This document shows positions 1 through 64,000 of a stretch of 64,000 bases of DNA, one piece after another. The position numbers were made by a program, and so were the translations under genes. Numbering within the stretch: position 1 is the stretch's first letter; the number at the start of each line of letters is the position of its first letter. The stretch covers positions 3,410,001 through 3,474,000 of the forward strand of contig NZ_CP037952.1 in the NCBI RefSeq assembly GCF_004358345.1. Direction: 5' to 3'. This DNA is from Parashewanella spongiae (GTDB lineage Bacteria > Pseudomonadota > Gammaproteobacteria > Enterobacterales > Shewanellaceae). A model generated the notes under the pieces. The model was not told the origin of the DNA. It saw only the letters and a list, made by a program, of their open reading frames with translations, and made no database searches.

Positions 1-2
1 GC

Positions 3-413
3 ACGGCTTCAGCAAAATTCGAACTGGACTCTGGTGAAATGACGCACCTTTCGCTAGTAGCAATGATCCTTCCAACCAATGATGCGTTTATTGGTCTTGA
101 TGCTTGGAAAATTCCAACGGAAGCTGGCACTTACACGATAAACCTCAACGCTTATGATGCAGGAACTGAGGCCAATAATGAATTGGTAGTCGAAGGAAGT
201 GGCGCTCTAGGTGTATTGGGGATCCCTGTAGCTCCAGGTGGCGATGCCGGAACTGGCGGCACAGGTCTTACAGATGACTCAACCAATGAAAATGTTCATA
301 TTCACCCTGGTGTATTAGGTGATACCGATTTAAGTGGCGGAAAAAGCGATCTAGATAGTCGTAATCATCGCTGGTTAAACCCTGTTGCTCGCGTTGTTGT
401 TACTGTTAAATAA
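3..413 (+). CDS. Spondin-domain protein, C-terminal part (cut by window edge)
   Basis: The frame is open from the first complete codon of the window, so the start lies further left and the methionine at base 39 is internal. The visible part has the pattern of the bacterial Spondin_N family: an acidic strand, a 'hydrophobic-PTNDAF' segment, the 'YDAGTEANNE' motif and a late 'HIHPG' motif, which in this family probably sits near a metal site. The same motifs in the same order occur in the next gene, so the two are tandem paralogues. It is probably exported or surface-associated, but the signal peptide is outside the window. The biological role is unknown. Confidence 0.75.
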   Translation, partial: TASAKFELDSGEMTHLSLVAMILPTNDAFIGLDAWKIPTEAGTYTINLNAYDAGTEANNELVVEGSGALGVLGIPVAPGGDAGTGGTGLTDDSTNENVHIHPGVLGDTDLSGGKSDLDSRNHRWLNPVARVVVTVK

Positions 414-429
414 CAAAGGGAGATAACAA

Positions 430-1158
430 ATGAATCGACTCAATTTTAAAAAGTCAGCCATTGTTCTCGGGATGTGTAGTCTAGCAGTACTTGGCGGTTG
501 TTCAGACAATGACAGTTTGCCACCAGTAGAGACTACTCCGACACCTCCAGCAGTAGTTACTCAAGATTACACGGTAACGGTGACTAATTTAACTCCTAGT
601 CAACCTCTATCTCCTATAGCAGTAGTTGCTCATAATGCTGATAACCCAATATTTTCAGCTGGAACTGAAGCATCAGTAGCATTAGAAAACCTTGCTGAAG
701 CTGGTGATAATTCAGATCTAGAGTCAGAAGACGGCGTTTCTCAGCTCGTTAGTGGCGCAGGCATACTAGCAGCTGGTTCATCAGAATCTTTGACTGTCAC
801 ATTTAACCAAGATGAAATAGAGAACTTATCTATTTTGACTATGTTGGTTAATACCAATGATGCATTTACAGGCGTCAGCAACTTTGACCCATCTTCTTTA
901 GAAGTTGGCGACAAGATGACTTTTAGAGCCAATGTATATGACTCTGGAACTGAAGCAAATAGCGAAGCTAAAGGCACGATTCCAGGGCCGGCCGATAGTG
1001 GTGAAGGCTTTAACCCAAGTCGTGAAGGTGACGTGAATAAGGTACATATTCATCCAGGTGTAATTACACAAGACGATGGATTAGCAGATTCTGTGTTAAA
1101 AGCATCAGATCGCTTTGATAATCCTGCAATGAAAGTTGTTATTGAACGTACAAAGTAA
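430..1158 (+). CDS. Spondin-domain lipoprotein
   Basis: This 242-residue protein starts with a lipoprotein signal peptide: basic residues, a hydrophobic stretch, then the lipobox LGGC with Cys at about residue 24. A Pro/Thr-rich linker follows, then a Spondin_N-type domain with 'VTVTNLTPSQPLSPI' near residue 50, 'LVNTNDAFTG' near 140, 'YDSGTEANSE' near 170 and 'HIHPG' near 207. The start follows an AAGGGAGA ribosome site. It lies 16 bp behind its paralogue, so the pair is probably one transcript. The two-component genes start about 120 bp downstream and could regulate or sense this pair, which is inference from position only. Function unknown; an envelope or outer-membrane lipoprotein is expected. 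Confidence 0.8.
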   Translation: MNRLNFKKSAIVLGMCSLAVLGGCSDNDSLPPVETTPTPPAVVTQDYTVTVTNLTPSQPLSPIAVVAHNADNPIFSAGTEASVALENLAEAGDNSDLESEDGVSQLVSGAGILAAGSSESLTVTFNQDEIENLSILTMLVNTNDAFTGVSNFDPSSLEVGDKMTFRANVYDSGTEANSEAKGTIPGPADSGEGFNPSREGDVNKVHIHPGVITQDDGLADSVLKASDRFDNPAMKVVIERTK

Positions 1159-1279
1159 TTTTTGGAAGGCATCACTTTCTAAAAATTAGATGAGTGATGT
1201 CTTAAATTTCGACCTAACCGAAATTGTTTAAGCTAATGTCAGGTCTCTTGATTAATATGATCATCAGAGGCGCTAAAAA

Positions 1280-2026
1280 ATGAATGGAAATCACACGTTT
1301 TCTCAGCCACAAAAAAACGCACAAATTTTATTAGTAGAAGATGAAGAAGATCTTGCTACTCTGATAAAGCTCAATTTGAATGTATTAAAGCTCGATGTCA
1401 CTCATTGCTCAACCCTCACTGAGGCTCACCACCACATTAACGATAACAATTATGATTTGATCCTCATGGATCGCATGTTACCGGATGGTGATGGGCTTAC
1501 TCTATGTTTACTGCTTGAAGAACAGAATGTTGACGTCCCAATTATGATGCTCACAGCAAAAGATACTGAAGCTGATGTAGTATTGGGTTTAGAGTCTGGT
1601 GCCGATGACTACTTAATTAAACCATTTAGCGTATTAGAGCTTAGAGCCCGAGTTAAAGCCCTCTTACGCCGCTCGAATAAGCACGCAAGTCAGTCTCAAA
1701 AATCGAATAAAATCAATTTCAATGAAATGATTATTAATACTGATACCAGACAAGTCTTAGCTGGAGATGATTCTATTGAATTGACAGCCACTGAGTTTGA
1801 TCTATTGCATTATCTAGCGAAACACCCGCAACAAGTATTTAGCCGAATTCAGTTATTAGAAGCTGTTTGGGGCTATAGCTATTCTGGGTATGAGCATACG
1901 GTTAATAGTCATATTAACCGCTTACGATCAAAACTTGCCCATAGATTTGATGCTGATGAAGTCGTAAAAACGGTTTGGGGTGTTGGATATAAATTCTCCC
2001 CACCTGAATCACGGAAAGTACAATGA
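1280..2026 (+). CDS. OmpR/PhoB-family response regulator
   Basis: The 248-residue protein has a receiver domain with acidic pocket residues near 20-22, phosphoacceptor Asp64 (in LILMDRMLPDG), Thr92 and Lys114 (YLIKPF). A winged-helix DNA-binding domain follows from about residue 145, with the typical 'ELTATEFDLLHYL' entry and 'VWGVGYKF' ending. Its stop overlaps the start of the downstream histidine kinase (ATGA), so the two are co-translated. Targets are not evident. The adjacent spondin genes are the simplest candidates but no operator repeat was identified. Confidence 0.93.
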   Translation: MNGNHTFSQPQKNAQILLVEDEEDLATLIKLNLNVLKLDVTHCSTLTEAHHHINDNNYDLILMDRMLPDGDGLTLCLLLEEQNVDVPIMMLTAKDTEADVVLGLESGADDYLIKPFSVLELRARVKALLRRSNKHASQSQKSNKINFNEMIINTDTRQVLAGDDSIELTATEFDLLHYLAKHPQQVFSRIQLLEAVWGYSYSGYEHTVNSHINRLRSKLAHRFDADEVVKTVWGVGYKFSPPESRKVQ

Positions 2027-3462
2027 AATCATTATTCAGCCGATTATGGCTATCAGTAACATTTGCAGTTTTATTGCTTTTAGCCACATTATGGCAATGG
2101 CTTGAGTACAGCCAACAGTATACACAACAACGAGTGCAACAATCTTTGCATTCAGAACTTGCTGAGCACATGGCAGACATAAACCCTATGTTAGCAAGTG
2201 GTGTAACAGCAGATTCAGCATTAAAAGAAGCTTTTCATGATCTCATGCTGTTGGGGCCAAGTTTCGAAATTTATACTCTTGATACCGCAGGTAAAGTTAT
2301 TGCCTATGATGCCAAAGAAGAAAAAATCCAAACTCAAACTGTTAATCTATTAAAAATAAATGACTTTTTAAATAAAGAAAGGCTCCCGATATTAGGTACA
2401 GATCCTAGAGGAATTAATCACGAAAAAATATTTTCTGTAGCCAAACTCATTGACCCAGAAGGAAAACATACAGGATTTTTATACGTGATCATTGGCGGAG
2501 AACAACTGGATTCTTGGCAAACAATCGTAAATGAAAACCAAGCACCAACAAAATTTGGTGTTGCTATATTTTTCAGTATTTTGTCTGCTATCACGATCTT
2601 TACCCTTTTTTTAAAGTATTTTACTAAACCTCTAGCCAGACTTGCTACCGATTTATCTAACATTGATGTATCGAATCTAACGAATGGCCTTGCATTACCG
2701 ATCCGTTACAGAGGCAGCAGAGAAGTTAATCAACTTAGTCGCGACATTAATATCTTGCTTGAGAAGTTATCTGATCAACATCAAGCTCTTACCAAGATTC
2801 AAAAATCAAAACATGATTTTTTACTTCATCTATCACATGACTTAAAAACACCTCTCACTTCGTTATTAGGTTACCAAGAGACTTGGTTACACACTCCCGA
2901 ATCAGAAAGAGAGTCGAAGTGGATTGAAGTCGCTTATCGTTCTGGAGAAAAGTTAAAACAACTACTCACTCAGTTATTGGAGTTGGCGGCGTTAGAGAAT
3001 GGAAAAATTACGCCTAGTTTAGAAACAGTTTCATTAAATGCATTACTAAGCGATTTAGAACAGTCATTTGCTCCGCAAGCTAAGACACGGAAAGTAAAGC
3101 TAGCATTCAAGCAAACTAGTGATTCAATAATATCGACAGATGTTGGGTTAATGCGACGTATATTATCAAACCTAATTGATAACGCGATTAGGCATACACC
3201 ATCTGGAGGGTTAATTGATATCACATTGGAAAAATCCGCCAGAGGTTCAATATTAAAAGTAAGAGACACTGGAGCTGGAATGCACATTCACGAGTTAAAA
3301 GCATTCAATGAAAATAAAGCTGAGTCATTTTCTAAAGAAAGTGCTCTTCCACAACTTGGCGTAGGACTATCAATCGTACAACAACTCGCAGCACTCCTAA
3401 ATTACAAAATAGATATTACTAGCCAACCGGGCAAAGGGTGTTGCTTCAGTTTGTACATTTAA
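2023..3462 (+). CDS. Membrane sensor histidine kinase
   Basis: A 479-residue kinase. Transmembrane segments lie at about residues 9-27 and 178-198, enclosing a periplasmic sensor region of about 150 residues. A HAMP-like linker leads to the dimerisation box with His272 (LSHDLKTPLT). The ATP-binding part shows the N box (LIDNAIRHTP), G1 (VRDTGAGM) and G2 (LGVGLSIVQQL). It partners the regulator immediately upstream, overlapping it by 4 bp. The sensed signal is unknown. The gene is intact. Confidence 0.93.
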   Translation: MKSLFSRLWLSVTFAVLLLLATLWQWLEYSQQYTQQRVQQSLHSELAEHMADINPMLASGVTADSALKEAFHDLMLLGPSFEIYTLDTAGKVIAYDAKEEKIQTQTVNLLKINDFLNKERLPILGTDPRGINHEKIFSVAKLIDPEGKHTGFLYVIIGGEQLDSWQTIVNENQAPTKFGVAIFFSILSAITIFTLFLKYFTKPLARLATDLSNIDVSNLTNGLALPIRYRGSREVNQLSRDINILLEKLSDQHQALTKIQKSKHDFLLHLSHDLKTPLTSLLGYQETWLHTPESERESKWIEVAYRSGEKLKQLLTQLLELAALENGKITPSLETVSLNALLSDLEQSFAPQAKTRKVKLAFKQTSDSIISTDVGLMRRILSNLIDNAIRHTPSGGLIDITLEKSARGSILKVRDTGAGMHIHELKAFNENKAESFSKESALPQLGVGLSIVQQLAALLNYKIDITSQPGKGCCFSLYI

Positions 3463-3520
3463 GTGAGCCTTTTGCCAGAGCAACCACACGAGTGAGTGAT
3501 ATATGCATAACTCCATGTGG

Positions 3521-3580
3521 TAATTTCGTCATTCCCACGAAAAGTGGGCAATGAAATAACGACAGTTTTGTATGTCGGTC
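3521..3580. repeat. Partial BIME-like hairpin repeat fused to a MITE-2 segment
   Basis: A 'cattcccacgaaaagtggg' hairpin related to the repeats near 19.2, 33.4 and 50.8 kb. It is followed directly by the 'aataacgacagttttgtatg' segment also found inside the MITE-2 copies. Only half of the usual paired-hairpin unit is present here. Confidence 0.5.
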
Positions 3581-3585
3581 ATCTA

Positions 3586-3900
3586 GGGTCTGTTGATCTT
3601 TCGTGATTGTTTTTGCAGCGATAAATTGGTTGTTTTATGCAAGGCAGAGTTTGTGAGGTTTGGTTATTATCGACATACAAAACTGTCGTTACTTCGTTTC
3701 CAAATAAAAAAACGATAACGCAGCACCTTTGATTTAGAAAGAGCGACCAATTTACGCTCTCTTTTTTTTCGATGCTTTTGAGCATTCACTGTTCTGTGTT
3801 GTGACCAGCTCACTTAGATGGCTAAGCATCACAGCTCACGCCTTGAACAGATAAATGCTCAAATAGCACAAAATTTAATCCTGAAAGATCAACAGACCCT
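3586..3900. mobile_element. MITE-3 copy A
   Basis: Inverted termini AGGGTCTGTTGATCTTTC at the left and its exact complement at the right bound about 315 bp without a real gene. Homologous elements lie near 37.5 and 39.5 kb. They share the internal stretches 'gcagcgataaattgg' and 'gataaatgctcaaatagcac'. This copy is about 50 bp longer because a 'cgacatacaaaactgtcg' segment, also found inside MITE-2, is present near base 3670. No transposase is encoded, so it is non-autonomous. Confidence 0.7.
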
Positions 3901-4216
3901 AGTGCCTTATATTGAAATATCCAAGGTCACTGGATTCCCGTTTTCACGGTAATGACCGATTATAAAGTCTACTGTTTTTGCTCAAAAATACATTCATGCG
4001 TGTACCCTAGCTCTTATGCCGTATGGATGGCAATAAAGCCTTTTCAAATTATGAACTAACCTTAATTTGAAAAAAACCATAACAAACGCCATTATTAAAC
4101 AGATCATCGCGATACAACTAAATATTTCTTAGGTCGTTATACAATAAGCCTATAGAGCTTTGTAATGTACCTATTAGAAAATGGGTTGAATGTTTTTAAT
4201 TTGAATAGAGGTTGTT

Positions 4217-5284
4217 ATGTCCACAGGTGAGTTAAGTTTAAATTACAATAGCAAGTTAAGTAGTCTTACTTATAGCGGCGAAGTATTTAAATTCAACAAT
4301 GACACCACCAACACTAACGTTGTTAAAAATGATGATAATACCTTTTCATTTTTACATAACGGAATAACCTTTACAGTTAACGCAGAGAGAGGCCAAGTTA
4401 CTCTTCGTGGACCGAGAGAAAGGCTCGAACAATTTCACACTAAAGGTACCTATAAAGAGGCTTACCTTGCTGATGTCGATGATAACGGGGATGTTGTTGG
4501 GCATCAACCACTGAAAAGCAATTCCCGTTACTCAGCTAAAAATATGACAGGGAACGCCAATAAAAATCATAAAATATTTAAACCCCTAGATGATTGGTTA
4601 GCAAAAGATCCAGATACCATTCATGCTTTGACACACCTAACGGCCAAACATAAACAAATTACTCATCACGATCCTAGTACCCTAGAACAAGATTTAAAGG
4701 CTGGAGTAAAACTCAGTGCCATAATGTCGAATGTAAAAAATTATCAGGCACTTGACCACTTAGCCTATTTACGAAAAGACGACGACTTTAAACCAGAGGA
4801 TTACGAGTTTGTTTTCAAAGATATTACGGCTGCAAGGTTAGCGAGTTATAAAGAACATGCTCGTCGAATTCTCAAAAAAATAGACCAATTACAAGCGATA
4901 AACCATGCAAAAGATACTGCAAGACTTTGGAAAATTGCCGAGGCTAGCATACCTGTTGAAGTTGATGAAGGTGAACTTAGCCCTATAAGTTCTACAGACT
5001 CCGATAATATTGATGACAGTTTCATAATAACTCCAACTACACAACAAGTTCAGAATGAAATGGATAGTAATACTCAACTGTCTGATGAACATACAGGATA
5101 TACATCTTTTCCTGAAGGTGATTTTCATCGAACAACAGGGCAATCTGATAGAATGACTGCAGCAAGACGGTATACTAGAATATGTGACCCTAGCGATCTG
5201 GAAGACAGCTCGTCACAATTTGAAGAGCTTGACTCTTCTACCGAAGAGCCAAACACAATAAAGGTTGAAGTACATTCAAATTAA
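4217..5284 (+). CDS. Hypothetical protein (orphan)
   Basis: A 355-residue protein I do not recognise. There is no signal peptide or membrane segment, so it is probably cytoplasmic or delivered by a signal-free route. The first 85 residues look beta-rich (alternating hydrophobic and polar, 'GITFTVNAERGQVTLRG'). Residues 95-235 are helical and Lys/His rich. The last 110 residues are acidic, rich in Ser/Asp/Glu and apparently disordered. The start follows an AGAGGTTGTT ribosome site. It stands alone between a MITE-3 copy and the DUF445 gene. Its style resembles the other orphan proteins of the window, but I see no sequence motif shared with them. Confidence 0.6.
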   Translation: MSTGELSLNYNSKLSSLTYSGEVFKFNNDTTNTNVVKNDDNTFSFLHNGITFTVNAERGQVTLRGPRERLEQFHTKGTYKEAYLADVDDNGDVVGHQPLKSNSRYSAKNMTGNANKNHKIFKPLDDWLAKDPDTIHALTHLTAKHKQITHHDPSTLEQDLKAGVKLSAIMSNVKNYQALDHLAYLRKDDDFKPEDYEFVFKDITAARLASYKEHARRILKKIDQLQAINHAKDTARLWKIAEASIPVEVDEGELSPISSTDSDNIDDSFIITPTTQQVQNEMDSNTQLSDEHTGYTSFPEGDFHRTTGQSDRMTAARRYTRICDPSDLEDSSSQFEELDSSTEEPNTIKVEVHSN

Positions 5285-5344
5285 AGTGTAATTGGTATTA
5301 CACCTGATTAAAACTCATTAAACTTTGCTAAAAAGTAAAATTAA

Positions 5345-5371
5345 ACGAAAGGCATTTTATTTTGCCTTTCG
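5345..5371. terminator. Probable rho-independent terminator (bidirectional)
   Basis: An 8-bp perfect stem CGAAAGGC/GCCTTTCG with an AT-rich loop lies between two convergent genes. An A/T-rich stretch flanks each side, so it could end both the orphan gene and the DUF445 gene. Confidence 0.65.
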
Positions 5372-5384
5372 ATAAAATCTGCAA

Positions 5385-6086
5385 TCACAAAGCTCCCGCA
5401 ATCAAGCCTATTAGTCCACCAAATACACCACCCCACACAACTAACCAACCCAAATGTTTGCGGATCATAGTTTGGATTATTTCTTTTACTAAACTTGGTG
5501 TTAACTCATCCAATCTTTGCTGTACTATCGTAGCAACTTGCTCTCGAATTTTAGCAATCGTGTCTGGTTGCTCAATTTCATTAATCAATAGTTGATTAAA
5601 CTCTTCACTTTCAGCAACTTCAACTAGCGATTCTTGCAACTTTCTAATGTATGGTTCTTTTAAAGGCACTAAAGCTTCAGTTCCACCAAACATTGATAAC
5701 ATACCACCAAATGAAGATTGTTCAACTGTAGTTAATAACGCATCAAATGCTGGGGACAAATCAATTTTATTTATAACTGGAGTGATATTAATCGAATTGT
5801 GATTTGCCGCTTGTTGTCCAAGAAATTTGTCTATATTTTCTTCTGTGAAAAATTGCCCCATAACTAAATCAGATATCCCACTTTTAAAGTCTTCAAAGCG
5901 AGCAGGAATAACCCCAGAACCATACAAACCCGGCACTTTTTCAAATAACATATGTATCGCAAACCAGTTTGTCACCGCACCAGATAAAGCAAAAAGACCA
6001 ACAGACCAAATAACTGGTTGATGAGTTAGGTAGCCAACTATAGCTACAATAAAAGCTGAAATATTTGTCAACAAGCTCTTGTTCAA
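5385..6086 (-). CDS. DUF445-family membrane protein
   Basis: About 234 residues. Hydrophobic N-terminal segments are followed by 'GAVTNWFAIHMLFEKVPGLYG', the hallmark of the DUF445 family, then a helical region with 'GVIPARF' and a C-terminal hydrophobic hairpin (WLVVWGGVFGGLIGLIAGAL). I place the start at a TTG codon because a GGAG ribosome site lies 8 bp before it. An alternative TTG 48 bp further upstream has no such site. DUF445 proteins are inner-membrane proteins of unknown function. The gene stands alone. Confidence 0.85.
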   Translation of the reverse strand: MNKSLLTNISAFIVAIVGYLTHQPVIWSVGLFALSGAVTNWFAIHMLFEKVPGLYGSGVIPARFEDFKSGISDLVMGQFFTEENIDKFLGQQAANHNSINITPVINKIDLSPAFDALLTTVEQSSFGGMLSMFGGTEALVPLKEPYIRKLQESLVEVAESEEFNQLLINEIEQPDTIAKIREQVATIVQQRLDELTPSLVKEIIQTMIRKHLGWLVVWGGVFGGLIGLIAGAL

Positions 6087-6275
6087 GTTTATATCTCCGA
6101 AATGATTTAATCGGGTAGATTTTACAAATATCAAAGAAAATAGTCGACTACAACTAAATTTAATTGATTAAAAAGTCCTATCTAGGTAATTTGTTTTCGT
6201 TCTATACGCTTTTTATTTTTATGACCCTGCTCATACCTAAATAAAATTAAGATAAAAAAAGGAATAGTATCTGTC

Positions 6276-6752
6276 ATGTTGCCCCAAAAAAAACTACAAA
6301 ACATAACATTTGCGTTAGCCGCTTTCATTAGCGCGGCCTACATAATTGGTTGGCTACTATCTTTAGCTTTTGGTTTACCTTGGATAGAGTACATGGGCGT
6401 CATTAACTACTGGGCAGAACAAGAATACAGTGATCCAACTTATAATATCACCACTTGTTTAATGGCCATTGCATTGTATTCCGTTGCATTTTACGCATCG
6501 TTGCTGGGTATGGGACTAGTATCAACGACAGTAACAAAAATTTTAGTATTGCCTAATACCCCTGTGGTCTTTTTCATGATTGCCATTGTTTATATTTATA
6601 TTCCAGATTATGGATTGCCTTCAAATCCTTACGCGGTATATCATGCAGGTTTATCATTTGTATTAAGCATCATATTTTTGGTACTCCCCATCCAAAGCTG
6701 GGTTGAGTATGATGGTAAACTCTGGAAAATGCCCCTTTTTCACTCTAAATAA
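6276..6752 (+). CDS. Small multi-span membrane protein
   Basis: A 158-residue protein with four likely transmembrane segments, at about residues 10-32, 60-82, 90-110 and 122-142. No family is recognised. A possible AAGGA ribosome site lies upstream of the ATG. It is a single gene between DUF445 and panP, on the opposite strand to the former. Function unknown. Confidence 0.65.
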   Translation: MLPQKKLQNITFALAAFISAAYIIGWLLSLAFGLPWIEYMGVINYWAEQEYSDPTYNITTCLMAIALYSVAFYASLLGMGLVSTTVTKILVLPNTPVVFFMIAIVYIYIPDYGLPSNPYAVYHAGLSFVLSIIFLVLPIQSWVEYDGKLWKMPLFHSK

Positions 6753-6924
6753 CCCTATGGTTAAGCATTATAACGATGTAATGACAAAGAATGTTCACAA
6801 ACATAAAACTCTTGATGCTCGCCCTTTGTTCGAGTAGAGTCATCGGCCTTTTGAAATCTTTGTAATCTCGGTTATTATTGATAAATAATTGCCATCGAGT
6901 GTTCAAGTTGGAACTGCACTTTTC

Positions 6925-8574
6925 ATGAATGTATCAAGTCAGCGTAAAGCGATAGCTTCACCAGAAAGCCTACAGCGTATTTTTACCGTACCGGAAGATT
7001 CTCATTCAACATTAAACATTATCGAACAAAAATTATCTGAGGACTTAGCTGGTTTTTTAGGTGACAACATTGTTGCAAAAGAAACGTCTTTAGCCAGCAT
7101 TGAAACTAACTTCAAAGCATTTCAAATTCCAGAATCACCTCAGTTCGTTTCTGATTACACCGACAGCATGATGGCAAACTTAGTCGCGCATTCGGTGCAT
7201 ACTTCAGCACCAACATTTATCGGTCACATGACCTCTGCGCTGCCCTATTTCGTATTGCCATTGACAAAATTAATGGCTGGTTTAAATCAAAACCTTGTAA
7301 AAATTGAAACATCCAAAGCATTTACACCGTTAGAGCGCCAAGTACTCGGCATGATGCATCATCTTATTTACAATTTGGATGAACGTTTTTACCAATCTAA
7401 AATGCACTGCAGTGCTCATTCTCTTGGCGCTTTTTGCTCTGGTGGAACGGTTGCCAATATGACGGCATTATGGGCAGCAAGGAACCAATTACTTGGACCT
7501 GAAGGTGATTTCAAAGGCATTACCCAAGAAGGTATTGTCGCCGCATTACGTTATTACCAATATGATGACTTAGCTATTTTAACTTCTGAGCGTGGTCACT
7601 ATTCCCTCAGTAAAGCGGCTGATTTACTGGGTATTGGCCGACAAAACATTATTTCAATCCAAACTGACGAAAACAATAAAGTTAACGTAGACATAATGCA
7701 CCAAAAAGCGGAGAAATTGAAAGCTCAGAACATAAAGGTAATGGCCATTGTAGGTGTTGCAGGTACAACTGAAACAGGCAATATCGACCCTCTTAAAGAA
7801 CTATCACAACTAGCTCAAGAAATTGGTTGTCATTTCCATGTTGATGCGGCTTGGGGCGGCGCAAGCCTACTTTCTAAAAAATATCGTCACTTGTTAGCAG
7901 GCATTGAACTTGCTGATTCAGTTACAATCGACGCTCATAAACAAATGTATGTGCCTATGGGCGCTGGAATGGTGCTATTTAAAGATCCTTCATTCTCTCA
8001 GTCAATCACTCATCACGCTGAATACATACTTCGTAAAGGCTCTAAAGATCTGGGTAGGCAAACTCTGGAAGGTTCGAGACCGGGAATGGCCATGCTAGTA
8101 CATGCATGCCTACAGATTATTGGCCTGAATGGTTATGAAATTCTTATCAATAACAGTATTGAAAAAGCTCATTTTTTTGCGGCTAGCATTAAAATCCACC
8201 CCGACTTTGAGCTAATCTCTGAGCCAGAGTTATGTATTCTGACCTATCGTTATGTTCCTCATAAGGTGCAATTAACTTTATCGGAAGCTATTAAACAGAA
8301 TAACACTAAGAAAATACGAGAAATCAATACACTACTAGACTCTCTCACTAAGTTTATTCAAAAACATCAACGTGAGCATGGAAAATCTTTTGTGTCACGG
8401 ACACGTATCAGTCCTGTAAAGTATCAGCGAAAACCAACTGTAGTATTTAGAACGGTATTAGCAAATCCACTTACAAGCGAAGATATCTTGTCACAAATTC
8501 TTGAAGAACAGGTTGAAATCGCTAAGCTCGATAGTGTTCATCTACCGAAGTTATTAAGCCTTATTAACGAGTAG
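6925..8574 (+). CDS. panP: PLP-dependent aspartate 1-decarboxylase (PanP type)
   Basis: A group II pyridoxal-phosphate decarboxylase of about 549 residues. The N-terminal region (SAPTFIGHMTSALPYFVLP) and overall length fit the PanP subfamily, which makes beta-alanine from aspartate for pantothenate and CoA synthesis in many Vibrio and Alteromonadales lacking PanD. Visible sites are the 'GTVANMTALWAARN' cofactor region, 'HVDAAWGG' with the PLP-pairing Asp, and the lysine of 'IDAHKQMYVPMG'. I chose the ATG of MNVSSQ. A TTG 36 bp upstream is possible, and neither has a strong ribosome site. The gene is monocistronic. Glutamate or other acidic amino-acid activity cannot be excluded from sequence. 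Confidence 0.85.
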   Translation: MNVSSQRKAIASPESLQRIFTVPEDSHSTLNIIEQKLSEDLAGFLGDNIVAKETSLASIETNFKAFQIPESPQFVSDYTDSMMANLVAHSVHTSAPTFIGHMTSALPYFVLPLTKLMAGLNQNLVKIETSKAFTPLERQVLGMMHHLIYNLDERFYQSKMHCSAHSLGAFCSGGTVANMTALWAARNQLLGPEGDFKGITQEGIVAALRYYQYDDLAILTSERGHYSLSKAADLLGIGRQNIISIQTDENNKVNVDIMHQKAEKLKAQNIKVMAIVGVAGTTETGNIDPLKELSQLAQEIGCHFHVDAAWGGASLLSKKYRHLLAGIELADSVTIDAHKQMYVPMGAGMVLFKDPSFSQSITHHAEYILRKGSKDLGRQTLEGSRPGMAMLVHACLQIIGLNGYEILINNSIEKAHFFAASIKIHPDFELISEPELCILTYRYVPHKVQLTLSEAIKQNNTKKIREINTLLDSLTKFIQKHQREHGKSFVSRTRISPVKYQRKPTVVFRTVLANPLTSEDILSQILEEQVEIAKLDSVHLPKLLSLINE

Positions 8575-8625
8575 AAATTTATTTTGGCTGGCTTTCAACC
8601 TCAGTCATTTTAAACAGTGGCTAAT

Positions 8626-8858
8626 CCTAGAAACATCAGTTGACTGCGTTCTCAAGCGTAGAAAAAATGGCTGATAGTAAGGCGTAGCTTGCAGCAAGTA
8701 GTTATTCTACTTGCAAAAGTTACAACGCAGATAGCAGTCATTTTAGCAAGCTTGTGAGCGTAGAGCACTTCACTCATTGGGTGAAAGCCATGATGATAAA
8801 ATCATCGTATTGCTCAAACAGTTACTCATATACTCAGCGTTCAACTGATGATTTTAGG
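8626..8858 (-). mobile_element. MITE-1 copy 1 (233 bp)
   Basis: Termini CCTAGAAACATCAGTTGA and TCAACTGATGATTTTAGG form imperfect inverted repeats. Flanking 5-mers CTAAT/TTAAT match at 4 of 5 positions. The inner hairpin 'gcaagtag-aataa-ctacttgc' is conserved. It is inverted relative to the other four copies and somewhat diverged. The right end lies 8 bp from the stop of the orphan gene on the minus strand. Confidence 0.9.
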
Positions 8859-8866
8859 TTAATTCA

Positions 8867-9463
8867 TCAAAATTTGACCGCGGCTTTAATTTCTTCACCA
8901 TCGAACTTTACCTTTATACCTATCTGTTTCAAGCTATTAGATAATTTTGTACGTAGTTGATTCAAAGCTTTTTCGTCTTTCGATGTAATATTCTCAGTCA
9001 TAAAGTGCATCATCAATTTCAGTTTATTTTCGGGAGACCCAGCAATTTTTATTTTTTGTTTATTTTTCGAGTCGATATCTAATCCATTAATTTGAGCGTG
9101 AGTTGTATAAACACTCAGATCTGGACATTTCTCTTTTAGGAAGGAGATGGCTTGCTTCTTTAAACCATCCGCAATCTTTTCGCCATCTGTTAGTTCGGAG
9201 GCTCGTTCATAAAAGTTAACGACATATTCATTTTCTTTTATCGAACTATTAGGCTGTTTGGAACCAGCTTGCACTCTGGATACAAATTTATTAAAAAAGT
9301 CTGGTGTTTCAACTCCACCACACTCAAAGGTAGCTTCCTTTCCGCCAACAATAACCACAACCTTTGATGATGAAAATTCTGTTGCAGGTTTGCATATAAT
9401 TGATGCGTCTTCAGTAAATTTAATGACAGTATCAAGAGTTGGTTGTGCTGTTGGTGCTGCCAT
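8867..9463 (-). CDS. Hypothetical protein (orphan)
   Basis: A 198-residue protein of unknown family with no signal peptide or membrane segment. The N-terminal part is beta-like (SSKVVVIVGGKEATFECGG). The C-terminal 130 residues are helical and Lys-rich. A GGAT-type ribosome site precedes the ATG. The stop lies a few bases from MITE-1 copy 1. The short 'MAAPTAQPT' opening recalls the 'MANEVAANT' opening of the orphan at 25.7 kb, but the bodies do not visibly match. It lies downstream of oleD on the same strand with a gap of about 150 bp, and no functional link to the olefin genes is apparent. Confidence 0.6.
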   Translation of the reverse strand: MAAPTAQPTLDTVIKFTEDASIICKPATEFSSSKVVVIVGGKEATFECGGVETPDFFNKFVSRVQAGSKQPNSSIKENEYVVNFYERASELTDGEKIADGLKKQAISFLKEKCPDLSVYTTHAQINGLDIDSKNKQKIKIAGSPENKLKLMMHFMTENITSKDEKALNQLRTKLSNSLKQIGIKVKFDGEEIKAAVKF

Positions 9464-9610
9464 TTTTAGCCATCCTATGTAATCTATTAAAACAAGAGTT
9501 AATCACAAAGATAAATGTCTGACTGACGTTAGTATTGATAAATTGCAAACTGTTAAGGAAACTGACAGATATAAAAATCATTTATTATTTCAACAAGCTC
9601 ACATTTCATT

Positions 9611-10648
9611 TTAATTTATTCGCTTCATACCTTCATCTATCGACACTAAAGCTTTATAGCCAAAATCACCTTTTGCCGCGCTAATATCATAATAATGACT
9701 GCAAGATAGTTGCTTAGCGACAAAGCGTGTCATCAAAGGCTCTTGTTGCTTGTTCAGCAGCTTATAAGCCACTTCTAACATTCCGCCTACAGCATAAGCA
9801 ACCACGGTAGGCACTCGCGAGGTCACTTTGGGAAGATGTTCAGTCGCGAGAATTTTATTCAGCATTTCAGCCATTGTGATTGGCTCATCATTACTTAAAA
9901 AGTAGGCCTTACCTTGAGACTTAGGTTCATTAAGAGTTAAATCTAATGCCGCTAATAAATGTCCGTAAGCCGCATTATCTACATAAATGGTATCTACGAG
10001 TTTATCGGTATGACCAACCAACTTTAACCTTCCGCTTTTTGCTCTTTCAAGTACTCGTGGAATGAGGTGCGGATCGTTTGGCCCCCAAATAAGGTGTGGA
10101 CGAAGTGCTACTGTTTTGAGCGATTCTGAATTTGATTCTAAAATATATTGTTCAGCTACCGCTTTAGAGTGCCCATAATGATTCATGAATTTCGTCGCAT
10201 AAGGCGCTGATTCATCAATACCACTTTCATCAATACCAGCAAAAGTCACACTGGGCGTGCTGGTGTAAATTAGATACTTAATTTCATGCTGCTGACATCC
10301 TGCTACGATATTTTCTGTCCCATTTACATTTGGTTCAAAATAACTGGCTTTAGAGCCCCACACCCCAGCTTTAGAGGCTACATGAAAAACCATATCACAA
10401 TTTTTCATTGCAGAAATAACAGCGCTTTTATTCGCTAGATCACCTTGGATCATGGTGACACCAAGCTGCTCTAATTCAGGATACAAACTTCGAGCAAAGC
10501 CCGTCACTTTTATTCCTACAGCAAGTAAACGTCGGCAAATCACCTGCCCTAAAAAACCACCAGCCCCCGTCACAAAAGCGTGATTAATATTATCGGCAAG
10601 TTCGTTGAGAACAGCCTGCTCTTCTACTTTAAATTCAGTTATCTTCAT
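9611..10648 (-). CDS. oleD: OleD, 2-alkyl-3-ketoacid reductase
   Basis: A 345-residue extended short-chain dehydrogenase. It carries the dinucleotide-binding motif GAGGFLGQ near residue 30 and the catalytic YGHSK near residue 158. In the known Ole pathway, OleD reduces the 2-alkyl-3-ketoalkanoate made by OleA to the 2-alkyl-3-hydroxy acid with NADPH. I chose the ATG that overlaps the oleC stop (TAATG), because the upstream TTG-type start would run deep into oleC. It is the last gene of oleABCD and is translationally coupled to oleC. No clear terminator was found after it. Confidence 0.93.
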   Translation of the reverse strand: MKITEFKVEEQAVLNELADNINHAFVTGAGGFLGQVICRRLLAVGIKVTGFARSLYPELEQLGVTMIQGDLANKSAVISAMKNCDMVFHVASKAGVWGSKASYFEPNVNGTENIVAGCQQHEIKYLIYTSTPSVTFAGIDESGIDESAPYATKFMNHYGHSKAVAEQYILESNSESLKTVALRPHLIWGPNDPHLIPRVLERAKSGRLKLVGHTDKLVDTIYVDNAAYGHLLAALDLTLNEPKSQGKAYFLSNDEPITMAEMLNKILATEHLPKVTSRVPTVVAYAVGGMLEVAYKLLNKQQEPLMTRFVAKQLSCSHYYDISAAKGDFGYKALVSIDEGMKRIN

Positions 10649-12360
10649 TAACCTATTTTCTTTTGTGCCCAAACAGACAATTTCTCACGAAAAATTTTAG
10701 CATTGTGCCTTACATCCATTGGAAAATCAGGATGGATCAGAAAGTCAGTAATTCCGGAGGTTGTTTCAAACTTTTCAGCTAAAGTTATGAGCTCTGAATA
10801 CAGAACACTAGCATGGCTGCATGCCAGTGATTGTTCTAATTCAATGCACACCAAAGGCGTTATAGTGTTATTTATTTTAACTGATACCAATGCTGAACGC
10901 CTAACACTCGGGTGAGTATTAAAAATACGCTCACAAGGTATCGAATAATATCGCTTTATTACCGAGTCAACTCGATGTGCTTTTCGGCCGCACATCCAAA
11001 GCTTACCGTCATCATCAAAATATCCAAGATCGCCCATTCGATGACGCATCGCCTTTGTCGTGGGATCAAATACCTTCGAGTGTAAAGTTGCATTTTCTCT
11101 GCGATAATAACTTTGGTTAACCATCTGACCACTTACCACAATTTCACCAATTTGATTGGCAGGTAGAGCTAAACCATCACTCCAAGTTTTAATGTTATCT
11201 TCAGTAATTGAGATAATAGATACCGTAACGCCCGAAACTGGCCGCCCAACGCAAATGCCTGCGCCGGAGTCCGTAAGTGAGCTAGTCATAATTAATTCAT
11301 CACTAGCAAACATCGAAACAGGTAACGACTCTGTTGCGCCGTATGAATTTATAACCCTAGCCTCAGTATTAAGCATTTGACTAAACCGCTTTATAACTTC
11401 AATGGAAACTGGTGCTCCAGCTGAAATTACTCGCTTTACTGACGGTAGCTTTTGCTGCCTTGCCTCACCCGCTTGGCCTAATTTATCCATTAGCGCGGGG
11501 TTAGCAAAAACATTGCTACATTGATATTGATTTATTGCCGCAAACAAATGCGTTGGATTAGCCGTTATTGGTTTGCTTGCATCCATATCAGGCACAATAG
11601 ATGCCATTCCTAACGCGGGGCCAAATAATGAAAACAGTGGGAAAGTTGCTAAATCACGCTCACCAGATTCAATCTTATAATCGTTTTTTAAAGCATCAAT
11701 TTGAGCTTCGAACATTCTATGGCTGTAAACTACACCTTTAGGAGTGCCTGTACTTCCACTGGTAAACAAAATCGAGCACATGTCATCTGCACGCAGCCAG
11801 TTAATTGGAAACTCTGGCTTAGTATCTTCAAAAGGTGAGTAACACTCTAAAAGGCTGGAAAGGTTTACTGCCCCTGTAAGCAATGACTTAGCGGTTCTGA
11901 ACGATGGAGCTTCAATTGGGGAGTCCACATTAACGTACAATTTAATGCTCTTTTTCCCCCAACCCAATAAACGACGAGCAGCATGTGCTTTAGTGATGCC
12001 AATAAATGCATCAGGCTGCGCCTCTGCGAAACATTGTTTAAGGTTTTTTAACCCCATACCGGGATCGACAATAATTGGGATGATGCCAGCTTTGAATAAT
12101 GCAAAAGTGAGAGTGAAAAACTCAATGCTTGGTGTGACCATCAATACAGATTTCATACCTGCTTTAATTCCGTATTCGGTCAAAGCATAAGCGATTTTGT
12201 TGCTCTTGGTTTCGAGTTCAGCAAAGTTAAGCTCTTGGTACTGATACGAACCTTTAATGTATTTTTGAACCGCTACTGCTAAATCAAAAGGCTGCACAGT
12301 GGCAGCCTTTTTTAAATGGCGACATAAATTAGCATCATAAATATCAGCAGAATTATCCAC
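10648..12360 (-). CDS. oleC: OleC, beta-lactone synthetase (AMP-dependent)
   Basis: A 570-residue ANL-superfamily enzyme. The adenylate-binding loop '[16 protein letters not shown]' lies near residue 197 and the 'SYGATES' motif near 340. The '[19 protein letters not shown]' hinge lies near 440. OleC adenylates the 2-alkyl-3-hydroxy acid and closes it to a beta-lactone. The start is GTG, preceded by AAAGAGA. The last codon overlaps the start of oleD by one base. The upstream gap to oleB, originally about 30 bp, is now enlarged by MITE-1 copy 2, which may affect co-transcription. Confidence 0.93.
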
Positions 12361-12416
12361 AAAAAATCTCTTTTTTAATCAATAAGCGTTTAGTCTTTTG
12401 CATCTTGAGCAATAAA

Positions 12417-12649
12417 CCTAAAAACATCAGTTGAACGCTGAGTATAGTGACTAACTGTTTAAGCAATACGATGATTTTATCATCATGGGTTTCACCCAAT
12501 GAGTGAAGGGCTCTACGCTCACAAGCTTGCTAAAATGACTGCTATCTGTGTTATAACTTTTGCAAGTAGAATAACTACTTGCTGCAAGCTACGCCTTACT
12601 ATCAGCCATTTTTCTACGCTTGAGAACGCAGTCAACTGATGGTTCTAGG
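12417..12649 (+). mobile_element. MITE-1 copy 2, inserted at the end of oleB
   Basis: The element is 233 bp with perfect 5-bp target duplications ATAAA on both sides. Its right terminus lies inside the oleB reading frame. Reading the minus strand, the element contributes the last 18 or so codons and the stop of oleB. On its far side, the original continuation (encoding about IAQDAKD then TAA) is still readable directly after the duplication. It separates oleB from oleC. Confidence 0.95.
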
Positions 12650-13536
12650 ATAAAGCTTTTAACTAAACTTATGACTTCATCACTCGCATCTTCAAGAATA
12701 TAATGCCCACAATCAGCAAACTCATTAAATTGAGCTTGTGGTAAACGTTGCTTCCATTGTTCTAAAAAGTATTTATCGAACACAAAGTCTTTTAACCCCC
12801 AACACACTAATGCTGGTGTTTCAGAAAACTGAGATAAACTCGATGCAATATCAGAGACTAACTGATAATTCCTGTCTTCTGGTGATAACGGGATATCCTG
12901 CACAAAGCGCAGTGTAGAAATTCGATTCTTCCATGAGTTAAATGGAGCAACAAAAGCTTCTCTCACTTCTTTGCTCATTGGCTTACGCTTAACGCCGACA
13001 TACGATGCAATGGAAGAAAACGCATTGAACCCACGAACCAATAAAGTCCCCAGTAATGTATTTCGACAAATCCACAATGGTATTGGCAACATTTTATCCT
13101 GAGGCAAATGAAAAGCAGCCGTATTTAGAATTACTAAGCGCTTTATTCTTTCTGGGTGGCGTGCCGCATAACCCATTCCTATCATTCCTCCCCAATCATG
13201 AACAACAAGGGTAATGTTTTCTTTTATATCTAAATGATCAAGTAAGGCATCTAAGTCATTAATCCGATTTTCAAGCGTATAGTCATAATCCATATCATCT
13301 GGTTTATCTGACAATCCACAGCCAATATGATCTGGCACGATACATTGATGATCTGATTGCAAAGCTTCGACCAAATTACGATAGTAATAACACCAACTCG
13401 GATTACCATGAACCATAACCACAGGTTCACCCTGCCCTTGATTCAAATAATGCTGCTTTAAGCCATTACGTTCAAAATATTGCCCTTTAAATGGCAGTAA
13501 CGCTTCCATATTATTCCCTACCATTCGTGTTACCAT
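12589..13536 (-). CDS. oleB: OleB, beta-lactone decarboxylase, with repeat-derived C-terminus
   Basis: An alpha/beta hydrolase of the haloalkane-dehalogenase-like class, about 315 residues. The nucleophile Asp lies in 'VVHDWGGMIGM', the oxyanion motif is 'HGNPSWCYYYRN', and the base is the His of 'DCGHYILED'. OleB converts the beta-lactone from OleC to a cis-olefin and CO2. The chosen start overlaps the oleA stop (ATGGTAA). A second ATG 27 bp downstream has a better AGGGA site and may be the real one. The final residues after 'LVKSFI' (LEPSVDCVLKRRKMADSKA) come from MITE-1 copy 2, replacing a native ending of about AQDAKD. Catalytic residues are untouched, so activity is plausible. Confidence 0.9.
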   Translation of the reverse strand: MVTRMVGNNMEALLPFKGQYFERNGLKQHYLNQGQGEPVVMVHGNPSWCYYYRNLVEALQSDHQCIVPDHIGCGLSDKPDDMDYDYTLENRINDLDALLDHLDIKENITLVVHDWGGMIGMGYAARHPERIKRLVILNTAAFHLPQDKMLPIPLWICRNTLLGTLLVRGFNAFSSIASYVGVKRKPMSKEVREAFVAPFNSWKNRISTLRFVQDIPLSPEDRNYQLVSDIASSLSQFSETPALVCWGLKDFVFDKYFLEQWKQRLPQAQFNEFADCGHYILEDASDEVISLVKSFILEPSVDCVLKRRKMADSKA

Positions 13537-14579
13537 TTCAGGCCAAGCATCATACAATTAAGACCACTTCCAATACCAAGAAAACTCACTTGATCACCTT
13601 TCTTTAAAAAGCCTTGATCGTGAGCAATAGCCGCTGTTACAGGCAAGGATACTGTTCCCATGTTGCCAAGCTTTTGGTATGTCGGAAACTCTTTTTGTGT
13701 ATCGATATTTAAAGCATTCAATACTTGTTTACGATTAGATGAACCTACTTGGTGGCAAATTACCTTATCTACTTGCTCAACCAACCAATCTCGTTGAGCA
13801 AGAAAATGATCCCAAGTATGCTTAGCGAGTTCAACGCCTTCTTTTAATAACGCAACCGCGTCAGTACGCATAAACTCACGATACAAATGCTGTCCAGCTT
13901 CTTGCAAGCCCCACTGACATAACTCGTGATGCTCAGGAGCCGACAAGTGAGAAGCGCCGAGTAACTGGTGCTGGCGATCATTATGTAAAGGTAATGTTCC
14001 ATCTGTAAGAATAACTGCAATTGCACCTGACCCACCTGTGAGTGTGGCAAGCGACTGAGCAAAATTTTGCATAGTTTGCTCGGTCAACATGTGGTTAATT
14101 GTTATGTCCACGATGTCTCGTGCTGATTCGCAAGAAACCACCATGCCAGCTTTAATTTGTCCAAGCTCAATTCTATTAGCAATATCAAGAATACCTGACA
14201 TCACACCCAAGCAGGCATTGCTGATATCGTAAATTGCGGTGTCTTTTGAAACACCTAATTCAGCAGCAATACGGCAAGCTGTAGCAGGTTCGTGTTGATC
14301 TCGGCAAACGCCCGTATAAACCACAGCACCTAATTGCTCGATATTAATGCCTGTTTCGTTAATCGATTTTTTAGCTGCTGCGATAGCACCGTCAGATAAC
14401 TTATGACCTTTAGGCCACCAGCGACGCTCATTAATCCCCGTTAACGCTGCTAACTGCCCCATCGGAATACGGAATTTTTGATATAAGGGAGCCAACCTAG
14501 ACTCTAATTCGCTACTCGAAACAACTACTGGAGCAAGTTCGTAAGCCAGGCTATTAATAAAGACCCGAGAATATTTCAT
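13530..14579 (-). CDS. oleA: OleA, acyl-CoA head-to-head condensing thiolase
   Basis: A thiolase-superfamily (FabH-like) enzyme of about 349 residues. Catalytic residues match OleA: Cys in 'DISNACLGVMSG' (about residue 123), His in 'VICHQVGSSN' (about 276), Asn in 'LGNMGTVSLP' (about 306), and the OleA-type Glu in 'CRDQHEPATA' (about 97). OleA joins two fatty acyl-CoAs to a 2-alkyl-3-ketoacid, the first step of long-chain olefin synthesis. In cold marine Alteromonadales the product is typically a polyunsaturated C31 hydrocarbon. I chose the ATG of MKYSRVF rather than the TTG three codons earlier. It is the first gene of the operon, with oleB overlapping its stop. Confidence 0.95.
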   Translation of the reverse strand: MKYSRVFINSLAYELAPVVVSSSELESRLAPLYQKFRIPMGQLAALTGINERRWWPKGHKLSDGAIAAAKKSINETGINIEQLGAVVYTGVCRDQHEPATACRIAAELGVSKDTAIYDISNACLGVMSGILDIANRIELGQIKAGMVVSCESARDIVDITINHMLTEQTMQNFAQSLATLTGGSGAIAVILTDGTLPLHNDRQHQLLGASHLSAPEHHELCQWGLQEAGQHLYREFMRTDAVALLKEGVELAKHTWDHFLAQRDWLVEQVDKVICHQVGSSNRKQVLNALNIDTQKEFPTYQKLGNMGTVSLPVTAAIAHDQGFLKKGDQVSFLGIGSGLNCMMLGLKW

Positions 14580-15227
14580 GAAACTCAATTGATTTATAAA
14601 AAACTAATCCGCCATTTGACCAAGAATTCAGAGGATATTCAATAAAAAACCGCCCTTATGACACAATAAGTGACCACTTCAGCTGAAAAAAATCATATGA
14701 AACTGAATAGAGTTTTACATTTTATTAATTATATTCAAAAAGTTATAAGTAATCACAATTGAATACTCTTGTTACAAAGGAAATTCAGTTTTTTTGTGCC
14801 GATATCAACATATTTCTTGATGTGATTTCTGATGGAAATCACCACAAGCATGAAGAGCAAAAGCGTGTTGCTTCGAATTAAAGGCAACATCACTGACATT
14901 AAAAGCATCGACACAAATGAAGTCTTGATGAACCTTATGTTTCACTGCCAATCATGTACCTTCATCACAAAGTGCTTTCTGCCATTCTAAGTTAGTAACT
15001 TTCCTTCGGCTTTGCTTTGAAATTAACCTTCCTAAATGGCCTTTACCTGAACACCATTCAAATTTGCCACAAGATTTTCGACTGCATTAATAAACTATTT
15101 ATTTTTAAAAACTCTAACTCAAACAACATCTAACCCTTATAAAATCACAATACAAAAATTTTCATCACAAAACAGAACAAATAAGTTACACTTCAGCCAA
15201 ATAATGCTTAGATTTACAGAGAAAAGA
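14580..15227. other. Intergenic region upstream of oleA
   Basis: About 650 bp between divergent oleA and the DUF1289 gene. It must hold the ole promoter, but I recognise no operator. A 51-codon frame from base 14834 with many basic residues has no ribosome site or recognisable similarity. Otherwise the stretch is AT-rich with no repeat of the window's families. Confidence 0.4.
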
Positions 15228-15452
15228 ATGAATTCACCTTGTGTTGCCCGCTGCGGTTTAAACAATGATGATTACTGCATGGGTTGTTACCGCCATGTTG
15301 AAGAAATCGTAGCATGGAGCAATTTAGATGATTCACAAAAACGCGACATTGTAGCTAAGTTGGACGAGCGTAGACAGCAGTTTGTAGGACAGGATAATAA
15401 TCAGATTTTATCACGAGACAAGTGGTTAGAAGCGCAATTAAAGCTCAAATAA
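15228..15452 (+). CDS. DUF1289-family small protein
   Basis: A 74-residue protein with four clustered cysteines in 'SPCVARCGLNNDDYCMGC', the signature of DUF1289, followed by 'EIVAWSNLDDSQKRDIV'. The cysteines may bind a metal. I chose the ATG right before NSPC, preceded by AGAGAAA, rather than one 24 bp earlier. Such genes are common beside metabolic genes in gammaproteobacteria and their role is unknown. Confidence 0.85.
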   Translation: MNSPCVARCGLNNDDYCMGCYRHVEEIVAWSNLDDSQKRDIVAKLDERRQQFVGQDNNQILSRDKWLEAQLKLK

Positions 15453-15481
15453 TAAAATACTACTCCTCTACATCTAATACG

Positions 15482-17107
15482 CTAACTTTTATGTTCCACA
15501 ACTTTAGTATCACTAGCTTTATTAATTTGAAGCTGCTCTCTTAATACTTGCTCTTCTTTTTTCACTTGTTCAAATTTAATTGCCTGTAATGTTGAGTTCT
15601 GTTCTTTGTCTGCCAATGAGTTACAACTAAAACTTACTTCTTGTTCGGTAACTTTCACTTCAGTTACCTTTTTTGCACAATCAACCTCAACTCCAAATAC
15701 TGGAAAAGGAGATTTACGATCGATTATTTTTACGAAACACGCAGAGCCATGTGAATCTATACTTATGTTGTCGTTAGCTGACAAAAATAACGTGTTGTCT
15801 TCCAAAGAGACAAGTAACCCATTTCTTTGTATATCGGAATTTAAAAACACGAAATTTTTGGGAGCGATTTCAATTTGGTGTGATGGCATCGCTATTTTTA
15901 ATGAATCTAATACTAATATATCTTTTGAACAAAATAATATTTCATGCCCATTGTGACAAAAAGCTCTTATTTTCTGGAGTATTGATGAATTTAACCAGTA
16001 CGCTGTTTTCAATCCGCTCTGGTGTTTTAAATTTATTTTAAGCTTGAAATCTGTATCTTCGTGTTTACTTAGAACGACACCATCAACATCTATGACTAAC
16101 GTTATTTGTGAAATACTCTTTGATACCGGCTGGCAAGAGAGCTCAAACCATTCTTTTTCTGTAGCAACTCGTACTTGCTTTATTTCATCTGAAGATGAAG
16201 AAGTACTTTAATCTGGATCAATCGATAAACCTGAATTTGTGCTAGAAATGTGCACATACGAATCTTCAATTGACTCATCACAAATAAATTCAAAGCCCAT
16301 TTCTTTATTGTCACTGATCGCTTCAACTGTTGAATCACATTTTGCAATTTTGATTGGAACTTTCAATGTATTTCTATATGCGCTTATTTGTTGATAGGTT
16401 TTCTCAATTTGATCTACTCCCAAAAAGCTTAACCATTCTGGTGCAGTTAAAATATTTTCGTCAATAAAGTTCGGTTTTGCCAGCACTCCCTGTTTTGAGT
16501 CAATTTCATTTGCTGCCAAATATTCTTTTTTTCCGCTAGGACAATTGTGTCTAGATTAGGCACTACTTTACACCCTGTAGCTCTTAATAGTGCTTCTTCT
16601 CTAAGCTTTCCATCTATAAACCTTTCAAATAACTCCAATTTCTCGTCAACTTTATAAGTATCTAACTCACTGCTTGACTCAACTCTTTTAATAGTTCTTG
16701 TCGATGTTGAACCTAAAAACATCAGTTGAACGCTGAGTATATGAGTAACTGTTTGAGCAATTGGATGATTTTATTATCATGTTTTTCACCCAATGAGTGA
16801 AATGCTCTACGCTCACAAGCTTGCTAAAATGGCTGCTATCTGCGTTGTAACTTTTGCAAGTAGAATAACTACTTGCTGCAAGCTACGTCTTAATATCAGC
16901 CATTTTTTCTACGCTTGAGAACGCAGTCAACTGATGTTTCTAGGTTGAATCGAAGGTAACTCTATACGTAATCACTTTACCCTCGCCACACACCCACTTA
17001 AACTTTTTTACTCGATTATCTAAGTCTTTACCATAGTTAAATAAATATGTTTCTACTTGTGGCTGAAGCCTCGCTGGTACTGTTGGAACTGACTCAAAGC
17101 TCAAAAA
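15482..17107 (-). pseudogene. Decayed HAD-like orphan gene (MITE insertion, frameshift, nonsense)
   Basis: The minus strand carries one long ancestral reading frame broken at three places. From the right: an open frame from about base 17107 (no ATG; a TTG at 17104 is possible) runs to MITE-1 copy 3 and continues in frame after removing the element and one TTGAA. A seven-A run near base 16534 is one base short, shifting frame; one more A would restore '...AEKKEYLAANEID...'. A TAA at 16208-16210 then stops it, yet the same frame stays open through 16012 to 15482. The downstream part has a HAD motif I (LVIDVDGVVL), then 'HEILFCSKD' as possible motif II. I infer a HAD-type phosphatase fold for this part only. 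Confidence 0.7.
16712..16944 (+). mobile_element. MITE-1 copy 3, inside the HAD-like pseudogene
   Basis: The element is 233 bp with perfect 5-bp duplications TTGAA. It is nearly identical to the copies near 29.2 and 50.6 kb, which suggests recent activity. Excision of the element with one duplication rejoins the host frame as '...VTFDSTSTRTIKRV...'. Confidence 0.95.
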
Positions 17108-17214
17108 TCACCGCCACTTTATGATTTCATGATTAACTTAATTTAGTTGCATATACGATAAAATCATAAGTTATTAAATGAATGTTAATTTGCCCTTTAG
17201 AATTCATCCTACCT

Positions 17215-17475
17215 TGAACCGATTTATTTAGGTTCATCAATTTGGCTTGTACTTTGAGTACATACATAGCTCTAAGTTGAGCATTTAACTGACATTGCGC
17301 ACACGGAATAGTTATGTGGTTAATATTGAATAAGAATTCAGCCTTTATCTATGTTTTACTTAAAATTAATCGATATGAACATTTTTATAACGCAAAAACG
17401 AGTAACCATTCATTAATTTTGGTTTTTTAATAGATGTGCTCAATGTCAGATTTAATTACTGTAATTGGTATAAAT
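17215..17475. repeat. Degenerate MITE-2 remnant
   Basis: A 'tttgagtacatacatagctc' stretch and 'tgagcattta' match the inner right part of MITE-2. A terminus 'ttaattactgtaattggtat' follows after about 160 bp of unrelated sequence. No left end is visible. It lies just downstream of the valine operon. Confidence 0.5.
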
Positions 17476-17496
17476 GTGTTGAAATCGCAAAAAAAA

Positions 17497-18252
17497 TTAC
17501 AAACGAAGACCACCATCAATTTCAAATACTCGACCATTTACATAATCGTTTTCAATAATAAACTGAACAGTTGAAGCGATTTCATCGGCTTGACCTAAAC
17601 GTCTTACTGGCACCATTGTTTCTAAACGTTCTAACGCTTCTGGTTTCATTGCTGCGGTCATTTCAGTTTCAATAACACCCGGAGCAACAGCTGCACTGCG
17701 AATACCATATCGAGCGAGTTCTTTTGCCCAGCCAGTACTCATTGCTACAACCGCGGCTTTTGATGCGGCATAGTTGGTTTGACCAATATTTCCTGATTTA
17801 GCGATACTTGAAATGTTAACAATCACACCTTGCTGTTTCGATGTGATCATAGCGGCGGCGGCTTCACGCCCACACAAAAATGAACCAGTAAGATTTACGT
17901 TAATAACTGACTGGAATTGAGCCAAAGACATTCTATCAGTTACTTCGCCATCTTTAGCTTTAAGTAACATACCATCTCGAAGAATACCGGCGCAGTTCAC
18001 TAATACATTTACTTGACCTAAGTCTTCAAGAATATAGTTAAAACCAGCGACGACATCTTCTTCGTCAGTAATGTCTAACGCGTAACCTTGAACGGTTGCT
18101 TGGCCAAGATCCGCACAAGCTTTTTCTAGTTTTTCTTGGTCGACATCGATAAGCGCCAATTTTGCACCAGCTTCCGCAAATTTATGTGCCATTGCTAGGC
18201 CTAAACCACCTGCTCCACCAGTGATGACTACTACCTTATCTTTCAAATCCAT
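17497..18252 (-). CDS. SDR-family 3-hydroxyacyl dehydrogenase/reductase
   Basis: A 251-residue classical short-chain dehydrogenase. It shows the cofactor motif GGAGGLG near residue 12, 'NCAGILRDG' near 86, catalytic Ser in 'VNISSIAKSG' and the YAASK motif near 160, ending 'FEIDGGLRL'. An Asp after the second strand (LIDVDQ) suggests NAD preference. As the last gene of the branched-chain acyl-CoA operon, 10 bp after mmsB, it probably oxidises a 3-hydroxyacyl-CoA intermediate. FabG-like reduction cannot be excluded. Confidence 0.85.
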   Translation of the reverse strand: MDLKDKVVVITGGAGGLGLAMAHKFAEAGAKLALIDVDQEKLEKACADLGQATVQGYALDITDEEDVVAGFNYILEDLGQVNVLVNCAGILRDGMLLKAKDGEVTDRMSLAQFQSVINVNLTGSFLCGREAAAAMITSKQQGVIVNISSIAKSGNIGQTNYAASKAAVVAMSTGWAKELARYGIRSAAVAPGVIETEMTAAMKPEALERLETMVPVRRLGQADEIASTVQFIIENDYVNGRVFEIDGGLRL

Positions 18253-18262
18253 CAGTTTTTCC

Positions 18263-19171
18263 TTATTCTTTATTCGCTTTTACGAAAATATCAAAAATAC
18301 TTGAAAAGTCGCGTCGACCATTGCCTTGTCTTGCATGATTAACATACAGGCTACGTGCTAATGCGCCCATTGGCGTGCTCGAATTGCTTAACAATGCGGC
18401 CTCTTGTGATAAACCAAGATCTTTAACCATCAAATCTACCATAAAGCCACCTTGATAGTCGTTAGAAGAAGGTACGTTCTCCATTACATGTGGGCAAGGA
18501 TTGTACTTATCTAAGGTCCAATTTCCGCCTGAGCTTACTTTCATAATGTCAGAAAGTACTTTAGGGTCTAAACCATGATCGCGACCTAATTGTAAAGCCT
18601 CGGATGTTCCCGCCATTAAAACAGCCAGTAGCATGTTGTTGCAAATTTTTGCAACTTGCCCAGCCCCTGCTGCGCCTGCATGAAATATATTAGCACCCAT
18701 TGCATTTAACACAGCTTGTGCTTTTTTAAAGCCAGAATCAGATGCCCCGCAAATAAAGGTTAACGTTCCGGCCGCTGCACCTGCTGTTCCACCCGATACA
18801 GGTGCATCGATAAACTCAATACCTTTCTCGGCAGCTGCATGAGCGACAAGTTTTGCGCTTTCGGCGTCAATGGTTGAACTATCAATTAATAAAGTATCTT
18901 TACTAACTATATCCAATAAGCCTTTTTGCTCGGCATTCCCTAGATACAAACTTTTTACGTGCTTACCTGCTGGGAGCATAGTAACGACAAAATCAACATT
19001 TTCCGCGGCCTCGATTGCCGTTGCTGACGCTGTTGCGCCCTGCTCAACTAAAATTTGTATTGCAGCAGGAACAAGGTCAAAAACCTTTACAGCAAAGCCT
19101 GCTTTCAGAAGGTTGGCCGCCATTGGGCCACCCATGTTACCTAAACCTATAAATGCGACTGTTTTCATCAT
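18263..19171 (-). CDS. mmsB: 3-hydroxyisobutyrate dehydrogenase
   Basis: A 302-residue beta-hydroxyacid dehydrogenase. The N-terminal 'FIGLGNMGGPMAANL' is the family's cofactor signature. 'DAPVSGGTAGA' near residue 120 and catalytic Lys in 'GAGQVAKICNNML' near 172 are present. It oxidises 3-hydroxyisobutyrate to methylmalonate semialdehyde in valine breakdown, feeding MmsA encoded in the same operon. An AAGGA site precedes two adjacent ATGs and either may be used. A repeat of about 170 bp separates it from the upstream hydrolase gene. Confidence 0.93.
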   Translation of the reverse strand: MMKTVAFIGLGNMGGPMAANLLKAGFAVKVFDLVPAAIQILVEQGATASATAIEAAENVDFVVTMLPAGKHVKSLYLGNAEQKGLLDIVSKDTLLIDSSTIDAESAKLVAHAAAEKGIEFIDAPVSGGTAGAAAGTLTFICGASDSGFKKAQAVLNAMGANIFHAGAAGAGQVAKICNNMLLAVLMAGTSEALQLGRDHGLDPKVLSDIMKVSSGGNWTLDKYNPCPHVMENVPSSNDYQGGFMVDLMVKDLGLSQEAALLSNSSTPMGALARSLYVNHARQGNGRRDFSSIFDIFVKANKE

Positions 19172-19215
19172 GCTATTCCTTGCTTACTTTATAAATGAAT
19201 CACCTCGCAGAGGGG

Positions 19216-19385
19216 CGAGGTATCGTCATTCCAGCGAAGGCTGGAAACGAAGTAACGACTTTTTTTTATGTCGGTAATCTAGCGTCTTTTTCTTGTTTAG
19301 TGAAAGTCATTGGATACCAGCCTACGCTGGTATGATAAAACACAAACCTTTTGTGTTAGTTCGCCCTAAAGGGCGAGGAATTAAG
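19216..19385. repeat. BIME-like paired hairpin repeat
   Basis: Two facing hairpin units, 'attccagcgaaggctggaa' and 'ataccagcctacgctggtat', are separated by about 80 bp that includes a 'gaagtaacgac...tatgtcgg' segment. A third hairpin 'ttcgccctaaagggcgagg' follows. Similar pairs occur near 33.4 and 50.8 kb. It sits inside the valine operon between mmsB and the hydrolase gene, so it may affect mRNA stability. Confidence 0.7.
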
Positions 19386-19409
19386 CCCAAAGTGATTAAC
19401 ATTAGCGAA

Positions 19410-20525
19410 TTAAAGATCGGCTAACGGATGACTTTCCCACGGGGAACTTGTAATTTTATCAATCAATTCGGATGGTATTGTTCCCACTGATCCATAATGC
19501 CATTTCGGGTTACGATCTTTATCAATCAATAATGCCCTGACGCCTTCATTAAAATCACCCACCGCGAGACAATTCACACTTACTGCTAATTCCCAGCGGA
19601 ATGTATCGGCAAGAGTTAAGCTCTCATCTAATTGAGTTTGGCGATAGATAAGCTGCCAACTGATTGGACTACCTGCCAACATGGCGGATTTGGCTCTACT
19701 CAGCCATTTTTCATCTGTCTCAATCTCTCCTATTCGAGCCACGATATCTGTCAAACTGCCTGTCATTAATGTATCGATAAGACCTTGATTTAGAGCTAAT
19801 ACACTTTCGCCTTTGGGCATTGCTGTCTTATAAGTCAGCTCGTTAAGCATTTCATCAAGTCGTTGATGGTCCATACCAATGTCACCACTCCAGTCAAGTG
19901 TCGCCATAGCATCAAACATCAATTCTTTGTCATCATTATTTAAGAAGTGGTTAGCCATTCCTACATAACATGCATCAGCAGCACTCATTTGATAGGCCGT
20001 TAGACCTAAAAACAAGCCTGTTTTACCCGGCATACGATTTAAAAAGTAACTACCACCAACATCTGGGTACAAACCAATCGTCACTTCTGGCATGGCAATT
20101 TGAGAAGTCTCTGTCACTACTCTGTGACTAGCACCAGCCATAAGACCAACGCCGCCGCCCATCACAAAGCCATTACCCCACACGAGAAGTGGTTTGCCAA
20201 ATTCATGGATTAAAAAATCTAATTGATATTCTTCTGTGAAAAAGGTTTGAGCCGCAGCAGCAATTTCCCCTTTGCTTTCGATGGACGCATCGTACAGTGC
20301 ACGAACATCTCCACCAGCACAAAATGCTTTTTCACCACATCCATCTAAAACGACACAAGCAATCTCAGAATCGTTTTTCCAGTCAGTTAACTGCTTGGTA
20401 AGCAAACGAAGCATGTCGAGATTTAATGCATTAAGTGCTTTTTCAGCATTAAGCGTCGCCACACCAATTAACTTACCTGAAGCTGTTTTCAGCGTCTGGA
20501 AACAAACAGGTTGTTGACAACTCAT
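19410..20525 (-). CDS. 3-hydroxyisobutyryl-CoA hydrolase
   Basis: A crotonase-superfamily protein of about 371 residues, longer than simple hydratases and typical of HIBCH. It shows 'AFCAGGDVRALYD', the oxyanion-hole motif 'GNGFVMGGGVGLMAG' and 'ALPEVTIGLYPDVGGSYFL'-type residues (MPEVTIGLYPDVGG here). It releases CoA from 3-hydroxyisobutyryl-CoA, producing the substrate of MmsB. The chosen ATG overlaps the stop of the hydratase gene (TGATG) and follows GGAG. It is translationally coupled to that gene. Confidence 0.9.
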   Translation of the reverse strand: MSCQQPVCFQTLKTASGKLIGVATLNAEKALNALNLDMLRLLTKQLTDWKNDSEIACVVLDGCGEKAFCAGGDVRALYDASIESKGEIAAAAQTFFTEEYQLDFLIHEFGKPLLVWGNGFVMGGGVGLMAGASHRVVTETSQIAMPEVTIGLYPDVGGSYFLNRMPGKTGLFLGLTAYQMSAADACYVGMANHFLNNDDKELMFDAMATLDWSGDIGMDHQRLDEMLNELTYKTAMPKGESVLALNQGLIDTLMTGSLTDIVARIGEIETDEKWLSRAKSAMLAGSPISWQLIYRQTQLDESLTLADTFRWELAVSVNCLAVGDFNEGVRALLIDKDRNPKWHYGSVGTIPSELIDKITSSPWESHPLADL

Positions 20526-21298
20526 CAGCAATTTCTCCATTTCGCTTTACGTTTTTCAAGGAAAGCTGTCACGCCTTCTTTTTGATCTTGAGTATCAAAT
20601 AAACCAACGAAGAGTTCACGTTCAAGCGGCAGAGCTTGAGTACGAGGCATAGTGCGTCCAGCTTGGATGAGTTTTTTACATACAGAAACTGAACTTGGGC
20701 TTTGTTTAGCCACACGTTTCGCAAGCGCAATCGCAGCTTCAAGCGCTTGGCCTTTTTCAACCACTTCTTCAATCAAACCTATTTTTTCGGCTTTAGCTGA
20801 GTCAACTCTTTCACCGCATAAAATCATTCGTTTGGTCCAGCCTTCGCCAACGAGCGCGGTAAGATTTTGAGTTCCACCAGCACACGGTAATAAGCCAACG
20901 GTTGCTTCTGGTAACGCCATTACAGCATGTTCTTCTGCAATACGAATATCACAGGCTAAAGAAACTTCTAATCCGCCACCCATTGAGTAACCGTTAATTG
21001 CCGCAATGGAAACACCTCTAAATGCGCTTAACGTTTCAAAAGCTTCGCCAAAGTGTTTTGCCATTGAAGCTGCATTACCTTTGTCGCCATCTGCAAATAA
21101 GTTTAAGTCGGCTCCAGCTGAAAAGAATTTCTCTCCTTCACCTGTAATTACTAAAGCATAAACTTCATTATTGTTATTCAAATCAAGAACAATGCTTTTC
21201 AGCTCTTGTAAACTATCTGCTGTCCATGTATTTGCTGGCGGGTTGCTCATGGTAAGAACAGCCGTGTTACCTTCAATGGATTGTTTAATATTGCTCAT
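20525..21298 (-). CDS. Enoyl-CoA hydratase
   Basis: A 257-residue crotonase-fold enzyme. The oxyanion motif 'AAINGYSMGGGLEVSLACD' lies near residue 100, followed by 'ALPEATVGLLPCAGGTQNL'. In this operon it most likely hydrates methacrylyl-CoA to 3-hydroxyisobutyryl-CoA. One of the two classical catalytic Glu positions is Pro/Cys-flanked, so substrate range is uncertain. An AAGGA ribosome site lies upstream, 11 bp after the acyl-CoA dehydrogenase gene. Confidence 0.9.
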   Translation of the reverse strand: MSNIKQSIEGNTAVLTMSNPPANTWTADSLQELKSIVLDLNNNNEVYALVITGEGEKFFSAGADLNLFADGDKGNAASMAKHFGEAFETLSAFRGVSIAAINGYSMGGGLEVSLACDIRIAEEHAVMALPEATVGLLPCAGGTQNLTALVGEGWTKRMILCGERVDSAKAEKIGLIEEVVEKGQALEAAIALAKRVAKQSPSSVSVCKKLIQAGRTMPRTQALPLERELFVGLFDTQDQKEGVTAFLEKRKAKWRNC

Positions 21299-21309
21299 AG
21301 ATTTTTTCC

Positions 21310-22467
21310 TTATTTTATTTCAGCAGCGGCTTCATCGAGTAAACGACGGCTAATAATAAGACGCATAATTTCGTTTGTACCTTCAAGAATTTGATGTACT
21401 CGTACATCACGTACATGACGTTCAAGCGGATACTCACGTATATAACCATATCCGCCATGAATTTGCAGTGCGGCATCGCAAACCTGAAAACCAATGTCGG
21501 TAGCGAAACGCTTTGCCATCGCACAATATGCTGTAGCTTCTGGATCGCCTGAATCTAATTTAAACGCGGCTAAACGTACCATTTGACGAGCAGCGACTAA
21601 CTCAGTTGCCATATCGGCTAATTTAAACTGCAAAGCTTGGAACGCGGCTAACGGTTTACCAAACTGCTTACGCTCTGACATATAAGCCGTGGCACGCTCA
21701 AGCGCCGCTTGTGCTGTACCCACTGAGCATGTGCCAATATTGATACGACCGCCATCAAGCCCTTTCATTGCAAAAGTAAATCCTTGACCTTCTTCACCTA
21801 ATAAATTGGCAATAGGCACTCGAACTTCATCAAATGTAATTAAACGAGTCGGCTGGGCATTCCAGCCCATCTTATCTTCAGCTTTACCATAAATCACTCC
21901 AGTTGCATCGGCAGGAACCGCAATGGCTGATATTCCTTTAGGGCCTGCTTCGCCAGTGCGGCACATCACAACCAACATTTCGGTTTCACCCGCACCGGAA
22001 ATAAACATTTTTGAGCCTGAAATAACATACTCATCACCATCACGTACCGCTTTAGTTTGCAGTGATGCAGCATCGCTGCCTGAACCCGGTTCAGTTAAGC
22101 AATATGATGCTAATTTTTGCCCGGTTGTGAGTGCTTCAGACCATTGCCCTCGGAGCGTTTCTGTTCCCCAAGTAGTGATCATCCACGTTGCCATGTTATG
22201 AATGGTCAACATAGCTGTAGTTGCAGTACAACCTTGAGCGAGCTCTTCGAATATAATTGATGAATCAAGTCGTGAAAGACCCATACCACCTTCTGACTCT
22301 GGTGAATAAAGCGAACAAAAACCTAATTCACCAGCTTGTTGAATCACATCTTTTGGGAAATGATGTTTTTCATCCCACTCGCCTGCAAATGGTGCTAGTT
22401 GCTCTTCTGAAAACTGCCGTGCTAAATCAGCAAACTGTCGTTGATCTTCGTTTAGATTAAAATCCAT
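21310..22467 (-). CDS. Acyl-CoA dehydrogenase (isobutyryl-CoA type)
   Basis: A 385-residue FAD-dependent acyl-CoA dehydrogenase. Visible are 'CLTEPGSGSDAASL' (FAD and substrate contact), 'QFGKPLAAFQALQFKLADM', 'QIHGGYGYIREYPLERHVRD' and the terminal 'ILEGTNEIMRLIISR' with the catalytic-base region. Position suggests isobutyryl-CoA or 2-methyl branched acyl-CoA as substrate. Preceded by AGGGGTGG. A terminator-like hairpin upstream suggests it may also have its own promoter. Confidence 0.92.
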   Translation of the reverse strand: MDFNLNEDQRQFADLARQFSEEQLAPFAGEWDEKHHFPKDVIQQAGELGFCSLYSPESEGGMGLSRLDSSIIFEELAQGCTATTAMLTIHNMATWMITTWGTETLRGQWSEALTTGQKLASYCLTEPGSGSDAASLQTKAVRDGDEYVISGSKMFISGAGETEMLVVMCRTGEAGPKGISAIAVPADATGVIYGKAEDKMGWNAQPTRLITFDEVRVPIANLLGEEGQGFTFAMKGLDGGRINIGTCSVGTAQAALERATAYMSERKQFGKPLAAFQALQFKLADMATELVAARQMVRLAAFKLDSGDPEATAYCAMAKRFATDIGFQVCDAALQIHGGYGYIREYPLERHVRDVRVHQILEGTNEIMRLIISRRLLDEAAAEIK

Positions 22468-22534
22468 TTGACCACCCCTGTTTCATTTCCCTAGCTACTC
22501 TTAATAAATTAACTGAGTCTTGACTGGGGAACAT

Positions 22535-22566
22535 CTTAAAAAGTAAAGGCCGAGAAAATCTCAGCC
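22535..22566 (-). terminator. Terminator-like hairpin between mmsA and the acyl-CoA dehydrogenase gene
   Basis: On the minus strand GGCTGAGA/TCTCGGCC forms a stem with one mismatch and is followed by a T-rich tract (TTTACTTTTT). It could attenuate transcription from the thiolase-mmsA part into the downstream genes. Confidence 0.6.
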
Positions 22567-22584
22567 TAGTATTAAAAATTGGTT

Positions 22585-24078
22585 TTACTTCAGCTCAATG
22601 GTCATGTTTGGACCAGTGGCAATGTCAGATTCAAACCAACGTGACGTAATGGTTTTCGTTTCGGTATAGAAGCGTACGGCTTGCTTACCATAGGCATGTT
22701 GATCGCCATAGAAACTTCCTTTCCAACCTGTGAACGAGAAGAATGGTAGAGGTACTGGGATTGGTACATTAATTCCCACTTGACCAACTTCAACAAAGTG
22801 CTGGTATTTACGCGCTGCGCCACCACTTGCTGTAAAGATCGAAGTGCCATTGCCATACGGGCTGTTGTTTACAACTTCGATTGCATCGTCTAACGAGTCA
22901 GCCGTCATACAACACAGAACTGGTCCAAAGATTTCTTCGTTATAGATTGCCATGTCTGTTGTGACGTCAGAAAATACTGTTGGGCCAACCCAGTTACCCG
23001 TTTCGTAGCCCTCAACAGTGCATTCACTACCATCAGTTAAACATGTTGCCCCTTCCGCTTTACCTTGAGCAATTAAGCTTAATACTCGTTGTTTAGCCGC
23101 TGGGCTAATTACTGGTCCATAAGCCGCATCTTTATCGTTCCAAAGACCTGGTCTCACTTTAGCGATTGCCGCATTAACTTCTGGGATCCATTTTGCCGCT
23201 TCACCGACAAAAATCGCCACGGAAATAGCCATGCAACGTTGACCAGCAGCGCCAACTGAAGCACCAACAAGGTTATTAATAACTTGTTGTTTATTAGCAT
23301 CCGGCATAATAACACAATGATTTTTTGCACCGGCAAACGCTTGAACACGTTTTAAGTTATCTGTGCCTGTTTTGTAGATATATTGACCGACACCAACTGA
23401 ACCAACAAATGAAATGGCCTTGATGTCTTTATGCTCAAGTAAAATATCAACAGCTGTTTTATCACCATGTACTAATTGCAACACGCCTTTTGGCGCGCCT
23501 GCTTCTTCGAATAGCTCAACCAAACGCTGTGGTGTCATTGGATCTTGCTCTGATGGCTTCAATATGAAGGTGTTACCGCAAGCGATAGCCAGAGGGAACA
23601 TCCATAATGGGATCATTGCAGGAAAATTAAATGGGGTTATACCGGCGCAAACACCTAGTGGCTGGGTATAACTGTAAGTATCAATCGAACGTGCAACGTT
23701 TTCAACGGTCTCGCCCATTAACATTGAAGCGATATTACAAGCATGTTCAGCGACTTCAATACCGCGCCATACATCACCTTTAGCATCATCAAAAGTCTTA
23801 CCCGTTTCTTGTGCTAAGATTTCTGCAATTTCGTCGTGATGTTCTTTAAGAAGGTGCTGATAACGAAGCATCACACGAGCACGTTCTGATACAGGAATTT
23901 CTTTCCATGTAGTAAAGGCTGCTTTCGCACTATCAATAGCTTTTAAAACTTCAGCATCTGTGGCGGCATTAACGACGGCAATAGTTTCATTGTTTGCAGG
24001 GTTAGTTACAGAGATTTTCTTGCTTCCCTCACCAATGACAAACTCACCATCAATATAATGCTTAACTTGTATCGTCAT
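22585..24078 (-). CDS. mmsA: CoA-acylating methylmalonate-semialdehyde dehydrogenase
   Basis: A 497-residue aldehyde dehydrogenase of the MmsA type, opening '[16 protein letters not shown]'. Catalytic Cys lies in '[15 protein letters not shown]', and '[20 protein letters not shown]' is typical of this subfamily. It converts methylmalonate semialdehyde to propionyl-CoA with NAD and CoA. I chose the ATG of MTIQVKHY, which follows AAGGATTG. The frame runs 30 codons further upstream but without a site. It is flanked by two terminator-like hairpins, which may tune its level within the operon. Confidence 0.95.
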
Positions 24079-24136
24079 TTTACAATCCTTTTTATTTTCA
24101 ATTTGTGTCGAGCTATTGTTATTTTTAAGCGCTCTT

Positions 24137-24167
24137 AAAATAAAAATGGCTAGCTTATTGTTAGCCA
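24137..24167 (-). terminator. Terminator-like hairpin after the thiolase gene
   Basis: On the minus strand TGGCTAAC...GCTAGCCA is followed by TTTTTATTTT, a good intrinsic terminator shape between the thiolase gene and mmsA. Partial read-through is likely. Confidence 0.65.
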
Positions 24168-24175
24168 CTCTTTAC

Positions 24176-25369
24176 TTATTCAATTTCGATTGCCATCGCT
24201 GTAGCTTCGCCACCACCGATACACAGAGATGCCACACCACGCTTCAAACCACGGTTTTTGAGTGCATGAATGAGAGAAACCAAAATACGAGTACCAGAAC
24301 AACCAATTGGGTGACCTAAGGCACATGCGCCACCATTTACATTAACTTTTTCAGAATCTAAACCTAACTCAGAAGTGGCTAACATCGTCACCATTGCGAA
24401 GGCTTCGTTAATTTCATATAAATCTACAGAATCTTTACACCAACCTACACGGTTTAATAAGTTCATCATCGCGCCAACAGGGGCAGTAGTAAATAGTGCA
24501 GGCTCTTGCGAGTGAGTAGCATGACCACGAATAGTGGCTAAAACAGATAAGTCATGACTTTTTGCTTCAGCTCGTGTCATCAACATAACCGCTGCAGCGC
24601 CGTCAGAAATTGAACTTGAATTTGCTGCTGTGATGGTGCCGTCCTTAGCGAATGCTGGACGTAATGTTGGAATTTTTTCAGGTCGAGCATTACCTGGCTG
24701 TTCATCCGTATCCACAATTGTATCGCCACGGCGACTAGTTACTGTTACCGCTGAAATTTCATTTTTAAATGCGCCAGTTTCGATGGCCATCGTTGCTCGC
24801 TCAAGCGACTTTAGAGCAAACTCATCCATTTTTTCACGAGTAATACCGTATTCATCGGCAGTTTTTTGAGCAAAGGTCCCCATTGCTCCACCTTTATAGG
24901 CATCTTCAAGGCCATCAAGAAACATGTGATCCAACACTTTTCCATGCCCCATCCGCATACCACCACGGGCTTTATCTAATAAGTACGGCGCACCGCTCAT
25001 GCTTTCCATGCCACCAGCTATTACAACTTTTGCGCTACCCGCTTTAATTAAGTCATGTGCAAGCATCACAGTTTTCATGCCAGAGCCGCACACTTTATTA
25101 AGTGTTGTCGCACCGACAGACAAAGGTAACCCAGCACTTAGAGTAGCTTGACGTGCTGGTGCTTGACCAAGCCCGGCTGGTAGTACACAACCCATCAGAA
25201 CTTCATCAACTTTTTGGCCTGAAATACCAGCATCTACCATTACAGCTTTAATCGCTGAAGATCCAAGAGTTGGGGACGGCACACTAGATAATGCCCCTTG
25301 AAAGCCCCCCATTGGGGTACGCTTTGCGGCAACAATTACAATATCCTGATCTAATAATTCTGAGCTCAT
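24176..25369 (-). CDS. Acetyl-CoA C-acyltransferase (thiolase)
   Basis: A 397-residue thiolase. The acylated Cys lies in 'NKVCGSGMKTVMLAHD' near residue 93, the His pair region is 'EINEAFAMVTMLA', and the C-terminal 'GGACALGHPIGCSGTR' carries the deprotonating Cys. It can cleave 3-ketoacyl-CoA, probably the isoleucine product 2-methylacetoacetyl-CoA or acetoacetyl-CoA. The start is the ATG of MSSELLDQD, preceded by GGAGTG. It is the first gene of the operon. Confidence 0.92.
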   Translation of the reverse strand: MSSELLDQDIVIVAAKRTPMGGFQGALSSVPSPTLGSSAIKAVMVDAGISGQKVDEVLMGCVLPAGLGQAPARQATLSAGLPLSVGATTLNKVCGSGMKTVMLAHDLIKAGSAKVVIAGGMESMSGAPYLLDKARGGMRMGHGKVLDHMFLDGLEDAYKGGAMGTFAQKTADEYGITREKMDEFALKSLERATMAIETGAFKNEISAVTVTSRRGDTIVDTDEQPGNARPEKIPTLRPAFAKDGTITAANSSSISDGAAAVMLMTRAEAKSHDLSVLATIRGHATHSQEPALFTTAPVGAMMNLLNRVGWCKDSVDLYEINEAFAMVTMLATSELGLDSEKVNVNGGACALGHPIGCSGTRILVSLIHALKNRGLKRGVASLCIGGGEATAMAIEIE

Positions 25370-25671
25370 GTTCACTCCATACCCTTCATTTCTGACGCAA
25401 TAGATAAGAATTAACATTCCTTGAAATAGCTAAAGCATTCAGACTTTAATTTGAAATTTCACCTAATGTGACGTTTACGCGAACGTAAAGCAAGAGTTAA
25501 TTGGACTAATGAGACGATTTATTGCAGATATAATGGAATTGTTGATTTACAGTCAGCTGAATATCAAAGGCTCAATGATTAACCATAAACTCAGATGGCG
25601 TTGTGCATGCATCACTCTTGCGGTTGCCCTGATGTTGAATACCACAACTGAATTACAGCTACTTTAGCATT

Positions 25672-26397
25672 TTATGAGGGTGCATTTTTACCGAATAGAG
25701 TATTCAGTTTCCCCTGCAATTTTACCATTGATTCATAGTTTTCTGATCCAATAGATGCTGCGCTTTCAGTTAGAACAATATTATCTAAATAAGCTTTAAC
25801 ATTTTCCTTATAATCTTTAATCAACGCTCTAAACTCTAAGGTGTTTTGCTCATATGTTTTTTCACAAGCAAATAATCTTTCGATTAATCCGTGACTAATG
25901 GTTTCAAGAGGAGTTAAATCACTTTTACACTCTAAAGCAATAGTCTTCATTTTTATATTATTGAAGAATTTCATATCTGTTAACCCAGCATTATCGGCAC
26001 CATCAACAAGCTTTTCTGAACGTACAGCAAGCGAGATTTGTTTAGATGTTAAATGATCGTGAATTTTCTCTACTTGTATTTGAGCATGTGTTTTATCAAG
26101 TTTCTGTAGCGCTGAAACAACTCTTTTATCAAAAGGTCTAACACATTTAAAGTCTGAATCAGGATCTGGCATGTTCGCGTGAAATTTGATCACACCTTCA
26201 TCCGTTTTTGTTGCCGTTATACTCACTTCAAATTGTGAATCAGTCGAGCTGAACACAACTTCTATTGTTTGCTCTGATAATTCACCTTTAATTTTATTCA
26301 GTAATCCACTATCAAAATGATACTCTGACTTCGAGCCTGAGCCTATAACTTCATAAGTGCACTGCAATCTGGTATTCGCCGCAACTTCATTTGCCAT
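25672..26397 (-). CDS. Hypothetical protein (orphan)
   Basis: A 241-residue protein of unknown family. It has no signal peptide and no membrane segment. Residues 10-90 look beta-rich (LQCTYEVIGSGSKSEYHF) and the rest is helical with scattered Cys. An AGAGGTTATT ribosome site precedes the ATG. It stands alone between the valine operon and a MITE-2 copy that begins about 170 bp beyond its start. It may belong to the same lineage-specific group as the orphans near 4.2 and 8.9 kb, judged by style rather than similarity. Confidence 0.6.
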   Translation of the reverse strand: MANEVAANTRLQCTYEVIGSGSKSEYHFDSGLLNKIKGELSEQTIEVVFSSTDSQFEVSITATKTDEGVIKFHANMPDPDSDFKCVRPFDKRVVSALQKLDKTHAQIQVEKIHDHLTSKQISLAVRSEKLVDGADNAGLTDMKFFNNIKMKTIALECKSDLTPLETISHGLIERLFACEKTYEQNTLEFRALIKDYKENVKAYLDNIVLTESAASIGSENYESMVKLQGKLNTLFGKNAPS

Positions 26398-26568
26398 AAT
26401 AACCTCTAAGAATATAAGGATGAATTATGATATACCTTGCTGAGTCTATAAGAATTAATACTATATTTATATTTGTTAACCTAAAGAAATTAACAAGTAC
26501 AAAATCTAAATTTAATAAAGTTAATTCTGTTAGCCCTGTGTGTCAGTGCAACCGCACGAGTGAGTGTT

Positions 26569-26937
26569 ATACCAATTACAGTAATTAATCTCTCACTCAG
26601 CAAGAGATAAAGGTTTTCAGTGCAAGGCACATGTTCGAAGTACTATATTCCCTACGGCCGCCATACAAAACTGGCGTTCAACGCACTTAGTGCTTTTGTC
26701 GAGATGATTCAAGAACGTGCTACGCAATAATGGAAACCTTTAGCCTTGCCCTTCGGGAGCTTGTATGCGCACACTTTGGTTTATAAAGAATACTTCACAA
26801 AATTGTCTCAACGTAGCAATGTAATAACGACAGTTTTGTATGTCGGTAATAACTATAACTATGTCTTCATCAATTTCACTTGTACTTTGAACACATACAT
26901 AGCTCTGAGCTGGGAACTTAATTACTGTAATTGGTAT
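26569..26937 (+). mobile_element. MITE-2 copy (369 bp)
   Basis: Termini ATACCAATTACAGTAATTAA at the left and the exact complement at the right. The inside matches the copy near 59.3 kb in the same orientation (ctctcactcagcaagag..., acttagtgcttttgtcg...). Frames of up to about 109 codons overlapping it are not genes. Confidence 0.9.
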
Positions 26938-26950
26938 TACTTAATGCCAA

Positions 26951-26992
26951 AAATAAAACCGTTATCGTTTTATACGATAACGGTTTTATTTT
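26951..26992. terminator. Strong bidirectional rho-independent terminator
   Basis: A long stem AAATAAAACCGTTATCGT paired with its complement around a 5-base loop, with T tracts on both strands. It ends the peroxiredoxin transcript on the minus strand. Confidence 0.9.
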
Positions 26993-27022
26993 CTCTTAAC
27001 GCTTACTGCTGTGTCTTTGTAA

Positions 27023-27628
27023 TTACAAAGTGTCAGCATTCTCGGCTAGGTAACTTGCTACACCTTCTGGGTTAGCATCCATACCTTTCTCGCCTTTTTG
27101 CCAGCCAGCAGGACAAACTTCACCATGCTCTTCATGGAATTGAAGTGCATCGATCATGCGAAGCATATCGTCAACATTACGACCAAGCGGTAGATCATTA
27201 ACTACTTGATGGCGAACTGTTCCTTCTTTATCTACCAAGAATGAACCACGGAAAGCAACACCAGCTTCTGGGTGCTCAACATCATATTCTTTACAGATAT
27301 CGTGTTTAACATCAGCAACCAAAGTGTACTTAACTGGACCAATGCCGCCTTCGTTTACTGGAGTATTACGCCATGCATTGTGTGTAAACTGAGAGTCAAT
27401 TGAAACACCAATGACTTCAACACCACGCTTTGTAAACTCTTCCATTCTGTGATCAAAAGCGATTAGCTCTGATGGACACACGAAAGTAAAATCTAGTGGA
27501 TAGAAAAAGATAACCGCTGGCTTGCCTTTAATGGCATCAAACAAGTTAAAACTATCAACAATTTCACCATTAGCAAGAACAGCTGCAGCAGTAAAGTTAG
27601 GGGCCTTGCGGCCTACTAATACGCCCAT
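27023..27628 (-). CDS. Typical 2-Cys peroxiredoxin
   Basis: A 201-residue AhpC/Prx1-class peroxidase. Peroxidatic Cys51 lies in 'DFTFVCPSELIAF' and resolving Cys172 in 'GEVCPAGWQKG'. The GGIG motif is present near residue 94, but the C-terminal YF motif linked to hyperoxidation sensitivity is absent (ends NADTL). It reduces H2O2 and organic peroxides in the cytoplasm, probably with thioredoxin or AhpF. A single gene with its own terminator. An OxyR site was not identified. Confidence 0.95.
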   Translation of the reverse strand: MGVLVGRKAPNFTAAAVLANGEIVDSFNLFDAIKGKPAVIFFYPLDFTFVCPSELIAFDHRMEEFTKRGVEVIGVSIDSQFTHNAWRNTPVNEGGIGPVKYTLVADVKHDICKEYDVEHPEAGVAFRGSFLVDKEGTVRHQVVNDLPLGRNVDDMLRMIDALQFHEEHGEVCPAGWQKGEKGMDANPEGVASYLAENADTL

Positions 27629-27890
27629 TTTTAGATCTCCGTCTACGATTAAATGTATTTGCCTAATTCCCGCATTGGTACTAAATCGCCCAACACTTCT
27701 TTAAGCAAGATCAAAACTAGCGTCATTATATGACGAATGTCACAACTGACAAGCCATTTAGGAGCATATCGACTGAACTTTTATGAGTTTGAAGCTCAAA
27801 ATGATAAAAAATCAACAATATTGGGACTTTACACTTACTTAAAACAAGGGCATAAATACATGTTCACCGTTTTGCTAGGATAATAATAAT

Positions 27891-29210
27891 ATGAATGCTG
27901 TTGTAGTTGCAGTCTGCTTAATGATGTTATTAAGCTTGTTTAGGGTTAGTGTTGTCATTTCTCTGACTGTCAGTAGTTTAGTGGCTGGTTTATTGTCTGG
28001 AATGGATATTACTTCTACTATCGATGCATTCAATAGCGGCTTAGGTGGTGGAGCTAAAATAGCCCTTGCCTATGCTTTGCTCGGCGCTTTTGCCGTAGCC
28101 TTATCCCATTCTGGAATAACTGATTGGTTGTCTCAATCCATTATATCTAAGTTAGGCCAATCTCCCACAAGTTCCAATGTTCTTGTTGTCAAATGGCTCA
28201 TGTTGTTTGCCATTCTTGCTATGGCTGTCAGTTCACAGAACCTACTTCCGATCCATATCGCCTTTATTCCGATTATGATCCCCCCACTTTTAGGTTTGAT
28301 GACTCAATTTAAGATAGATAGACGATTAGTAGCTTGCATCCTCACTTTCGGCCTTGTCACCACTTATATGATCCTACCCGTTGGCTTTGGCGGGATATTC
28401 CTTGAAGATATTTTGCTACACAATTTAAATATAAATGGTTTAAATGCGGTAAGAGAGCAAGTTCCCACTGCCATGTTGATTCCAGCTTTAGGTATGATAT
28501 TTGGTTTATTGATTGCTATTTTATTCAGTTATCGTAAACCACGTAATTATCGTAATGACGAGCAAGTTGAACTCGTTAAATTAAAACAAATCGATAAACG
28601 AAAAATTATCGTCGCAATAATAGCAACTGTAACCACTTTATTTGTGCAAATTTATACTGACTCGATGATATTTGGTGCTTTGGTTGGTTTCATTGTCTTC
28701 AGCCTATCGGGAGTTTTAAAAGATGTAACAGATCAAGACATCTTTACGCAAGGCGTTAGAATGATGGCGAATATAGGCTTTATCATGATTACCGCTGCAG
28801 GTTTTGCCGCCGTTATTAAACAAACGGGCGAAATATCCACTTTAGTAGACTCGATTAATTTACTTATTGGTGACAACAAACCTCTTAGTGCACTATTGAT
28901 GCTTATCGTAGGGCTACTCATTACCATGGGCATTGGTTCATCCTTTTCAACAATTCCCATTATCGCAGCTATTTATGTGCCACTCGCTATGCAATTCGGT
29001 TTTTCCATCCCCGCCACCATTGCGCTCGTTGGCACCGCAGCGGCATTAGGAGATGCAGGTTCACCAGCTTCAGACTCAACACTAGGCCCCACTGCAGGAC
29101 TTAATGCCGATGGCCAACATGATCATATGCGAGACAGCGTTATTCCAACCTTTATCCATTACAATATACCCCTTGTAATCTTTGGTTGGATTGCGGCTGT
29201 GACGTTATAA
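27891..29210 (+). CDS. Na+/H+ antiporter-family permease (YuiF/NhaC-like)
   Basis: A 439-residue inner-membrane protein with about ten or more hydrophobic segments. Features include '[21 protein letters not shown]' near residue 50, '[21 protein letters not shown]' near 110 and '[20 protein letters not shown]' near 385, the signature of the Na_H_antiporter family. The last motif carries Asp residues likely in ion or substrate binding. It could exchange Na+/H+ or carry an amino acid or carboxylate. An AGGATAAT site precedes the ATG. Monocistronic, with a MITE-1 copy 27 bp after its stop. Confidence 0.85.
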
Positions 29211-29237
29211 TTCGTGTTTACACCTGAACTGGATAAA

Positions 29238-29470
29238 CCTAAAAACATCAGTTGAACGCTGAGTATATGAGTAACTGTTTGAGCAATTGGCTGATTTTAT
29301 TATCATGTTTTTCACCCAATGAGTGAAATGCTCTACGCTCACAAGCTTGCTAAAATGACTGCTATCTGCGTTGTAACTTTTGCAAGTAGAATAACTACTT
29401 GCTGCAAGCTACGTCTTAATATCAGCCATTTTTTCTACGCTTGAGAACGCAGTCAACTGATGTTTCTAGG
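29238..29470 (+). mobile_element. MITE-1 copy 4
   Basis: The element is 233 bp with perfect 5-bp duplications ATAAA, the same target as at oleB. It is inserted between two convergent genes, at the arm of the phosphatase terminator hairpin. Nearly identical to copies 3 and 5. Confidence 0.95.
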
Positions 29471-29501
29471 ATAAAGGCAACAAACATTGTTTGCCTTTAT
29501 C
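29471..29501 (-). terminator. Possible terminator of the phosphatase gene
   Basis: Stem ATAAAGGCAA/TTGCCTTTAT immediately after the gene. The outer ATAAA is the MITE-1 target duplication, so the element landed on the edge of this hairpin. The T tract is weak. Confidence 0.45.
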
Positions 29502-29502
29502 C

Positions 29503-29973
29503 TTAATTCAATTCTGCTATAAAGTTATCAGCACTCTGTTCTACTAGCTCAAACACATAATCAAAACCATCGTCTCCGCCATAATATGGGTCGGGCACTT
29601 CTGTAACGTCTAATCCGCAATAAGATAAAATTAGGTGAATCTTGTGCTGATACTGATTCGGGCACACCAACATAAGCTCTTTTATGTTACTTTCGTCAGC
29701 CGCCAGTATTAAATCAAACTTTTCAAAATCAGCGGCTACGACTTTGCGCGCGGTGATTCCATCAAAAGAAACGCCTCTGCTTTCCCCCACTTTTCTCGAT
29801 CTAAAGTCGGGCAAACTTCCTTGATGAAAGCCCAATGTTCCTGCACTTTCTAACCTAATGTCTTTTATCCCAGCAACGCTAAGCTTTTTTCTAAAAATAG
29901 CTTCAGCAGTCGGTGAACGACAAATATTGCCCATACAAACAAAAAGAATTGATTGAATTTTTAATTGGTTCAT
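29503..29973 (-). CDS. Low-molecular-weight protein tyrosine phosphatase
   Basis: A 156-residue enzyme with the phosphate loop 'VCMGNICRSP' near residue 12 (CX5R) and the general-acid Asp of 'EVPDPYYGG' near 127. The paired 'Tyr-Tyr' after it is typical. In bacteria such enzymes dephosphorylate tyrosine kinases of capsule synthesis or arsenate-like substrates, but no wzc or ars gene is nearby. I chose the ATG of MNQLKIQ. A TTG four codons earlier is possible. Confidence 0.93.
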   Translation of the reverse strand: MNQLKIQSILFVCMGNICRSPTAEAIFRKKLSVAGIKDIRLESAGTLGFHQGSLPDFRSRKVGESRGVSFDGITARKVVAADFEKFDLILAADESNIKELMLVCPNQYQHKIHLILSYCGLDVTEVPDPYYGGDDGFDYVFELVEQSADNFIAELN

Positions 29974-29985
29974 TGAGTTGCTCAA

Positions 29986-30326
29986 CGTTTATCGCTCTGT
30001 AATTACTATTATGCATACTCTTCATTGGGTTTAAATAGAGTTTTCCAATAAATAAGGATAGATGGCGCGTAGCCGCCATCTTATCTGGTTGTTGAATAGG
30101 CCATTCTCTGTGTTTTCTACTTTATATATGCAAATATCTCTGTCGAAAATCGGTGATGTGAGTGAGCTTTTTTAATGACTCACTTTGTTGTAGATATGCC
30201 TACTCCTTGGCCGTTTGAGTTTTTAACAAAACTGCCAATATTCTTGTTGCGTCATGCTGTAAATTTTCTGGTTACAACGCCCTCAATTGAGTAATGCCAT
30301 TATCTTTATTATTGATGTTACTTGGG
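29986..30326. other. Gene-free stretch before the IS91 relic
   Basis: About 340 bp with no convincing frame. It may include the end of the IS91-type element, whose exact border I cannot place, and the phosphatase promoter. Confidence 0.3.
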
Positions 30327-31417
30327 TTAGTCGAATGGCACGCTAAAGCGCAATGTTTTCTTTATTCCCATAAATTGCATTGGCTGCTTACAGCAGGCGC
30401 ACAGCTTAATAGCCTTGGTTCTTACTGTGTCAATTTCGGGTAATGCACAGCCGAGCAGTATCTCCAGCAGATGTTGAATTTCTTTCAGCTTTTTTCGATT
30501 AGCGCCAGCCAGTAATCCATAATCTCGCACTCGTCGAAACCCTTTCGGTATCACATGTTGAATGATGAGCCACAGAAATTCCAACGTCGCCAGAGTACGA
30601 ATTTGAGTTTGTTTCGTATTACTGTCTTTGTAACGGAACGTCACTTCATCTTGAGTCACGTTGATAATGTCTTTGTCCGGCAGTACGCCGCGATACAAAT
30701 ACCTCGACAGATATTGTAACGCCGATTTTCCTCGACCGACTTTGGTGCAGTCCACAACCCACTTTTTTTGGCAGATTATCAGGTAGAGTTAATCCAACCG
30801 CCATCAACGCTTCAAGCAACCTAAAACGCCAAACTTTAGCCAGGTTAAAAGCATTGAATAGATACTTTGCCTTTTTCTTTTGCCATTGTCGTCGTTTGCT
30901 ATCAAAGCGACCGGCAGGAACAATAATGTGCAGGTGAGGATGATAATCTCGACGTCGTCTGTGCGTGTGTAATACCGACGTAAAACCAACATTGGCTTGT
31001 GTTCGGGTAGCATTATTTCCAAAATCTTTGAGTACGCTGGCACTCACTTGAAACATGGCGTTGTAAATGTCTTTCTCATGTCGTTGCGCTAAGGCTCGAA
31101 GTTCAAATGGTAGCGTAAAGGTGACCATATAATAGTCAACAGGCAGTAGTTTTATCTGTTGACGATTAAGGCAATCTTCGGTGGTGTTATGGTTGGCATT
31201 GACTGCAACTGCGATGACCACAGGATAACGGACACTCGACCTGTTGCTGACAGTGGCTGCAATCCCATTGACTCACGCCTTGGGTTTGAGTCTTGCAACG
31301 GAGCATCGCATTCATCGCTTGGTACATGGATGAGGTTAATCGTGATTGATACTGCTGGATGAAATCAGAATGGTTATCGGACAAAATATCAACAAAACGC
31401 ATTATATTGTCCTCCAC
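30327..31417 (-). pseudogene. IS91-family transposase, broken by two frameshifts
   Basis: Three collinear pieces together match an IS91-type rolling-circle transposase. The N-terminal zinc-ribbon (WDCSHCQQQVECPLSCGHRSC, shown here in part) leads to 'PVDYYMVTFTLPFELRALA', then the 'HTHRRRRDYHPHLHIIVPAG' metal-binding core, then 'LSRYLYRGVL' and the catalytic-Tyr region. One extra C near base 31191 and one extra base near 30765 shift the frame. No intact copy is in the window, so the element is dead unless helped in trans. Confidence 0.85.
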
Positions 31418-31681
31418 TCTAGCGGTAACTCATTCGTCAATTGCTCCATGGTGTTTCGTGAGTTTTGCTGCTCCACCTCCGTTAATTGTGTATACATTAA
31501 GGTTGTGTTGAGACTGGCATGGCCGAGCAGCGCTTGTAGGCTACGTAAATCGAACCAGGTTCCAATAAATGAGTGGCGAAACAATGTCTCAGTGAATGAG
31601 GGCTGATTTTCTTGTAGATGAGGTGCCATTACGGGCTTGCCACCACACACCAGTTGCCAAGCACTATCAAACTGCCAGTTT
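31402..31681 (-). pseudogene. Tyrosine recombinase C-terminal fragment
   Basis: Only the end of an integrase/XerD-like protein remains: an 'RHSF' box (the recombinase Arg and His), 'LQALLGHASLNTTLMYTQLT' with the last active-site His and the nucleophile Tyr. The segment just upstream in frame has a stop. Such integrases often sit directly upstream of IS91-family transposases and overlap them as here, so the two were one element. Confidence 0.8.
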
Positions 31682-31719
31682 TAGCACATACCGTGATAAA
31701 GGCATTGTAAATGGCTACA

Positions 31720-32016
31720 TTAGGCTTGATGCCCCATTGAGCAGAGCTTAGTTGCAAAACGTCGGAAAACATTACTTGCCTTCTTACAATACTTCATACA
31801 AGAATGAGTCGACGATGGTTCTTTGTTGAAAAAATCATACAGCTTTTGTCTATCGGTGCTGCTTAATATTTGATAACACTGTTGTAAGTATTCATCATCA
31901 TCAAACCTTGAAACCTCAAACTTCAGATAGGATGCTGCTTCGCTTGGGTATTGTTGGAGACTTTTGAACACGTAACTAAATATTGATTGTTGATCAGTAG
32001 TGTACCCTAGCGTCAT
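31720..32016 (-). CDS. Hypothetical small protein or fragment
   Basis: A 98-residue frame with a plausible protein composition (helical, 'DDEYLQQCYQILSSTDRQKLYDFF'). No family is recognised. It ends close to the integrase relic and may be a host gene cut by that element. A methionine start is present but its ribosome site is weak. Confidence 0.4.
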   Translation of the reverse strand: MTLGYTTDQQSIFSYVFKSLQQYPSEAASYLKFEVSRFDDDEYLQQCYQILSSTDRQKLYDFFNKEPSSTHSCMKYCKKASNVFRRFATKLCSMGHQA

Positions 32017-32155
32017 AACATTACTCTATAAGTGAATGAATTAACAAGCTAAAAAATAACGCACTGAAAAGGTAAATACAACAATATTCAGCTTTAAGGT
32101 ATTCTATAAATATATAACAGAAAATTATCCACCGCACAGGAGAGCCGTTTCGTAG

Positions 32156-32359
32156 CTCATAGTTGTACCTCGGACTCAAAAAAAAATACTGAAAGAAGAT
32201 ATAATAGCATTATACGGTGAGTTGTTAGCTGGTGAGACCTTTGGTCGTTTAGTAATTCAAATGCGTGAAACTAAGTTTGCCGAAGAGCCTTATGCTGAAT
32301 TCAAAGATACAATTAGTATAGGTGATATCAACTATCAACAAGCTACATTCACAGCTTAA
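32156..32359 (+). pseudogene. Short coding remnant of unknown gene
   Basis: An open frame of about 67 codons with gene-like composition ('ALYGELLAGETFGRLVIQMR', then 'YAEFKDTISIGDINYQQATF') begins after a stop without a good start codon. It looks like the C-terminal end of a larger protein whose front is lost. Family unknown. Confidence 0.35.
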
Positions 32360-32438
32360 CAGTAAAAAACTTTAGAAAATATCGTCGGTAGCTACCTTTC
32401 GCTGCTACCGACTTTCATTACCATTTCTAGACTTATTG

Positions 32439-33188
32439 TTAATTTTTAGCCATAACCCCTTCAACACTGCTTGGTACAAGCTTTAATGTTACTCGTCTAT
32501 CAAAAAAGTTATTTTCCAAAGATGACTCTGCAGTTAATGGGGCTGTGTCACCATAGGCCTGAGTAATAAATCTGCTCTGTTCAATGCCTCTTTCAACTAA
32601 ATAATTTAATACGGCTGACATACGCTTTTCAGATAGCTCTTGATTAAACTGGCTTTTCCCCGTTCGATCGGCATAGCCTGATAAGTCCAGTTTCATCGCT
32701 GTTGAGATCTTCATTATTTCTGCAACTTCATTTAACTGCTTTTCGAAAATCGGTTCAATTTTTGATGATCCAGTTCTAAATTGCACATTCATGCCTAATG
32801 CCAATTCATCTAGTTTTATTTTATCAGCTTGGCTCAATTGATTGAGTTTTTGCTGGCTAAGACTATAACGATGCGCTAAATCGTCATATTTTTCACTTTT
32901 ACTGGCTAAGCGTGCAATTCTCATTTCTTGTTCGTTAATTTTTACCTGTTGGCTATCTAGCTTGGTATCATCAGCAACACTTTTACCGACAACGCCACCA
33001 GTGAAGGCTCCGATTACAGCTCCAACTGGTCCACCAACTAAAGCGCCAATGATTAAGCCAGATCCAAAACCAATAAGTTGTTCTTGCTCACCATGTGGTT
33101 CAACTTCTTGATTTGATGCTGCAGCAAAGCTTATGTTTGATGCAAGTAAACTGCCGATTACAACCGTTGTGATAAGTGACTTTTTCAT
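32439..33188 (-). CDS. pdsO: OmpA-family protein of the dedicated sortase system (PdsO-like)
   Basis: About 249 residues. A signal peptide (MKKSLITTVVIGSLLASN...) ends near Ala-Ala at residue 22. A glycine-zipper membrane stretch (GALVGGPVGAVIGAFTGG) follows near residues 40-60, then a coiled coil and an OmpA-type domain with 'LDLSGYADRTGKSQFNQELSEKR' (shortened form LSGYADRTG). This architecture and the nearby PDS-type regulators point to PdsO, the OmpA-like component of the proteobacterial dedicated sortase system. I took the ATG of MKKSL; the longer frame lacks a site. It may anchor to peptidoglycan. Assignment as PdsO rests on architecture and context. Confidence 0.75.
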   Translation of the reverse strand: MKKSLITTVVIGSLLASNISFAAASNQEVEPHGEQEQLIGFGSGLIIGALVGGPVGAVIGAFTGGVVGKSVADDTKLDSQQVKINEQEMRIARLASKSEKYDDLAHRYSLSQQKLNQLSQADKIKLDELALGMNVQFRTGSSKIEPIFEKQLNEVAEIMKISTAMKLDLSGYADRTGKSQFNQELSEKRMSAVLNYLVERGIEQSRFITQAYGDTAPLTAESSLENNFFDRRVTLKLVPSSVEGVMAKN

Positions 33189-33350
33189 ATTAAGTTCCGC
33201 CTTTATTGATTCTTGATTGATGATGCTTTGTTTCGATAGACACATTAAACATGAGAAGACTGACCACATTCGGCAGTAAAAAAGACAAATTTGACATCAA
33301 TAGTGGCAATAATATGGCAATTCACTCCTAACCATTATTTAACCTAAATA

Positions 33351-33883
33351 ATACCAATTACAGTAAATCAACAACCCCGCCGCAAGCAGCGGGGTATAAT
33401 TTTACAGTATCATCACTCCAGCGAAGGCTGGAGTCTAATGCCTTTGCTCTTTTCTAGAAAAGTCACTGGATACCAGCCTTCGCCGGTATGATAACAAAAG
33501 TATCTCATTGGTTACTTCGCCCCCAAGGGGCGGGGAATTAAACCCACAGAGATTAAATGCTCAACTCAGAGCTATGTATGTGCTCAAAGCGCAATCGAAA
33601 TTGATGATGACATAGTTGTTACCGACATACACTGTCGTTATTACATTGCTACGTCAAGACAGTTTTGAGAAGTAATTTGAGCACACACAAGCTCCCGAAG
33701 GGCAAGGCTAAAGGGTTCCATTGCTGCGTTACAAGCACTTAAATTATCCCGACAAAAGCACGAAGTACGTTGAACGCCAGCTTTGCTATGGCAGTCGTAG
33801 GGAATATAGTACTTCGAGCTTGTGCCTTGCACTGAAATCCTTTAGCTCTTGCTGAGTGAGAGATTAATTACTGTAATTGGTAT
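33351..33883 (-). mobile_element. MITE-2 copy with nested hairpin repeats (533 bp)
   Basis: A complete MITE-2 with both termini. Its left terminus is split after 'ataccaattacagtaa' by an insert of about 187 bp that contains 'ccccgccgc-aagc-agcggggt', a BIME-like pair and 'cgcccccaaggggcgggg'. It is oriented opposite to the 26.6 and 59.3 kb copies. It occupies the space between pdsO and pdsR. Confidence 0.85.
33367..33553. repeat. Nested BIME-like repeat inside MITE-2
   Basis: Paired hairpins 'actccagcgaaggctggagt' and 'ataccagccttcgccggtat', as near 19.2 kb, plus two GC-rich hairpins at the ends. The insertion interrupts one MITE-2 terminus, giving a relative age: MITE-2 first, then this unit. 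Confidence 0.7.
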
Positions 33884-33899
33884 AAATCGGTTGGGAGCG

Positions 33900-34075
33900 T
33901 TCATATACGCAGAAAAAATTACTGATAGCAAGGCATGAATAGCAGCAAGTAGTGGTTACCGACATACAAAACTGTCGTTACTTCGTTTCTACTTGCAAAA
34001 TTTATAACGCAGCTAGCGGTGATTTTGGCAAGTATATGAATGCTCAGCACTCACCTGTTGGGTGAATTAGGGTTG
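33900..34075. repeat. Diverged MITE-1 relative with an insert in its central hairpin
   Basis: The order of motifs follows MITE-1 read from its right end ('agcaagtagt...ctacttgcaaaa', 'ataacgcag', 'ggcaagta', 'tgggtgaat'). The central hairpin loop is filled with 'taccgacatacaaaactgtc' and a further 12 bp shared with MITE-2. Termini are not recognisable. Confidence 0.55.
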
Positions 34076-34213
34076 CTTAATTTTTTATTTAACTTCAATA
34101 AATTAAAGTTAAATTGTGCATTCAACCGATTTATTTAGGTTTAAGCTTCAATAAAACGCGGTTTTCTGTATAGTCAACAATACGTTAAGCAGTTAATTTA
34201 TGAATCAATTTGT

Positions 34214-34903
34214 ATGAAACGCATTGCCATTGTCGAAGATGAAGCCATCATTAGAGAAAACTATAAAGAATTACTGCAAAGCCACGGTTACAGCGTGCAA
34301 GGATTCCCTAATCGTGCTGATGCTATGCAAGCTTTTTCTCTTCAACTACCTGATTTAGCCATTATTGATATCGGTCTAGAAGATGAACTCGATGGTGGCT
34401 TTATACTTTGCCAAGCATTACGCGCTAAATCAGCAACCTTGCCTATTATCTTTTTAACAGCCCGAGACAGTGATTTTGATATTGTGAGTGGTTTACGATT
34501 AGGTGCTGACGACTATTTAAGTAAAGATACAAGCTTCCCTCACCTTCTTGCTCGAATCGCTGCATTATTTCGCCGAAGCGAAGCATCTCTAATTCAAAAA
34601 GAATCAGAAATTATATTACATGGAAATCTACAAATTGATGCCGATAAAATGCAAGTAAGTTGGTCGAATAAAATAGTAGAGCTGACCGTGACTGAATTTT
34701 GGATGGTGTTTGCTTTAGCGAAACGTCCCGGTCACGTCCGTAGCCGTGATGATCTTATGACTGATGCTAAAATTTATGTCGATGACAGTACAATCACTTC
34801 ACACATCAAAAGGATCAGAAAGAAATTCATCAAAATTGATACCGAGTTTGATTGTATTAATACTGTTTACGGTATGGGCTATCGTTGGGATAGTGCTGAA
34901 TGA
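34214..34903 (+). CDS. pdsR: Dedicated sortase system response regulator (PdsR-like)
   Basis: A 229-residue regulator. The receiver has acidic residues 8-10, phospho-Asp52 in 'AIIDIGLEDELDGGF', Thr near 82 and Lys104 in 'DDYLSKD'. A winged-helix DNA-binding domain follows. The long inserted loop after the Asp and 'NYKELLQSHGY' near the start are characteristic of the regulator of the proteobacterial dedicated sortase system. It overlaps the kinase start by 4 bp. In complete loci it would control the sortase and its target protein, neither of which is in this window. Confidence 0.8.
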   Translation: MKRIAIVEDEAIIRENYKELLQSHGYSVQGFPNRADAMQAFSLQLPDLAIIDIGLEDELDGGFILCQALRAKSATLPIIFLTARDSDFDIVSGLRLGADDYLSKDTSFPHLLARIAALFRRSEASLIQKESEIILHGNLQIDADKMQVSWSNKIVELTVTEFWMVFALAKRPGHVRSRDDLMTDAKIYVDDSTITSHIKRIRKKFIKIDTEFDCINTVYGMGYRWDSAE

Positions 34904-37095
34904 ACCAAGTTTTAAAATGGATCAGCCAATTCATTCCTGCAATTAGTATCAGAACAAAGTTAATACTTATTTTGCTTTTTTTTGCTGCATTACCATGGTT
35001 CGGTTTTCGGTATTTGTGGGAAATTGAACGTTATTTACAAGTTAGCCAACAGCATACGCTTTCAGGCACAAGTCAAGCTGTTGCCACCGCATTACACCAA
35101 CGACCTGAGTTATTTGCACAACTTAATACTGCAAAACAAGAGTTTCGCCCAAAAGACTTTTATGTTTATCCATTAAATCATTCCGTTTTATTTCGCGGAA
35201 ATACTAATGACTGGAAGCAGAATCAAAATAAATTTAAACATTTAGGTTTGTCATTTATCTCCTACAAAAGCGCAACAGTCGCAGATGATGACTATGGTTT
35301 AGATGTGTTTTTAGGGCGTTATCAACAGTCACTTTTTACCGCTATTAATGCTAAAGCACCTGTAATTAATTATCGCTCTAAAGAAAATTTGCGGCAGGAT
35401 AGAAATGATCATTTTATCTTAGCGACTCAGCTTAAAAATGGTCAGTTTAAACGGTACTTAATTTCAGCTTTCAAAGATGGGAAAATACAAGGCTATTCCC
35501 TTCCCTCCAATCCAGCTCTGGTTAATCCTCTAACGCCAGAAAAACAAATCAACGGGTTATGGAGTAAAACGGCTAATGGCTTTTTAGTTGAGCTAAGCAT
35601 GCCACTTACGCTTGTAGGCAATAAGTTTAGTATTAGCAGTTACTTTGTTGACCCTGATGACGTAAGCCAAAATAAAGTTATTATTGCTTCGAGCCCTCTA
35701 GATTCAAGCGCTAGCTTAGGTAGGCTTGCCATTCCATCAACAGATATTGATGAAATTATCGATGCCCTGAGTTATAACGACGCCCGTATTTGGGTTTTAA
35801 ACAATTTAGGACAAGTGCTAACAAAAAGTGGTGATATCCATTCTCCTGCGAGTACATGGAACACCGTCATTGAAGACGTAAACAAAAATGAAAGATGGGT
35901 ATCATCTATCACTCAGCCAATTTTAAACCTTTTCACCCAATCAACATCAATAGAGTTTGTTGACCCTCACAATGACATTACAGCGATGGCTAACCCTATT
36001 GTTGAAAAAGCTTTGAAAGGATTTTCTAGCAGTCAAACTCAATTAACACCGGACAAAAAAACAGAAATTATTTCTGCCGCTACGCCAATATGGAATGATG
36101 GAGTCATTATTGGCGTGGTTGTTACTGAACAAACCACCCTAGGCATAAGACAACTTCGAAACCATGCGATGCAACAACTTTTTAATACACTTTTCATCGT
36201 GCTGTTAATCGCCAGTATTGGTGTACTTATTTTTTCGGCCAGCATTTCACGGCGGCTGTCTCGGTTGCGAGATCACACCGAAAAAGCGATTGATCCACAA
36301 GGAAAAGTGCTCAACACTCACGTTTTATCTACCTCGAAAGATGAAATTGGCGACTTGACTCGTAGCTTTTCACAAATGCTTCAACGCCTCGGTAAGTATA
36401 ATCATTACCTTGAAAACATGAGTTCTCGTTTATCTCATGAATTAAGAACGCCTATTACTGTCGTACGTTCTTCTCTTGAACACGTACAGATTTCAGCATC
36501 AGATGAGCAACAAAAATACATTGACCGAGCGCAAAATGGTTTAAAACGTCTTAATACCATCCTCTACAACATGACAGAAGCAAGCCGACTTGAAACCACG
36601 CTGAAACATGAGCATATGCATCAATTTGATCTTCAAGAAGTGGTCAAAGGCTGCTTGCAAGGACATCAAATCGCCTTTCCTAAATATAAAATTATTTTAA
36701 AAACTGTACCCTACCCATTACCTGTATTAGGCGTGGCTGATAATATTGCACAACTATTAGACAAGCTCGTTAATAACGCCGTTGAATTTTCATCTGTAAC
36801 CGACCCAATTGAAATTCGACTCTCTAAGGTAAACAATACGGCGGAATTATCTGTTAGAAACGAAGGAGCCTACTTACCTGAAGGCATGGAGAGTGACGTT
36901 TTTAATTCTATGATATCGATTAGAATGACAAACAGTGACGAACAACCCCACTTGGGTCTTGGGTTATATATTTCGGCCATGATAGCCAAATTTCATCATG
37001 GCACCATTAAAGCCATTAATCGTGACGATACACCCGGCGTTGCTATCGTCGTTTCACTTCCTTTAAGTGATACTTATACCAATTACAGTAATTAA
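34900..37095 (+). CDS. pdsS: Dedicated sortase system histidine kinase (PdsS-like), repeat-derived C-terminus
   Basis: A 731-residue kinase. Transmembrane segments lie at about residues 20-38 and 427-447 with a very large periplasmic domain of about 390 residues between them, as in the PDS-type kinase family. His513 lies in 'LSHELRTPIT', the N box is 'LVNNAVEFS' and G2 'LGLGLYIS'. G1 is unusual: 'VRNEGAYLPEG' lacks the DxGxG Asp. The last seven or so codons (after SLPLSDT) and the stop are the terminus of a MITE-2 copy, so the native end is lost. Kinase motifs are otherwise complete. Confidence 0.82.
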   Translation: MNQVLKWISQFIPAISIRTKLILILLFFAALPWFGFRYLWEIERYLQVSQQHTLSGTSQAVATALHQRPELFAQLNTAKQEFRPKDFYVYPLNHSVLFRGNTNDWKQNQNKFKHLGLSFISYKSATVADDDYGLDVFLGRYQQSLFTAINAKAPVINYRSKENLRQDRNDHFILATQLKNGQFKRYLISAFKDGKIQGYSLPSNPALVNPLTPEKQINGLWSKTANGFLVELSMPLTLVGNKFSISSYFVDPDDVSQNKVIIASSPLDSSASLGRLAIPSTDIDEIIDALSYNDARIWVLNNLGQVLTKSGDIHSPASTWNTVIEDVNKNERWVSSITQPILNLFTQSTSIEFVDPHNDITAMANPIVEKALKGFSSSQTQLTPDKKTEIISAATPIWNDGVIIGVVVTEQTTLGIRQLRNHAMQQLFNTLFIVLLIASIGVLIFSASISRRLSRLRDHTEKAIDPQGKVLNTHVLSTSKDEIGDLTRSFSQMLQRLGKYNHYLENMSSRLSHELRTPITVVRSSLEHVQISASDEQQKYIDRAQNGLKRLNTILYNMTEASRLETTLKHEHMHQFDLQEVVKGCLQGHQIAFPKYKIILKTVPYPLPVLGVADNIAQLLDKLVNNAVEFSSVTDPIEIRLSKVNNTAELSVRNEGAYLPEGMESDVFNSMISIRMTNSDEQPHLGLGLYISAMIAKFHHGTIKAINRDDTPGVAIVVSLPLSDTYTNYSN

Positions 37096-37425
37096 ATACC
37101 CAACTCAGAGCTATGTATGTGTTCAAAGTACAAGTGAAATTGATGAAGACATAGTTATTACCGACATACAAAACTGTCGTTATTACATTGCTACGTTAAG
37201 ACAATTTTGCGTAGTAATTTGGACACATACAAGCACCCGAAGGGTAAGGCTAAAGGATTCCATTACTGCGTTGCAAGTTTTTGAATTATCCCGACAAGAG
37301 CACGAAGTGCGTTGAACGCCAGCTTTGTGTGGCGGCCGTTAGGGTATATAGTACCTCAAACTTGCGCCTTGTACTGAAACCCTTTAGCTATTGCTGAGTG
37401 GGAAGTTAATTGCTGTAATTGGTAT
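37076..37425 (-). mobile_element. MITE-2 copy supplying the pdsS stop codon
   Basis: The element is 350 bp with both 20-bp termini. Its left terminus is read in frame as Thr-Asn-Tyr-Ser-Asn then TAA, forming the end of pdsS. It is inverted relative to the 26.6 kb copy. Confidence 0.92.
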
Positions 37426-37502
37426 TAATACAAAAATCAAGAGTAGTTTGCTATAGAATTTATACTGTGGGCAACAAAAGAAAACCCGTTAATTGGTCTT
37501 CT

Positions 37503-37764
37503 AGGGCTGTTTATCTTTCGTGATTATTTTTGCAGCGATAAATTGGTCGTTTTATACAAGACAGAGCTTGTGCGGTTTGGTATTCCAAATTAGCAAGCGA
37601 TAACGCAGTAGAAATGACCAATTTACGCTGTCTTAAATGCTTTGAACGTTCACTGTTCTGTGTTGTAACCCGTTTACTTAGATGACTAAGCTTCACTGCT
37701 TTCGCCTTGAACAGATAAACGCTCAAATAGCACAAAATTTAATCCTGAAAGATAAACAGCCCCT
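37503..37764 (+). mobile_element. MITE-3 copy B
   Basis: The element is about 262 bp, bounded by 'AGGGCTGTTTATCTTTC' and 'GAAAGATAAACAGCCCCT'. It is non-coding apart from spurious frames. The termini differ slightly from copy A (GGTCTGTTGATC versus GGCTGTTTATC), indicating two subfamilies. Confidence 0.75.
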
Positions 37765-37886
37765 AATAGGGCTATCCTTTTTTGCTGTTCTTTTTATACT
37801 TAAAGTTGTCATTATGCGCATTTACACCAGTAGTACAGACAAAAAATAAGCCTACTTTTTCATGACTGTGTCTTAGGATCTTAAAA

Positions 37887-39083
37887 ATGAGCCATAAAAC
37901 AAAAAAGCTAAATACTCAAATCGCTAGTTCTGGCCGCGATAAAAAATGGACGAGCGGTATTGTAAATACGCCAGTGTATCGAGCATCAACCGTTGTATTC
38001 GACACGATGAAAGATATGCGTCATGCGATAAAAAATCGTGCGAATAAAGTGATGTTTTATGGTCGGCGTGGCACCCCCACACATTTCTCTTTTCAAGAAG
38101 CCGTTTCCGAACTTGAAGGTGGGGCAGGTACCGCACTTTACCCTTCTGGCGCAGCCGCAATCAGTGGTTCACTTTTATCTTTTCTAAAATCTGGCGATCA
38201 TTTGCTTATGGTCGATAGTGTTTACGAACCCACCCGTGATCTTTGTGACAAATTGCTCGCAGGGTACGGTATCGAGACTAGCTACTATGATCCTATGATT
38301 GGCCATGGCATCCGAGAACTAATAAAACCAAACACCAAAGTGCTATTTTTAGAATCGCCGGGCTCGCTGACTATGGAAGTGCAAGATGTACCAACCTTGT
38401 GTGAGATTGCTCATCAACATGGTTTAATCACGATATTAGATAACACTTGGGCCTCTCCGATTAATTGCAGACCGTTTGATTTAGGAATCGATATTTCAAT
38501 CCAAGCCGCAACGAAATATATCTGTGGTCACTCAGATGTCATGTTAGGCACTGCCACAGCAAACGAACAACATTGGCCACAGTTACGTGAGAATAGTTAT
38601 CTCATGGGACAATGTGCTTCTGCTGACGACGTGTACCTTGCCGCACGAGGATTAAGAACTCTTGGCGTTCGTATGAAACAACACGAAAAAAATGCTTTAG
38701 AAATTGCTCAATGGCTATCGGAGCGGCCAGAGATCGATCATATCCGTCACCCTGCTTTTGAGTCTTGCCCCGGCCATGAGTTTTTTAAACGCGACTTTAG
38801 TGCAGCGAATGGACTATTTTCTTTTGCACTAAAACGTGGCGATATTGAAAGTGTCACCGCTTTTGTTGAAGGCATGCAACACTTTAAAATGGGGTTTTCA
38901 TGGGGAGGTTATGAAAGCCTTATCTTAGGAATTTTTGATGTTAATAGAATTAGAAGCATCAATAAGTGGGATGAAACCAAACCACTCATTCGGCTGCATA
39001 TTGGATTAGAAGACACAGAAGACTTAATTACGGACTTACAAGCAGCCTTCGACCGTTATAATTTTATAATAAACAAAAGCTGA
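37887..39083 (+). CDS. metC: Cystathionine beta-lyase
   Basis: A 398-residue PLP enzyme of the Cys/Met metabolism family. 'YGRRGTPTHFSFQEA' near residue 58, 'YPSGAAAISGSLL' near 90, 'ILDNTWASPINCRPFDLGID' near 183 and the PLP-binding Lys of 'IQAATKYICGHSD' near 211 agree with MetC. It splits cystathionine to homocysteine, pyruvate and ammonia in methionine synthesis. The gene is isolated and intact. A MITE-2/MITE-3 pair flanks it on each side, so it forms a possible recombination unit. Confidence 0.93.
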   Translation: MSHKTKKLNTQIASSGRDKKWTSGIVNTPVYRASTVVFDTMKDMRHAIKNRANKVMFYGRRGTPTHFSFQEAVSELEGGAGTALYPSGAAAISGSLLSFLKSGDHLLMVDSVYEPTRDLCDKLLAGYGIETSYYDPMIGHGIRELIKPNTKVLFLESPGSLTMEVQDVPTLCEIAHQHGLITILDNTWASPINCRPFDLGIDISIQAATKYICGHSDVMLGTATANEQHWPQLRENSYLMGQCASADDVYLAARGLRTLGVRMKQHEKNALEIAQWLSERPEIDHIRHPAFESCPGHEFFKRDFSAANGLFSFALKRGDIESVTAFVEGMQHFKMGFSWGGYESLILGIFDVNRIRSINKWDETKPLIRLHIGLEDTEDLITDLQAAFDRYNFIINKS

Positions 39084-39132
39084 TCGCTGCTATGACATAG
39101 GTATAGGATAAAATAATCTTTAAGTGGATATT

Positions 39133-39510
39133 ATACCAATTACAGTAATTAAATGCTCAACTCAGAGCTATGTATGTGCTCAAAGTGCAATCGAAATTGA
39201 TGAAGGCATAATGAAGGCGTAGTTGTTACCAACATACAAAGCTGTCGTTATTACATTGCTACGTCAAGACAATTTTGAGAAGTATTCTTTAAAAACCAAA
39301 GTGAGCACATACAAGCTCCCGAAGAGCAAGGCTAAAGGGTTCCATTACTGTGTTACAAGCAATTGAATTATCCCGACAAAAGCATGAAGTGCGTTGAACG
39401 CCAGCTTCGTATGGCGGCTGTAGGGAATATAGTACTTCGAGCTTGTGCCTTGCACTGAAACCCTTTAGCTCTTGCTGAGTGAGTGAGAGATTAATTACTG
39501 TAATTGGTAT
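39133..39510 (-). mobile_element. MITE-2 copy downstream of metC (378 bp)
   Basis: Both termini are complete. Same orientation as the copy at the end of pdsS, so metC lies between direct repeats of about 350 bp. The right end abuts MITE-3 copy C. Confidence 0.92.
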
Positions 39511-39511
39511 T

Positions 39512-39774
39512 AGGGGCTGTTTATCTTTCAGGATTGAATTTTGTGCTATTTGAGCTTTTATCTGTTCAAGGCGTAAGCAATGAAGCTTAGTCATCTAAGT
39601 AAACGGGTTACAACACAGAATAGTGAACACTCAAAAGCATCTTAGACAGCGTAAATTAGTCATTTCTACTGCGTTATCGCTTGCTTATTTGGAATACCAA
39701 ACCGCACAAGCTCTGTCTTGTATAAAACGACCAATTAACGTTGCAAAAATAATCACGAAAGATAAACAGCCCCT
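39512..39774 (-). mobile_element. MITE-3 copy C
   Basis: The element is about 263 bp with termini 'AGGGGCTGTTTATCTTTC' and its complement. It is inverted relative to copy B. It directly follows MITE-2 and ends 33 bp before the stop of the orphan gene. Confidence 0.75.
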
Positions 39775-39807
39775 GGTATCTTATCCACTTCTTTCATCTG
39801 GAAGAAA

Positions 39808-41325
39808 TTAAGGAGAAAGCTTTTTATCGACGATAAAGCAGAGTTTTTTATCCTCTAATTTTGAATACCAAGCATCAAAAGTATCCACCCCATTAAAAAC
39901 AATTCCCCAGACAGGTTTCCCATCAACATAAAACTCCTCTGGATGAGGTCCTGCAGGCCAAATCGATTTTGATACAGTAACACTGTAACCTTTCGATATA
40001 TATTTTCGAGCTCTTTCTACATCAATTATCCGTTCAATCTCAATACCATAAAGAAAATGCAGCCCTTCTATACCCATTTTATGAAAACCTGAATATAGTG
40101 AATCTATAATATAAGCTTCTAGCGAAACCATCTCTTTATGCAACTGAGTAAGCTCAACTGATGGTTCGTTCATTTTCGAAGCTCTACCAAACACATTCAA
40201 CATTTCTGTTTGTTTTAGAGTATCTTTGCTATCAATGACTGCTTGAATAGAAGCGCTGAACTTACGTTCTAAAAATAGAATATTAAGGTTCCCCGGAGCA
40301 ATCCCCGTAGTCACATGTCCAATATCTCTGTAGTACACCACTTCCTTTTTGCCCAGATTTTGAATGGTGATTAACGGGAGCATCCTCCTATCCGTATCAA
40401 GTACGCCATTCCAAAAATTGTAATCGATCAGCCATTCTAATAACCGCTGATTCAACACTCCTACTTTGGTTAATGCTAATATCTGAAATAAATGAGTTCG
40501 CTGTCCGTGTAGTGGGTGTGACGAGCAACTGTCATCCATAAATAACTCACGTTTAGCTTTAGGATCAGCTAAGATCGGGTTAACAAATCCAACAAATATT
40601 TGTGGATTAGCATTTAGAAAACCCACCTTTTTAAGCATTTTTACCAATAACCTATCCAGTAACTTGCCTTTTTCTATTTTAATATGCGCCGTCCACTCAT
40701 TAAAATTAGGTAGGTGACATTTATCCTGTTTAGCAATTGCTATTTGTATATCAGGAGCACATTCTGATGGTAACTGAGTAATTTGAGTAATAGGTCTCTG
40801 ACATATCCGGTTAAGGTTGAATGTTTCATTGCTGCATTCACTGTGTTTTAACCGTAGAGCCTGCCTAACAATTGGATTGAGTTGCTCATAAAGTTCACGC
40901 GCAACTTCGGCAAATGTTGGTAAGAAAGTTTCTAACTTGAAACATGCATTAATCAGAGTTTGTTGCTCTGATGTTAGGTTAGAAAAATTTATTTTTACTT
41001 TTTCTAAATACAGTTGCTTCAATTGGTCTCTTAACTCATATAAGGGGAAGTCTCTCGCTTCTCTGCGGTTAATAAGCCATTGTTCTAATGGTACTTGCCG
41101 CATATCTACCACTTTTACCGATCGGGTTATATCCCTTGTGGCTGGACACCAGAATCGTTGGAAACTTTTAGCGGCGATTACTTCTCCTTTTGAGTTTTTA
41201 CAAGTAGACGGTAACCCTTTAACTGTATAAGTTTCAGTTTCTCCAGCAAAGTAATTATCAGCGTGTGCGCCAATGTAGTATGTGCTATGCGTTGTTTTTT
41301 CTAGCCCTAGTCCAAGTGAAAACAA
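39808..41325 (-). CDS. Large hypothetical protein (orphan)
   Basis: A 505-residue protein I cannot assign. It lacks a signal peptide and membrane segments. It has an N-terminal 'SLGLGLEKTTHSTYYIGAHADNYFAG'-type region (Gly, His, Tyr rich), scattered Cys (about ten), a helical middle and a C-terminal part with 'ISKGYSVTVSKSIWPAGPHPEE'-type sequence (shortened: YSVTVSKSIW) that could be a small catalytic or binding fold. The start is TTG after GAGG. It is monocistronic. MITE-3 copy C lies beside its stop. It could be a secreted effector-like or phage-derived protein, but that is a guess. Confidence 0.6.
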   Translation of the reverse strand: MFSLGLGLEKTTHSTYYIGAHADNYFAGETETYTVKGLPSTCKNSKGEVIAAKSFQRFWCPATRDITRSVKVVDMRQVPLEQWLINRREARDFPLYELRDQLKQLYLEKVKINFSNLTSEQQTLINACFKLETFLPTFAEVARELYEQLNPIVRQALRLKHSECSNETFNLNRICQRPITQITQLPSECAPDIQIAIAKQDKCHLPNFNEWTAHIKIEKGKLLDRLLVKMLKKVGFLNANPQIFVGFVNPILADPKAKRELFMDDSCSSHPLHGQRTHLFQILALTKVGVLNQRLLEWLIDYNFWNGVLDTDRRMLPLITIQNLGKKEVVYYRDIGHVTTGIAPGNLNILFLERKFSASIQAVIDSKDTLKQTEMLNVFGRASKMNEPSVELTQLHKEMVSLEAYIIDSLYSGFHKMGIEGLHFLYGIEIERIIDVERARKYISKGYSVTVSKSIWPAGPHPEEFYVDGKPVWGIVFNGVDTFDAWYSKLEDKKLCFIVDKKLSP

Positions 41326-41662
41326 ACGTACCTCAAATAAGTTTACTTATGGAAAAATGTCATTACCTGCTGCCTGTTGATGATGCCATTTAAGTCCCAT
41401 TCACAAATGCCATTCGGCAATACAAACATAGCCTAGTGTATTGCTGTTTAACATCACAATTTAATTAAGTATTTTTAATGAGTTATCTTTTTTAATATGT
41501 AAGAGGATAAACTTGAAAACATTTAAGCTGTGTATTCATCTATAAATGCTCTATCTAAGATACTTTTATTATAAATATAGCCCGAACTACACCCATATAC
41601 TGTGACTCAAATAAAGCAAATAGCTCTTTTCCACGAATTGCATTTTTTTTTTGGAGATAACC
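41326..41662. other. Intergenic region, no feature seen
   Basis: About 340 AT-rich bases between divergent genes. No repeat of the window's families, no frame and no clear operator. The GGAG ribosome site of the DUF2789 gene lies at its right end. Confidence 0.4.
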
Positions 41663-41893
41663 ATGGAAGCTCATATTCACTCATTAAACTCGTTATTCGA
41701 TCAACTTGGACTCAAAAGTTCAGATGAAGCGATTGCAGATTTCATCAAGCTTAATGGTAACTTATCGGCTGGAACTCCTATTTACCAAGCAAAATGTTGG
41801 AACGAAGCACAATCTGATTGCTTAAAAGAAATGATTGAGCACGATGCAGATTGGTCAGAAATAGTCGATCAGCTTGACAATATGCTTCGATAA
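41663..41893 (+). CDS. DUF2789-family small protein
   Basis: A 76-residue protein with the DUF2789 pattern: 'HSLNSLFDQLGL' at the start, 'FIKLNGNLSAGTPIYQAKCW' in the middle and 'EMIEHDADWSEIVDQLDNMLR' (near complete) at the end. The ATG follows TTGGAGATAACC. It is probably a small helical cytoplasmic protein of unknown role, common in marine gammaproteobacteria. Confidence 0.85.
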   Translation: MEAHIHSLNSLFDQLGLKSSDEAIADFIKLNGNLSAGTPIYQAKCWNEAQSDCLKEMIEHDADWSEIVDQLDNMLR

Positions 41894-42030
41894 AAATGAA
41901 TATTAGAGAGCGCTCTCAAATTATGTTAATTGAAATTGGAGATATGACTTTAATAAAATCTAAAGGAATGGAGAATAACAACATAAACTACGTCACTACT
42001 ACAAAATTCTATAAGTGGTAGGCCGAACCG

Positions 42031-42363
42031 TTAAATTTGTAACTCTTTTTGAGGATTCATTATGCCTACAAATATCCTATACATCACTGAGCATCTATCA
42101 TATTTATTAGGAACATTGCATTTAAAGACAGCTGGATAGCTACCCATTTTTTTAGCTCTGCTTTTATCTGTGGCATTAGATCGCACAAAAAACCTTACTG
42201 TCGCGAAATTAGCTCCAAAAAAGCCAGAATACTTAGTTGCAGCTTTCACATCAATACTTTTATATTCGAAATTTTTTCCTAATGAAATTTGCTCTGCGCA
42301 TTCTTTTAGCGTCTTAATAGCGGCTTTAGGGACAAAAGTAATGGCTTCACTAAAATCAATCAA
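42031..42363 (-). CDS. Hypothetical protein
   Basis: A 110-residue basic protein without recognised family. 'ATKYSGFFGANFATVRFFVRSN' (centre) suggests beta-strands. No signal peptide. The ATG lacks a strong ribosome site. It lies alone between DUF2789 and upp. Confidence 0.45.
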   Translation of the reverse strand: MIDFSEAITFVPKAAIKTLKECAEQISLGKNFEYKSIDVKAATKYSGFFGANFATVRFFVRSNATDKSRAKKMGSYPAVFKCNVPNKYDRCSVMYRIFVGIMNPQKELQI

Positions 42364-42485
42364 ACTTAACCTACCTATTTTATTAAGTGAGGTTAAATCT
42401 TAGCGTCTTTATGAATGGTGTACAGTTAATTTTTATTAACTACGCACCAATCATTACAGTAAGCAATCGCTAACAATTCAAAGGG

Positions 42486-43112
42486 TTATTTCGTTCCGAA
42501 AATCTTATCACCTGCATCACCAAGACCAGGCAATATGTAACCTTTTTCGTTTAAGCACTCATCGATAGAAGCGGTATAAAGATCAACATCGGGATGTGCT
42601 TTTTCAAGTGCAGCAATACCTTCAGGCGCCGCGACTAAAACAAGCGCTTTAATTGAAGTACAGCCCCGTTTTTTGAGTAAATCAATAGTTGTAATCATTG
42701 ATCCACCTGTTGCGAGCATTGGATCAACAACTAATGCAATACGTTCTTCAAGATCACTGGCCAATTTCTCAAAATATGGAACTGGCTCTAGTGTTTCTTC
42801 GTCTCGGTAAACACCGACCACAGATATACGTGCGCTAGGGATGTGTTCAAGAACGCCGTCCATCATTCCTAATCCTGCACGTAGAATTGGTACTACGGTT
42901 ACTTTTTTACCTTTGATTTGATCCACTTCAACCGGACCATTCCAGCCTTCAATTGTCACACGTTCAGTTTCAAAATCAGCAGTAGCTTCATAAGTTAACA
43001 AACTACCAACTTCAGCCGCCAATTCGCGAAAACGCTTGGTACTGATATCACCTTCACGCATTAGCCCAATTTTGTGGCGTACAAGTGGGTGTTTAACTTC
43101 AACGACTTTCAT
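42486..43112 (-). CDS. upp: Uracil phosphoribosyltransferase
   Basis: A 208-residue enzyme that makes UMP from uracil and PRPP in pyrimidine salvage. The PRPP-binding loop '[12 protein letters not shown]' lies near residue 128, and 'RAGLGMMDG' near 78 and the C-terminal uracil site '[17 protein letters not shown]' are complete. I chose the ATG of MKVVEVKHP with GAGGAA before it. It is divergent from purM with about 250 bp between, and no uraA permease follows. Confidence 0.97.
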
Positions 43113-43363
43113 GGCGTATTCCTCTATATTGTCGGAAAAAGGCAAATTGGCTGAATTCTATTGTATTTGTTTTTTCAATAAAACATATAGTTTCACAAAT
43201 GCAGCAAATCGTGAAGTAGATCGCTAAAACACTGAAACAACTGCTTAATAAAAGTGCAGCACTCTGTTAAATAAGCGTTACCGTTTACTTTCGGACGTGC
43301 GCGCAAACTGTTAGAATAGCGCCCGAAAAATTCCAATAACGAAGTACCCTAAGAGGAACCTCT

Positions 43364-44401
43364 GTGAGCACTCCTACCACACTGAGCTATAAAGACGCTG
43401 GCGTAGACATTGATGCAGGTAATGCATTAGTTGATAACATTAAATCTGCGGTAAAACGCACTCGCCGTCCTGAAGTTATGGGAAATTTAGGTGGTTTTGG
43501 TGCACTTTGCGAACTACCGACTAAATACAAACAACCAGTATTAGTTTCTGGTACTGATGGTGTTGGCACTAAATTGCGCCTCGCTATCGATTATCACAAG
43601 CATGACACTGTAGGTGTAGACCTAGTGGCTATGTGTGTAAATGACCTAATCGTGCAAGGTGCTGAACCACTATTCTTCCTTGATTATTACGCAACTGGCA
43701 AATTAGATGTGGAAATTGCCACCTCTGTTGTCAATGGTATCGCTGAGGGCTGCTCTCAATCAGGCTGTGCATTAATTGGGGGTGAAACCGCTGAAATGCC
43801 CGGTATGTATGAAGGTGAAGATTACGACCTCGCTGGATTCTGTGTTGGTGTTGTAGAAAAAGCTAATATCATTGACGGAACTAAAGTTGCAGCTGGAAAC
43901 GCTTTAATCGCACTACCTTCGAGTGGTCCACACTCAAACGGTTATTCACTGATCCGTAAAGTTCTCGAAGTAAGCAAAGCTGATCCACAACAGGATTTAG
44001 CAGGCAAGCCACTCATTGATCACTTACTTGAACCAACAACTATTTATGTTAAGTCTTTATTGAAACTTGCAGATCAGACTGATGTACATGCAATGGCGCA
44101 TATAACCGGTGGTGGTTTCTGGGAAAATATTCCAAGAGTACTCCCTGAAAATGCCAAAGCTGTCATTGATGGTAAGTCTTGGCAGTGGCCAGTGGTTTTT
44201 GACTGGATCAAAAACAATGGCAACATCACAGAACATGAAATGTACCGCACCTTTAACTGTGGAGTTGGTATGATAGTCGTTATCCCTCAAGCTGAAGTTG
44301 ACGCAGCATTGACGCTGTTAAACGCTGAAGGCGAAAACGCATGGCTGATTGGTACAATTGCCGACCGCCAAGAAAATGAAGAGCAAGTAGAGATCCGTTA
44401 A
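43364..44401 (+). CDS. purM: Phosphoribosylformylglycinamidine cyclo-ligase
   Basis: A 345-residue AIR synthetase catalysing the fifth step of purine synthesis. It shows '[13 protein letters not shown]' at the front, '[15 protein letters not shown]' near 57, '[20 protein letters not shown]' near 78, '[11 protein letters not shown]' near 142 and '[13 protein letters not shown]' near 240. The start is GTG with AAGAGGAA upstream. It overlaps purN by one base (TAATG). Confidence 0.97.
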
Positions 44402-45060
44402 TGATTGACGTTAGTGCAAAAGAACCTTGTCGTATAGTTGTATTGGTTTCAGGTAATGGTAGCAATCTGCAAGCCATCATCGATAACTGTGATGATCACC
44501 TTTTAGGTGAAGTAGTCGGCGTTATAAGCAATAAACCTGATGCTTATGGCTTAATACGTGCTCACCATCATGAAATTGACACCAGTACCGTTATTGCTCA
44601 GGAAAGTGAAACTCGTGAAGATTACGATGCTCGCCTACAAATTGTCATTGATAAATACCAACCTGACTTAATTGTACTTGCGGGGTTTATGCGCATACTA
44701 ACGCCACAATTAGTTAATGATTATTTGGGTAAGATGATCAACATCCACCCTTCTTTACTGCCGAAATATCCTGGTTTACATACTCATCAACGCGCTATTG
44801 ATGCTGGTGACTTTGTACATGGAACCAGTGTCCACTTTGTTATCCCTGAGTTAGATGCAGGCCCGACCATCCTTCAAGCAAAAGTACCTGTTTATGAAGA
44901 AGATGTTGCTCATGATTTAGCGCTACGCGTGCATGAGCAAGAGCATGCTATCTACCCAATGGTAGTCAAGTGGTTTAGTCAGCAAAGATTGCAAATGAAA
45001 AACGGTCAATGCTATCTTGATGGGCAATTGCTCGGAGTTGAGGGCTATGCCCCAGACTGA
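44401..45060 (+). CDS. purN: Phosphoribosylglycinamide formyltransferase
   Basis: A 219-residue GAR transformylase. 'VLVSGNGSNLQAII' near residue 13 binds the phosphate, 'LAGFMRILTPQLV' near 90 and catalytic 'NIHPSLLPKYPGLHTHQRA' near 110 with Asn/His, then 'DAGPTILQAKVPV' near 150 with Asp. It transfers a formyl group from 10-formyl-THF to GAR. Translated together with purM and followed by a clear terminator. Confidence 0.97.
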   Translation: MIDVSAKEPCRIVVLVSGNGSNLQAIIDNCDDHLLGEVVGVISNKPDAYGLIRAHHHEIDTSTVIAQESETREDYDARLQIVIDKYQPDLIVLAGFMRILTPQLVNDYLGKMINIHPSLLPKYPGLHTHQRAIDAGDFVHGTSVHFVIPELDAGPTILQAKVPVYEEDVAHDLALRVHEQEHAIYPMVVKWFSQQRLQMKNGQCYLDGQLLGVEGYAPD

Positions 45061-45082
45061 TTGTCATTAAAAGGCAATAACT

Positions 45083-45106
45083 AAGAGGCTTCGGCCTCTT
45101 TTTTTC
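45083..45106 (+). terminator. Rho-independent terminator of purMN
   Basis: Stem AAGAGGC/GCCTCTT with a stable TTCG loop, followed by a run of seven T. The next gene begins 36 bp further. Confidence 0.92.
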
Positions 45107-46110
45107 GTTTTATGAACACAAAAATAACAAAGGAACCTTTAATGCGAATTCCTCTACTTCTTTGTGCTACTTCGATACTCTTTGCTTGTAGTAGCCAACC
45201 TGAAACTGATTCACCTAACTCAATAACGATAACTGCCTCGCAATTTAATGAAGACCGTTTCCGTCGGGACATCGAAGCCCTGTCTTCAGATGAATTCGAG
45301 GGGCGAGCGCCAACCACGTTAGGTGAAAAGAAAACTCTGACCTACCTCACCAAAGCGTTTAAAGAGATGGGACTTATTGGAGCAAATAACGGCAAATATT
45401 TACAAGCCGTTCCCATGGTGAGTTACACCACGCTTGGTGAACCAGACATATCATTAGGCGACTTAACTTTGACATCACCAAATGATGTTGTGATTGGTAG
45501 TCGGCATAATCTCAAGCATATTGATATTAAAAAGGCACCGCTCGTATTTGTAGGATATGGCATAAATGCGGCTGAATATGATTGGAACGACTATCAAGGT
45601 CTAGATATGAAAGGCAAAATTGCTGTCATTCTGGTTAACGATCCAGGTTTTGCTCGGCCAGACTCAGGTAAATTTAACGGCCGTGCAATGACATATTATG
45701 GGCGTTGGAATTACAAGTATGAAGAAGCCAGCCGTCAAGGTGCTATCGGTGCCATAATCATCCATGATACAGAGCCAGCCTCCTATCCTTGGTCTGTTGT
45801 AGCAAACAGCTGGACAGGCGCTCAACAAGATCTTGCAACCCAATCTTCAGACACTAAAAATAGCAAAGTACAGGTTGAAGGTTGGATAACGCTCGATAAA
45901 GCTGAAGCATTATTCAAAAGCTCGGATCAAAATTTAGCTCAACTAATGGATAAAGCCGCAGATGGCCCAATAAACCTTGAGCTAAATCAAACAGCAGATA
46001 TTAACTTTAAAAATAAAGTTGAATACGCCAACAGCTACAATGTCGTAGCCACCTTACCCGGCAATGTCCAGAAAGATGAGCATATTTTGTTTGTTGCACA
46101 CTGGGATCAC

Positions 46111-47350
46111 CAGGGCGGGATCGCGCTTTAGGTCTTGAAAAAAATAATTAAAGAAATTTTGAACTTTCCTCTATAACGATGATCAGATCGACAAATGAAT
46201 ACTGATTTGAGCCTGATTATGGACGTAATGAAAGAGATTGAGCAAATTGAAGACCATCGTGTAGAAGCCAATAAAGAGTATGATTTAGCGGATATTATTT
46301 TTCTTACTATTGCCGCAGTGCTTTGCGGTGCGACAGGGTGGAAAGCCATCAACATTTTTGGGGAAGCTCAATTAGATTGGTTAAGACAATACCGTCCATT
46401 TAGTAACGGTATCCCGACAAGACATTCAATTGGAAGAATAATTAGAGGTGTTAAAGCCGAAAGTATGATGTCTTGCTTTATTAACTTTTCCAACACATTA
46501 CGGGAACGAGATGGTAAAGAGCATATCAGCTTTGATGGTAAAGTGGCTTGTGGTTCTAAGCACGGGGATAACGTAGCAGCGCTTCAACTAATGACGGCAA
46601 TGGTTGTGGATAATGGACTGATAATACGTCAAAAAGAAACGTCGACTAAAACGAACGAAATCCCTGTAATGCAATCTATGCTAAAACACATGGACATTGA
46701 AAATGCAGTTATTACCGCTGACGCCATGCACTGCCAGAAAGAAACTACAGCCTTAATACGTGAGGGAAAAGGTGATTACGTTCTTCAAGTGAAAAAGAAT
46801 CAAGGTAAATTACTTGCTGAAATTGAAGCTTATTTTCATAAGTGCTATAGAGATACACCAGAGCTTTTAAAAAAGAATCACTTTACAGAATTAGACGGTG
46901 AGCACGGACGAATTAATGAAAGACATTATCGCCTTTTGCCAATTACAAATTGGTTTGACGAAACAGCTAAATTTGTAGGCAGTCATGCCGTTGTTGAAGT
47001 CACTCGAATGCGAGAGCTGAAGAATAAATCAAGTCAAGAAACGTCTTACTACATAACTTCGTTAGCCAGTGATGTGAAAGATATAGCTAAATATATACGG
47101 AAGCATTGGGCAATTGAAAATAGTCAGCATTGGGTTCTCGATGTCACTTTTAAAGAGGATGCCTGTAAAATTTATGCTGATGATGGTGCAAAAAATTTGG
47201 CTACAATCAGAAGAAAGATTTTGAACTTAGTTAAAAGTCACTCTTCAAAAGACAGTGTTGCTGGCAAGATGCAGAGAGCCTGCTGGGATGCAAAATTTAG
47301 GGCTGAGATTTTGTTTGGTGAATATTTCATCAAAGCATAATCCCGCCCTG
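46111..47350 (+). mobile_element. ISAs1-family insertion sequence (1240 bp)
   Basis: Termini CAGGGCGGGAT and its complement bound 1240 bp. A perfect 10-bp target duplication CTGGGATCAC flanks both sides (46101-46110 and 47351-47360). The size, the duplication length and the single DDE transposase fit the ISAs1 family. With intact transposase and identical duplications it appears recent and possibly still mobile. Confidence 0.93.
46195..47340 (+). CDS. ISAs1-family transposase
   Basis: A 381-residue (or 373 from the second ATG) DDE transposase. The N-terminal 'DHRVEANKEYDLADIIFLTIAAVLCG'-type region (DHR...Y.L.DI) is the family's associated domain. Catalytic residues are probably Asp in 'ISFDGKVACGS', Asp in 'ITADAMHCQKET' and Glu in 'RKHWAIENSQHWVLDVTF'. 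The stop touches the right inverted repeat. No frameshift is present, so the protein should be functional. Confidence 0.93.
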   Translation: MNTDLSLIMDVMKEIEQIEDHRVEANKEYDLADIIFLTIAAVLCGATGWKAINIFGEAQLDWLRQYRPFSNGIPTRHSIGRIIRGVKAESMMSCFINFSNTLRERDGKEHISFDGKVACGSKHGDNVAALQLMTAMVVDNGLIIRQKETSTKTNEIPVMQSMLKHMDIENAVITADAMHCQKETTALIREGKGDYVLQVKKNQGKLLAEIEAYFHKCYRDTPELLKKNHFTELDGEHGRINERHYRLLPITNWFDETAKFVGSHAVVEVTRMRELKNKSSQETSYYITSLASDVKDIAKYIRKHWAIENSQHWVLDVTFKEDACKIYADDGAKNLATIRRKILNLVKSHSSKDSVAGKMQRACWDAKFRAEILFGEYFIKA

Positions 47351-48053
47351 CTGGGATCACATTGGAATAGATAAAAGTAAAACTGGCGATCAAATTTATA
47401 ATGGCGCATTAGACAACGCTTCAGGTACTGCCGGAATTTTAGAAATTGCTCGTCAATTTGCAAAACTCAAACACAGTGGTAAAAGTTTAAATCGCTCGCT
47501 GACATTCATTGCCGCAACAGGTGAAGAACAAGGATTACTAGGTAGTCGATATTATGCAGATAATCCACTGTACCCTATAGACAAAACTGTCGCGGTATTT
47601 AATTTAGACAGCACGAACATTTATGGCCGCACAAAAGACTACACCATAATAGGTAAAGGTAAATCACAACTAGAAAATTATCTCGATAGCGCGGCTGCTA
47701 CACAAAACCGAGTAACAAAATCTGAAAAATATCCTGAGTCTGGTGGATTTTTCCGCTCCGATCATTTTAGCTTTGCTAAATATGGCGTGCCTGCTGTTTT
47801 TGCCGGTGGCGGTAATGAACCTATCGATGAAGCCACGGAGACTTATAAAACAAGTATGCAGAACATCCGTAGAGGCTGTTATCACAACGTATGTGATGAA
47901 TACAGAGAAGACTGGAATCTCGATGGTGCTCTAGAAGACTTAGCCGTTTATGGTCAAGCCGCTGCAGATTTAGGTAATAGTAAGAAATGGCCTGGATATT
48001 TTGAAGGAACTGAATTTCATTCATTAAGACCAGCTAATTAATCATTTATTATT

Positions 48054-48083
48054 TGAGAACGGTTTAATATACCGTTCTCAATA
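48054..48083 (+). terminator. Possible terminator after the M28 gene
   Basis: Perfect stem TTGAGAACGG/CCGTTCTCAA around a 9-base loop 12 bp after the stop. No strong T tract follows. Confidence 0.5.
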
Positions 48084-48254
48084 ACTCCCATATCTTTATT
48101 GTACAATAAACCACACGCATAACCTTCTATCAAATCAATTTAATACCTAAAATCAGTTAATTGTAAAGTTCAATACAGCTGCTGCTCATGTTACATTTAA
48201 TTAACATATCTCTTTGTTATGTTAATTAAATAAAAGCAACAAATAAGGTAACTA

Positions 48255-48623
48255 TTGATGAAAAATCTATTTATTTTACTTCTCGCAGTAACCGCACTAA
48301 CGGGCTGTATTTCAGCAAAATCTTATGTTGATCCTTCATTTTCCAAAGCAACTTATGAAGATATAAAGCCTGTAGAGAAAAAATACAATGCACATGTGAT
48401 TGTCGAGTTTCAACGAAATGGCGAAACATTCTCACAAGTTAACCAAGAAGTTCGTAACCATCTTGAAAGAACATTACGTGCTACAGGGGTAATTATCCCC
48501 GCTTCAGCAGATACTAACTTCACATTAAATGTAGTTGTCAACAATGTCGCTGACATGAAAGCCGCTATGGCGAAAGGCTTTGGTACAGGCCTAACGTTAG
48601 GGGCCGTTGGTTCTGTAGTGTAA
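48255..48623 (+). CDS. Small lipoprotein, possibly C-terminally truncated
   Basis: A 122-residue protein with a lipoprotein signal (LLAVTALTGC, Cys at about 18). The mature part has 'YNAHVIVEFQRNGETFSQV' and a glycine-rich end 'AKGFGTGLTLGAVGSVV'. Proteins of this look are usually somewhat longer, with a beta domain after the Gly-rich segment. The stop right there suggests that this copy lost its tail, although no in-frame remainder is visible downstream. An AAGGT site precedes the ATG. Function unknown. Confidence 0.7.
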   Translation: MMKNLFILLLAVTALTGCISAKSYVDPSFSKATYEDIKPVEKKYNAHVIVEFQRNGETFSQVNQEVRNHLERTLRATGVIIPASADTNFTLNVVVNNVADMKAAMAKGFGTGLTLGAVGSVV

Positions 48624-48656
48624 CTTTTAAAAAAATATAAACTCTTAACGAATACT

Positions 48657-48704
48657 AAAGATGCTGTTGATTTACTTTAACTATCAAGTTGCAGCATCTT
48701 TTTA
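48657..48704 (+). terminator. Rho-independent terminator
   Basis: Stem AAAGATGCTG/CAGCATCTTT with a 25-base loop and a short T run, between the lipoprotein gene and the next small gene. Confidence 0.7.
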
Positions 48705-48757
48705 TCTTAAATTCAAAACTGCTCAGTCACTACTTACTACTAATTAAAGGCTTAGGT

Positions 48758-49117
48758 ATGAAAGAATCTGATGTCGATAAAATTATCCAAAATATGGAAG
48801 ATGCAAAAATTGCTGATATACAAGCTAAATTAGTTTCACTAAAACCCAGTAAACACAGCTGGTTATTCAACTACCTTTATTTTATTATCGCCCTCTTTCT
48901 TCTCCATTATTTTACTGAATTTAATGTTTATGAAGGACAAAACTTAATATTAATTTTTCTTATGGTCGTAATTTCAAAAATAGATAAACCTCGTATAGAC
49001 TCGGCACACGAACGAATAGATACTCTCATCGCTTTACTAGAAAAACTAGAGTACACCAAGAAAAACAACCAAACCTCATCTCAAGCGAATGATTATGAAC
49101 ACAATAAAAGTGATTAA
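48758..49117 (+). CDS. Small membrane protein with coiled ends
   Basis: About 119 residues with two adjacent hydrophobic segments at roughly 36-52 and 62-75 and charged helical ends. A heptad-like 'RIDTLIALLEKLEYTKK' lies after the membrane part. I chose the ATG of MKESDVDK with AAAGG upstream. The frame extends further left without a site. No family recognised. It may form a cluster with the two DUF998 genes that follow. Confidence 0.6.
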   Translation: MKESDVDKIIQNMEDAKIADIQAKLVSLKPSKHSWLFNYLYFIIALFLLHYFTEFNVYEGQNLILIFLMVVISKIDKPRIDSAHERIDTLIALLEKLEYTKKNNQTSSQANDYEHNKSD

Positions 49118-49150
49118 ATAAAATAAAATAAAATAAAAGGATTTTACATC

Positions 49151-49747
49151 ATGAAAATATCTTTTAACCAAGGGCTTATTATCGCCGTCATTTTCTCTTA
49201 TTTATTGATGCTTTTAGGTGGCGCTGCCCTAAAACCTGATTACTCACATGTTAGCCAGTATATCAGCGAGCTAAACGCAATAAACACACCTTATGCAGAT
49301 GTGATCAGCTGGTTTGGTTTTGGTCTGTTTGGGTTAATATCAGCTATAACAATCGTTGCATTAGCAAAACATGTTCCCGTGAGTGGTATGAGTAAATTCG
49401 GCTACTGGTTACTCCTAGCTGAACCCATAGCTTATTTGGGTTCTGCCTTTGCGCCATGTGACTTGGGGTGCCCAACAGAAGGTAGCATTAGCCAACTTCT
49501 TCATAACCTGTTGGCAATTACTACTCTATTGGCAACGACACTTGCCTTATTTTTACTCACCTTTACTCCAAGCTTAAAACTCTATTGGCGACTTTTTTGG
49601 CTTGGTCTTTCAATAACATTTTTTTTGCTCTTCACGTTAATGATTGATAGTGATTTTGATGAATGGAAAGGCTTAATTCAACGAGTTCAAGAAGCGTTAA
49701 TATTCAGCTCTCTATGCATTGCTGCATGGCGAGTTACTCATAAATAA
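49151..49747 (+). CDS. DUF998-family membrane protein
   Basis: A 198-residue inner-membrane protein with six likely transmembrane segments. The first loop has 'KPDYSHVSQYISELNAINTPY', the DUF998 hallmark, and a 'PCDLGCP' motif near residue 115 may hold a disulphide or ligand. An AAAAGGA site precedes the ATG. The next gene is a paralogue 27 bp downstream. DUF998 proteins have no established function. Confidence 0.85.
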   Translation: MKISFNQGLIIAVIFSYLLMLLGGAALKPDYSHVSQYISELNAINTPYADVISWFGFGLFGLISAITIVALAKHVPVSGMSKFGYWLLLAEPIAYLGSAFAPCDLGCPTEGSISQLLHNLLAITTLLATTLALFLLTFTPSLKLYWRLFWLGLSITFFLLFTLMIDSDFDEWKGLIQRVQEALIFSSLCIAAWRVTHK

Positions 49748-49774
49748 CAATAAAAATTAGCAAGGGAAGCATCA

Positions 49775-50383
49775 ATGAAAAACAGAAGTTTACTGATCAT
49801 CTTGCCAATCCTGAGCCTATTGTGGCTGGCAAGTACGATTATCATTGGCGGTATTTATTACCCGAATTACAGCCATACATCACAGTTTATCAGCGAACTA
49901 GGCGCTACAGGATCTCCTTACGGTAACTATATTAATTACTTAGGCTTTATTCCGACAGAATTGTTAATGTTTGGTTTCATTGCCGTTTGTTACAAAACCC
50001 TGCCTGCTTCTTACCTCAATAAATTGGGTCTATTATTTATTTTTTTTTACAGCGCCTCATTGACCATAGCCTCATTATATCCTTGTGACTTTGAGTGTAA
50101 GCCAGAAACTCCAACAACATCACATCTTATCCATATATTTTCAGCACTACCGGGTTATTTAGGAGGTATTACTTCAATTTTAGTTTTGTCTTTTTCTTCA
50201 AACAATTGGAATCAAGAACCGTCATTTAAGATAGCAAGTTTTACTATTGCAATTCTCGCTTCGAGTGCGTTTTTAAATATAAGTTCTGACTCAAACATTG
50301 TAGGTGTCTACCAACGAATTTTAGAAGTCCTTATATATTCATGGTTTATATTCTTCGGTTATCAGTTAAGCAGGCAAAGTTGA
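49775..50383 (+). CDS. DUF998-family membrane protein, paralogue
   Basis: A 202-residue paralogue of the preceding protein with the same plan: six transmembrane segments, 'YPNYSHTSQFISELGATGSPY' (shortened YSHTSQFISELG) in the first loop and 'YPCDFECKPE' near residue 110. The sequences differ widely, so the duplication is old. An AAGGGAAG site precedes the ATG. It is co-transcribed with its neighbour. Confidence 0.85.
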   Translation: MKNRSLLIILPILSLLWLASTIIIGGIYYPNYSHTSQFISELGATGSPYGNYINYLGFIPTELLMFGFIAVCYKTLPASYLNKLGLLFIFFYSASLTIASLYPCDFECKPETPTTSHLIHIFSALPGYLGGITSILVLSFSSNNWNQEPSFKIASFTIAILASSAFLNISSDSNIVGVYQRILEVLIYSWFIFFGYQLSRQS

Positions 50384-50553
50384 CTAACAACGTTATAAAT
50401 CGAGAAGGTTGTACTTATAACTTTCGTACCAATTTACGATGTTATAGTTTGAGTATTTTTTACCAATACTGCGTTGCTTATCCTTACAATAGAATAACTA
50501 TTACCTCGAATAAGCGCCTTGTCTAAATTAGGCCAACCGCACGAGTGAGTGAT

Positions 50554-50786
50554 CCTAAAAACAACAGTTGAACGCTGAGTATATGAGTAACTGTTTGAGC
50601 AATTGGATGATTTTATTATCATGTTTTTCACCCAATGAGTGAAACGCTCTACGCTCACAAGCTTGCTAAAATGGCTGCTATCTGCGTTGTAACTTTTGCA
50701 AGTAGAATAACTACTTGCTGCAAGCTACGTCTTAATATCAGCCATTTTTTCTACGCATGAGAACACAGTCAACTGATGTTTCTAGG
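50554..50786 (+). mobile_element. MITE-1 copy 5
   Basis: The element is 233 bp with perfect 5-bp duplications GTGAT. Nearly identical to copies 3 and 4. It lies between convergent genes. Confidence 0.95.
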
Positions 50787-50807
50787 GTGATATATAAACA
50801 ACTCCAT

Positions 50808-50902
50808 GTGGTAATTTCGTCATTCCCACGAAAGTGGGAATCTAGCGCCTGATAATTGAACACCCAATGTCACTGAATACCAGCCTTCGCTGATATGACA
50901 AA
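50808..50902. repeat. BIME-like paired hairpin repeat
   Basis: Hairpins 'attcccacgaaagtgggaat' and 'ataccagccttcgctgatat' face each other across about 40 bp, as near 19.2 and 33.4 kb. It lies between MITE-1 copy 5 and the methyltransferase stop. Confidence 0.65.
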
Positions 50903-50967
50903 GATTGGTACTTTCTAAATTGCTAGATCCCTAACAAGGATAGAGTTTCTACCCTTTATACATCTGG

Positions 50968-51573
50968 TTAGTGATGAACAACTTTTTGAGCTAAAACAAC
51001 ACCAGCTAAATTAAATATATGATGTGATTTTACAAGCTTAAAACCACATAATGTTAGGTGTTCTAAAAATTGATGATGATCAAAGCGATTATGCTGAGGG
51101 TGTTCGAATAATCGTTTTGAAACAGGATTGGTAATAGCAAGACGGTACAAGTCTTCAACCACAAAAAAACCGTTCGGTTTTAATACCCTATACACTTCTT
51201 TGACCGCTTTTTGCCAATCTGGAATATGATGAAACACGGCAAAGTTAAAAATCAAATCAAAGTTATTGTTTTCAAAAGGTAACTGGCTTGCATCAGCTTG
51301 ACTCACCGATAGCCATTTTTCATCAGCATATCGAGCTTTAGTGGCTTTAACCATTTCAATATCATAATCAACGGCTGTGAGTGATTCGGGGAAAAAATGC
51401 TTTCGTATTAACCCTACCCCATTGCCATAACCACAGCCAATCTCAAGCGCTGAACTTAAATATTGCGGCACAATGTCAAATAACGAGGTAATAATAGGCA
51501 TTTCTATTTTATCTTGAGCCCAACAACGAAGTGGGTGCTGCACTATTGTCTTTTCGAATTCATTCAATTTCAT
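50968..51573 (-). CDS. SAM-dependent methyltransferase
   Basis: A 201-residue class I methyltransferase. Motif I is 'ALEIGCGYGNGVGLI' near residue 43, the acidic ribose contact is 'AVDYDIEMV' near 67, and motif IV 'FDLIFNFAVFHHIPDW' lies near 104. The family resembles Methyltransf_11 enzymes acting on small molecules or quinones, but the substrate is not indicated. It stands alone, opposite a terminator shared with the eda operon. Confidence 0.85.
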   Translation of the reverse strand: MKLNEFEKTIVQHPLRCWAQDKIEMPIITSLFDIVPQYLSSALEIGCGYGNGVGLIRKHFFPESLTAVDYDIEMVKATKARYADEKWLSVSQADASQLPFENNNFDLIFNFAVFHHIPDWQKAVKEVYRVLKPNGFFVVEDLYRLAITNPVSKRLFEHPQHNRFDHHQFLEHLTLCGFKLVKSHHIFNLAGVVLAQKVVHH

Positions 51574-51601
51574 TTATGCATCCTTTCGACTTAGTGGAAA
51601 T

Positions 51602-51643
51602 AAAAAAGCGACTATCATAATCTTATTGATAGTCGCTTTTTTA
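51602..51643. terminator. Rho-independent terminator after eda
   Basis: Stem AAAAAAGCGACTATCA paired with its complement around a 9-base loop, with T runs on both strands. It ends the zwf-pgl-edd-eda transcript. Confidence 0.9.
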
Positions 51644-51681
51644 TTTTAGCACGGCAAAATAACCTTGCTATTATTGGGAGG

Positions 51682-52323
51682 TTAAACGGCTGATAAAGCC
51701 TGCTTGCAAAGCTCGGTAATTTTCTCCCAATCGCCTGATTCCATCGCATCTGCTGGTGCAATCCAACTACCACCGACACAATCAACATTATTTAATGCCA
51801 AATAGTCTTTATAGGTTTTTGGTGTTATTCCACCTGTTGGGCAAAAGCGTATATCCGCTAATGGACCAGAGAACGCTTTTAATGCACTCACACCACCTGA
51901 TGATTCAGCAGGGAAAAACTTAAAATGGGTGTAACCCAACGCCATTCCTTTCATGACCTCTGAAATGCTCGCCACACCAGGGATTAATGGAACCTTTCCT
52001 TTCATAGCCGCTTTTAATAAGTCACTTGTTGCACCCGGGGTAATAATAAACTGTGAGCCTGCTGCAATGGCTTGCTCAAGTTGCTCTTCATTCAAAATCG
52101 TGCCAGCTCCGACCAAAGCTTCAGGCACTTCTTGTTTGATTTGAGCGATGGCTTCCAGCGCACATGAAGTCCTTAACGTCACTTCAAGCACGTTTATTCC
52201 ACCCGCTACTAATGCTTTTGCTAGCGGCACCGCATCTTCAATTTTATTGATAACCATTACTGGTACAATCGGGCTACATTTGAATATTTCATTGGGTTGT
52301 AATGACCAATTATTGTTAACCAT
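51682..52323 (-). CDS. eda: KDPG aldolase
   Basis: A 213-residue class I aldolase splitting 2-keto-3-deoxy-6-phosphogluconate to pyruvate and glyceraldehyde-3-phosphate. 'VLEVTLRTSCALEAI' (catalytic Glu) lies near residue 46 and the Schiff-base Lys in 'YTHFKFFPAESSGG' near 134. 'FCPTGGITPKT' near 160 binds phosphate. It is the last gene of the Entner-Doudoroff operon, 20 bp after edd. Confidence 0.97.
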   Translation of the reverse strand: MVNNNWSLQPNEIFKCSPIVPVMVINKIEDAVPLAKALVAGGINVLEVTLRTSCALEAIAQIKQEVPEALVGAGTILNEEQLEQAIAAGSQFIITPGATSDLLKAAMKGKVPLIPGVASISEVMKGMALGYTHFKFFPAESSGGVSALKAFSGPLADIRFCPTGGITPKTYKDYLALNNVDCVGGSWIAPADAMESGDWEKITELCKQALSAV

Positions 52324-52343
52324 TTGTTTTCCTTACCTCGTTA

Positions 52344-54170
52344 TCAATACAATTCATCGACAGCTTGAGTGCTGCGAGCGCCAGTCTCAGGGCTACTGAA
52401 GTTACTTCTCAGTGCGCTAAATAGCTCTCTTCCCATTCCATAGTGAGACTTTCTTAGATCCAACGCCTCTACTTCGCGAGAGTGCAATTCCAATTCACTG
52501 ACGAGCAAAGTAAGCTCACCAGTTGTTGCATCAACACGAATTAAATCACCATCTTGAATTTTACCTATCAAACCACCATCAATAGCTTCAGGAGTTAAGT
52601 GAATGGCAGCGGGTACTTTTCCTGATGCACCAGACATACGCCCATCAGTTAATAAAGCAACCTTAAAGCCTTTATCTTGTAACGAACCAAGTAACGGTGT
52701 CAGTTTGTGTAATTCAGGCATTCCATTCGCTCTAGGACCCTGCCCTTTAACGACCACAACACAATTACGATCGATATCACCATTTTTAAATAATGCATCG
52801 AGCTTGTGTTGATCATCAATCACAACGGCAGGGGCTTCTACGATACGATTGTTAGCAGGAACCGCTGAAACTTTGATAACAGCACGACCAAGATTGCCTT
52901 TCATCAGTTTCAAGCCACCATTGGATTGGAAAGGCGCATCAACAGAAGCCAACACTTCTTTATCAAGACTCTCGGTAGGACCTTCGACCCAGCTCAGCTG
53001 TCCGTCAAGTAATTTAGGCTCTTGGGTATAACGGCGTAAACCGAAACCAGCAACTGTATTAACCTCTTCATGCAATAAGCCTGCATTGAGTAATTCATTA
53101 ACCAAAAATGCCATGCCACCAGCGGCATGAAAGTGGTTTATGTCTGCATGACCGTTCGGGTAAACACGCGCAATCAGAGGAACAACATCTGAGAGCTCAG
53201 AAAAATCATCCCAATTAACAATAATACCGGCAGCACGAGCCACAGCAACAATGTGCATGGTCAAATTAGTAGAACCACCTGTAGCCAAAATAGCCACAAT
53301 GCCATTAACTATGGACTTTTCATTAACTATTTCACCAATGGGTGAGTATTGACCGCTATGTTCAGTCAGTCGGCAAACTTGATGTGCTGCCTTCGTAGTC
53401 AAGGCTTCACGTAATGGATTATCAGGATTGACAAAAGAAGAACCGGGAAGCTGAAGCCCCATCACTTCAAGCATAAGCTGATTGGAATTTGCCGTACCAT
53501 AAAAAGTACAGGTACCTGCGCTGTGATATGAGCTTGATTCGGCTTCAAGCAATTCTGCTCTGTCCGCGAGCCCTTGAGCAAAGCGTTGCCTAACCCTTGC
53601 TTTTTCTTTATTTGGAATACCAGATTTCATTGGCCCAGCAGGAACAAATAACATAGGTAAATGACCGAAGCTCAATGCACCAATAAGTAAACCCGGGACA
53701 ATTTTGTCACAAATTCCTAGAAGTAAAGCGCCATCAAACATGTTATGAGAAAGGCCAACTGCGCTTGCCATTGCGATAACTTCGCGACTAAGCAAGCTAA
53801 GCTCCATACCGGGCTGACCTTGAGTCACGCCGTCACACATGGCTGGAACACCACCGGCTACCTGTGCAACACTGCCGATTTCATGACAAGCTTTTTTCAA
53901 CTTATCTGGATAGTCGCCATATGGCTGATGCGCCGATAACATGTCATTAAATGCAGTGACGATACCGATATTCGCCTTACTAAATTGTTGAAGTGCTGAT
54001 TTATCATCTTGGTTACAAGCCGCAAACCCATGGGCTAAGTTTCCGCAGCTCAGCGAACTTCGGTGAACACCATTTAATTGTGCTTCTTTAAGCGCGGATA
54101 GATAACGACTTCGGCTTTCTTTACTTCGCTTAATGATCCTGTCTGTGACAGATTGAACTACTGAATGCAT
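52344..54170 (-). CDS. edd: 6-phosphogluconate dehydratase
   Basis: A 608-residue IlvD/Edd-family iron-sulfur enzyme that makes KDPG from 6-phosphogluconate. Cluster cysteines are seen in '[16 protein letters not shown]' near residue 157 and '[13 protein letters not shown]' (about 222). '[20 protein letters not shown]' near 510 is the family's C-terminal signature. I chose the ATG of MHSVVQ, which follows GGAGG. It lies about 46 bp after pgl. Confidence 0.96.
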
Positions 54171-54216
54171 TTTTGCCTCCATGTACCAGTTCTTCTACTA
54201 GTTGTTAGAACTCTGG

Positions 54217-54918
54217 TTACGCACTCCAATACACATCAACTGGGGTTTTATGTTGTGATAAAACCGCGCGTATTGGCATTGAGTAAACATCATCATTTTC
54301 TAAGACCTGACGGTAAACCGTCAGTTTTTGCTCACCGACTAGATGTAAAAAGACTTGTCGACTCGCAAGAATTCTTTGTTTTGTTAATGTGATCCGCTCA
54401 TGTGGTGCTGTAGTCGGCGTGACGGCAACACAGGTTGTATCCGTAGTAAGTGCTACCTCTAAAGACGAACGATTTGCACACGGGAACCAAGAACATGTAT
54501 GGCCATCATTACCCATACCTAAAACCACAACATCGAATTTAGATGGAAAGTGTTGCAGCTTTTCTGAAGCCATTTGACAGCCTTCAACGGCCGTTTCAAA
54601 CATATTTTTTAGGCCGGTAAATTTAGCTGATGACGCTTTATTTTGTAGTAAATGCTGCAACACCAAGTTTTCATTAGAGTCTTTATTTTCAGAATCAACC
54701 CAACGCTCATCAGCTAAAGTGATATAAACATCTTTCCAACCTATATTCTTTTTACTTAATAACTTAAACAACGTAATGGGAGTTGAGCCGCCCGATACCA
54801 CTAGACTCGCTTTCCCTCGTGTATCAATACCTTCTTGAAGCAAGCCTGCAATTTTTTCTGCTAATTTTTCAGCTAACTGATTTGCATCATCAAAGGATTT
54901 AAAAACAGCTTCTTTCAT
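54217..54918 (-). CDS. pgl: 6-phosphogluconolactonase
   Basis: About 233 residues, Pgl/DevB type. It hydrolyses 6-phosphogluconolactone from Zwf. 'LVVSGGSTPITLFKLLS' near residue 40, 'DVYITLADERWVDSENKDSN' (shortened LADERWV) near 70 and 'VLGMGNDGHTCSWFPCA' near 130 are the active-site motifs. The ATG of MKEAVFK has a purine-rich site. It follows zwf by 36 bp. Confidence 0.95.
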   Translation of the reverse strand: MKEAVFKSFDDANQLAEKLAEKIAGLLQEGIDTRGKASLVVSGGSTPITLFKLLSKKNIGWKDVYITLADERWVDSENKDSNENLVLQHLLQNKASSAKFTGLKNMFETAVEGCQMASEKLQHFPSKFDVVVLGMGNDGHTCSWFPCANRSSLEVALTTDTTCVAVTPTTAPHERITLTKQRILASRQVFLHLVGEQKLTVYRQVLENDDVYSMPIRAVLSQHKTPVDVYWSA

Positions 54919-54954
54919 TTCTTCATCTCTATTTATACTTTCCAAAAAACGGAC

Positions 54955-56430
54955 TTACTCATCCCATGAACGACCGTCTTTACTTATTAGCGCTACAGAT
55001 GCAACAGGTCCCCACGAACCAGCAGGGTAAGCTTTCGGTTTTTCGCCACTTTCTTCCCAAGCTTCAATAATTCCATCTACCCAGCTCCAAGCTTGCTCAA
55101 CTTCGTCACGACGAACAAACAGTGCTTGATTTCCTAACATAGCTTCTAACAATAAGCGCTCATAAGCATCAGCAATACGATCGTTTTTAAATGTGTCAGA
55201 AAAACTTAAGTCGAGTTTTGTGGTCTGAAGTCGATGATTCTGCTCTAATCCAGGCACTTTATTCATCATCTGAATTTCAACACCTTCATGGGGCTGAAGA
55301 CGAATCGTTAATTTGTTAGGCGGAAGGTTACGTAAAGTTGAACGATACAAATTATGTGGTGGGTTTTTAAAATAAACAACAATCTCTGAGCTTTTACCTG
55401 GCATTCGTTTGCCGCTGCGTAAGTAAAATGGAACGCCAGCCCAACGCCAGTTATCGATATCGACTCTTAGCGCAACAAAAGTCTCAGTGCCCGATGCTTT
55501 ATTTGCGCCCTCTTCTTCCAAGTAGCCCGGAACTGCCTTTCCGTTTAAAAAACCACTTCCGTACTGTCCGCGTACCGTATTTTCATACATGTTATCTTGA
55601 TTGATAGGGCGTAATGACTTAAGTACTTTCACTTTTTCGTCACGTATACTATCGGCATCTAGATTCACAGGTGGATCCATGGCAACCAAAGTTAGAACCT
55701 GCAACAAATGGTTTTGGATCATATCTCGCATCTGACCAGCTTTGTCGAAGTAACCCCATCGCCCTTCAATGCCCACTTCCTCAGCAACTGTGATCTGAAC
55801 GTGATCTATCGTTCTATTATCCCATTTAGATGCAAAGAGTGAATTAGCAAAGCGCAGTGCTATCAAATTTTGAACGGTTTCTTTACCTAAGTAGTGATCG
55901 ATACGATAAATTTGTGACTCATTAAAATAAGTAGAAACTTGGTCATTAATGATTCTTGAGGATTCGAGATCTGAGCCAATTGGTTTTTCAAGTACAACTC
56001 TTGTGTCTGGTTGAATCAGCTTTTGCTCGTATAAGCTCCGACAAATGTCTCCGAACAGTGACGGTGGCGTTGCAAAATAATTGACAAGAACTCTTTTTTC
56101 AGGTTCCACTAATGCCTTAAACGCCACATAATCTTCTGATTTGGTAAAGTTTGCGCTGACATATACACACCGTTCTATAAAACGGTTGACGGTTTCTTCG
56201 CAAAGCTCATCTTTAACAAATGTTGTAAGTGATAAACGAACGGCGTCATGAAATTGGGCAAGAGTAAAATTATCTTTAGCAACCCCGATCACACGAGTGT
56301 CATTCGATAATAAATTTGCTTTATCTAACTGATATAAGGATGGCAGTAATTTTCTACGAGCCAAATCACCTTTTGTTCCAAAAATTACGAAATCACAAGC
56401 TTTAGTTTCTGATGCTTTTTTGACCATCAC
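54955..56430 (-). CDS. zwf: Glucose-6-phosphate 1-dehydrogenase
   Basis: A 491-residue enzyme, the entry to the Entner-Doudoroff and pentose phosphate routes. NADP-binding '[17 protein letters not shown]' near residue 18 and the active-site '[15 protein letters not shown]' near 176 are complete. 'YLRSGKRM' near 340 also fits. The start is GTG or the adjacent ATG with GGAG upstream. First gene of zwf-pgl-edd-eda, divergent from hexR, and very probably repressed by HexR. Confidence 0.97.
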
Positions 56431-56493
56431 CTACCAATCTCCTTTAAACTTCTGTGACGCCTGACTAAAATTTTAACCAGCACCACATAATTT

Positions 56494-56511
56494 TGTTGTA
56501 ATATAACAACA
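56494..56511. promoter_or_regulatory. Candidate HexR operator upstream of zwf
   Basis: TGTTGTAATATAACAACA is a near-perfect palindrome 64 bp before the zwf start. The inner TGTAATATAACAACA differs from the known gammaproteobacterial HexR box (TGTARTTWNAYTACA type) at a few positions. Position and symmetry support it; affinity is unknown. Confidence 0.6.
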
Positions 56512-56755
56512 GAATTAATTAAATGCACCTGTAAAACAAAAATAATCATCATTTTACCCAGTAGCCAATTCAATGGTAAACCTGTTATTATTTTTGTAGT
56601 TAACTTACTGTTGAGATAATAATCTTTTCACATTTGATGTAAAAAATGACGTAAAAATAATTCCCTAAAACCTGAGCAACACCAATACGCCGTCTGATCA
56701 CTCAGGTATTAAACATAAATAAAATTACAATATTAATTGGAACGGACATTCGCGT

Positions 56756-57610
56756 ATGAATACCTTAGAAAAGGTTCAAAAAAGCCTCATTCATTTTAGT
56801 AAATCCGAGCGAAAAGTTGCTGAAGTAATACTCTCAGCACCGCAAACGGCAATTCATTCAAGCATTGCTACATTAGCTAAAATGGCTGATGTCAGTGAAC
56901 CTACGGTTAATCGGTTCTGCCGCCGTTTGGACACTAAAGGGTTCCCTGATTTTAAATTACATCTTGCTCAAAGTCTCGCTAATGGTACTCCTTATGTTAG
57001 CCGACATGTAGAAGAAGATGACTCCCCTGATTCTTACACAACAAAAATCTTCGAATCTTCAATGGCGTCACTTGATACAGCAAGGCAAAGTCTCGATGTT
57101 GTTGCTGTTAATAAGGCTGTAGATATTCTTACTCAAGCCAAAACGATTTCGTTTTTTGGCTTAGGTGCATCTTCATCTGTTGCCCATGATGCACAAAATA
57201 AGTTTTTCCGTTTCAACGTACCTGTCATGTGTTTCGACGACGTGTTAATGCAGCGTATGAGTTGCATTAATTGTAATGAAGGTACTGTTGTTGTGCTGAT
57301 CTCGCACACAGGTCGTACGAAATCACTTATTGAAATAGCTAAACTTGCCCGCGAAAATGGAGCTGCTGTAATAGGTATTACAGCGAGGAACTCTCCACTC
57401 TCGGAAGAATGTACTCTTGCGGTAACGCTTGAGGTGCCAGAAGATACAGACATGTACTTACCTATGGCATCTCGACTTGCGCAACTTGTTGTTATTGATG
57501 TACTTGCTACTGGTTTTACATTAAGACGAGGCCCGAGATTTAGAGATAACTTAAAACGCGTTAAAGAAGTATTAAAAGAATCACGGACGACAAAAGATAC
57601 CATCCTGTAA
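56756..57610 (+). CDS. hexR: HexR, RpiR-family transcriptional repressor
   Basis: A 284-residue regulator. The N-terminal RpiR helix-turn-helix shows 'IATLAKMADVSEPTVNRFCRRL' (shortened SEPTVNRFCRRL) near residue 47. A SIS domain with 'ISFFGLGASSSVAHDA' near 131 and 'VVVLISHTGRTKSLIEIA' near 180 binds KDPG in known HexR proteins. It controls zwf, edd, eda, pyk and other central carbon genes in Shewanella and Pseudomonas. Located divergently from zwf and directly before pyk, as in Shewanella-like genomes. Confidence 0.95.
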   Translation: MNTLEKVQKSLIHFSKSERKVAEVILSAPQTAIHSSIATLAKMADVSEPTVNRFCRRLDTKGFPDFKLHLAQSLANGTPYVSRHVEEDDSPDSYTTKIFESSMASLDTARQSLDVVAVNKAVDILTQAKTISFFGLGASSSVAHDAQNKFFRFNVPVMCFDDVLMQRMSCINCNEGTVVVLISHTGRTKSLIEIAKLARENGAAVIGITARNSPLSEECTLAVTLEVPEDTDMYLPMASRLAQLVVIDVLATGFTLRRGPRFRDNLKRVKEVLKESRTTKDTIL

Positions 57611-57628
57611 TTTTTTATCGTTTAGAAG

Positions 57629-57660
57629 GTTGCTAGAACAACATTTTTTGTTCTAGCAAC
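57629..57660 (+). terminator. Hairpin after hexR
   Basis: Perfect 12-bp stem GTTGCTAGAACA/TGTTCTAGCAAC around an 8-base loop. No T tract follows, so it may act as a stabiliser or a weak terminator. Confidence 0.55.
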
Positions 57661-57736
57661 TCACCAATAAAACCGTTTCAATTACAAAATTGAGTTGTTC
57701 CTCACAAAAATTATTCTTTCACACCTCTCATTTTGG

Positions 57737-57751
57737 TGTAACTTTCCTACA
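57737..57751. promoter_or_regulatory. Candidate HexR operator upstream of pyk
   Basis: TGTAACTTTCCTACA has the TGTAA...TACA half sites with the 15-bp spacing of known HexR boxes and lies 62 bp before the pyk start. HexR acts on pyk in related genera. Confidence 0.55.
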
Positions 57752-57813
57752 TTAATAATTTTTCTTTGTTAATATAATCAAAGAATTTTTTATATACACA
57801 AACGGAGTATCCC

Positions 57814-59253
57814 ATGTTCCGCAGAACTAAGATCGTTACCACACTTGGCCCAGCAACTGATCGCGATGACAACCTACGTAAAATCATTGCAAAAGGCGCG
57901 AATGTAGTCAGATTAAACTTCTCTCACGGCTCACCAGAAGATCATCTTAAACGTGCTACTGATGCTCGAAATATCGCGAAAGAACTAGGTGTTCACGTTG
58001 CCATTTTAGGCGATCTGCAGGGGCCGAAAATCCGTGTATCAACGTTTAAAGACAATAAAAAGGTACAACTTGACTTAGGTCAGCCATTCATCCTAGATGC
58101 TGATTTAGCGAAAGGTGAAGGTACTGTTCAACAAGTAGGCATTGATTACAAGCAGTTACCTCAAGATGTAAACATTGGCGACATTCTGATGTTGGACGAT
58201 GGTAGAGTACAGCTTAAAGTTGAACGTGTTGAAGGCCAAAAAGTCCACACGACAGTTACCGTTGCGGGCCCATTATCAAACAATAAAGGCATCAACAAGC
58301 AAGGTGGTGGCTTATCAGCCGCAGCATTAACAGAAAAAGATAAAGCAGACATTATCACTGCTGCTGAAATTGGTGTTGAATACCTCGCCGTTTCATTCCC
58401 TCGTACAGGGGCAGATCTCGACTATGCACGTGACTTAGCAAAACAAGCGGGTCATGAACCTATGATTGTTGCAAAAGTAGAGCGTGCTGAAGCTGTTGCA
58501 ACTGATGAAGCTATGGACGATGTAATTAAAGCATCCGATGTAGTAATGGTTGCTCGTGGTGATTTAGGTGTTGAAATTGGCGATGCTGCACTAGTTGCGG
58601 TTCAGAAGAAACTTATCCAACGTTCTCGCCAATTGAACAAAGTAGTCATTACCGCAACTCAAATGATGGAATCTATGATTACCAGTCCAATGCCGACTCG
58701 TGCTGAAGTAATGGACGTTGCCAACGCTGTCCTTGATGGCACTGACGCAGTAATGCTTTCTGCCGAAACCGCTGCTGGTGACTTCCCAGAAGAAACTGTT
58801 ACGGCAATGGGTAACGTATGTATTGGTGCTGAGGCTCATCCAAGTATCACAGCTTCAAAACATAGATTAGATGAATCTTTCACTACGATTGAAGAAACCA
58901 TCGCACTTTCAACCATGTATGCCGCCAACCACTTAAAGAGCATTAAGGCTATCATAGCATTAACTGAATCTGGTGAAACGCCTAAGTTAATGTCTCGTAT
59001 TAGCTCTTCATTGCCTATTTTCGCTTTAGCTCGTCATGACAAATCGCTCGCTAAAATGGCACTTTATCGTGGTATTAAGCCTGTCTATTTCGACTCAACT
59101 AAATATTCAGCGGACACTCTAGCGAAAAAAGCACTGGAAGAACTAACATCTTCAGGTTATTTAAAGTCAGGTGATACAGTGTTGATGACTAAGGGTGACT
59201 CAATGGAAACGGTTGGCGGAACAAATACTTGTAAAGTACTCGTTGTTGCTTAA
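57814..59253 (+). CDS. pyk: Pyruvate kinase
   Basis: A 479-residue enzyme making pyruvate and ATP from phosphoenolpyruvate. '[14 protein letters not shown]' at the start, '[13 protein letters not shown]' near 31, '[11 protein letters not shown]' near 67, '[12 protein letters not shown]' near 248 and the signature '[12 protein letters not shown]' near 274 are complete. Length and short B-domain agree with the PykA/type II group. A MITE-2 copy begins 15 bp after the stop. Confidence 0.96.
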
Positions 59254-59268
59254 ATATTTAGTTTTATA

Positions 59269-59617
59269 ATACCAATTACAGTAATTAATCTCTCACTCAG
59301 CAAGAGCTAAAGGGTTTCAGTGCAAGGCACAAGCTCGAAGTACTATATTCCCTACGGCCGCCATACAAAGCTGGCGTTCAACGCACTTAGTGCTTTTGTC
59401 GGGATAATTCAAGTGCTTGTAACACAGTAATGGAACCCTTTAGCCTTGCCCTTCGGGAGTTTGTATGTGCTCAAATTACTTCTCAAAATTGCCTTGACGT
59501 AGCAATGTAATAACGACAGCTGTATATGTCGGTAACAACTATGCCTTCATCAATTTCGATTGCACTTTGAGCAAATACATAGCTCTGAGTTGAGCATTTA
59601 ATTACTGTAATTGGTAT
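59269..59617 (+). mobile_element. MITE-2 copy downstream of pyk
   Basis: The element is 349 bp with both 20-bp termini perfectly complementary. It has separated pyk from the strong terminator that follows. Same orientation as the 26.6 kb copy. Confidence 0.92.
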
Positions 59618-59641
59618 AAGTTATAGCTTTCTATATGTCAT

Positions 59642-59672
59642 AAAAAAACGCCACAGCTGTGGCGTTTTTTTA
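59642..59672. terminator. Strong bidirectional terminator
   Basis: Perfect palindrome AAAAAACGCCACAG/CTGTGGCGTTTTTT between convergent pyk and fadE, with T runs on both strands. Confidence 0.92.
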
Positions 59673-59687
59673 TGGGGAAAATACAGG

Positions 59688-61964
59688 TTATAACGTCTCG
59701 AAATCGTCCACATTTATGGCAGCTAAACGCAAGTCATCAGCCTCTTTTAATTGTTCGAATTCAGTTTCCGAAATGACCTCTTTTTCTAGGGCTAAATTAA
59801 ATAACGCCATGCCACGTAGTTTACGGTGCAATTGTCCGTCTTTTTTCGCTTGATTCATTTTTTCATACAAGCTCCTACATTCATGTTGAGCCAAGAATGC
59901 ACGTTCAACTTCTGCTACCCCACTCTTATCACCTTCATAAACATGACTTAAAAAGGTAATACGATCACGCGCAGGGCTTGGCTTCAACATCGCGTTAGAT
60001 AATATAATAGCTTGTTTATCCGACGGCGCCTTGAATCGGTTACCTAACGGAAAGATTAAAACAGTTAACAGCCACGATATCGGTTTATTCGGGAAATTAC
60101 GGATTGCTTCCTGCATAGCTTGTGCGGCCTGATACAAACGATCACGCATAACATAGTGCACAATAGGTAAATCATCCTGTTGGTGCCCATTATCTTCGAA
60201 TAATTTTAAGGCAGCTGAGCCCAGATACAACTGACTTAATACGTCACCTAAGCGAGCAGATAGCATTTCCTTTCGCTTCAACTCTCCACCAAGTACCAAC
60301 ATAGACACATCTGTCATAAATGCCAGTGCAGCAGACATACGTGACATGTCTTTATAATATTGCTGGGTTTCACCACTTACCGGAGCTTGTGCAAGCCAGC
60401 TTGCTGTCAAAGCATGGCCTAAAGCACTAAAGGCATTTCGGCAAGCATAACCAATGTGTCCCATTAACAATTTGTCAAAACGATCGACTGCCGCTTTTTG
60501 GTCTTCCATTACTGCGGTTTCCATTTCAGGAATCACGTAAGGGTGGCAGCGTGTTGCACCTTGTCCAAAAATCATCAATGAACGAGTAAGTATGTTTGCA
60601 CCCTCAACAGTAATCGAAATAGGCAGTCCCATGTAGCCATGCCCTAAATAGTTTTTAGGCCCTAGCTGAATACCTTTACCCGATTGGATGTCCATTGCGT
60701 CATTGATTACCTTACGACCCAGTTCGGTCATGTGATATTTTGCAATAGCCGTAACAACAGATGGTTTAACTTTTAAATCTATACCTGTTGTCGTTAATCG
60801 ACGTGCTGCTTCTAATTGATATGAATTAGCAACAATTCTTGATAATGCTTCTTGAACACCCTCGAATTTACCAATTGATAAGCCAAATTGCTTACGAACA
60901 TAACTATAAGCCGTAGTCGTTTGAGTTGCTAAGTGCCCTGAAGCTGTTGCCAATGCAGGTAATGAAATACCTCGACCTGCTGATAAACACTCAACCAGCA
61001 TACGCCAACCTTTACCTGCATACTGTGGGCCTCCAATGATCCAATCTAAAGGAATAAAAACATCTTCACCTGAGGTTGTGCCGTTCATAAAGGCCAACCC
61101 CATTGGATCATGGCGGCGGCCGATTTCCACCCCCTTATAATTGGTTGGAATTAACGCACAAGTAATCCCTAAATCGACTTCTTCACCCAAAAGTCCATCA
61201 GGATCTCGCATCTGAAAAGCTAAACCCAAAACTGTCGCGACGGGAGCCAGCGTAATGTATCGTTTATTCCAAGTTAAAGATAACCCTAGAACCTCTTCGC
61301 CTTGATATTCACGACGACATACAACACCGATGTCAGGAATACTGCCTGCATCACTTCCTGCTTCTGGTCCAGTCAATGCGAAACAAGGTAATTCACGACC
61401 ATCGGCTAATCGTGGAAGCCATTGATCTTTTTGTTCAGTTGTTCCGTAATGTGTTAATAGCTCACCAGGGCCCAAAGAGTTTGGCACCATAACTGACACT
61501 GCTGCACTTACGCTTCGAGTTGCAAGCATGGTAACAATGGTCGAATTCGCATAAGCAGAAAACTCTTTACCACCATATTTTTTAGGAATAATAAGCGCGA
61601 AAAAGCCTTCTTTTTTAAAGTAATCCCATAACTCTGGCGGTAAATCACGACGATTTTGCACAATGTCATAATCGTCTATCATTGTCAGAGCCGTTTTGAC
61701 TTTGCTCTCAATAAAATCTTTTTCTTCAGAATTTAGCGTTGGCTTTCCATAACTGTGAAGGGTATTCCAATCAGGACGCCCTCTAAACAACTCTGCTTCC
61801 CACCATACATCCCCCGCTTCCATTGCTTCACGTTCAGTGTCTGATAATGGTGGTAACACTCGCTTGAAAAAAGCAAATGCTGGCCGGGTAATAAATCGCA
61901 TTCGAATACTTCTAACTCCGAATACGACAGCAATTAATATTAAGAGCAGTACTACAATACTCAT
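59688..61964 (-). CDS. fadE: Acyl-CoA dehydrogenase FadE
   Basis: A 758-residue FadE-type enzyme, about twice the size of ordinary acyl-CoA dehydrogenases. An N-terminal hydrophobic segment (VVLLLILIAVVFGV) suggests membrane attachment. 'FFALIIPKKYGGKEFSA' near residue 117, 'FALTGPEAGSDAGSIPD' near 194 and 'SGKGIQLGPKNYLGHGYMGL' (shortened IQLGPKNYLG) near 430 fit the family. It performs the first step of fatty-acid beta-oxidation. Immediately downstream of a PsrA-like regulator with a 22-bp gap. Confidence 0.94.
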   Translation of the reverse strand: MSIVVLLLILIAVVFGVRSIRMRFITRPAFAFFKRVLPPLSDTEREAMEAGDVWWEAELFRGRPDWNTLHSYGKPTLNSEEKDFIESKVKTALTMIDDYDIVQNRRDLPPELWDYFKKEGFFALIIPKKYGGKEFSAYANSTIVTMLATRSVSAAVSVMVPNSLGPGELLTHYGTTEQKDQWLPRLADGRELPCFALTGPEAGSDAGSIPDIGVVCRREYQGEEVLGLSLTWNKRYITLAPVATVLGLAFQMRDPDGLLGEEVDLGITCALIPTNYKGVEIGRRHDPMGLAFMNGTTSGEDVFIPLDWIIGGPQYAGKGWRMLVECLSAGRGISLPALATASGHLATQTTTAYSYVRKQFGLSIGKFEGVQEALSRIVANSYQLEAARRLTTTGIDLKVKPSVVTAIAKYHMTELGRKVINDAMDIQSGKGIQLGPKNYLGHGYMGLPISITVEGANILTRSLMIFGQGATRCHPYVIPEMETAVMEDQKAAVDRFDKLLMGHIGYACRNAFSALGHALTASWLAQAPVSGETQQYYKDMSRMSAALAFMTDVSMLVLGGELKRKEMLSARLGDVLSQLYLGSAALKLFEDNGHQQDDLPIVHYVMRDRLYQAAQAMQEAIRNFPNKPISWLLTVLIFPLGNRFKAPSDKQAIILSNAMLKPSPARDRITFLSHVYEGDKSGVAEVERAFLAQHECRSLYEKMNQAKKDGQLHRKLRGMALFNLALEKEVISETEFEQLKEADDLRLAAINVDDFETL

Positions 61965-61986
61965 AGCAAAACCTTTTGCTTGTTAT

Positions 61987-62619
61987 TTAAATGGTAGCGA
62001 CAGGTACAGCAACACCTGCAGCCATATAAGGGATCAACTTTCGTATCACAGCCTCGATATCATTTTGTTCTTTAAAATCTGCAGCCGCAATTTCCATTAA
62101 TGCATCCGATGATGCCATAGTGAAAACCACAGTTCCTAAAGTAAAGTGTAGACGCCAAAACATTTCTGCTGCAGGAATATGAGGTGCACAAGTTTGAACG
62201 GCATGAACGAACTCCATTAAAGGTTCTTGATAATGTGTGGTGATAAACCATCGTAAATGGCCTTGGCTTTCGATATAACCCCGACCAAGTAGTTGTAAAA
62301 AATTACTTGTTCCGTCGGTATGCAATTGATCTAAGTCCAATAAAGGTTGCACTAAACAAGAAAACACATCGTTCAAATTTGAAGATTCTGTAAGTTGTGA
62401 TAATGATGCAGACGCAGAAGGCATAAATGCGTCTAAATATCTAGCGAGTACCGCGCGTATAAGTTCTTTCTTTGAGCCAAAGTGATAATTAACAGAAGCT
62501 AAATTTACTTCAGCTTTGCTGGTAATAAGTCTGAGAGACGTTTCTGAAAAGCCTCGCTCAGCAAACAATTTTTCAGCCGCATTAAGTATCTTAGATTTAG
62601 TGTCGGGTCTAACCGCCAT
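61987..62619 (-). CDS. psrA: TetR-family regulator of fatty-acid genes (PsrA-like)
   Basis: A 210-residue TetR protein. The helix-turn-helix 'AAEKLFAERGFSETSLRLI' and 'VNYHFGSKKELIRAVL' are typical of PsrA, which represses beta-oxidation genes until long-chain fatty acids bind. 'LGRGYIES' near residue 113 and the C-terminal 'GTVVFTMASSDAL' also agree. An AAGGTCAAGGA site precedes the ATG. It is the first gene of a probable psrA-fadE operon and has a PsrA-type palindrome upstream, consistent with autoregulation. Confidence 0.85.
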   Translation of the reverse strand: MAVRPDTKSKILNAAEKLFAERGFSETSLRLITSKAEVNLASVNYHFGSKKELIRAVLARYLDAFMPSASASLSQLTESSNLNDVFSCLVQPLLDLDQLHTDGTSNFLQLLGRGYIESQGHLRWFITTHYQEPLMEFVHAVQTCAPHIPAAEMFWRLHFTLGTVVFTMASSDALMEIAAADFKEQNDIEAVIRKLIPYMAAGVAVPVATI

Positions 62620-62637
62620 TCCTTGACCTTCATTTAA

Positions 62638-62656
62638 TTTAAAACAGTTGTTTAAA
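62638..62656. promoter_or_regulatory. Candidate PsrA operator
   Basis: TTTAAAACAGTTGTTTAAA is a near-perfect palindrome 19 bp before the psrA start. It matches the AAAC-N4-GTTT core known for PsrA sites in Pseudomonas and Shewanella. Confidence 0.65.
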
Positions 62657-62675
62657 ATTAAATGTTCTATGTGAA

Positions 62676-62694
62676 ATTGTCAATGTAATTGGTA
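62676..62694. repeat. Isolated MITE-2 terminal fragment
   Basis: 'gtaattggtataaaa' equals the outer end of a MITE-2 terminus with its usual flank. No partner terminus is nearby, so it is a remnant or chance match. Confidence 0.35.
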
Positions 62695-62902
62695 TAAAAG
62701 CCAGTATTTATGCAGATTTCAGATAAGAAACTTCCACCTTCAGTTTATGTATACATCAATATTTAAATTGCGATGAACTAAAGACTTGTTATCGAAGCAG
62801 TGAATGGATTACTGATTAATAATCATCACCATACTCACAAATGCAAATTAATTTTAGTTTAGGTAAACTAACTTGAAAAATAATATCGAGGAAGTCCGTA
62901 AA

Positions 62903-64000
62903 ATGAAGACAACTACTCCCAAACCCGCTCGTCTCGCCCTAGCCATAGCGCTGACTTTAAGTATTGGAGCTTGTGCTGAACAACAAGCCGAAAAATCAAC
63001 TGAAAACGAAGTCACAGTAGCACAAGCAAATGAATTTATCGACAACGCAGAGCAACAGCTATCACAACTCTCAATTGAGGCAAATCGCGCCGAATGGATA
63101 TACAGCAACTTCATCACTGAAGATACAGCATCACTTGCTGCCGCAGTAGGTGAAAAAGTTACGGCCAGCTCAGTAAAATTCGCGACAGAAGCTGCAAAAT
63201 ATGCAGACTTGAAACTCGGCCCAGTTAACGCTCGTAAACTCAATACATTGCGAACTAGCCTAGTGCTACCTGCACCATTGGATCCCAAAAAGAACGCTGA
63301 GCTCGCTGGTATTAGTGCTGAGCTAAACGGATTATACGGAAAAGGAAAGTACTGCTTTGCTGATGGTAATTGTATGACCTTACCTGAATTGTCTGCCATT
63401 ATGGCTGAATCACGTGATCCAGCTTTGCTTTTGGAAGCATGGAAAGGCTGGCGAGAAATATCGAAGCCTATGCGACCATTGTTTAAGCGTGAAGTCGAAT
63501 TGGCAAACGAAGGGGCAAGAGATCTCGGTTTTAATGATTTATCGGAGCTTTGGCGTAGTCAATACGACATGAAGCCTGACGAATTTTCTCAAGAACTCGA
63601 TAAACAATGGGGAAAGATTAAACCATTATATGATTCTTTGCATTGTTACGTTCGCGGCGAACTAAACCAGAAGTATGGTGATGAGGTTGTTTCAAAGACT
63701 GGCCCTATTCCAGCCCATTTACTTGGTAATATGTGGGCTCAAACATGGGGTAATATTTATGATGAAGTTTCTCCAGAAAATGGCGATCCTGGTTATGATT
63801 TAACTAAGCTTCTTGTTGATAATAATTACGACGAAAAGAAAATGGTCCAGCAGGCTGAAGGCTTCTTTACTTCACTTGGTTTTGAGCCACTTCCAGAAAC
63901 CTTCTGGACTCGTTCGTTATTCACCCAACCTAAAGACCGCGATGTTGTCTGCCATGCTTCTGCTTGGGATTTAGATAATTTAGATGATATTCGTATCAAG
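62903..64000 (+). CDS. M2-family metallopeptidase lipoprotein (cut by window edge)
   Basis: 366 codons are open to the window end. The start has a lipoprotein signal (LALAIALTLSIGAC, Cys at about 24) after a GAGGAAGT site. The rest matches bacterial relatives of angiotensin-converting enzyme (peptidyl-dipeptidase): 'EANRAEWIYSNFITEDTA' near 60, 'GLYGKGKYCF' near 148, 'EAWKGWREISKPMRPLF' near 179, 'PIPAHLLGNMWAQTWGNIYD' near 270. The zinc motif HEXXH lies beyond the edge. It would remove dipeptides from peptide C-termini in the periplasm. Confidence 0.9.
   Translation, partial: MKTTTPKPARLALAIALTLSIGACAEQQAEKSTENEVTVAQANEFIDNAEQQLSQLSIEANRAEWIYSNFITEDTASLAAAVGEKVTASSVKFATEAAKYADLKLGPVNARKLNTLRTSLVLPAPLDPKKNAELAGISAELNGLYGKGKYCFADGNCMTLPELSAIMAESRDPALLLEAWKGWREISKPMRPLFKREVELANEGARDLGFNDLSELWRSQYDMKPDEFSQELDKQWGKIKPLYDSLHCYVRGELNQKYGDEVVSKTGPIPAHLLGNMWAQTWGNIYDEVSPENGDPGYDLTKLLVDNNYDEKKMVQQAEGFFTSLGFEPLPETFWTRSLFTQPKDRDVVCHASAWDLDNLDDIRIK

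What the first reader, a model, noticed from the sequence alone, without database searches (positions are those of the whole stretch)
12395..12660. A 233-bp repeat has rewritten the C-terminus and stop codon of oleB, and the ancestral end is still readable
Seen directly: MITE-1 copy 2 carries perfect ATAAA duplications. On the minus strand oleB runs into the element and ends on a stop inside it, adding about LEPSVDCVLKRRKMADSKA after 'VKSFI'. On the far side, directly after the duplication, the frame continues as AQDAKD then TAA. The insertion also widened the oleB-oleC gap from about 30 to over 200 bp. OleB works with OleC and OleD in a complex in known systems, so a new basic tail could matter.
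Basis: partly seen in the sequence, partly recalled or inferred. Interest (0 to 1): 0.75.

Follow-up and report, generated by a model that had tools for sequence, protein, structure and literature searches.

The report
Mobile repeat gave oleB new ending
A 233-bp non-coding mobile repeat jumped into the last codons of the hydrocarbon-pathway gene oleB in a Parashewanella-like marine bacterium and replaced the final 6 amino acids with 19 new ones; the old ending is still readable next door, but that end of the protein varies freely among relatives, so the change is probably harmless.

Summary
A 233-bp MITE (12417-12649) with perfect 5-bp ATAAA duplications lies in the last codons of oleB (minus strand). 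OleB now ends VKSFI-LEPSVDCVLKRRKMADSKA* inside the element. Joining the flanks restores VKSFI-AQDAKD*, and relatives of the same genus end FMAQHD* with matching DNA. None of 106 relatives has the new tail or this element at the site. The oleB-oleC gap grew from 29 to 228 bp.

The functional inference is weak. OleB C-termini after the last helix vary from 1 to 35 residues in relatives, the hydrolase core and catalytic motifs are intact, and the tail is only +2. It is also not what the MITE family normally encodes: a 1-base deletion in an A-run turned ...RRKNG* into ...RRKMADSKA*. An effect on the mRNA (lost close spacing to oleC, very stable hairpin, z -6.7) is likelier.

Beyond the finding: TIR matches suggest some 200 related copies in this genome. 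The right end of this MITE is the home of an endonuclease-less group II intron: 64 of 66 intron 5' ends directly follow a MITE end, about 89% on the lagging-strand template. The oleB copy is empty.

The parts
12417..12649 (+). 233-bp MITE-1 copy (TIR CCTAAAAACATCAGTTGA ... TCAACTGATGGTTCTAGG)
12412..12416 (.). left target-site duplication ATAAA
12650..12654 (.). right target-site duplication ATAAA
12589..12591 (-). present oleB stop codon TAG, inside the MITE
12592..12648 (-). MITE-encoded C-terminal tail LEPSVDCVLKRRKMADSKA (19 aa)
12390..12410 (-). relic of the pre-insertion oleB end: AQDAKD + TAA
12589..13509 (-). oleB from the ATG homologous to relatives (306 aa; the longer TTG-start ORF runs to 13557)
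10648..12360 (-). oleC (AMP-binding), GTG start with AAGAGA upstream left intact by the insertion
9611..10672 (-). oleD (3-beta-HSD/epimerase family)
13530..14588 (-). oleA (thiolase / ACP_syn_III family)

Best explanation
A non-autonomous DNA transposon (MITE) inserted at an AT-rich 5-bp target at the very end of oleB, duplicating ATAAA. Reading into its right terminal repeat replaced AQDAKD* with a MITE-encoded tail, and a later or inherited 1-base deletion in an A-run of this copy gave the present 19-aa form. OleB keeps its whole catalytic fold, because only a segment that is already hypervariable in the family was changed; it is most probably still functional. The likelier physiological effect is on the mRNA: 228 bp, most of it inside a stable hairpin, now separate the oleB stop from the intact oleC start, which may loosen coupling or invite RNase III cleavage. 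Shown: insertion, duplications, both endings, intact core. Inferred: neutrality of the tail and any mRNA effect.
For: Perfect TSD and TIRs; multicopy family, 30 of 53 sampled full copies with perfect 5-bp TSDs of AT-rich WTNAW type. The joined flanks give a 293-aa OleB whose DNA end aligns with same-genus genomes lacking the insertion (TTTATTGCTCA against TTTATGGCTCA). No MITE at oleB-oleC in 106 relatives; tails after the last helix are 1-35 aa with net charge -8 to +3. Catalytic motifs VVHDWGG and DCGHY are conserved and the hydrolase domain ends before the tail. Structure model: confident core around the active site, tail pLDDT about 50. Transcript-strand fold -83.8 kcal/mol, z -6.7, 0 of 200 shuffles as stable. 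No terminator-like site on the oleB strand within the element.
Against: No second strain of the species was available, so the insertion could not be seen polymorphic. No transposase partner was identified. The closest relatives by OleB identity (G003, G004) end FMKTTEPSAASESEAA*, so the genus itself varies and the ancestral end is supported by only part of it. No expression or enzyme data.
Confidence: 0.85

Rival explanations
1. The new basic tail was recruited and matters, for example by changing how OleB docks with OleC/OleD or the membrane.
For: Tail net charge +2 is exceeded by 1 of 106 relatives; the copy is 3.8% diverged from the family consensus yet the reading frame persists; OleB and OleC are fused in some bacteria, so the OleB C-terminus can lie next to OleC (PMC7064751).
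Against: Segment is hypervariable across relatives; tail predicted with low confidence; one of only two changes in the tail-coding part is a frameshift, which does not suggest conservation; two other sampled genes end inside MITE copies with different short tails.
Confidence: 0.08
2. The insertion damages the pathway: oleC/oleD are under-expressed or OleB is misfolded, a step toward losing olefin synthesis.
For: Gap 29 to 228 bp, strong hairpin; MITEs commonly inactivate or reprocess genes (PMC10969869).
Against: oleA, oleB, oleC and oleD frames are all open with expected domains; oleC start and the bases just upstream are untouched; about a third of relatives have more than 100 nt to the oleC N-terminal motif.
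Confidence: 0.15
3. The exact 19-aa tail is a sequencing or assembly artefact of the A-run; the true tail is LEPSVDCVLKRRKNG-like.
For: 49 of 53 sampled copies carry the extra A (3 lack it, 1 has G) at this homopolymer column.
Against: The copy has eight other differences from consensus, so it is genuinely diverged; the assembly is one contig of 5.47 Mb.
Confidence: 0.12

Closest known systems
Rickettsia palindromic elements (RPE) in genes (PMC10969869)
   Same: small repeats placed inside reading frames so that part of the repeat is translated
   Different: RPEs give in-frame fusions within genes; this MITE closes every reading frame soon after entry and so can only replace C-termini
ERIC elements at 3' ends of Yersinia genes (PMC10969869)
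   Same: repeat at a gene 3' end, potential effect on mRNA stability
   Different: different sequence family; no expression evidence here
Correia elements of Neisseria (PMC10969869)
   Same: MITE forming a hairpin across its TIRs that could be an RNase III substrate
   Different: no promoter or RNase III site demonstrated here; different TIR and target
RmInt1/RmInt2 group II introns homing into ISRm2011-2 and the ISRm17 inverted repeats (PMC5894124)
   Same: endonuclease-less intron living in a repeated mobile element, lagging-strand-template bias
   Different: here the host is a MITE family and about 66 copies are present

Membership tests
MITE (miniature inverted-repeat transposable element) | short, terminal inverted repeats | tested here: met
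   233 bp, about 18-bp TIRs
MITE (miniature inverted-repeat transposable element) | target-site duplication | tested here: met
   perfect ATAAA; 30 of 53 sampled full copies with perfect 5-bp TSD
MITE (miniature inverted-repeat transposable element) | high copy number, no transposase inside | tested here: met
   467 TIR ends genome-wide; no long ORF in the element
MITE (miniature inverted-repeat transposable element) | shares TIRs with an autonomous partner | tested here: inconclusive
   none found in a 23% sample; the one transposase-bearing candidate is nested IS elements in another MITE
IS1380-derived MITE | IS1380 transposase in the genome | tested here: not met
   no match over the NF033539 cut-off in the own genome; TIR resemblance to ISEcp1 was from memory only
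OleB beta-lactone decarboxylase (haloalkane-dehalogenase-like) | alpha/beta hydrolase fold with Asp nucleophile and catalytic His | tested here: met
   PF00561, VVHDWGG and DCGHY conserved, haloalkane dehalogenases as best PDB matches
OleB beta-lactone decarboxylase (haloalkane-dehalogenase-like) | oleABCD gene neighbourhood | tested here: met
OleB beta-lactone decarboxylase (haloalkane-dehalogenase-like) | decarboxylates beta-lactones | not testable with these tools
   needs biochemistry
Group II intron (the element at MITE right ends) | catalytic RNA domains and RT/maturase | tested here: met
   RF00029, RF02003; TIGR04416, RVT_1, GIIM
Group II intron (the element at MITE right ends) | splicing and retrohoming activity | not testable with these tools
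   inferred from nearly identical copies at one type of site

The most novel reading that the evidence does not exclude
The MITE family that re-punctuates gene ends here is at the same time the dedicated homing platform of a single endonuclease-less group II intron. Each new MITE insertion, such as the one in oleB, therefore creates a new intron site whose filling depends on its strand relative to the replication fork. The oleB copy is empty, as expected from its disfavoured orientation.
Probability: 0.75. Interest if true: 0.5.

Novelty: new member of a known kind. Interest (0 to 1): 0.35.

Why it matters
It is a clean, readable before-and-after example of a mobile repeat rewriting a protein C-terminus and an operon spacing without destroying the gene. 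It also leads to a MITE-intron partnership whose strand bias can be counted from one genome.

Tried and rejected
IS1380 parentage of the MITE, suggested by TIR and TSD, was not supported by a transposase. Candidate autonomous element L145:4456-7470 turned out to be an ISAs1-family element carrying an IS4-family element, inside a related MITE-2 copy. An outward promoter or terminator in the MITE was not found above chance on the oleB strand. Rfam found nothing in the window. The idea that this MITE routinely donates the same tail was rejected: in 53 sampled copies only 5 of 106 sides are entered by an ORF with at least 100 codons outside, and only 2 in the long frame. Whole-genome download was not available, so the genome was sampled in 60 stretches of 20 kb. 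The paper searches did not turn up a report of a group II intron homing to a MITE, but the library is partial.

Full report
What was checked. The window is G000:C1:3410001-3474000 of a 5.47-Mb single-contig genome. The nearest named OleB loci come from Shewanella sp. OPT22 and Parashewanella hymeniacidonis, so I treat the genome as Parashewanella-like; its own name was not shown.

The observation. Every structural claim holds: a 233-bp element at 12417-12649 with ATAAA on both sides, an oleB stop inside it, the tail LEPSVDCVLKRRKMADSKA, the relic AQDAKD-TAA beyond the left duplication, and an oleB-oleC gap that goes from 29 to 228 bp. In the joined-flank sequence (one duplication and the element left out) OleB is 293 aa, ending VKSFIAQDAKD.

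Relatives. Among 106 relatives (26, 80; some genomes may be present twice) none has the MITE tail and none has the element within the region tested. Two other genomes of the same genus end FMAQHD*, and their DNA aligns with the joined-flank sequence across the insertion point. G003 and G004, the closest by identity (81%), end FMKTTEPSAASESEAA* and FMKTTEPSAANESEAA*. After the last helix tails range from 1 to 35 residues and from charge -8 to +3. The MITE tail, 19 aa and +2, is long and basic but inside that range. The distance from the oleB stop to the oleC N-terminal motif exceeds 100 nt in about a third of relatives. Here it is about 258 nt, longer than all but one value, and that one (359) may be a mis-detected motif.

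The element. In a 1.264-Mb sample (60 stretches of 20 kb plus the window) there are 53 full copies, 30 with perfect 5-bp duplications of the type WTNAW. The oleB copy differs from the consensus at nine positions. One is a deletion in an A-run (3 of 53 copies lack that base). The consensus frame would end VLKRRKNG*; this copy ends VLKRRKMADSKA*. So the family normally gives a 15-residue tail in this frame, and the present form is an additional mutation or, less likely, a sequencing error. In the consensus all six entry frames meet a stop within 0 to 15 codons, so the element acts as a stop module. Five of 106 element sides are entered by an ORF of at least 100 codons outside: oleB, a TrmH-like gene, an MsrA/MsrB-like gene, a truncated reverse-transcriptase gene, and a short ORF (the names other than oleB rest on my reading of the sequences). 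The TrmH-like gene is conserved in the four other genus genomes up to residue 227; the two whose ends were read have a different end.

Function. Pfam domains, catalytic motifs and the structure model all leave the core intact; the tail is modelled with low confidence. The alignment used for the model had few tail homologues, so the model does not test the tail. The transcript strand of the element folds at -83.8 kcal/mol against -51.7 for shuffles. This makes an mRNA effect plausible; MITE hairpins are RNase III substrates in Neisseria (PMC10969869), but nothing here tests it.

The intron. In 13 of the 53 sampled copies a group II intron of about 2010 bp starts exactly at the MITE right end. 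In 6 of the 9 cases read to the far end, the second copy of the duplication follows it perfectly. Full-length copies are about 98-99.6% identical. Rfam and protein models confirm it; no endonuclease domain was matched. Genome-wide there are 66 intron 5' ends, and 64 sit on a MITE end, three of them on a MITE-2-type end. GC skew places the origin near position 0 and the terminus near 2.75 Mb. With that boundary 59 of 66 introns (89%) have their sense strand as the lagging-strand template (Fisher p about 6e-11). In the sample, with the tandem array reduced to one copy, 11 of 20 MITEs in that orientation are filled and 2 of 30 in the other (p about 2e-4; copies embedded in a shared larger repeat are not fully independent). 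No match to the intron 5' region was found in the four other genus genomes. RmInt1 and RmInt2 are precedents for both the host element and the bias (PMC5894124). The oleB copy is in the disfavoured orientation and empty.

Verdict. The suggestion that the tail matters is not supported. The event is a new example of a known kind.

Noticed in passing
L129:1844-3853 and about 66 places in G000: Endonuclease-less group II intron inserted exactly at the right end of this MITE; 64 of 66 intron 5' ends directly follow a MITE end, about 89% on the lagging-strand template.
   Followed up: partly
L173:7966-8912 (G000:C1:4612964-4613916); also G000:C1:4630638-4631115: Head-to-tail arrays of 4 and 2 MITE copies; in the 4-copy array neighbouring copies share a TTAAA duplication.
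   Followed up: partly
window 33882-34139 and elsewhere: A related MITE-2 family (TIR CCTAAATAAATCGGTTG, 232/263 bp, same 5-bp TSD type) sharing interior sequence with MITE-1.
   Followed up: partly
L145:4456-7470: Nested insertion: an IS4-family element inside an ISAs1-family element inside a MITE-2 copy.
   Followed up: yes
L130, L140, L146, L167, L171: The same flanks ACGCCTTGAA / TTGAACAGAT around several MITE copies, suggesting a MITE carried inside a larger multicopy repeat.
   Followed up: no
L125:17145-17378 and L159:3018-3234: A TrmH-like and an MsrA/MsrB-like gene also end inside MITE copies, with short tails ending NIS.
   Followed up: partly
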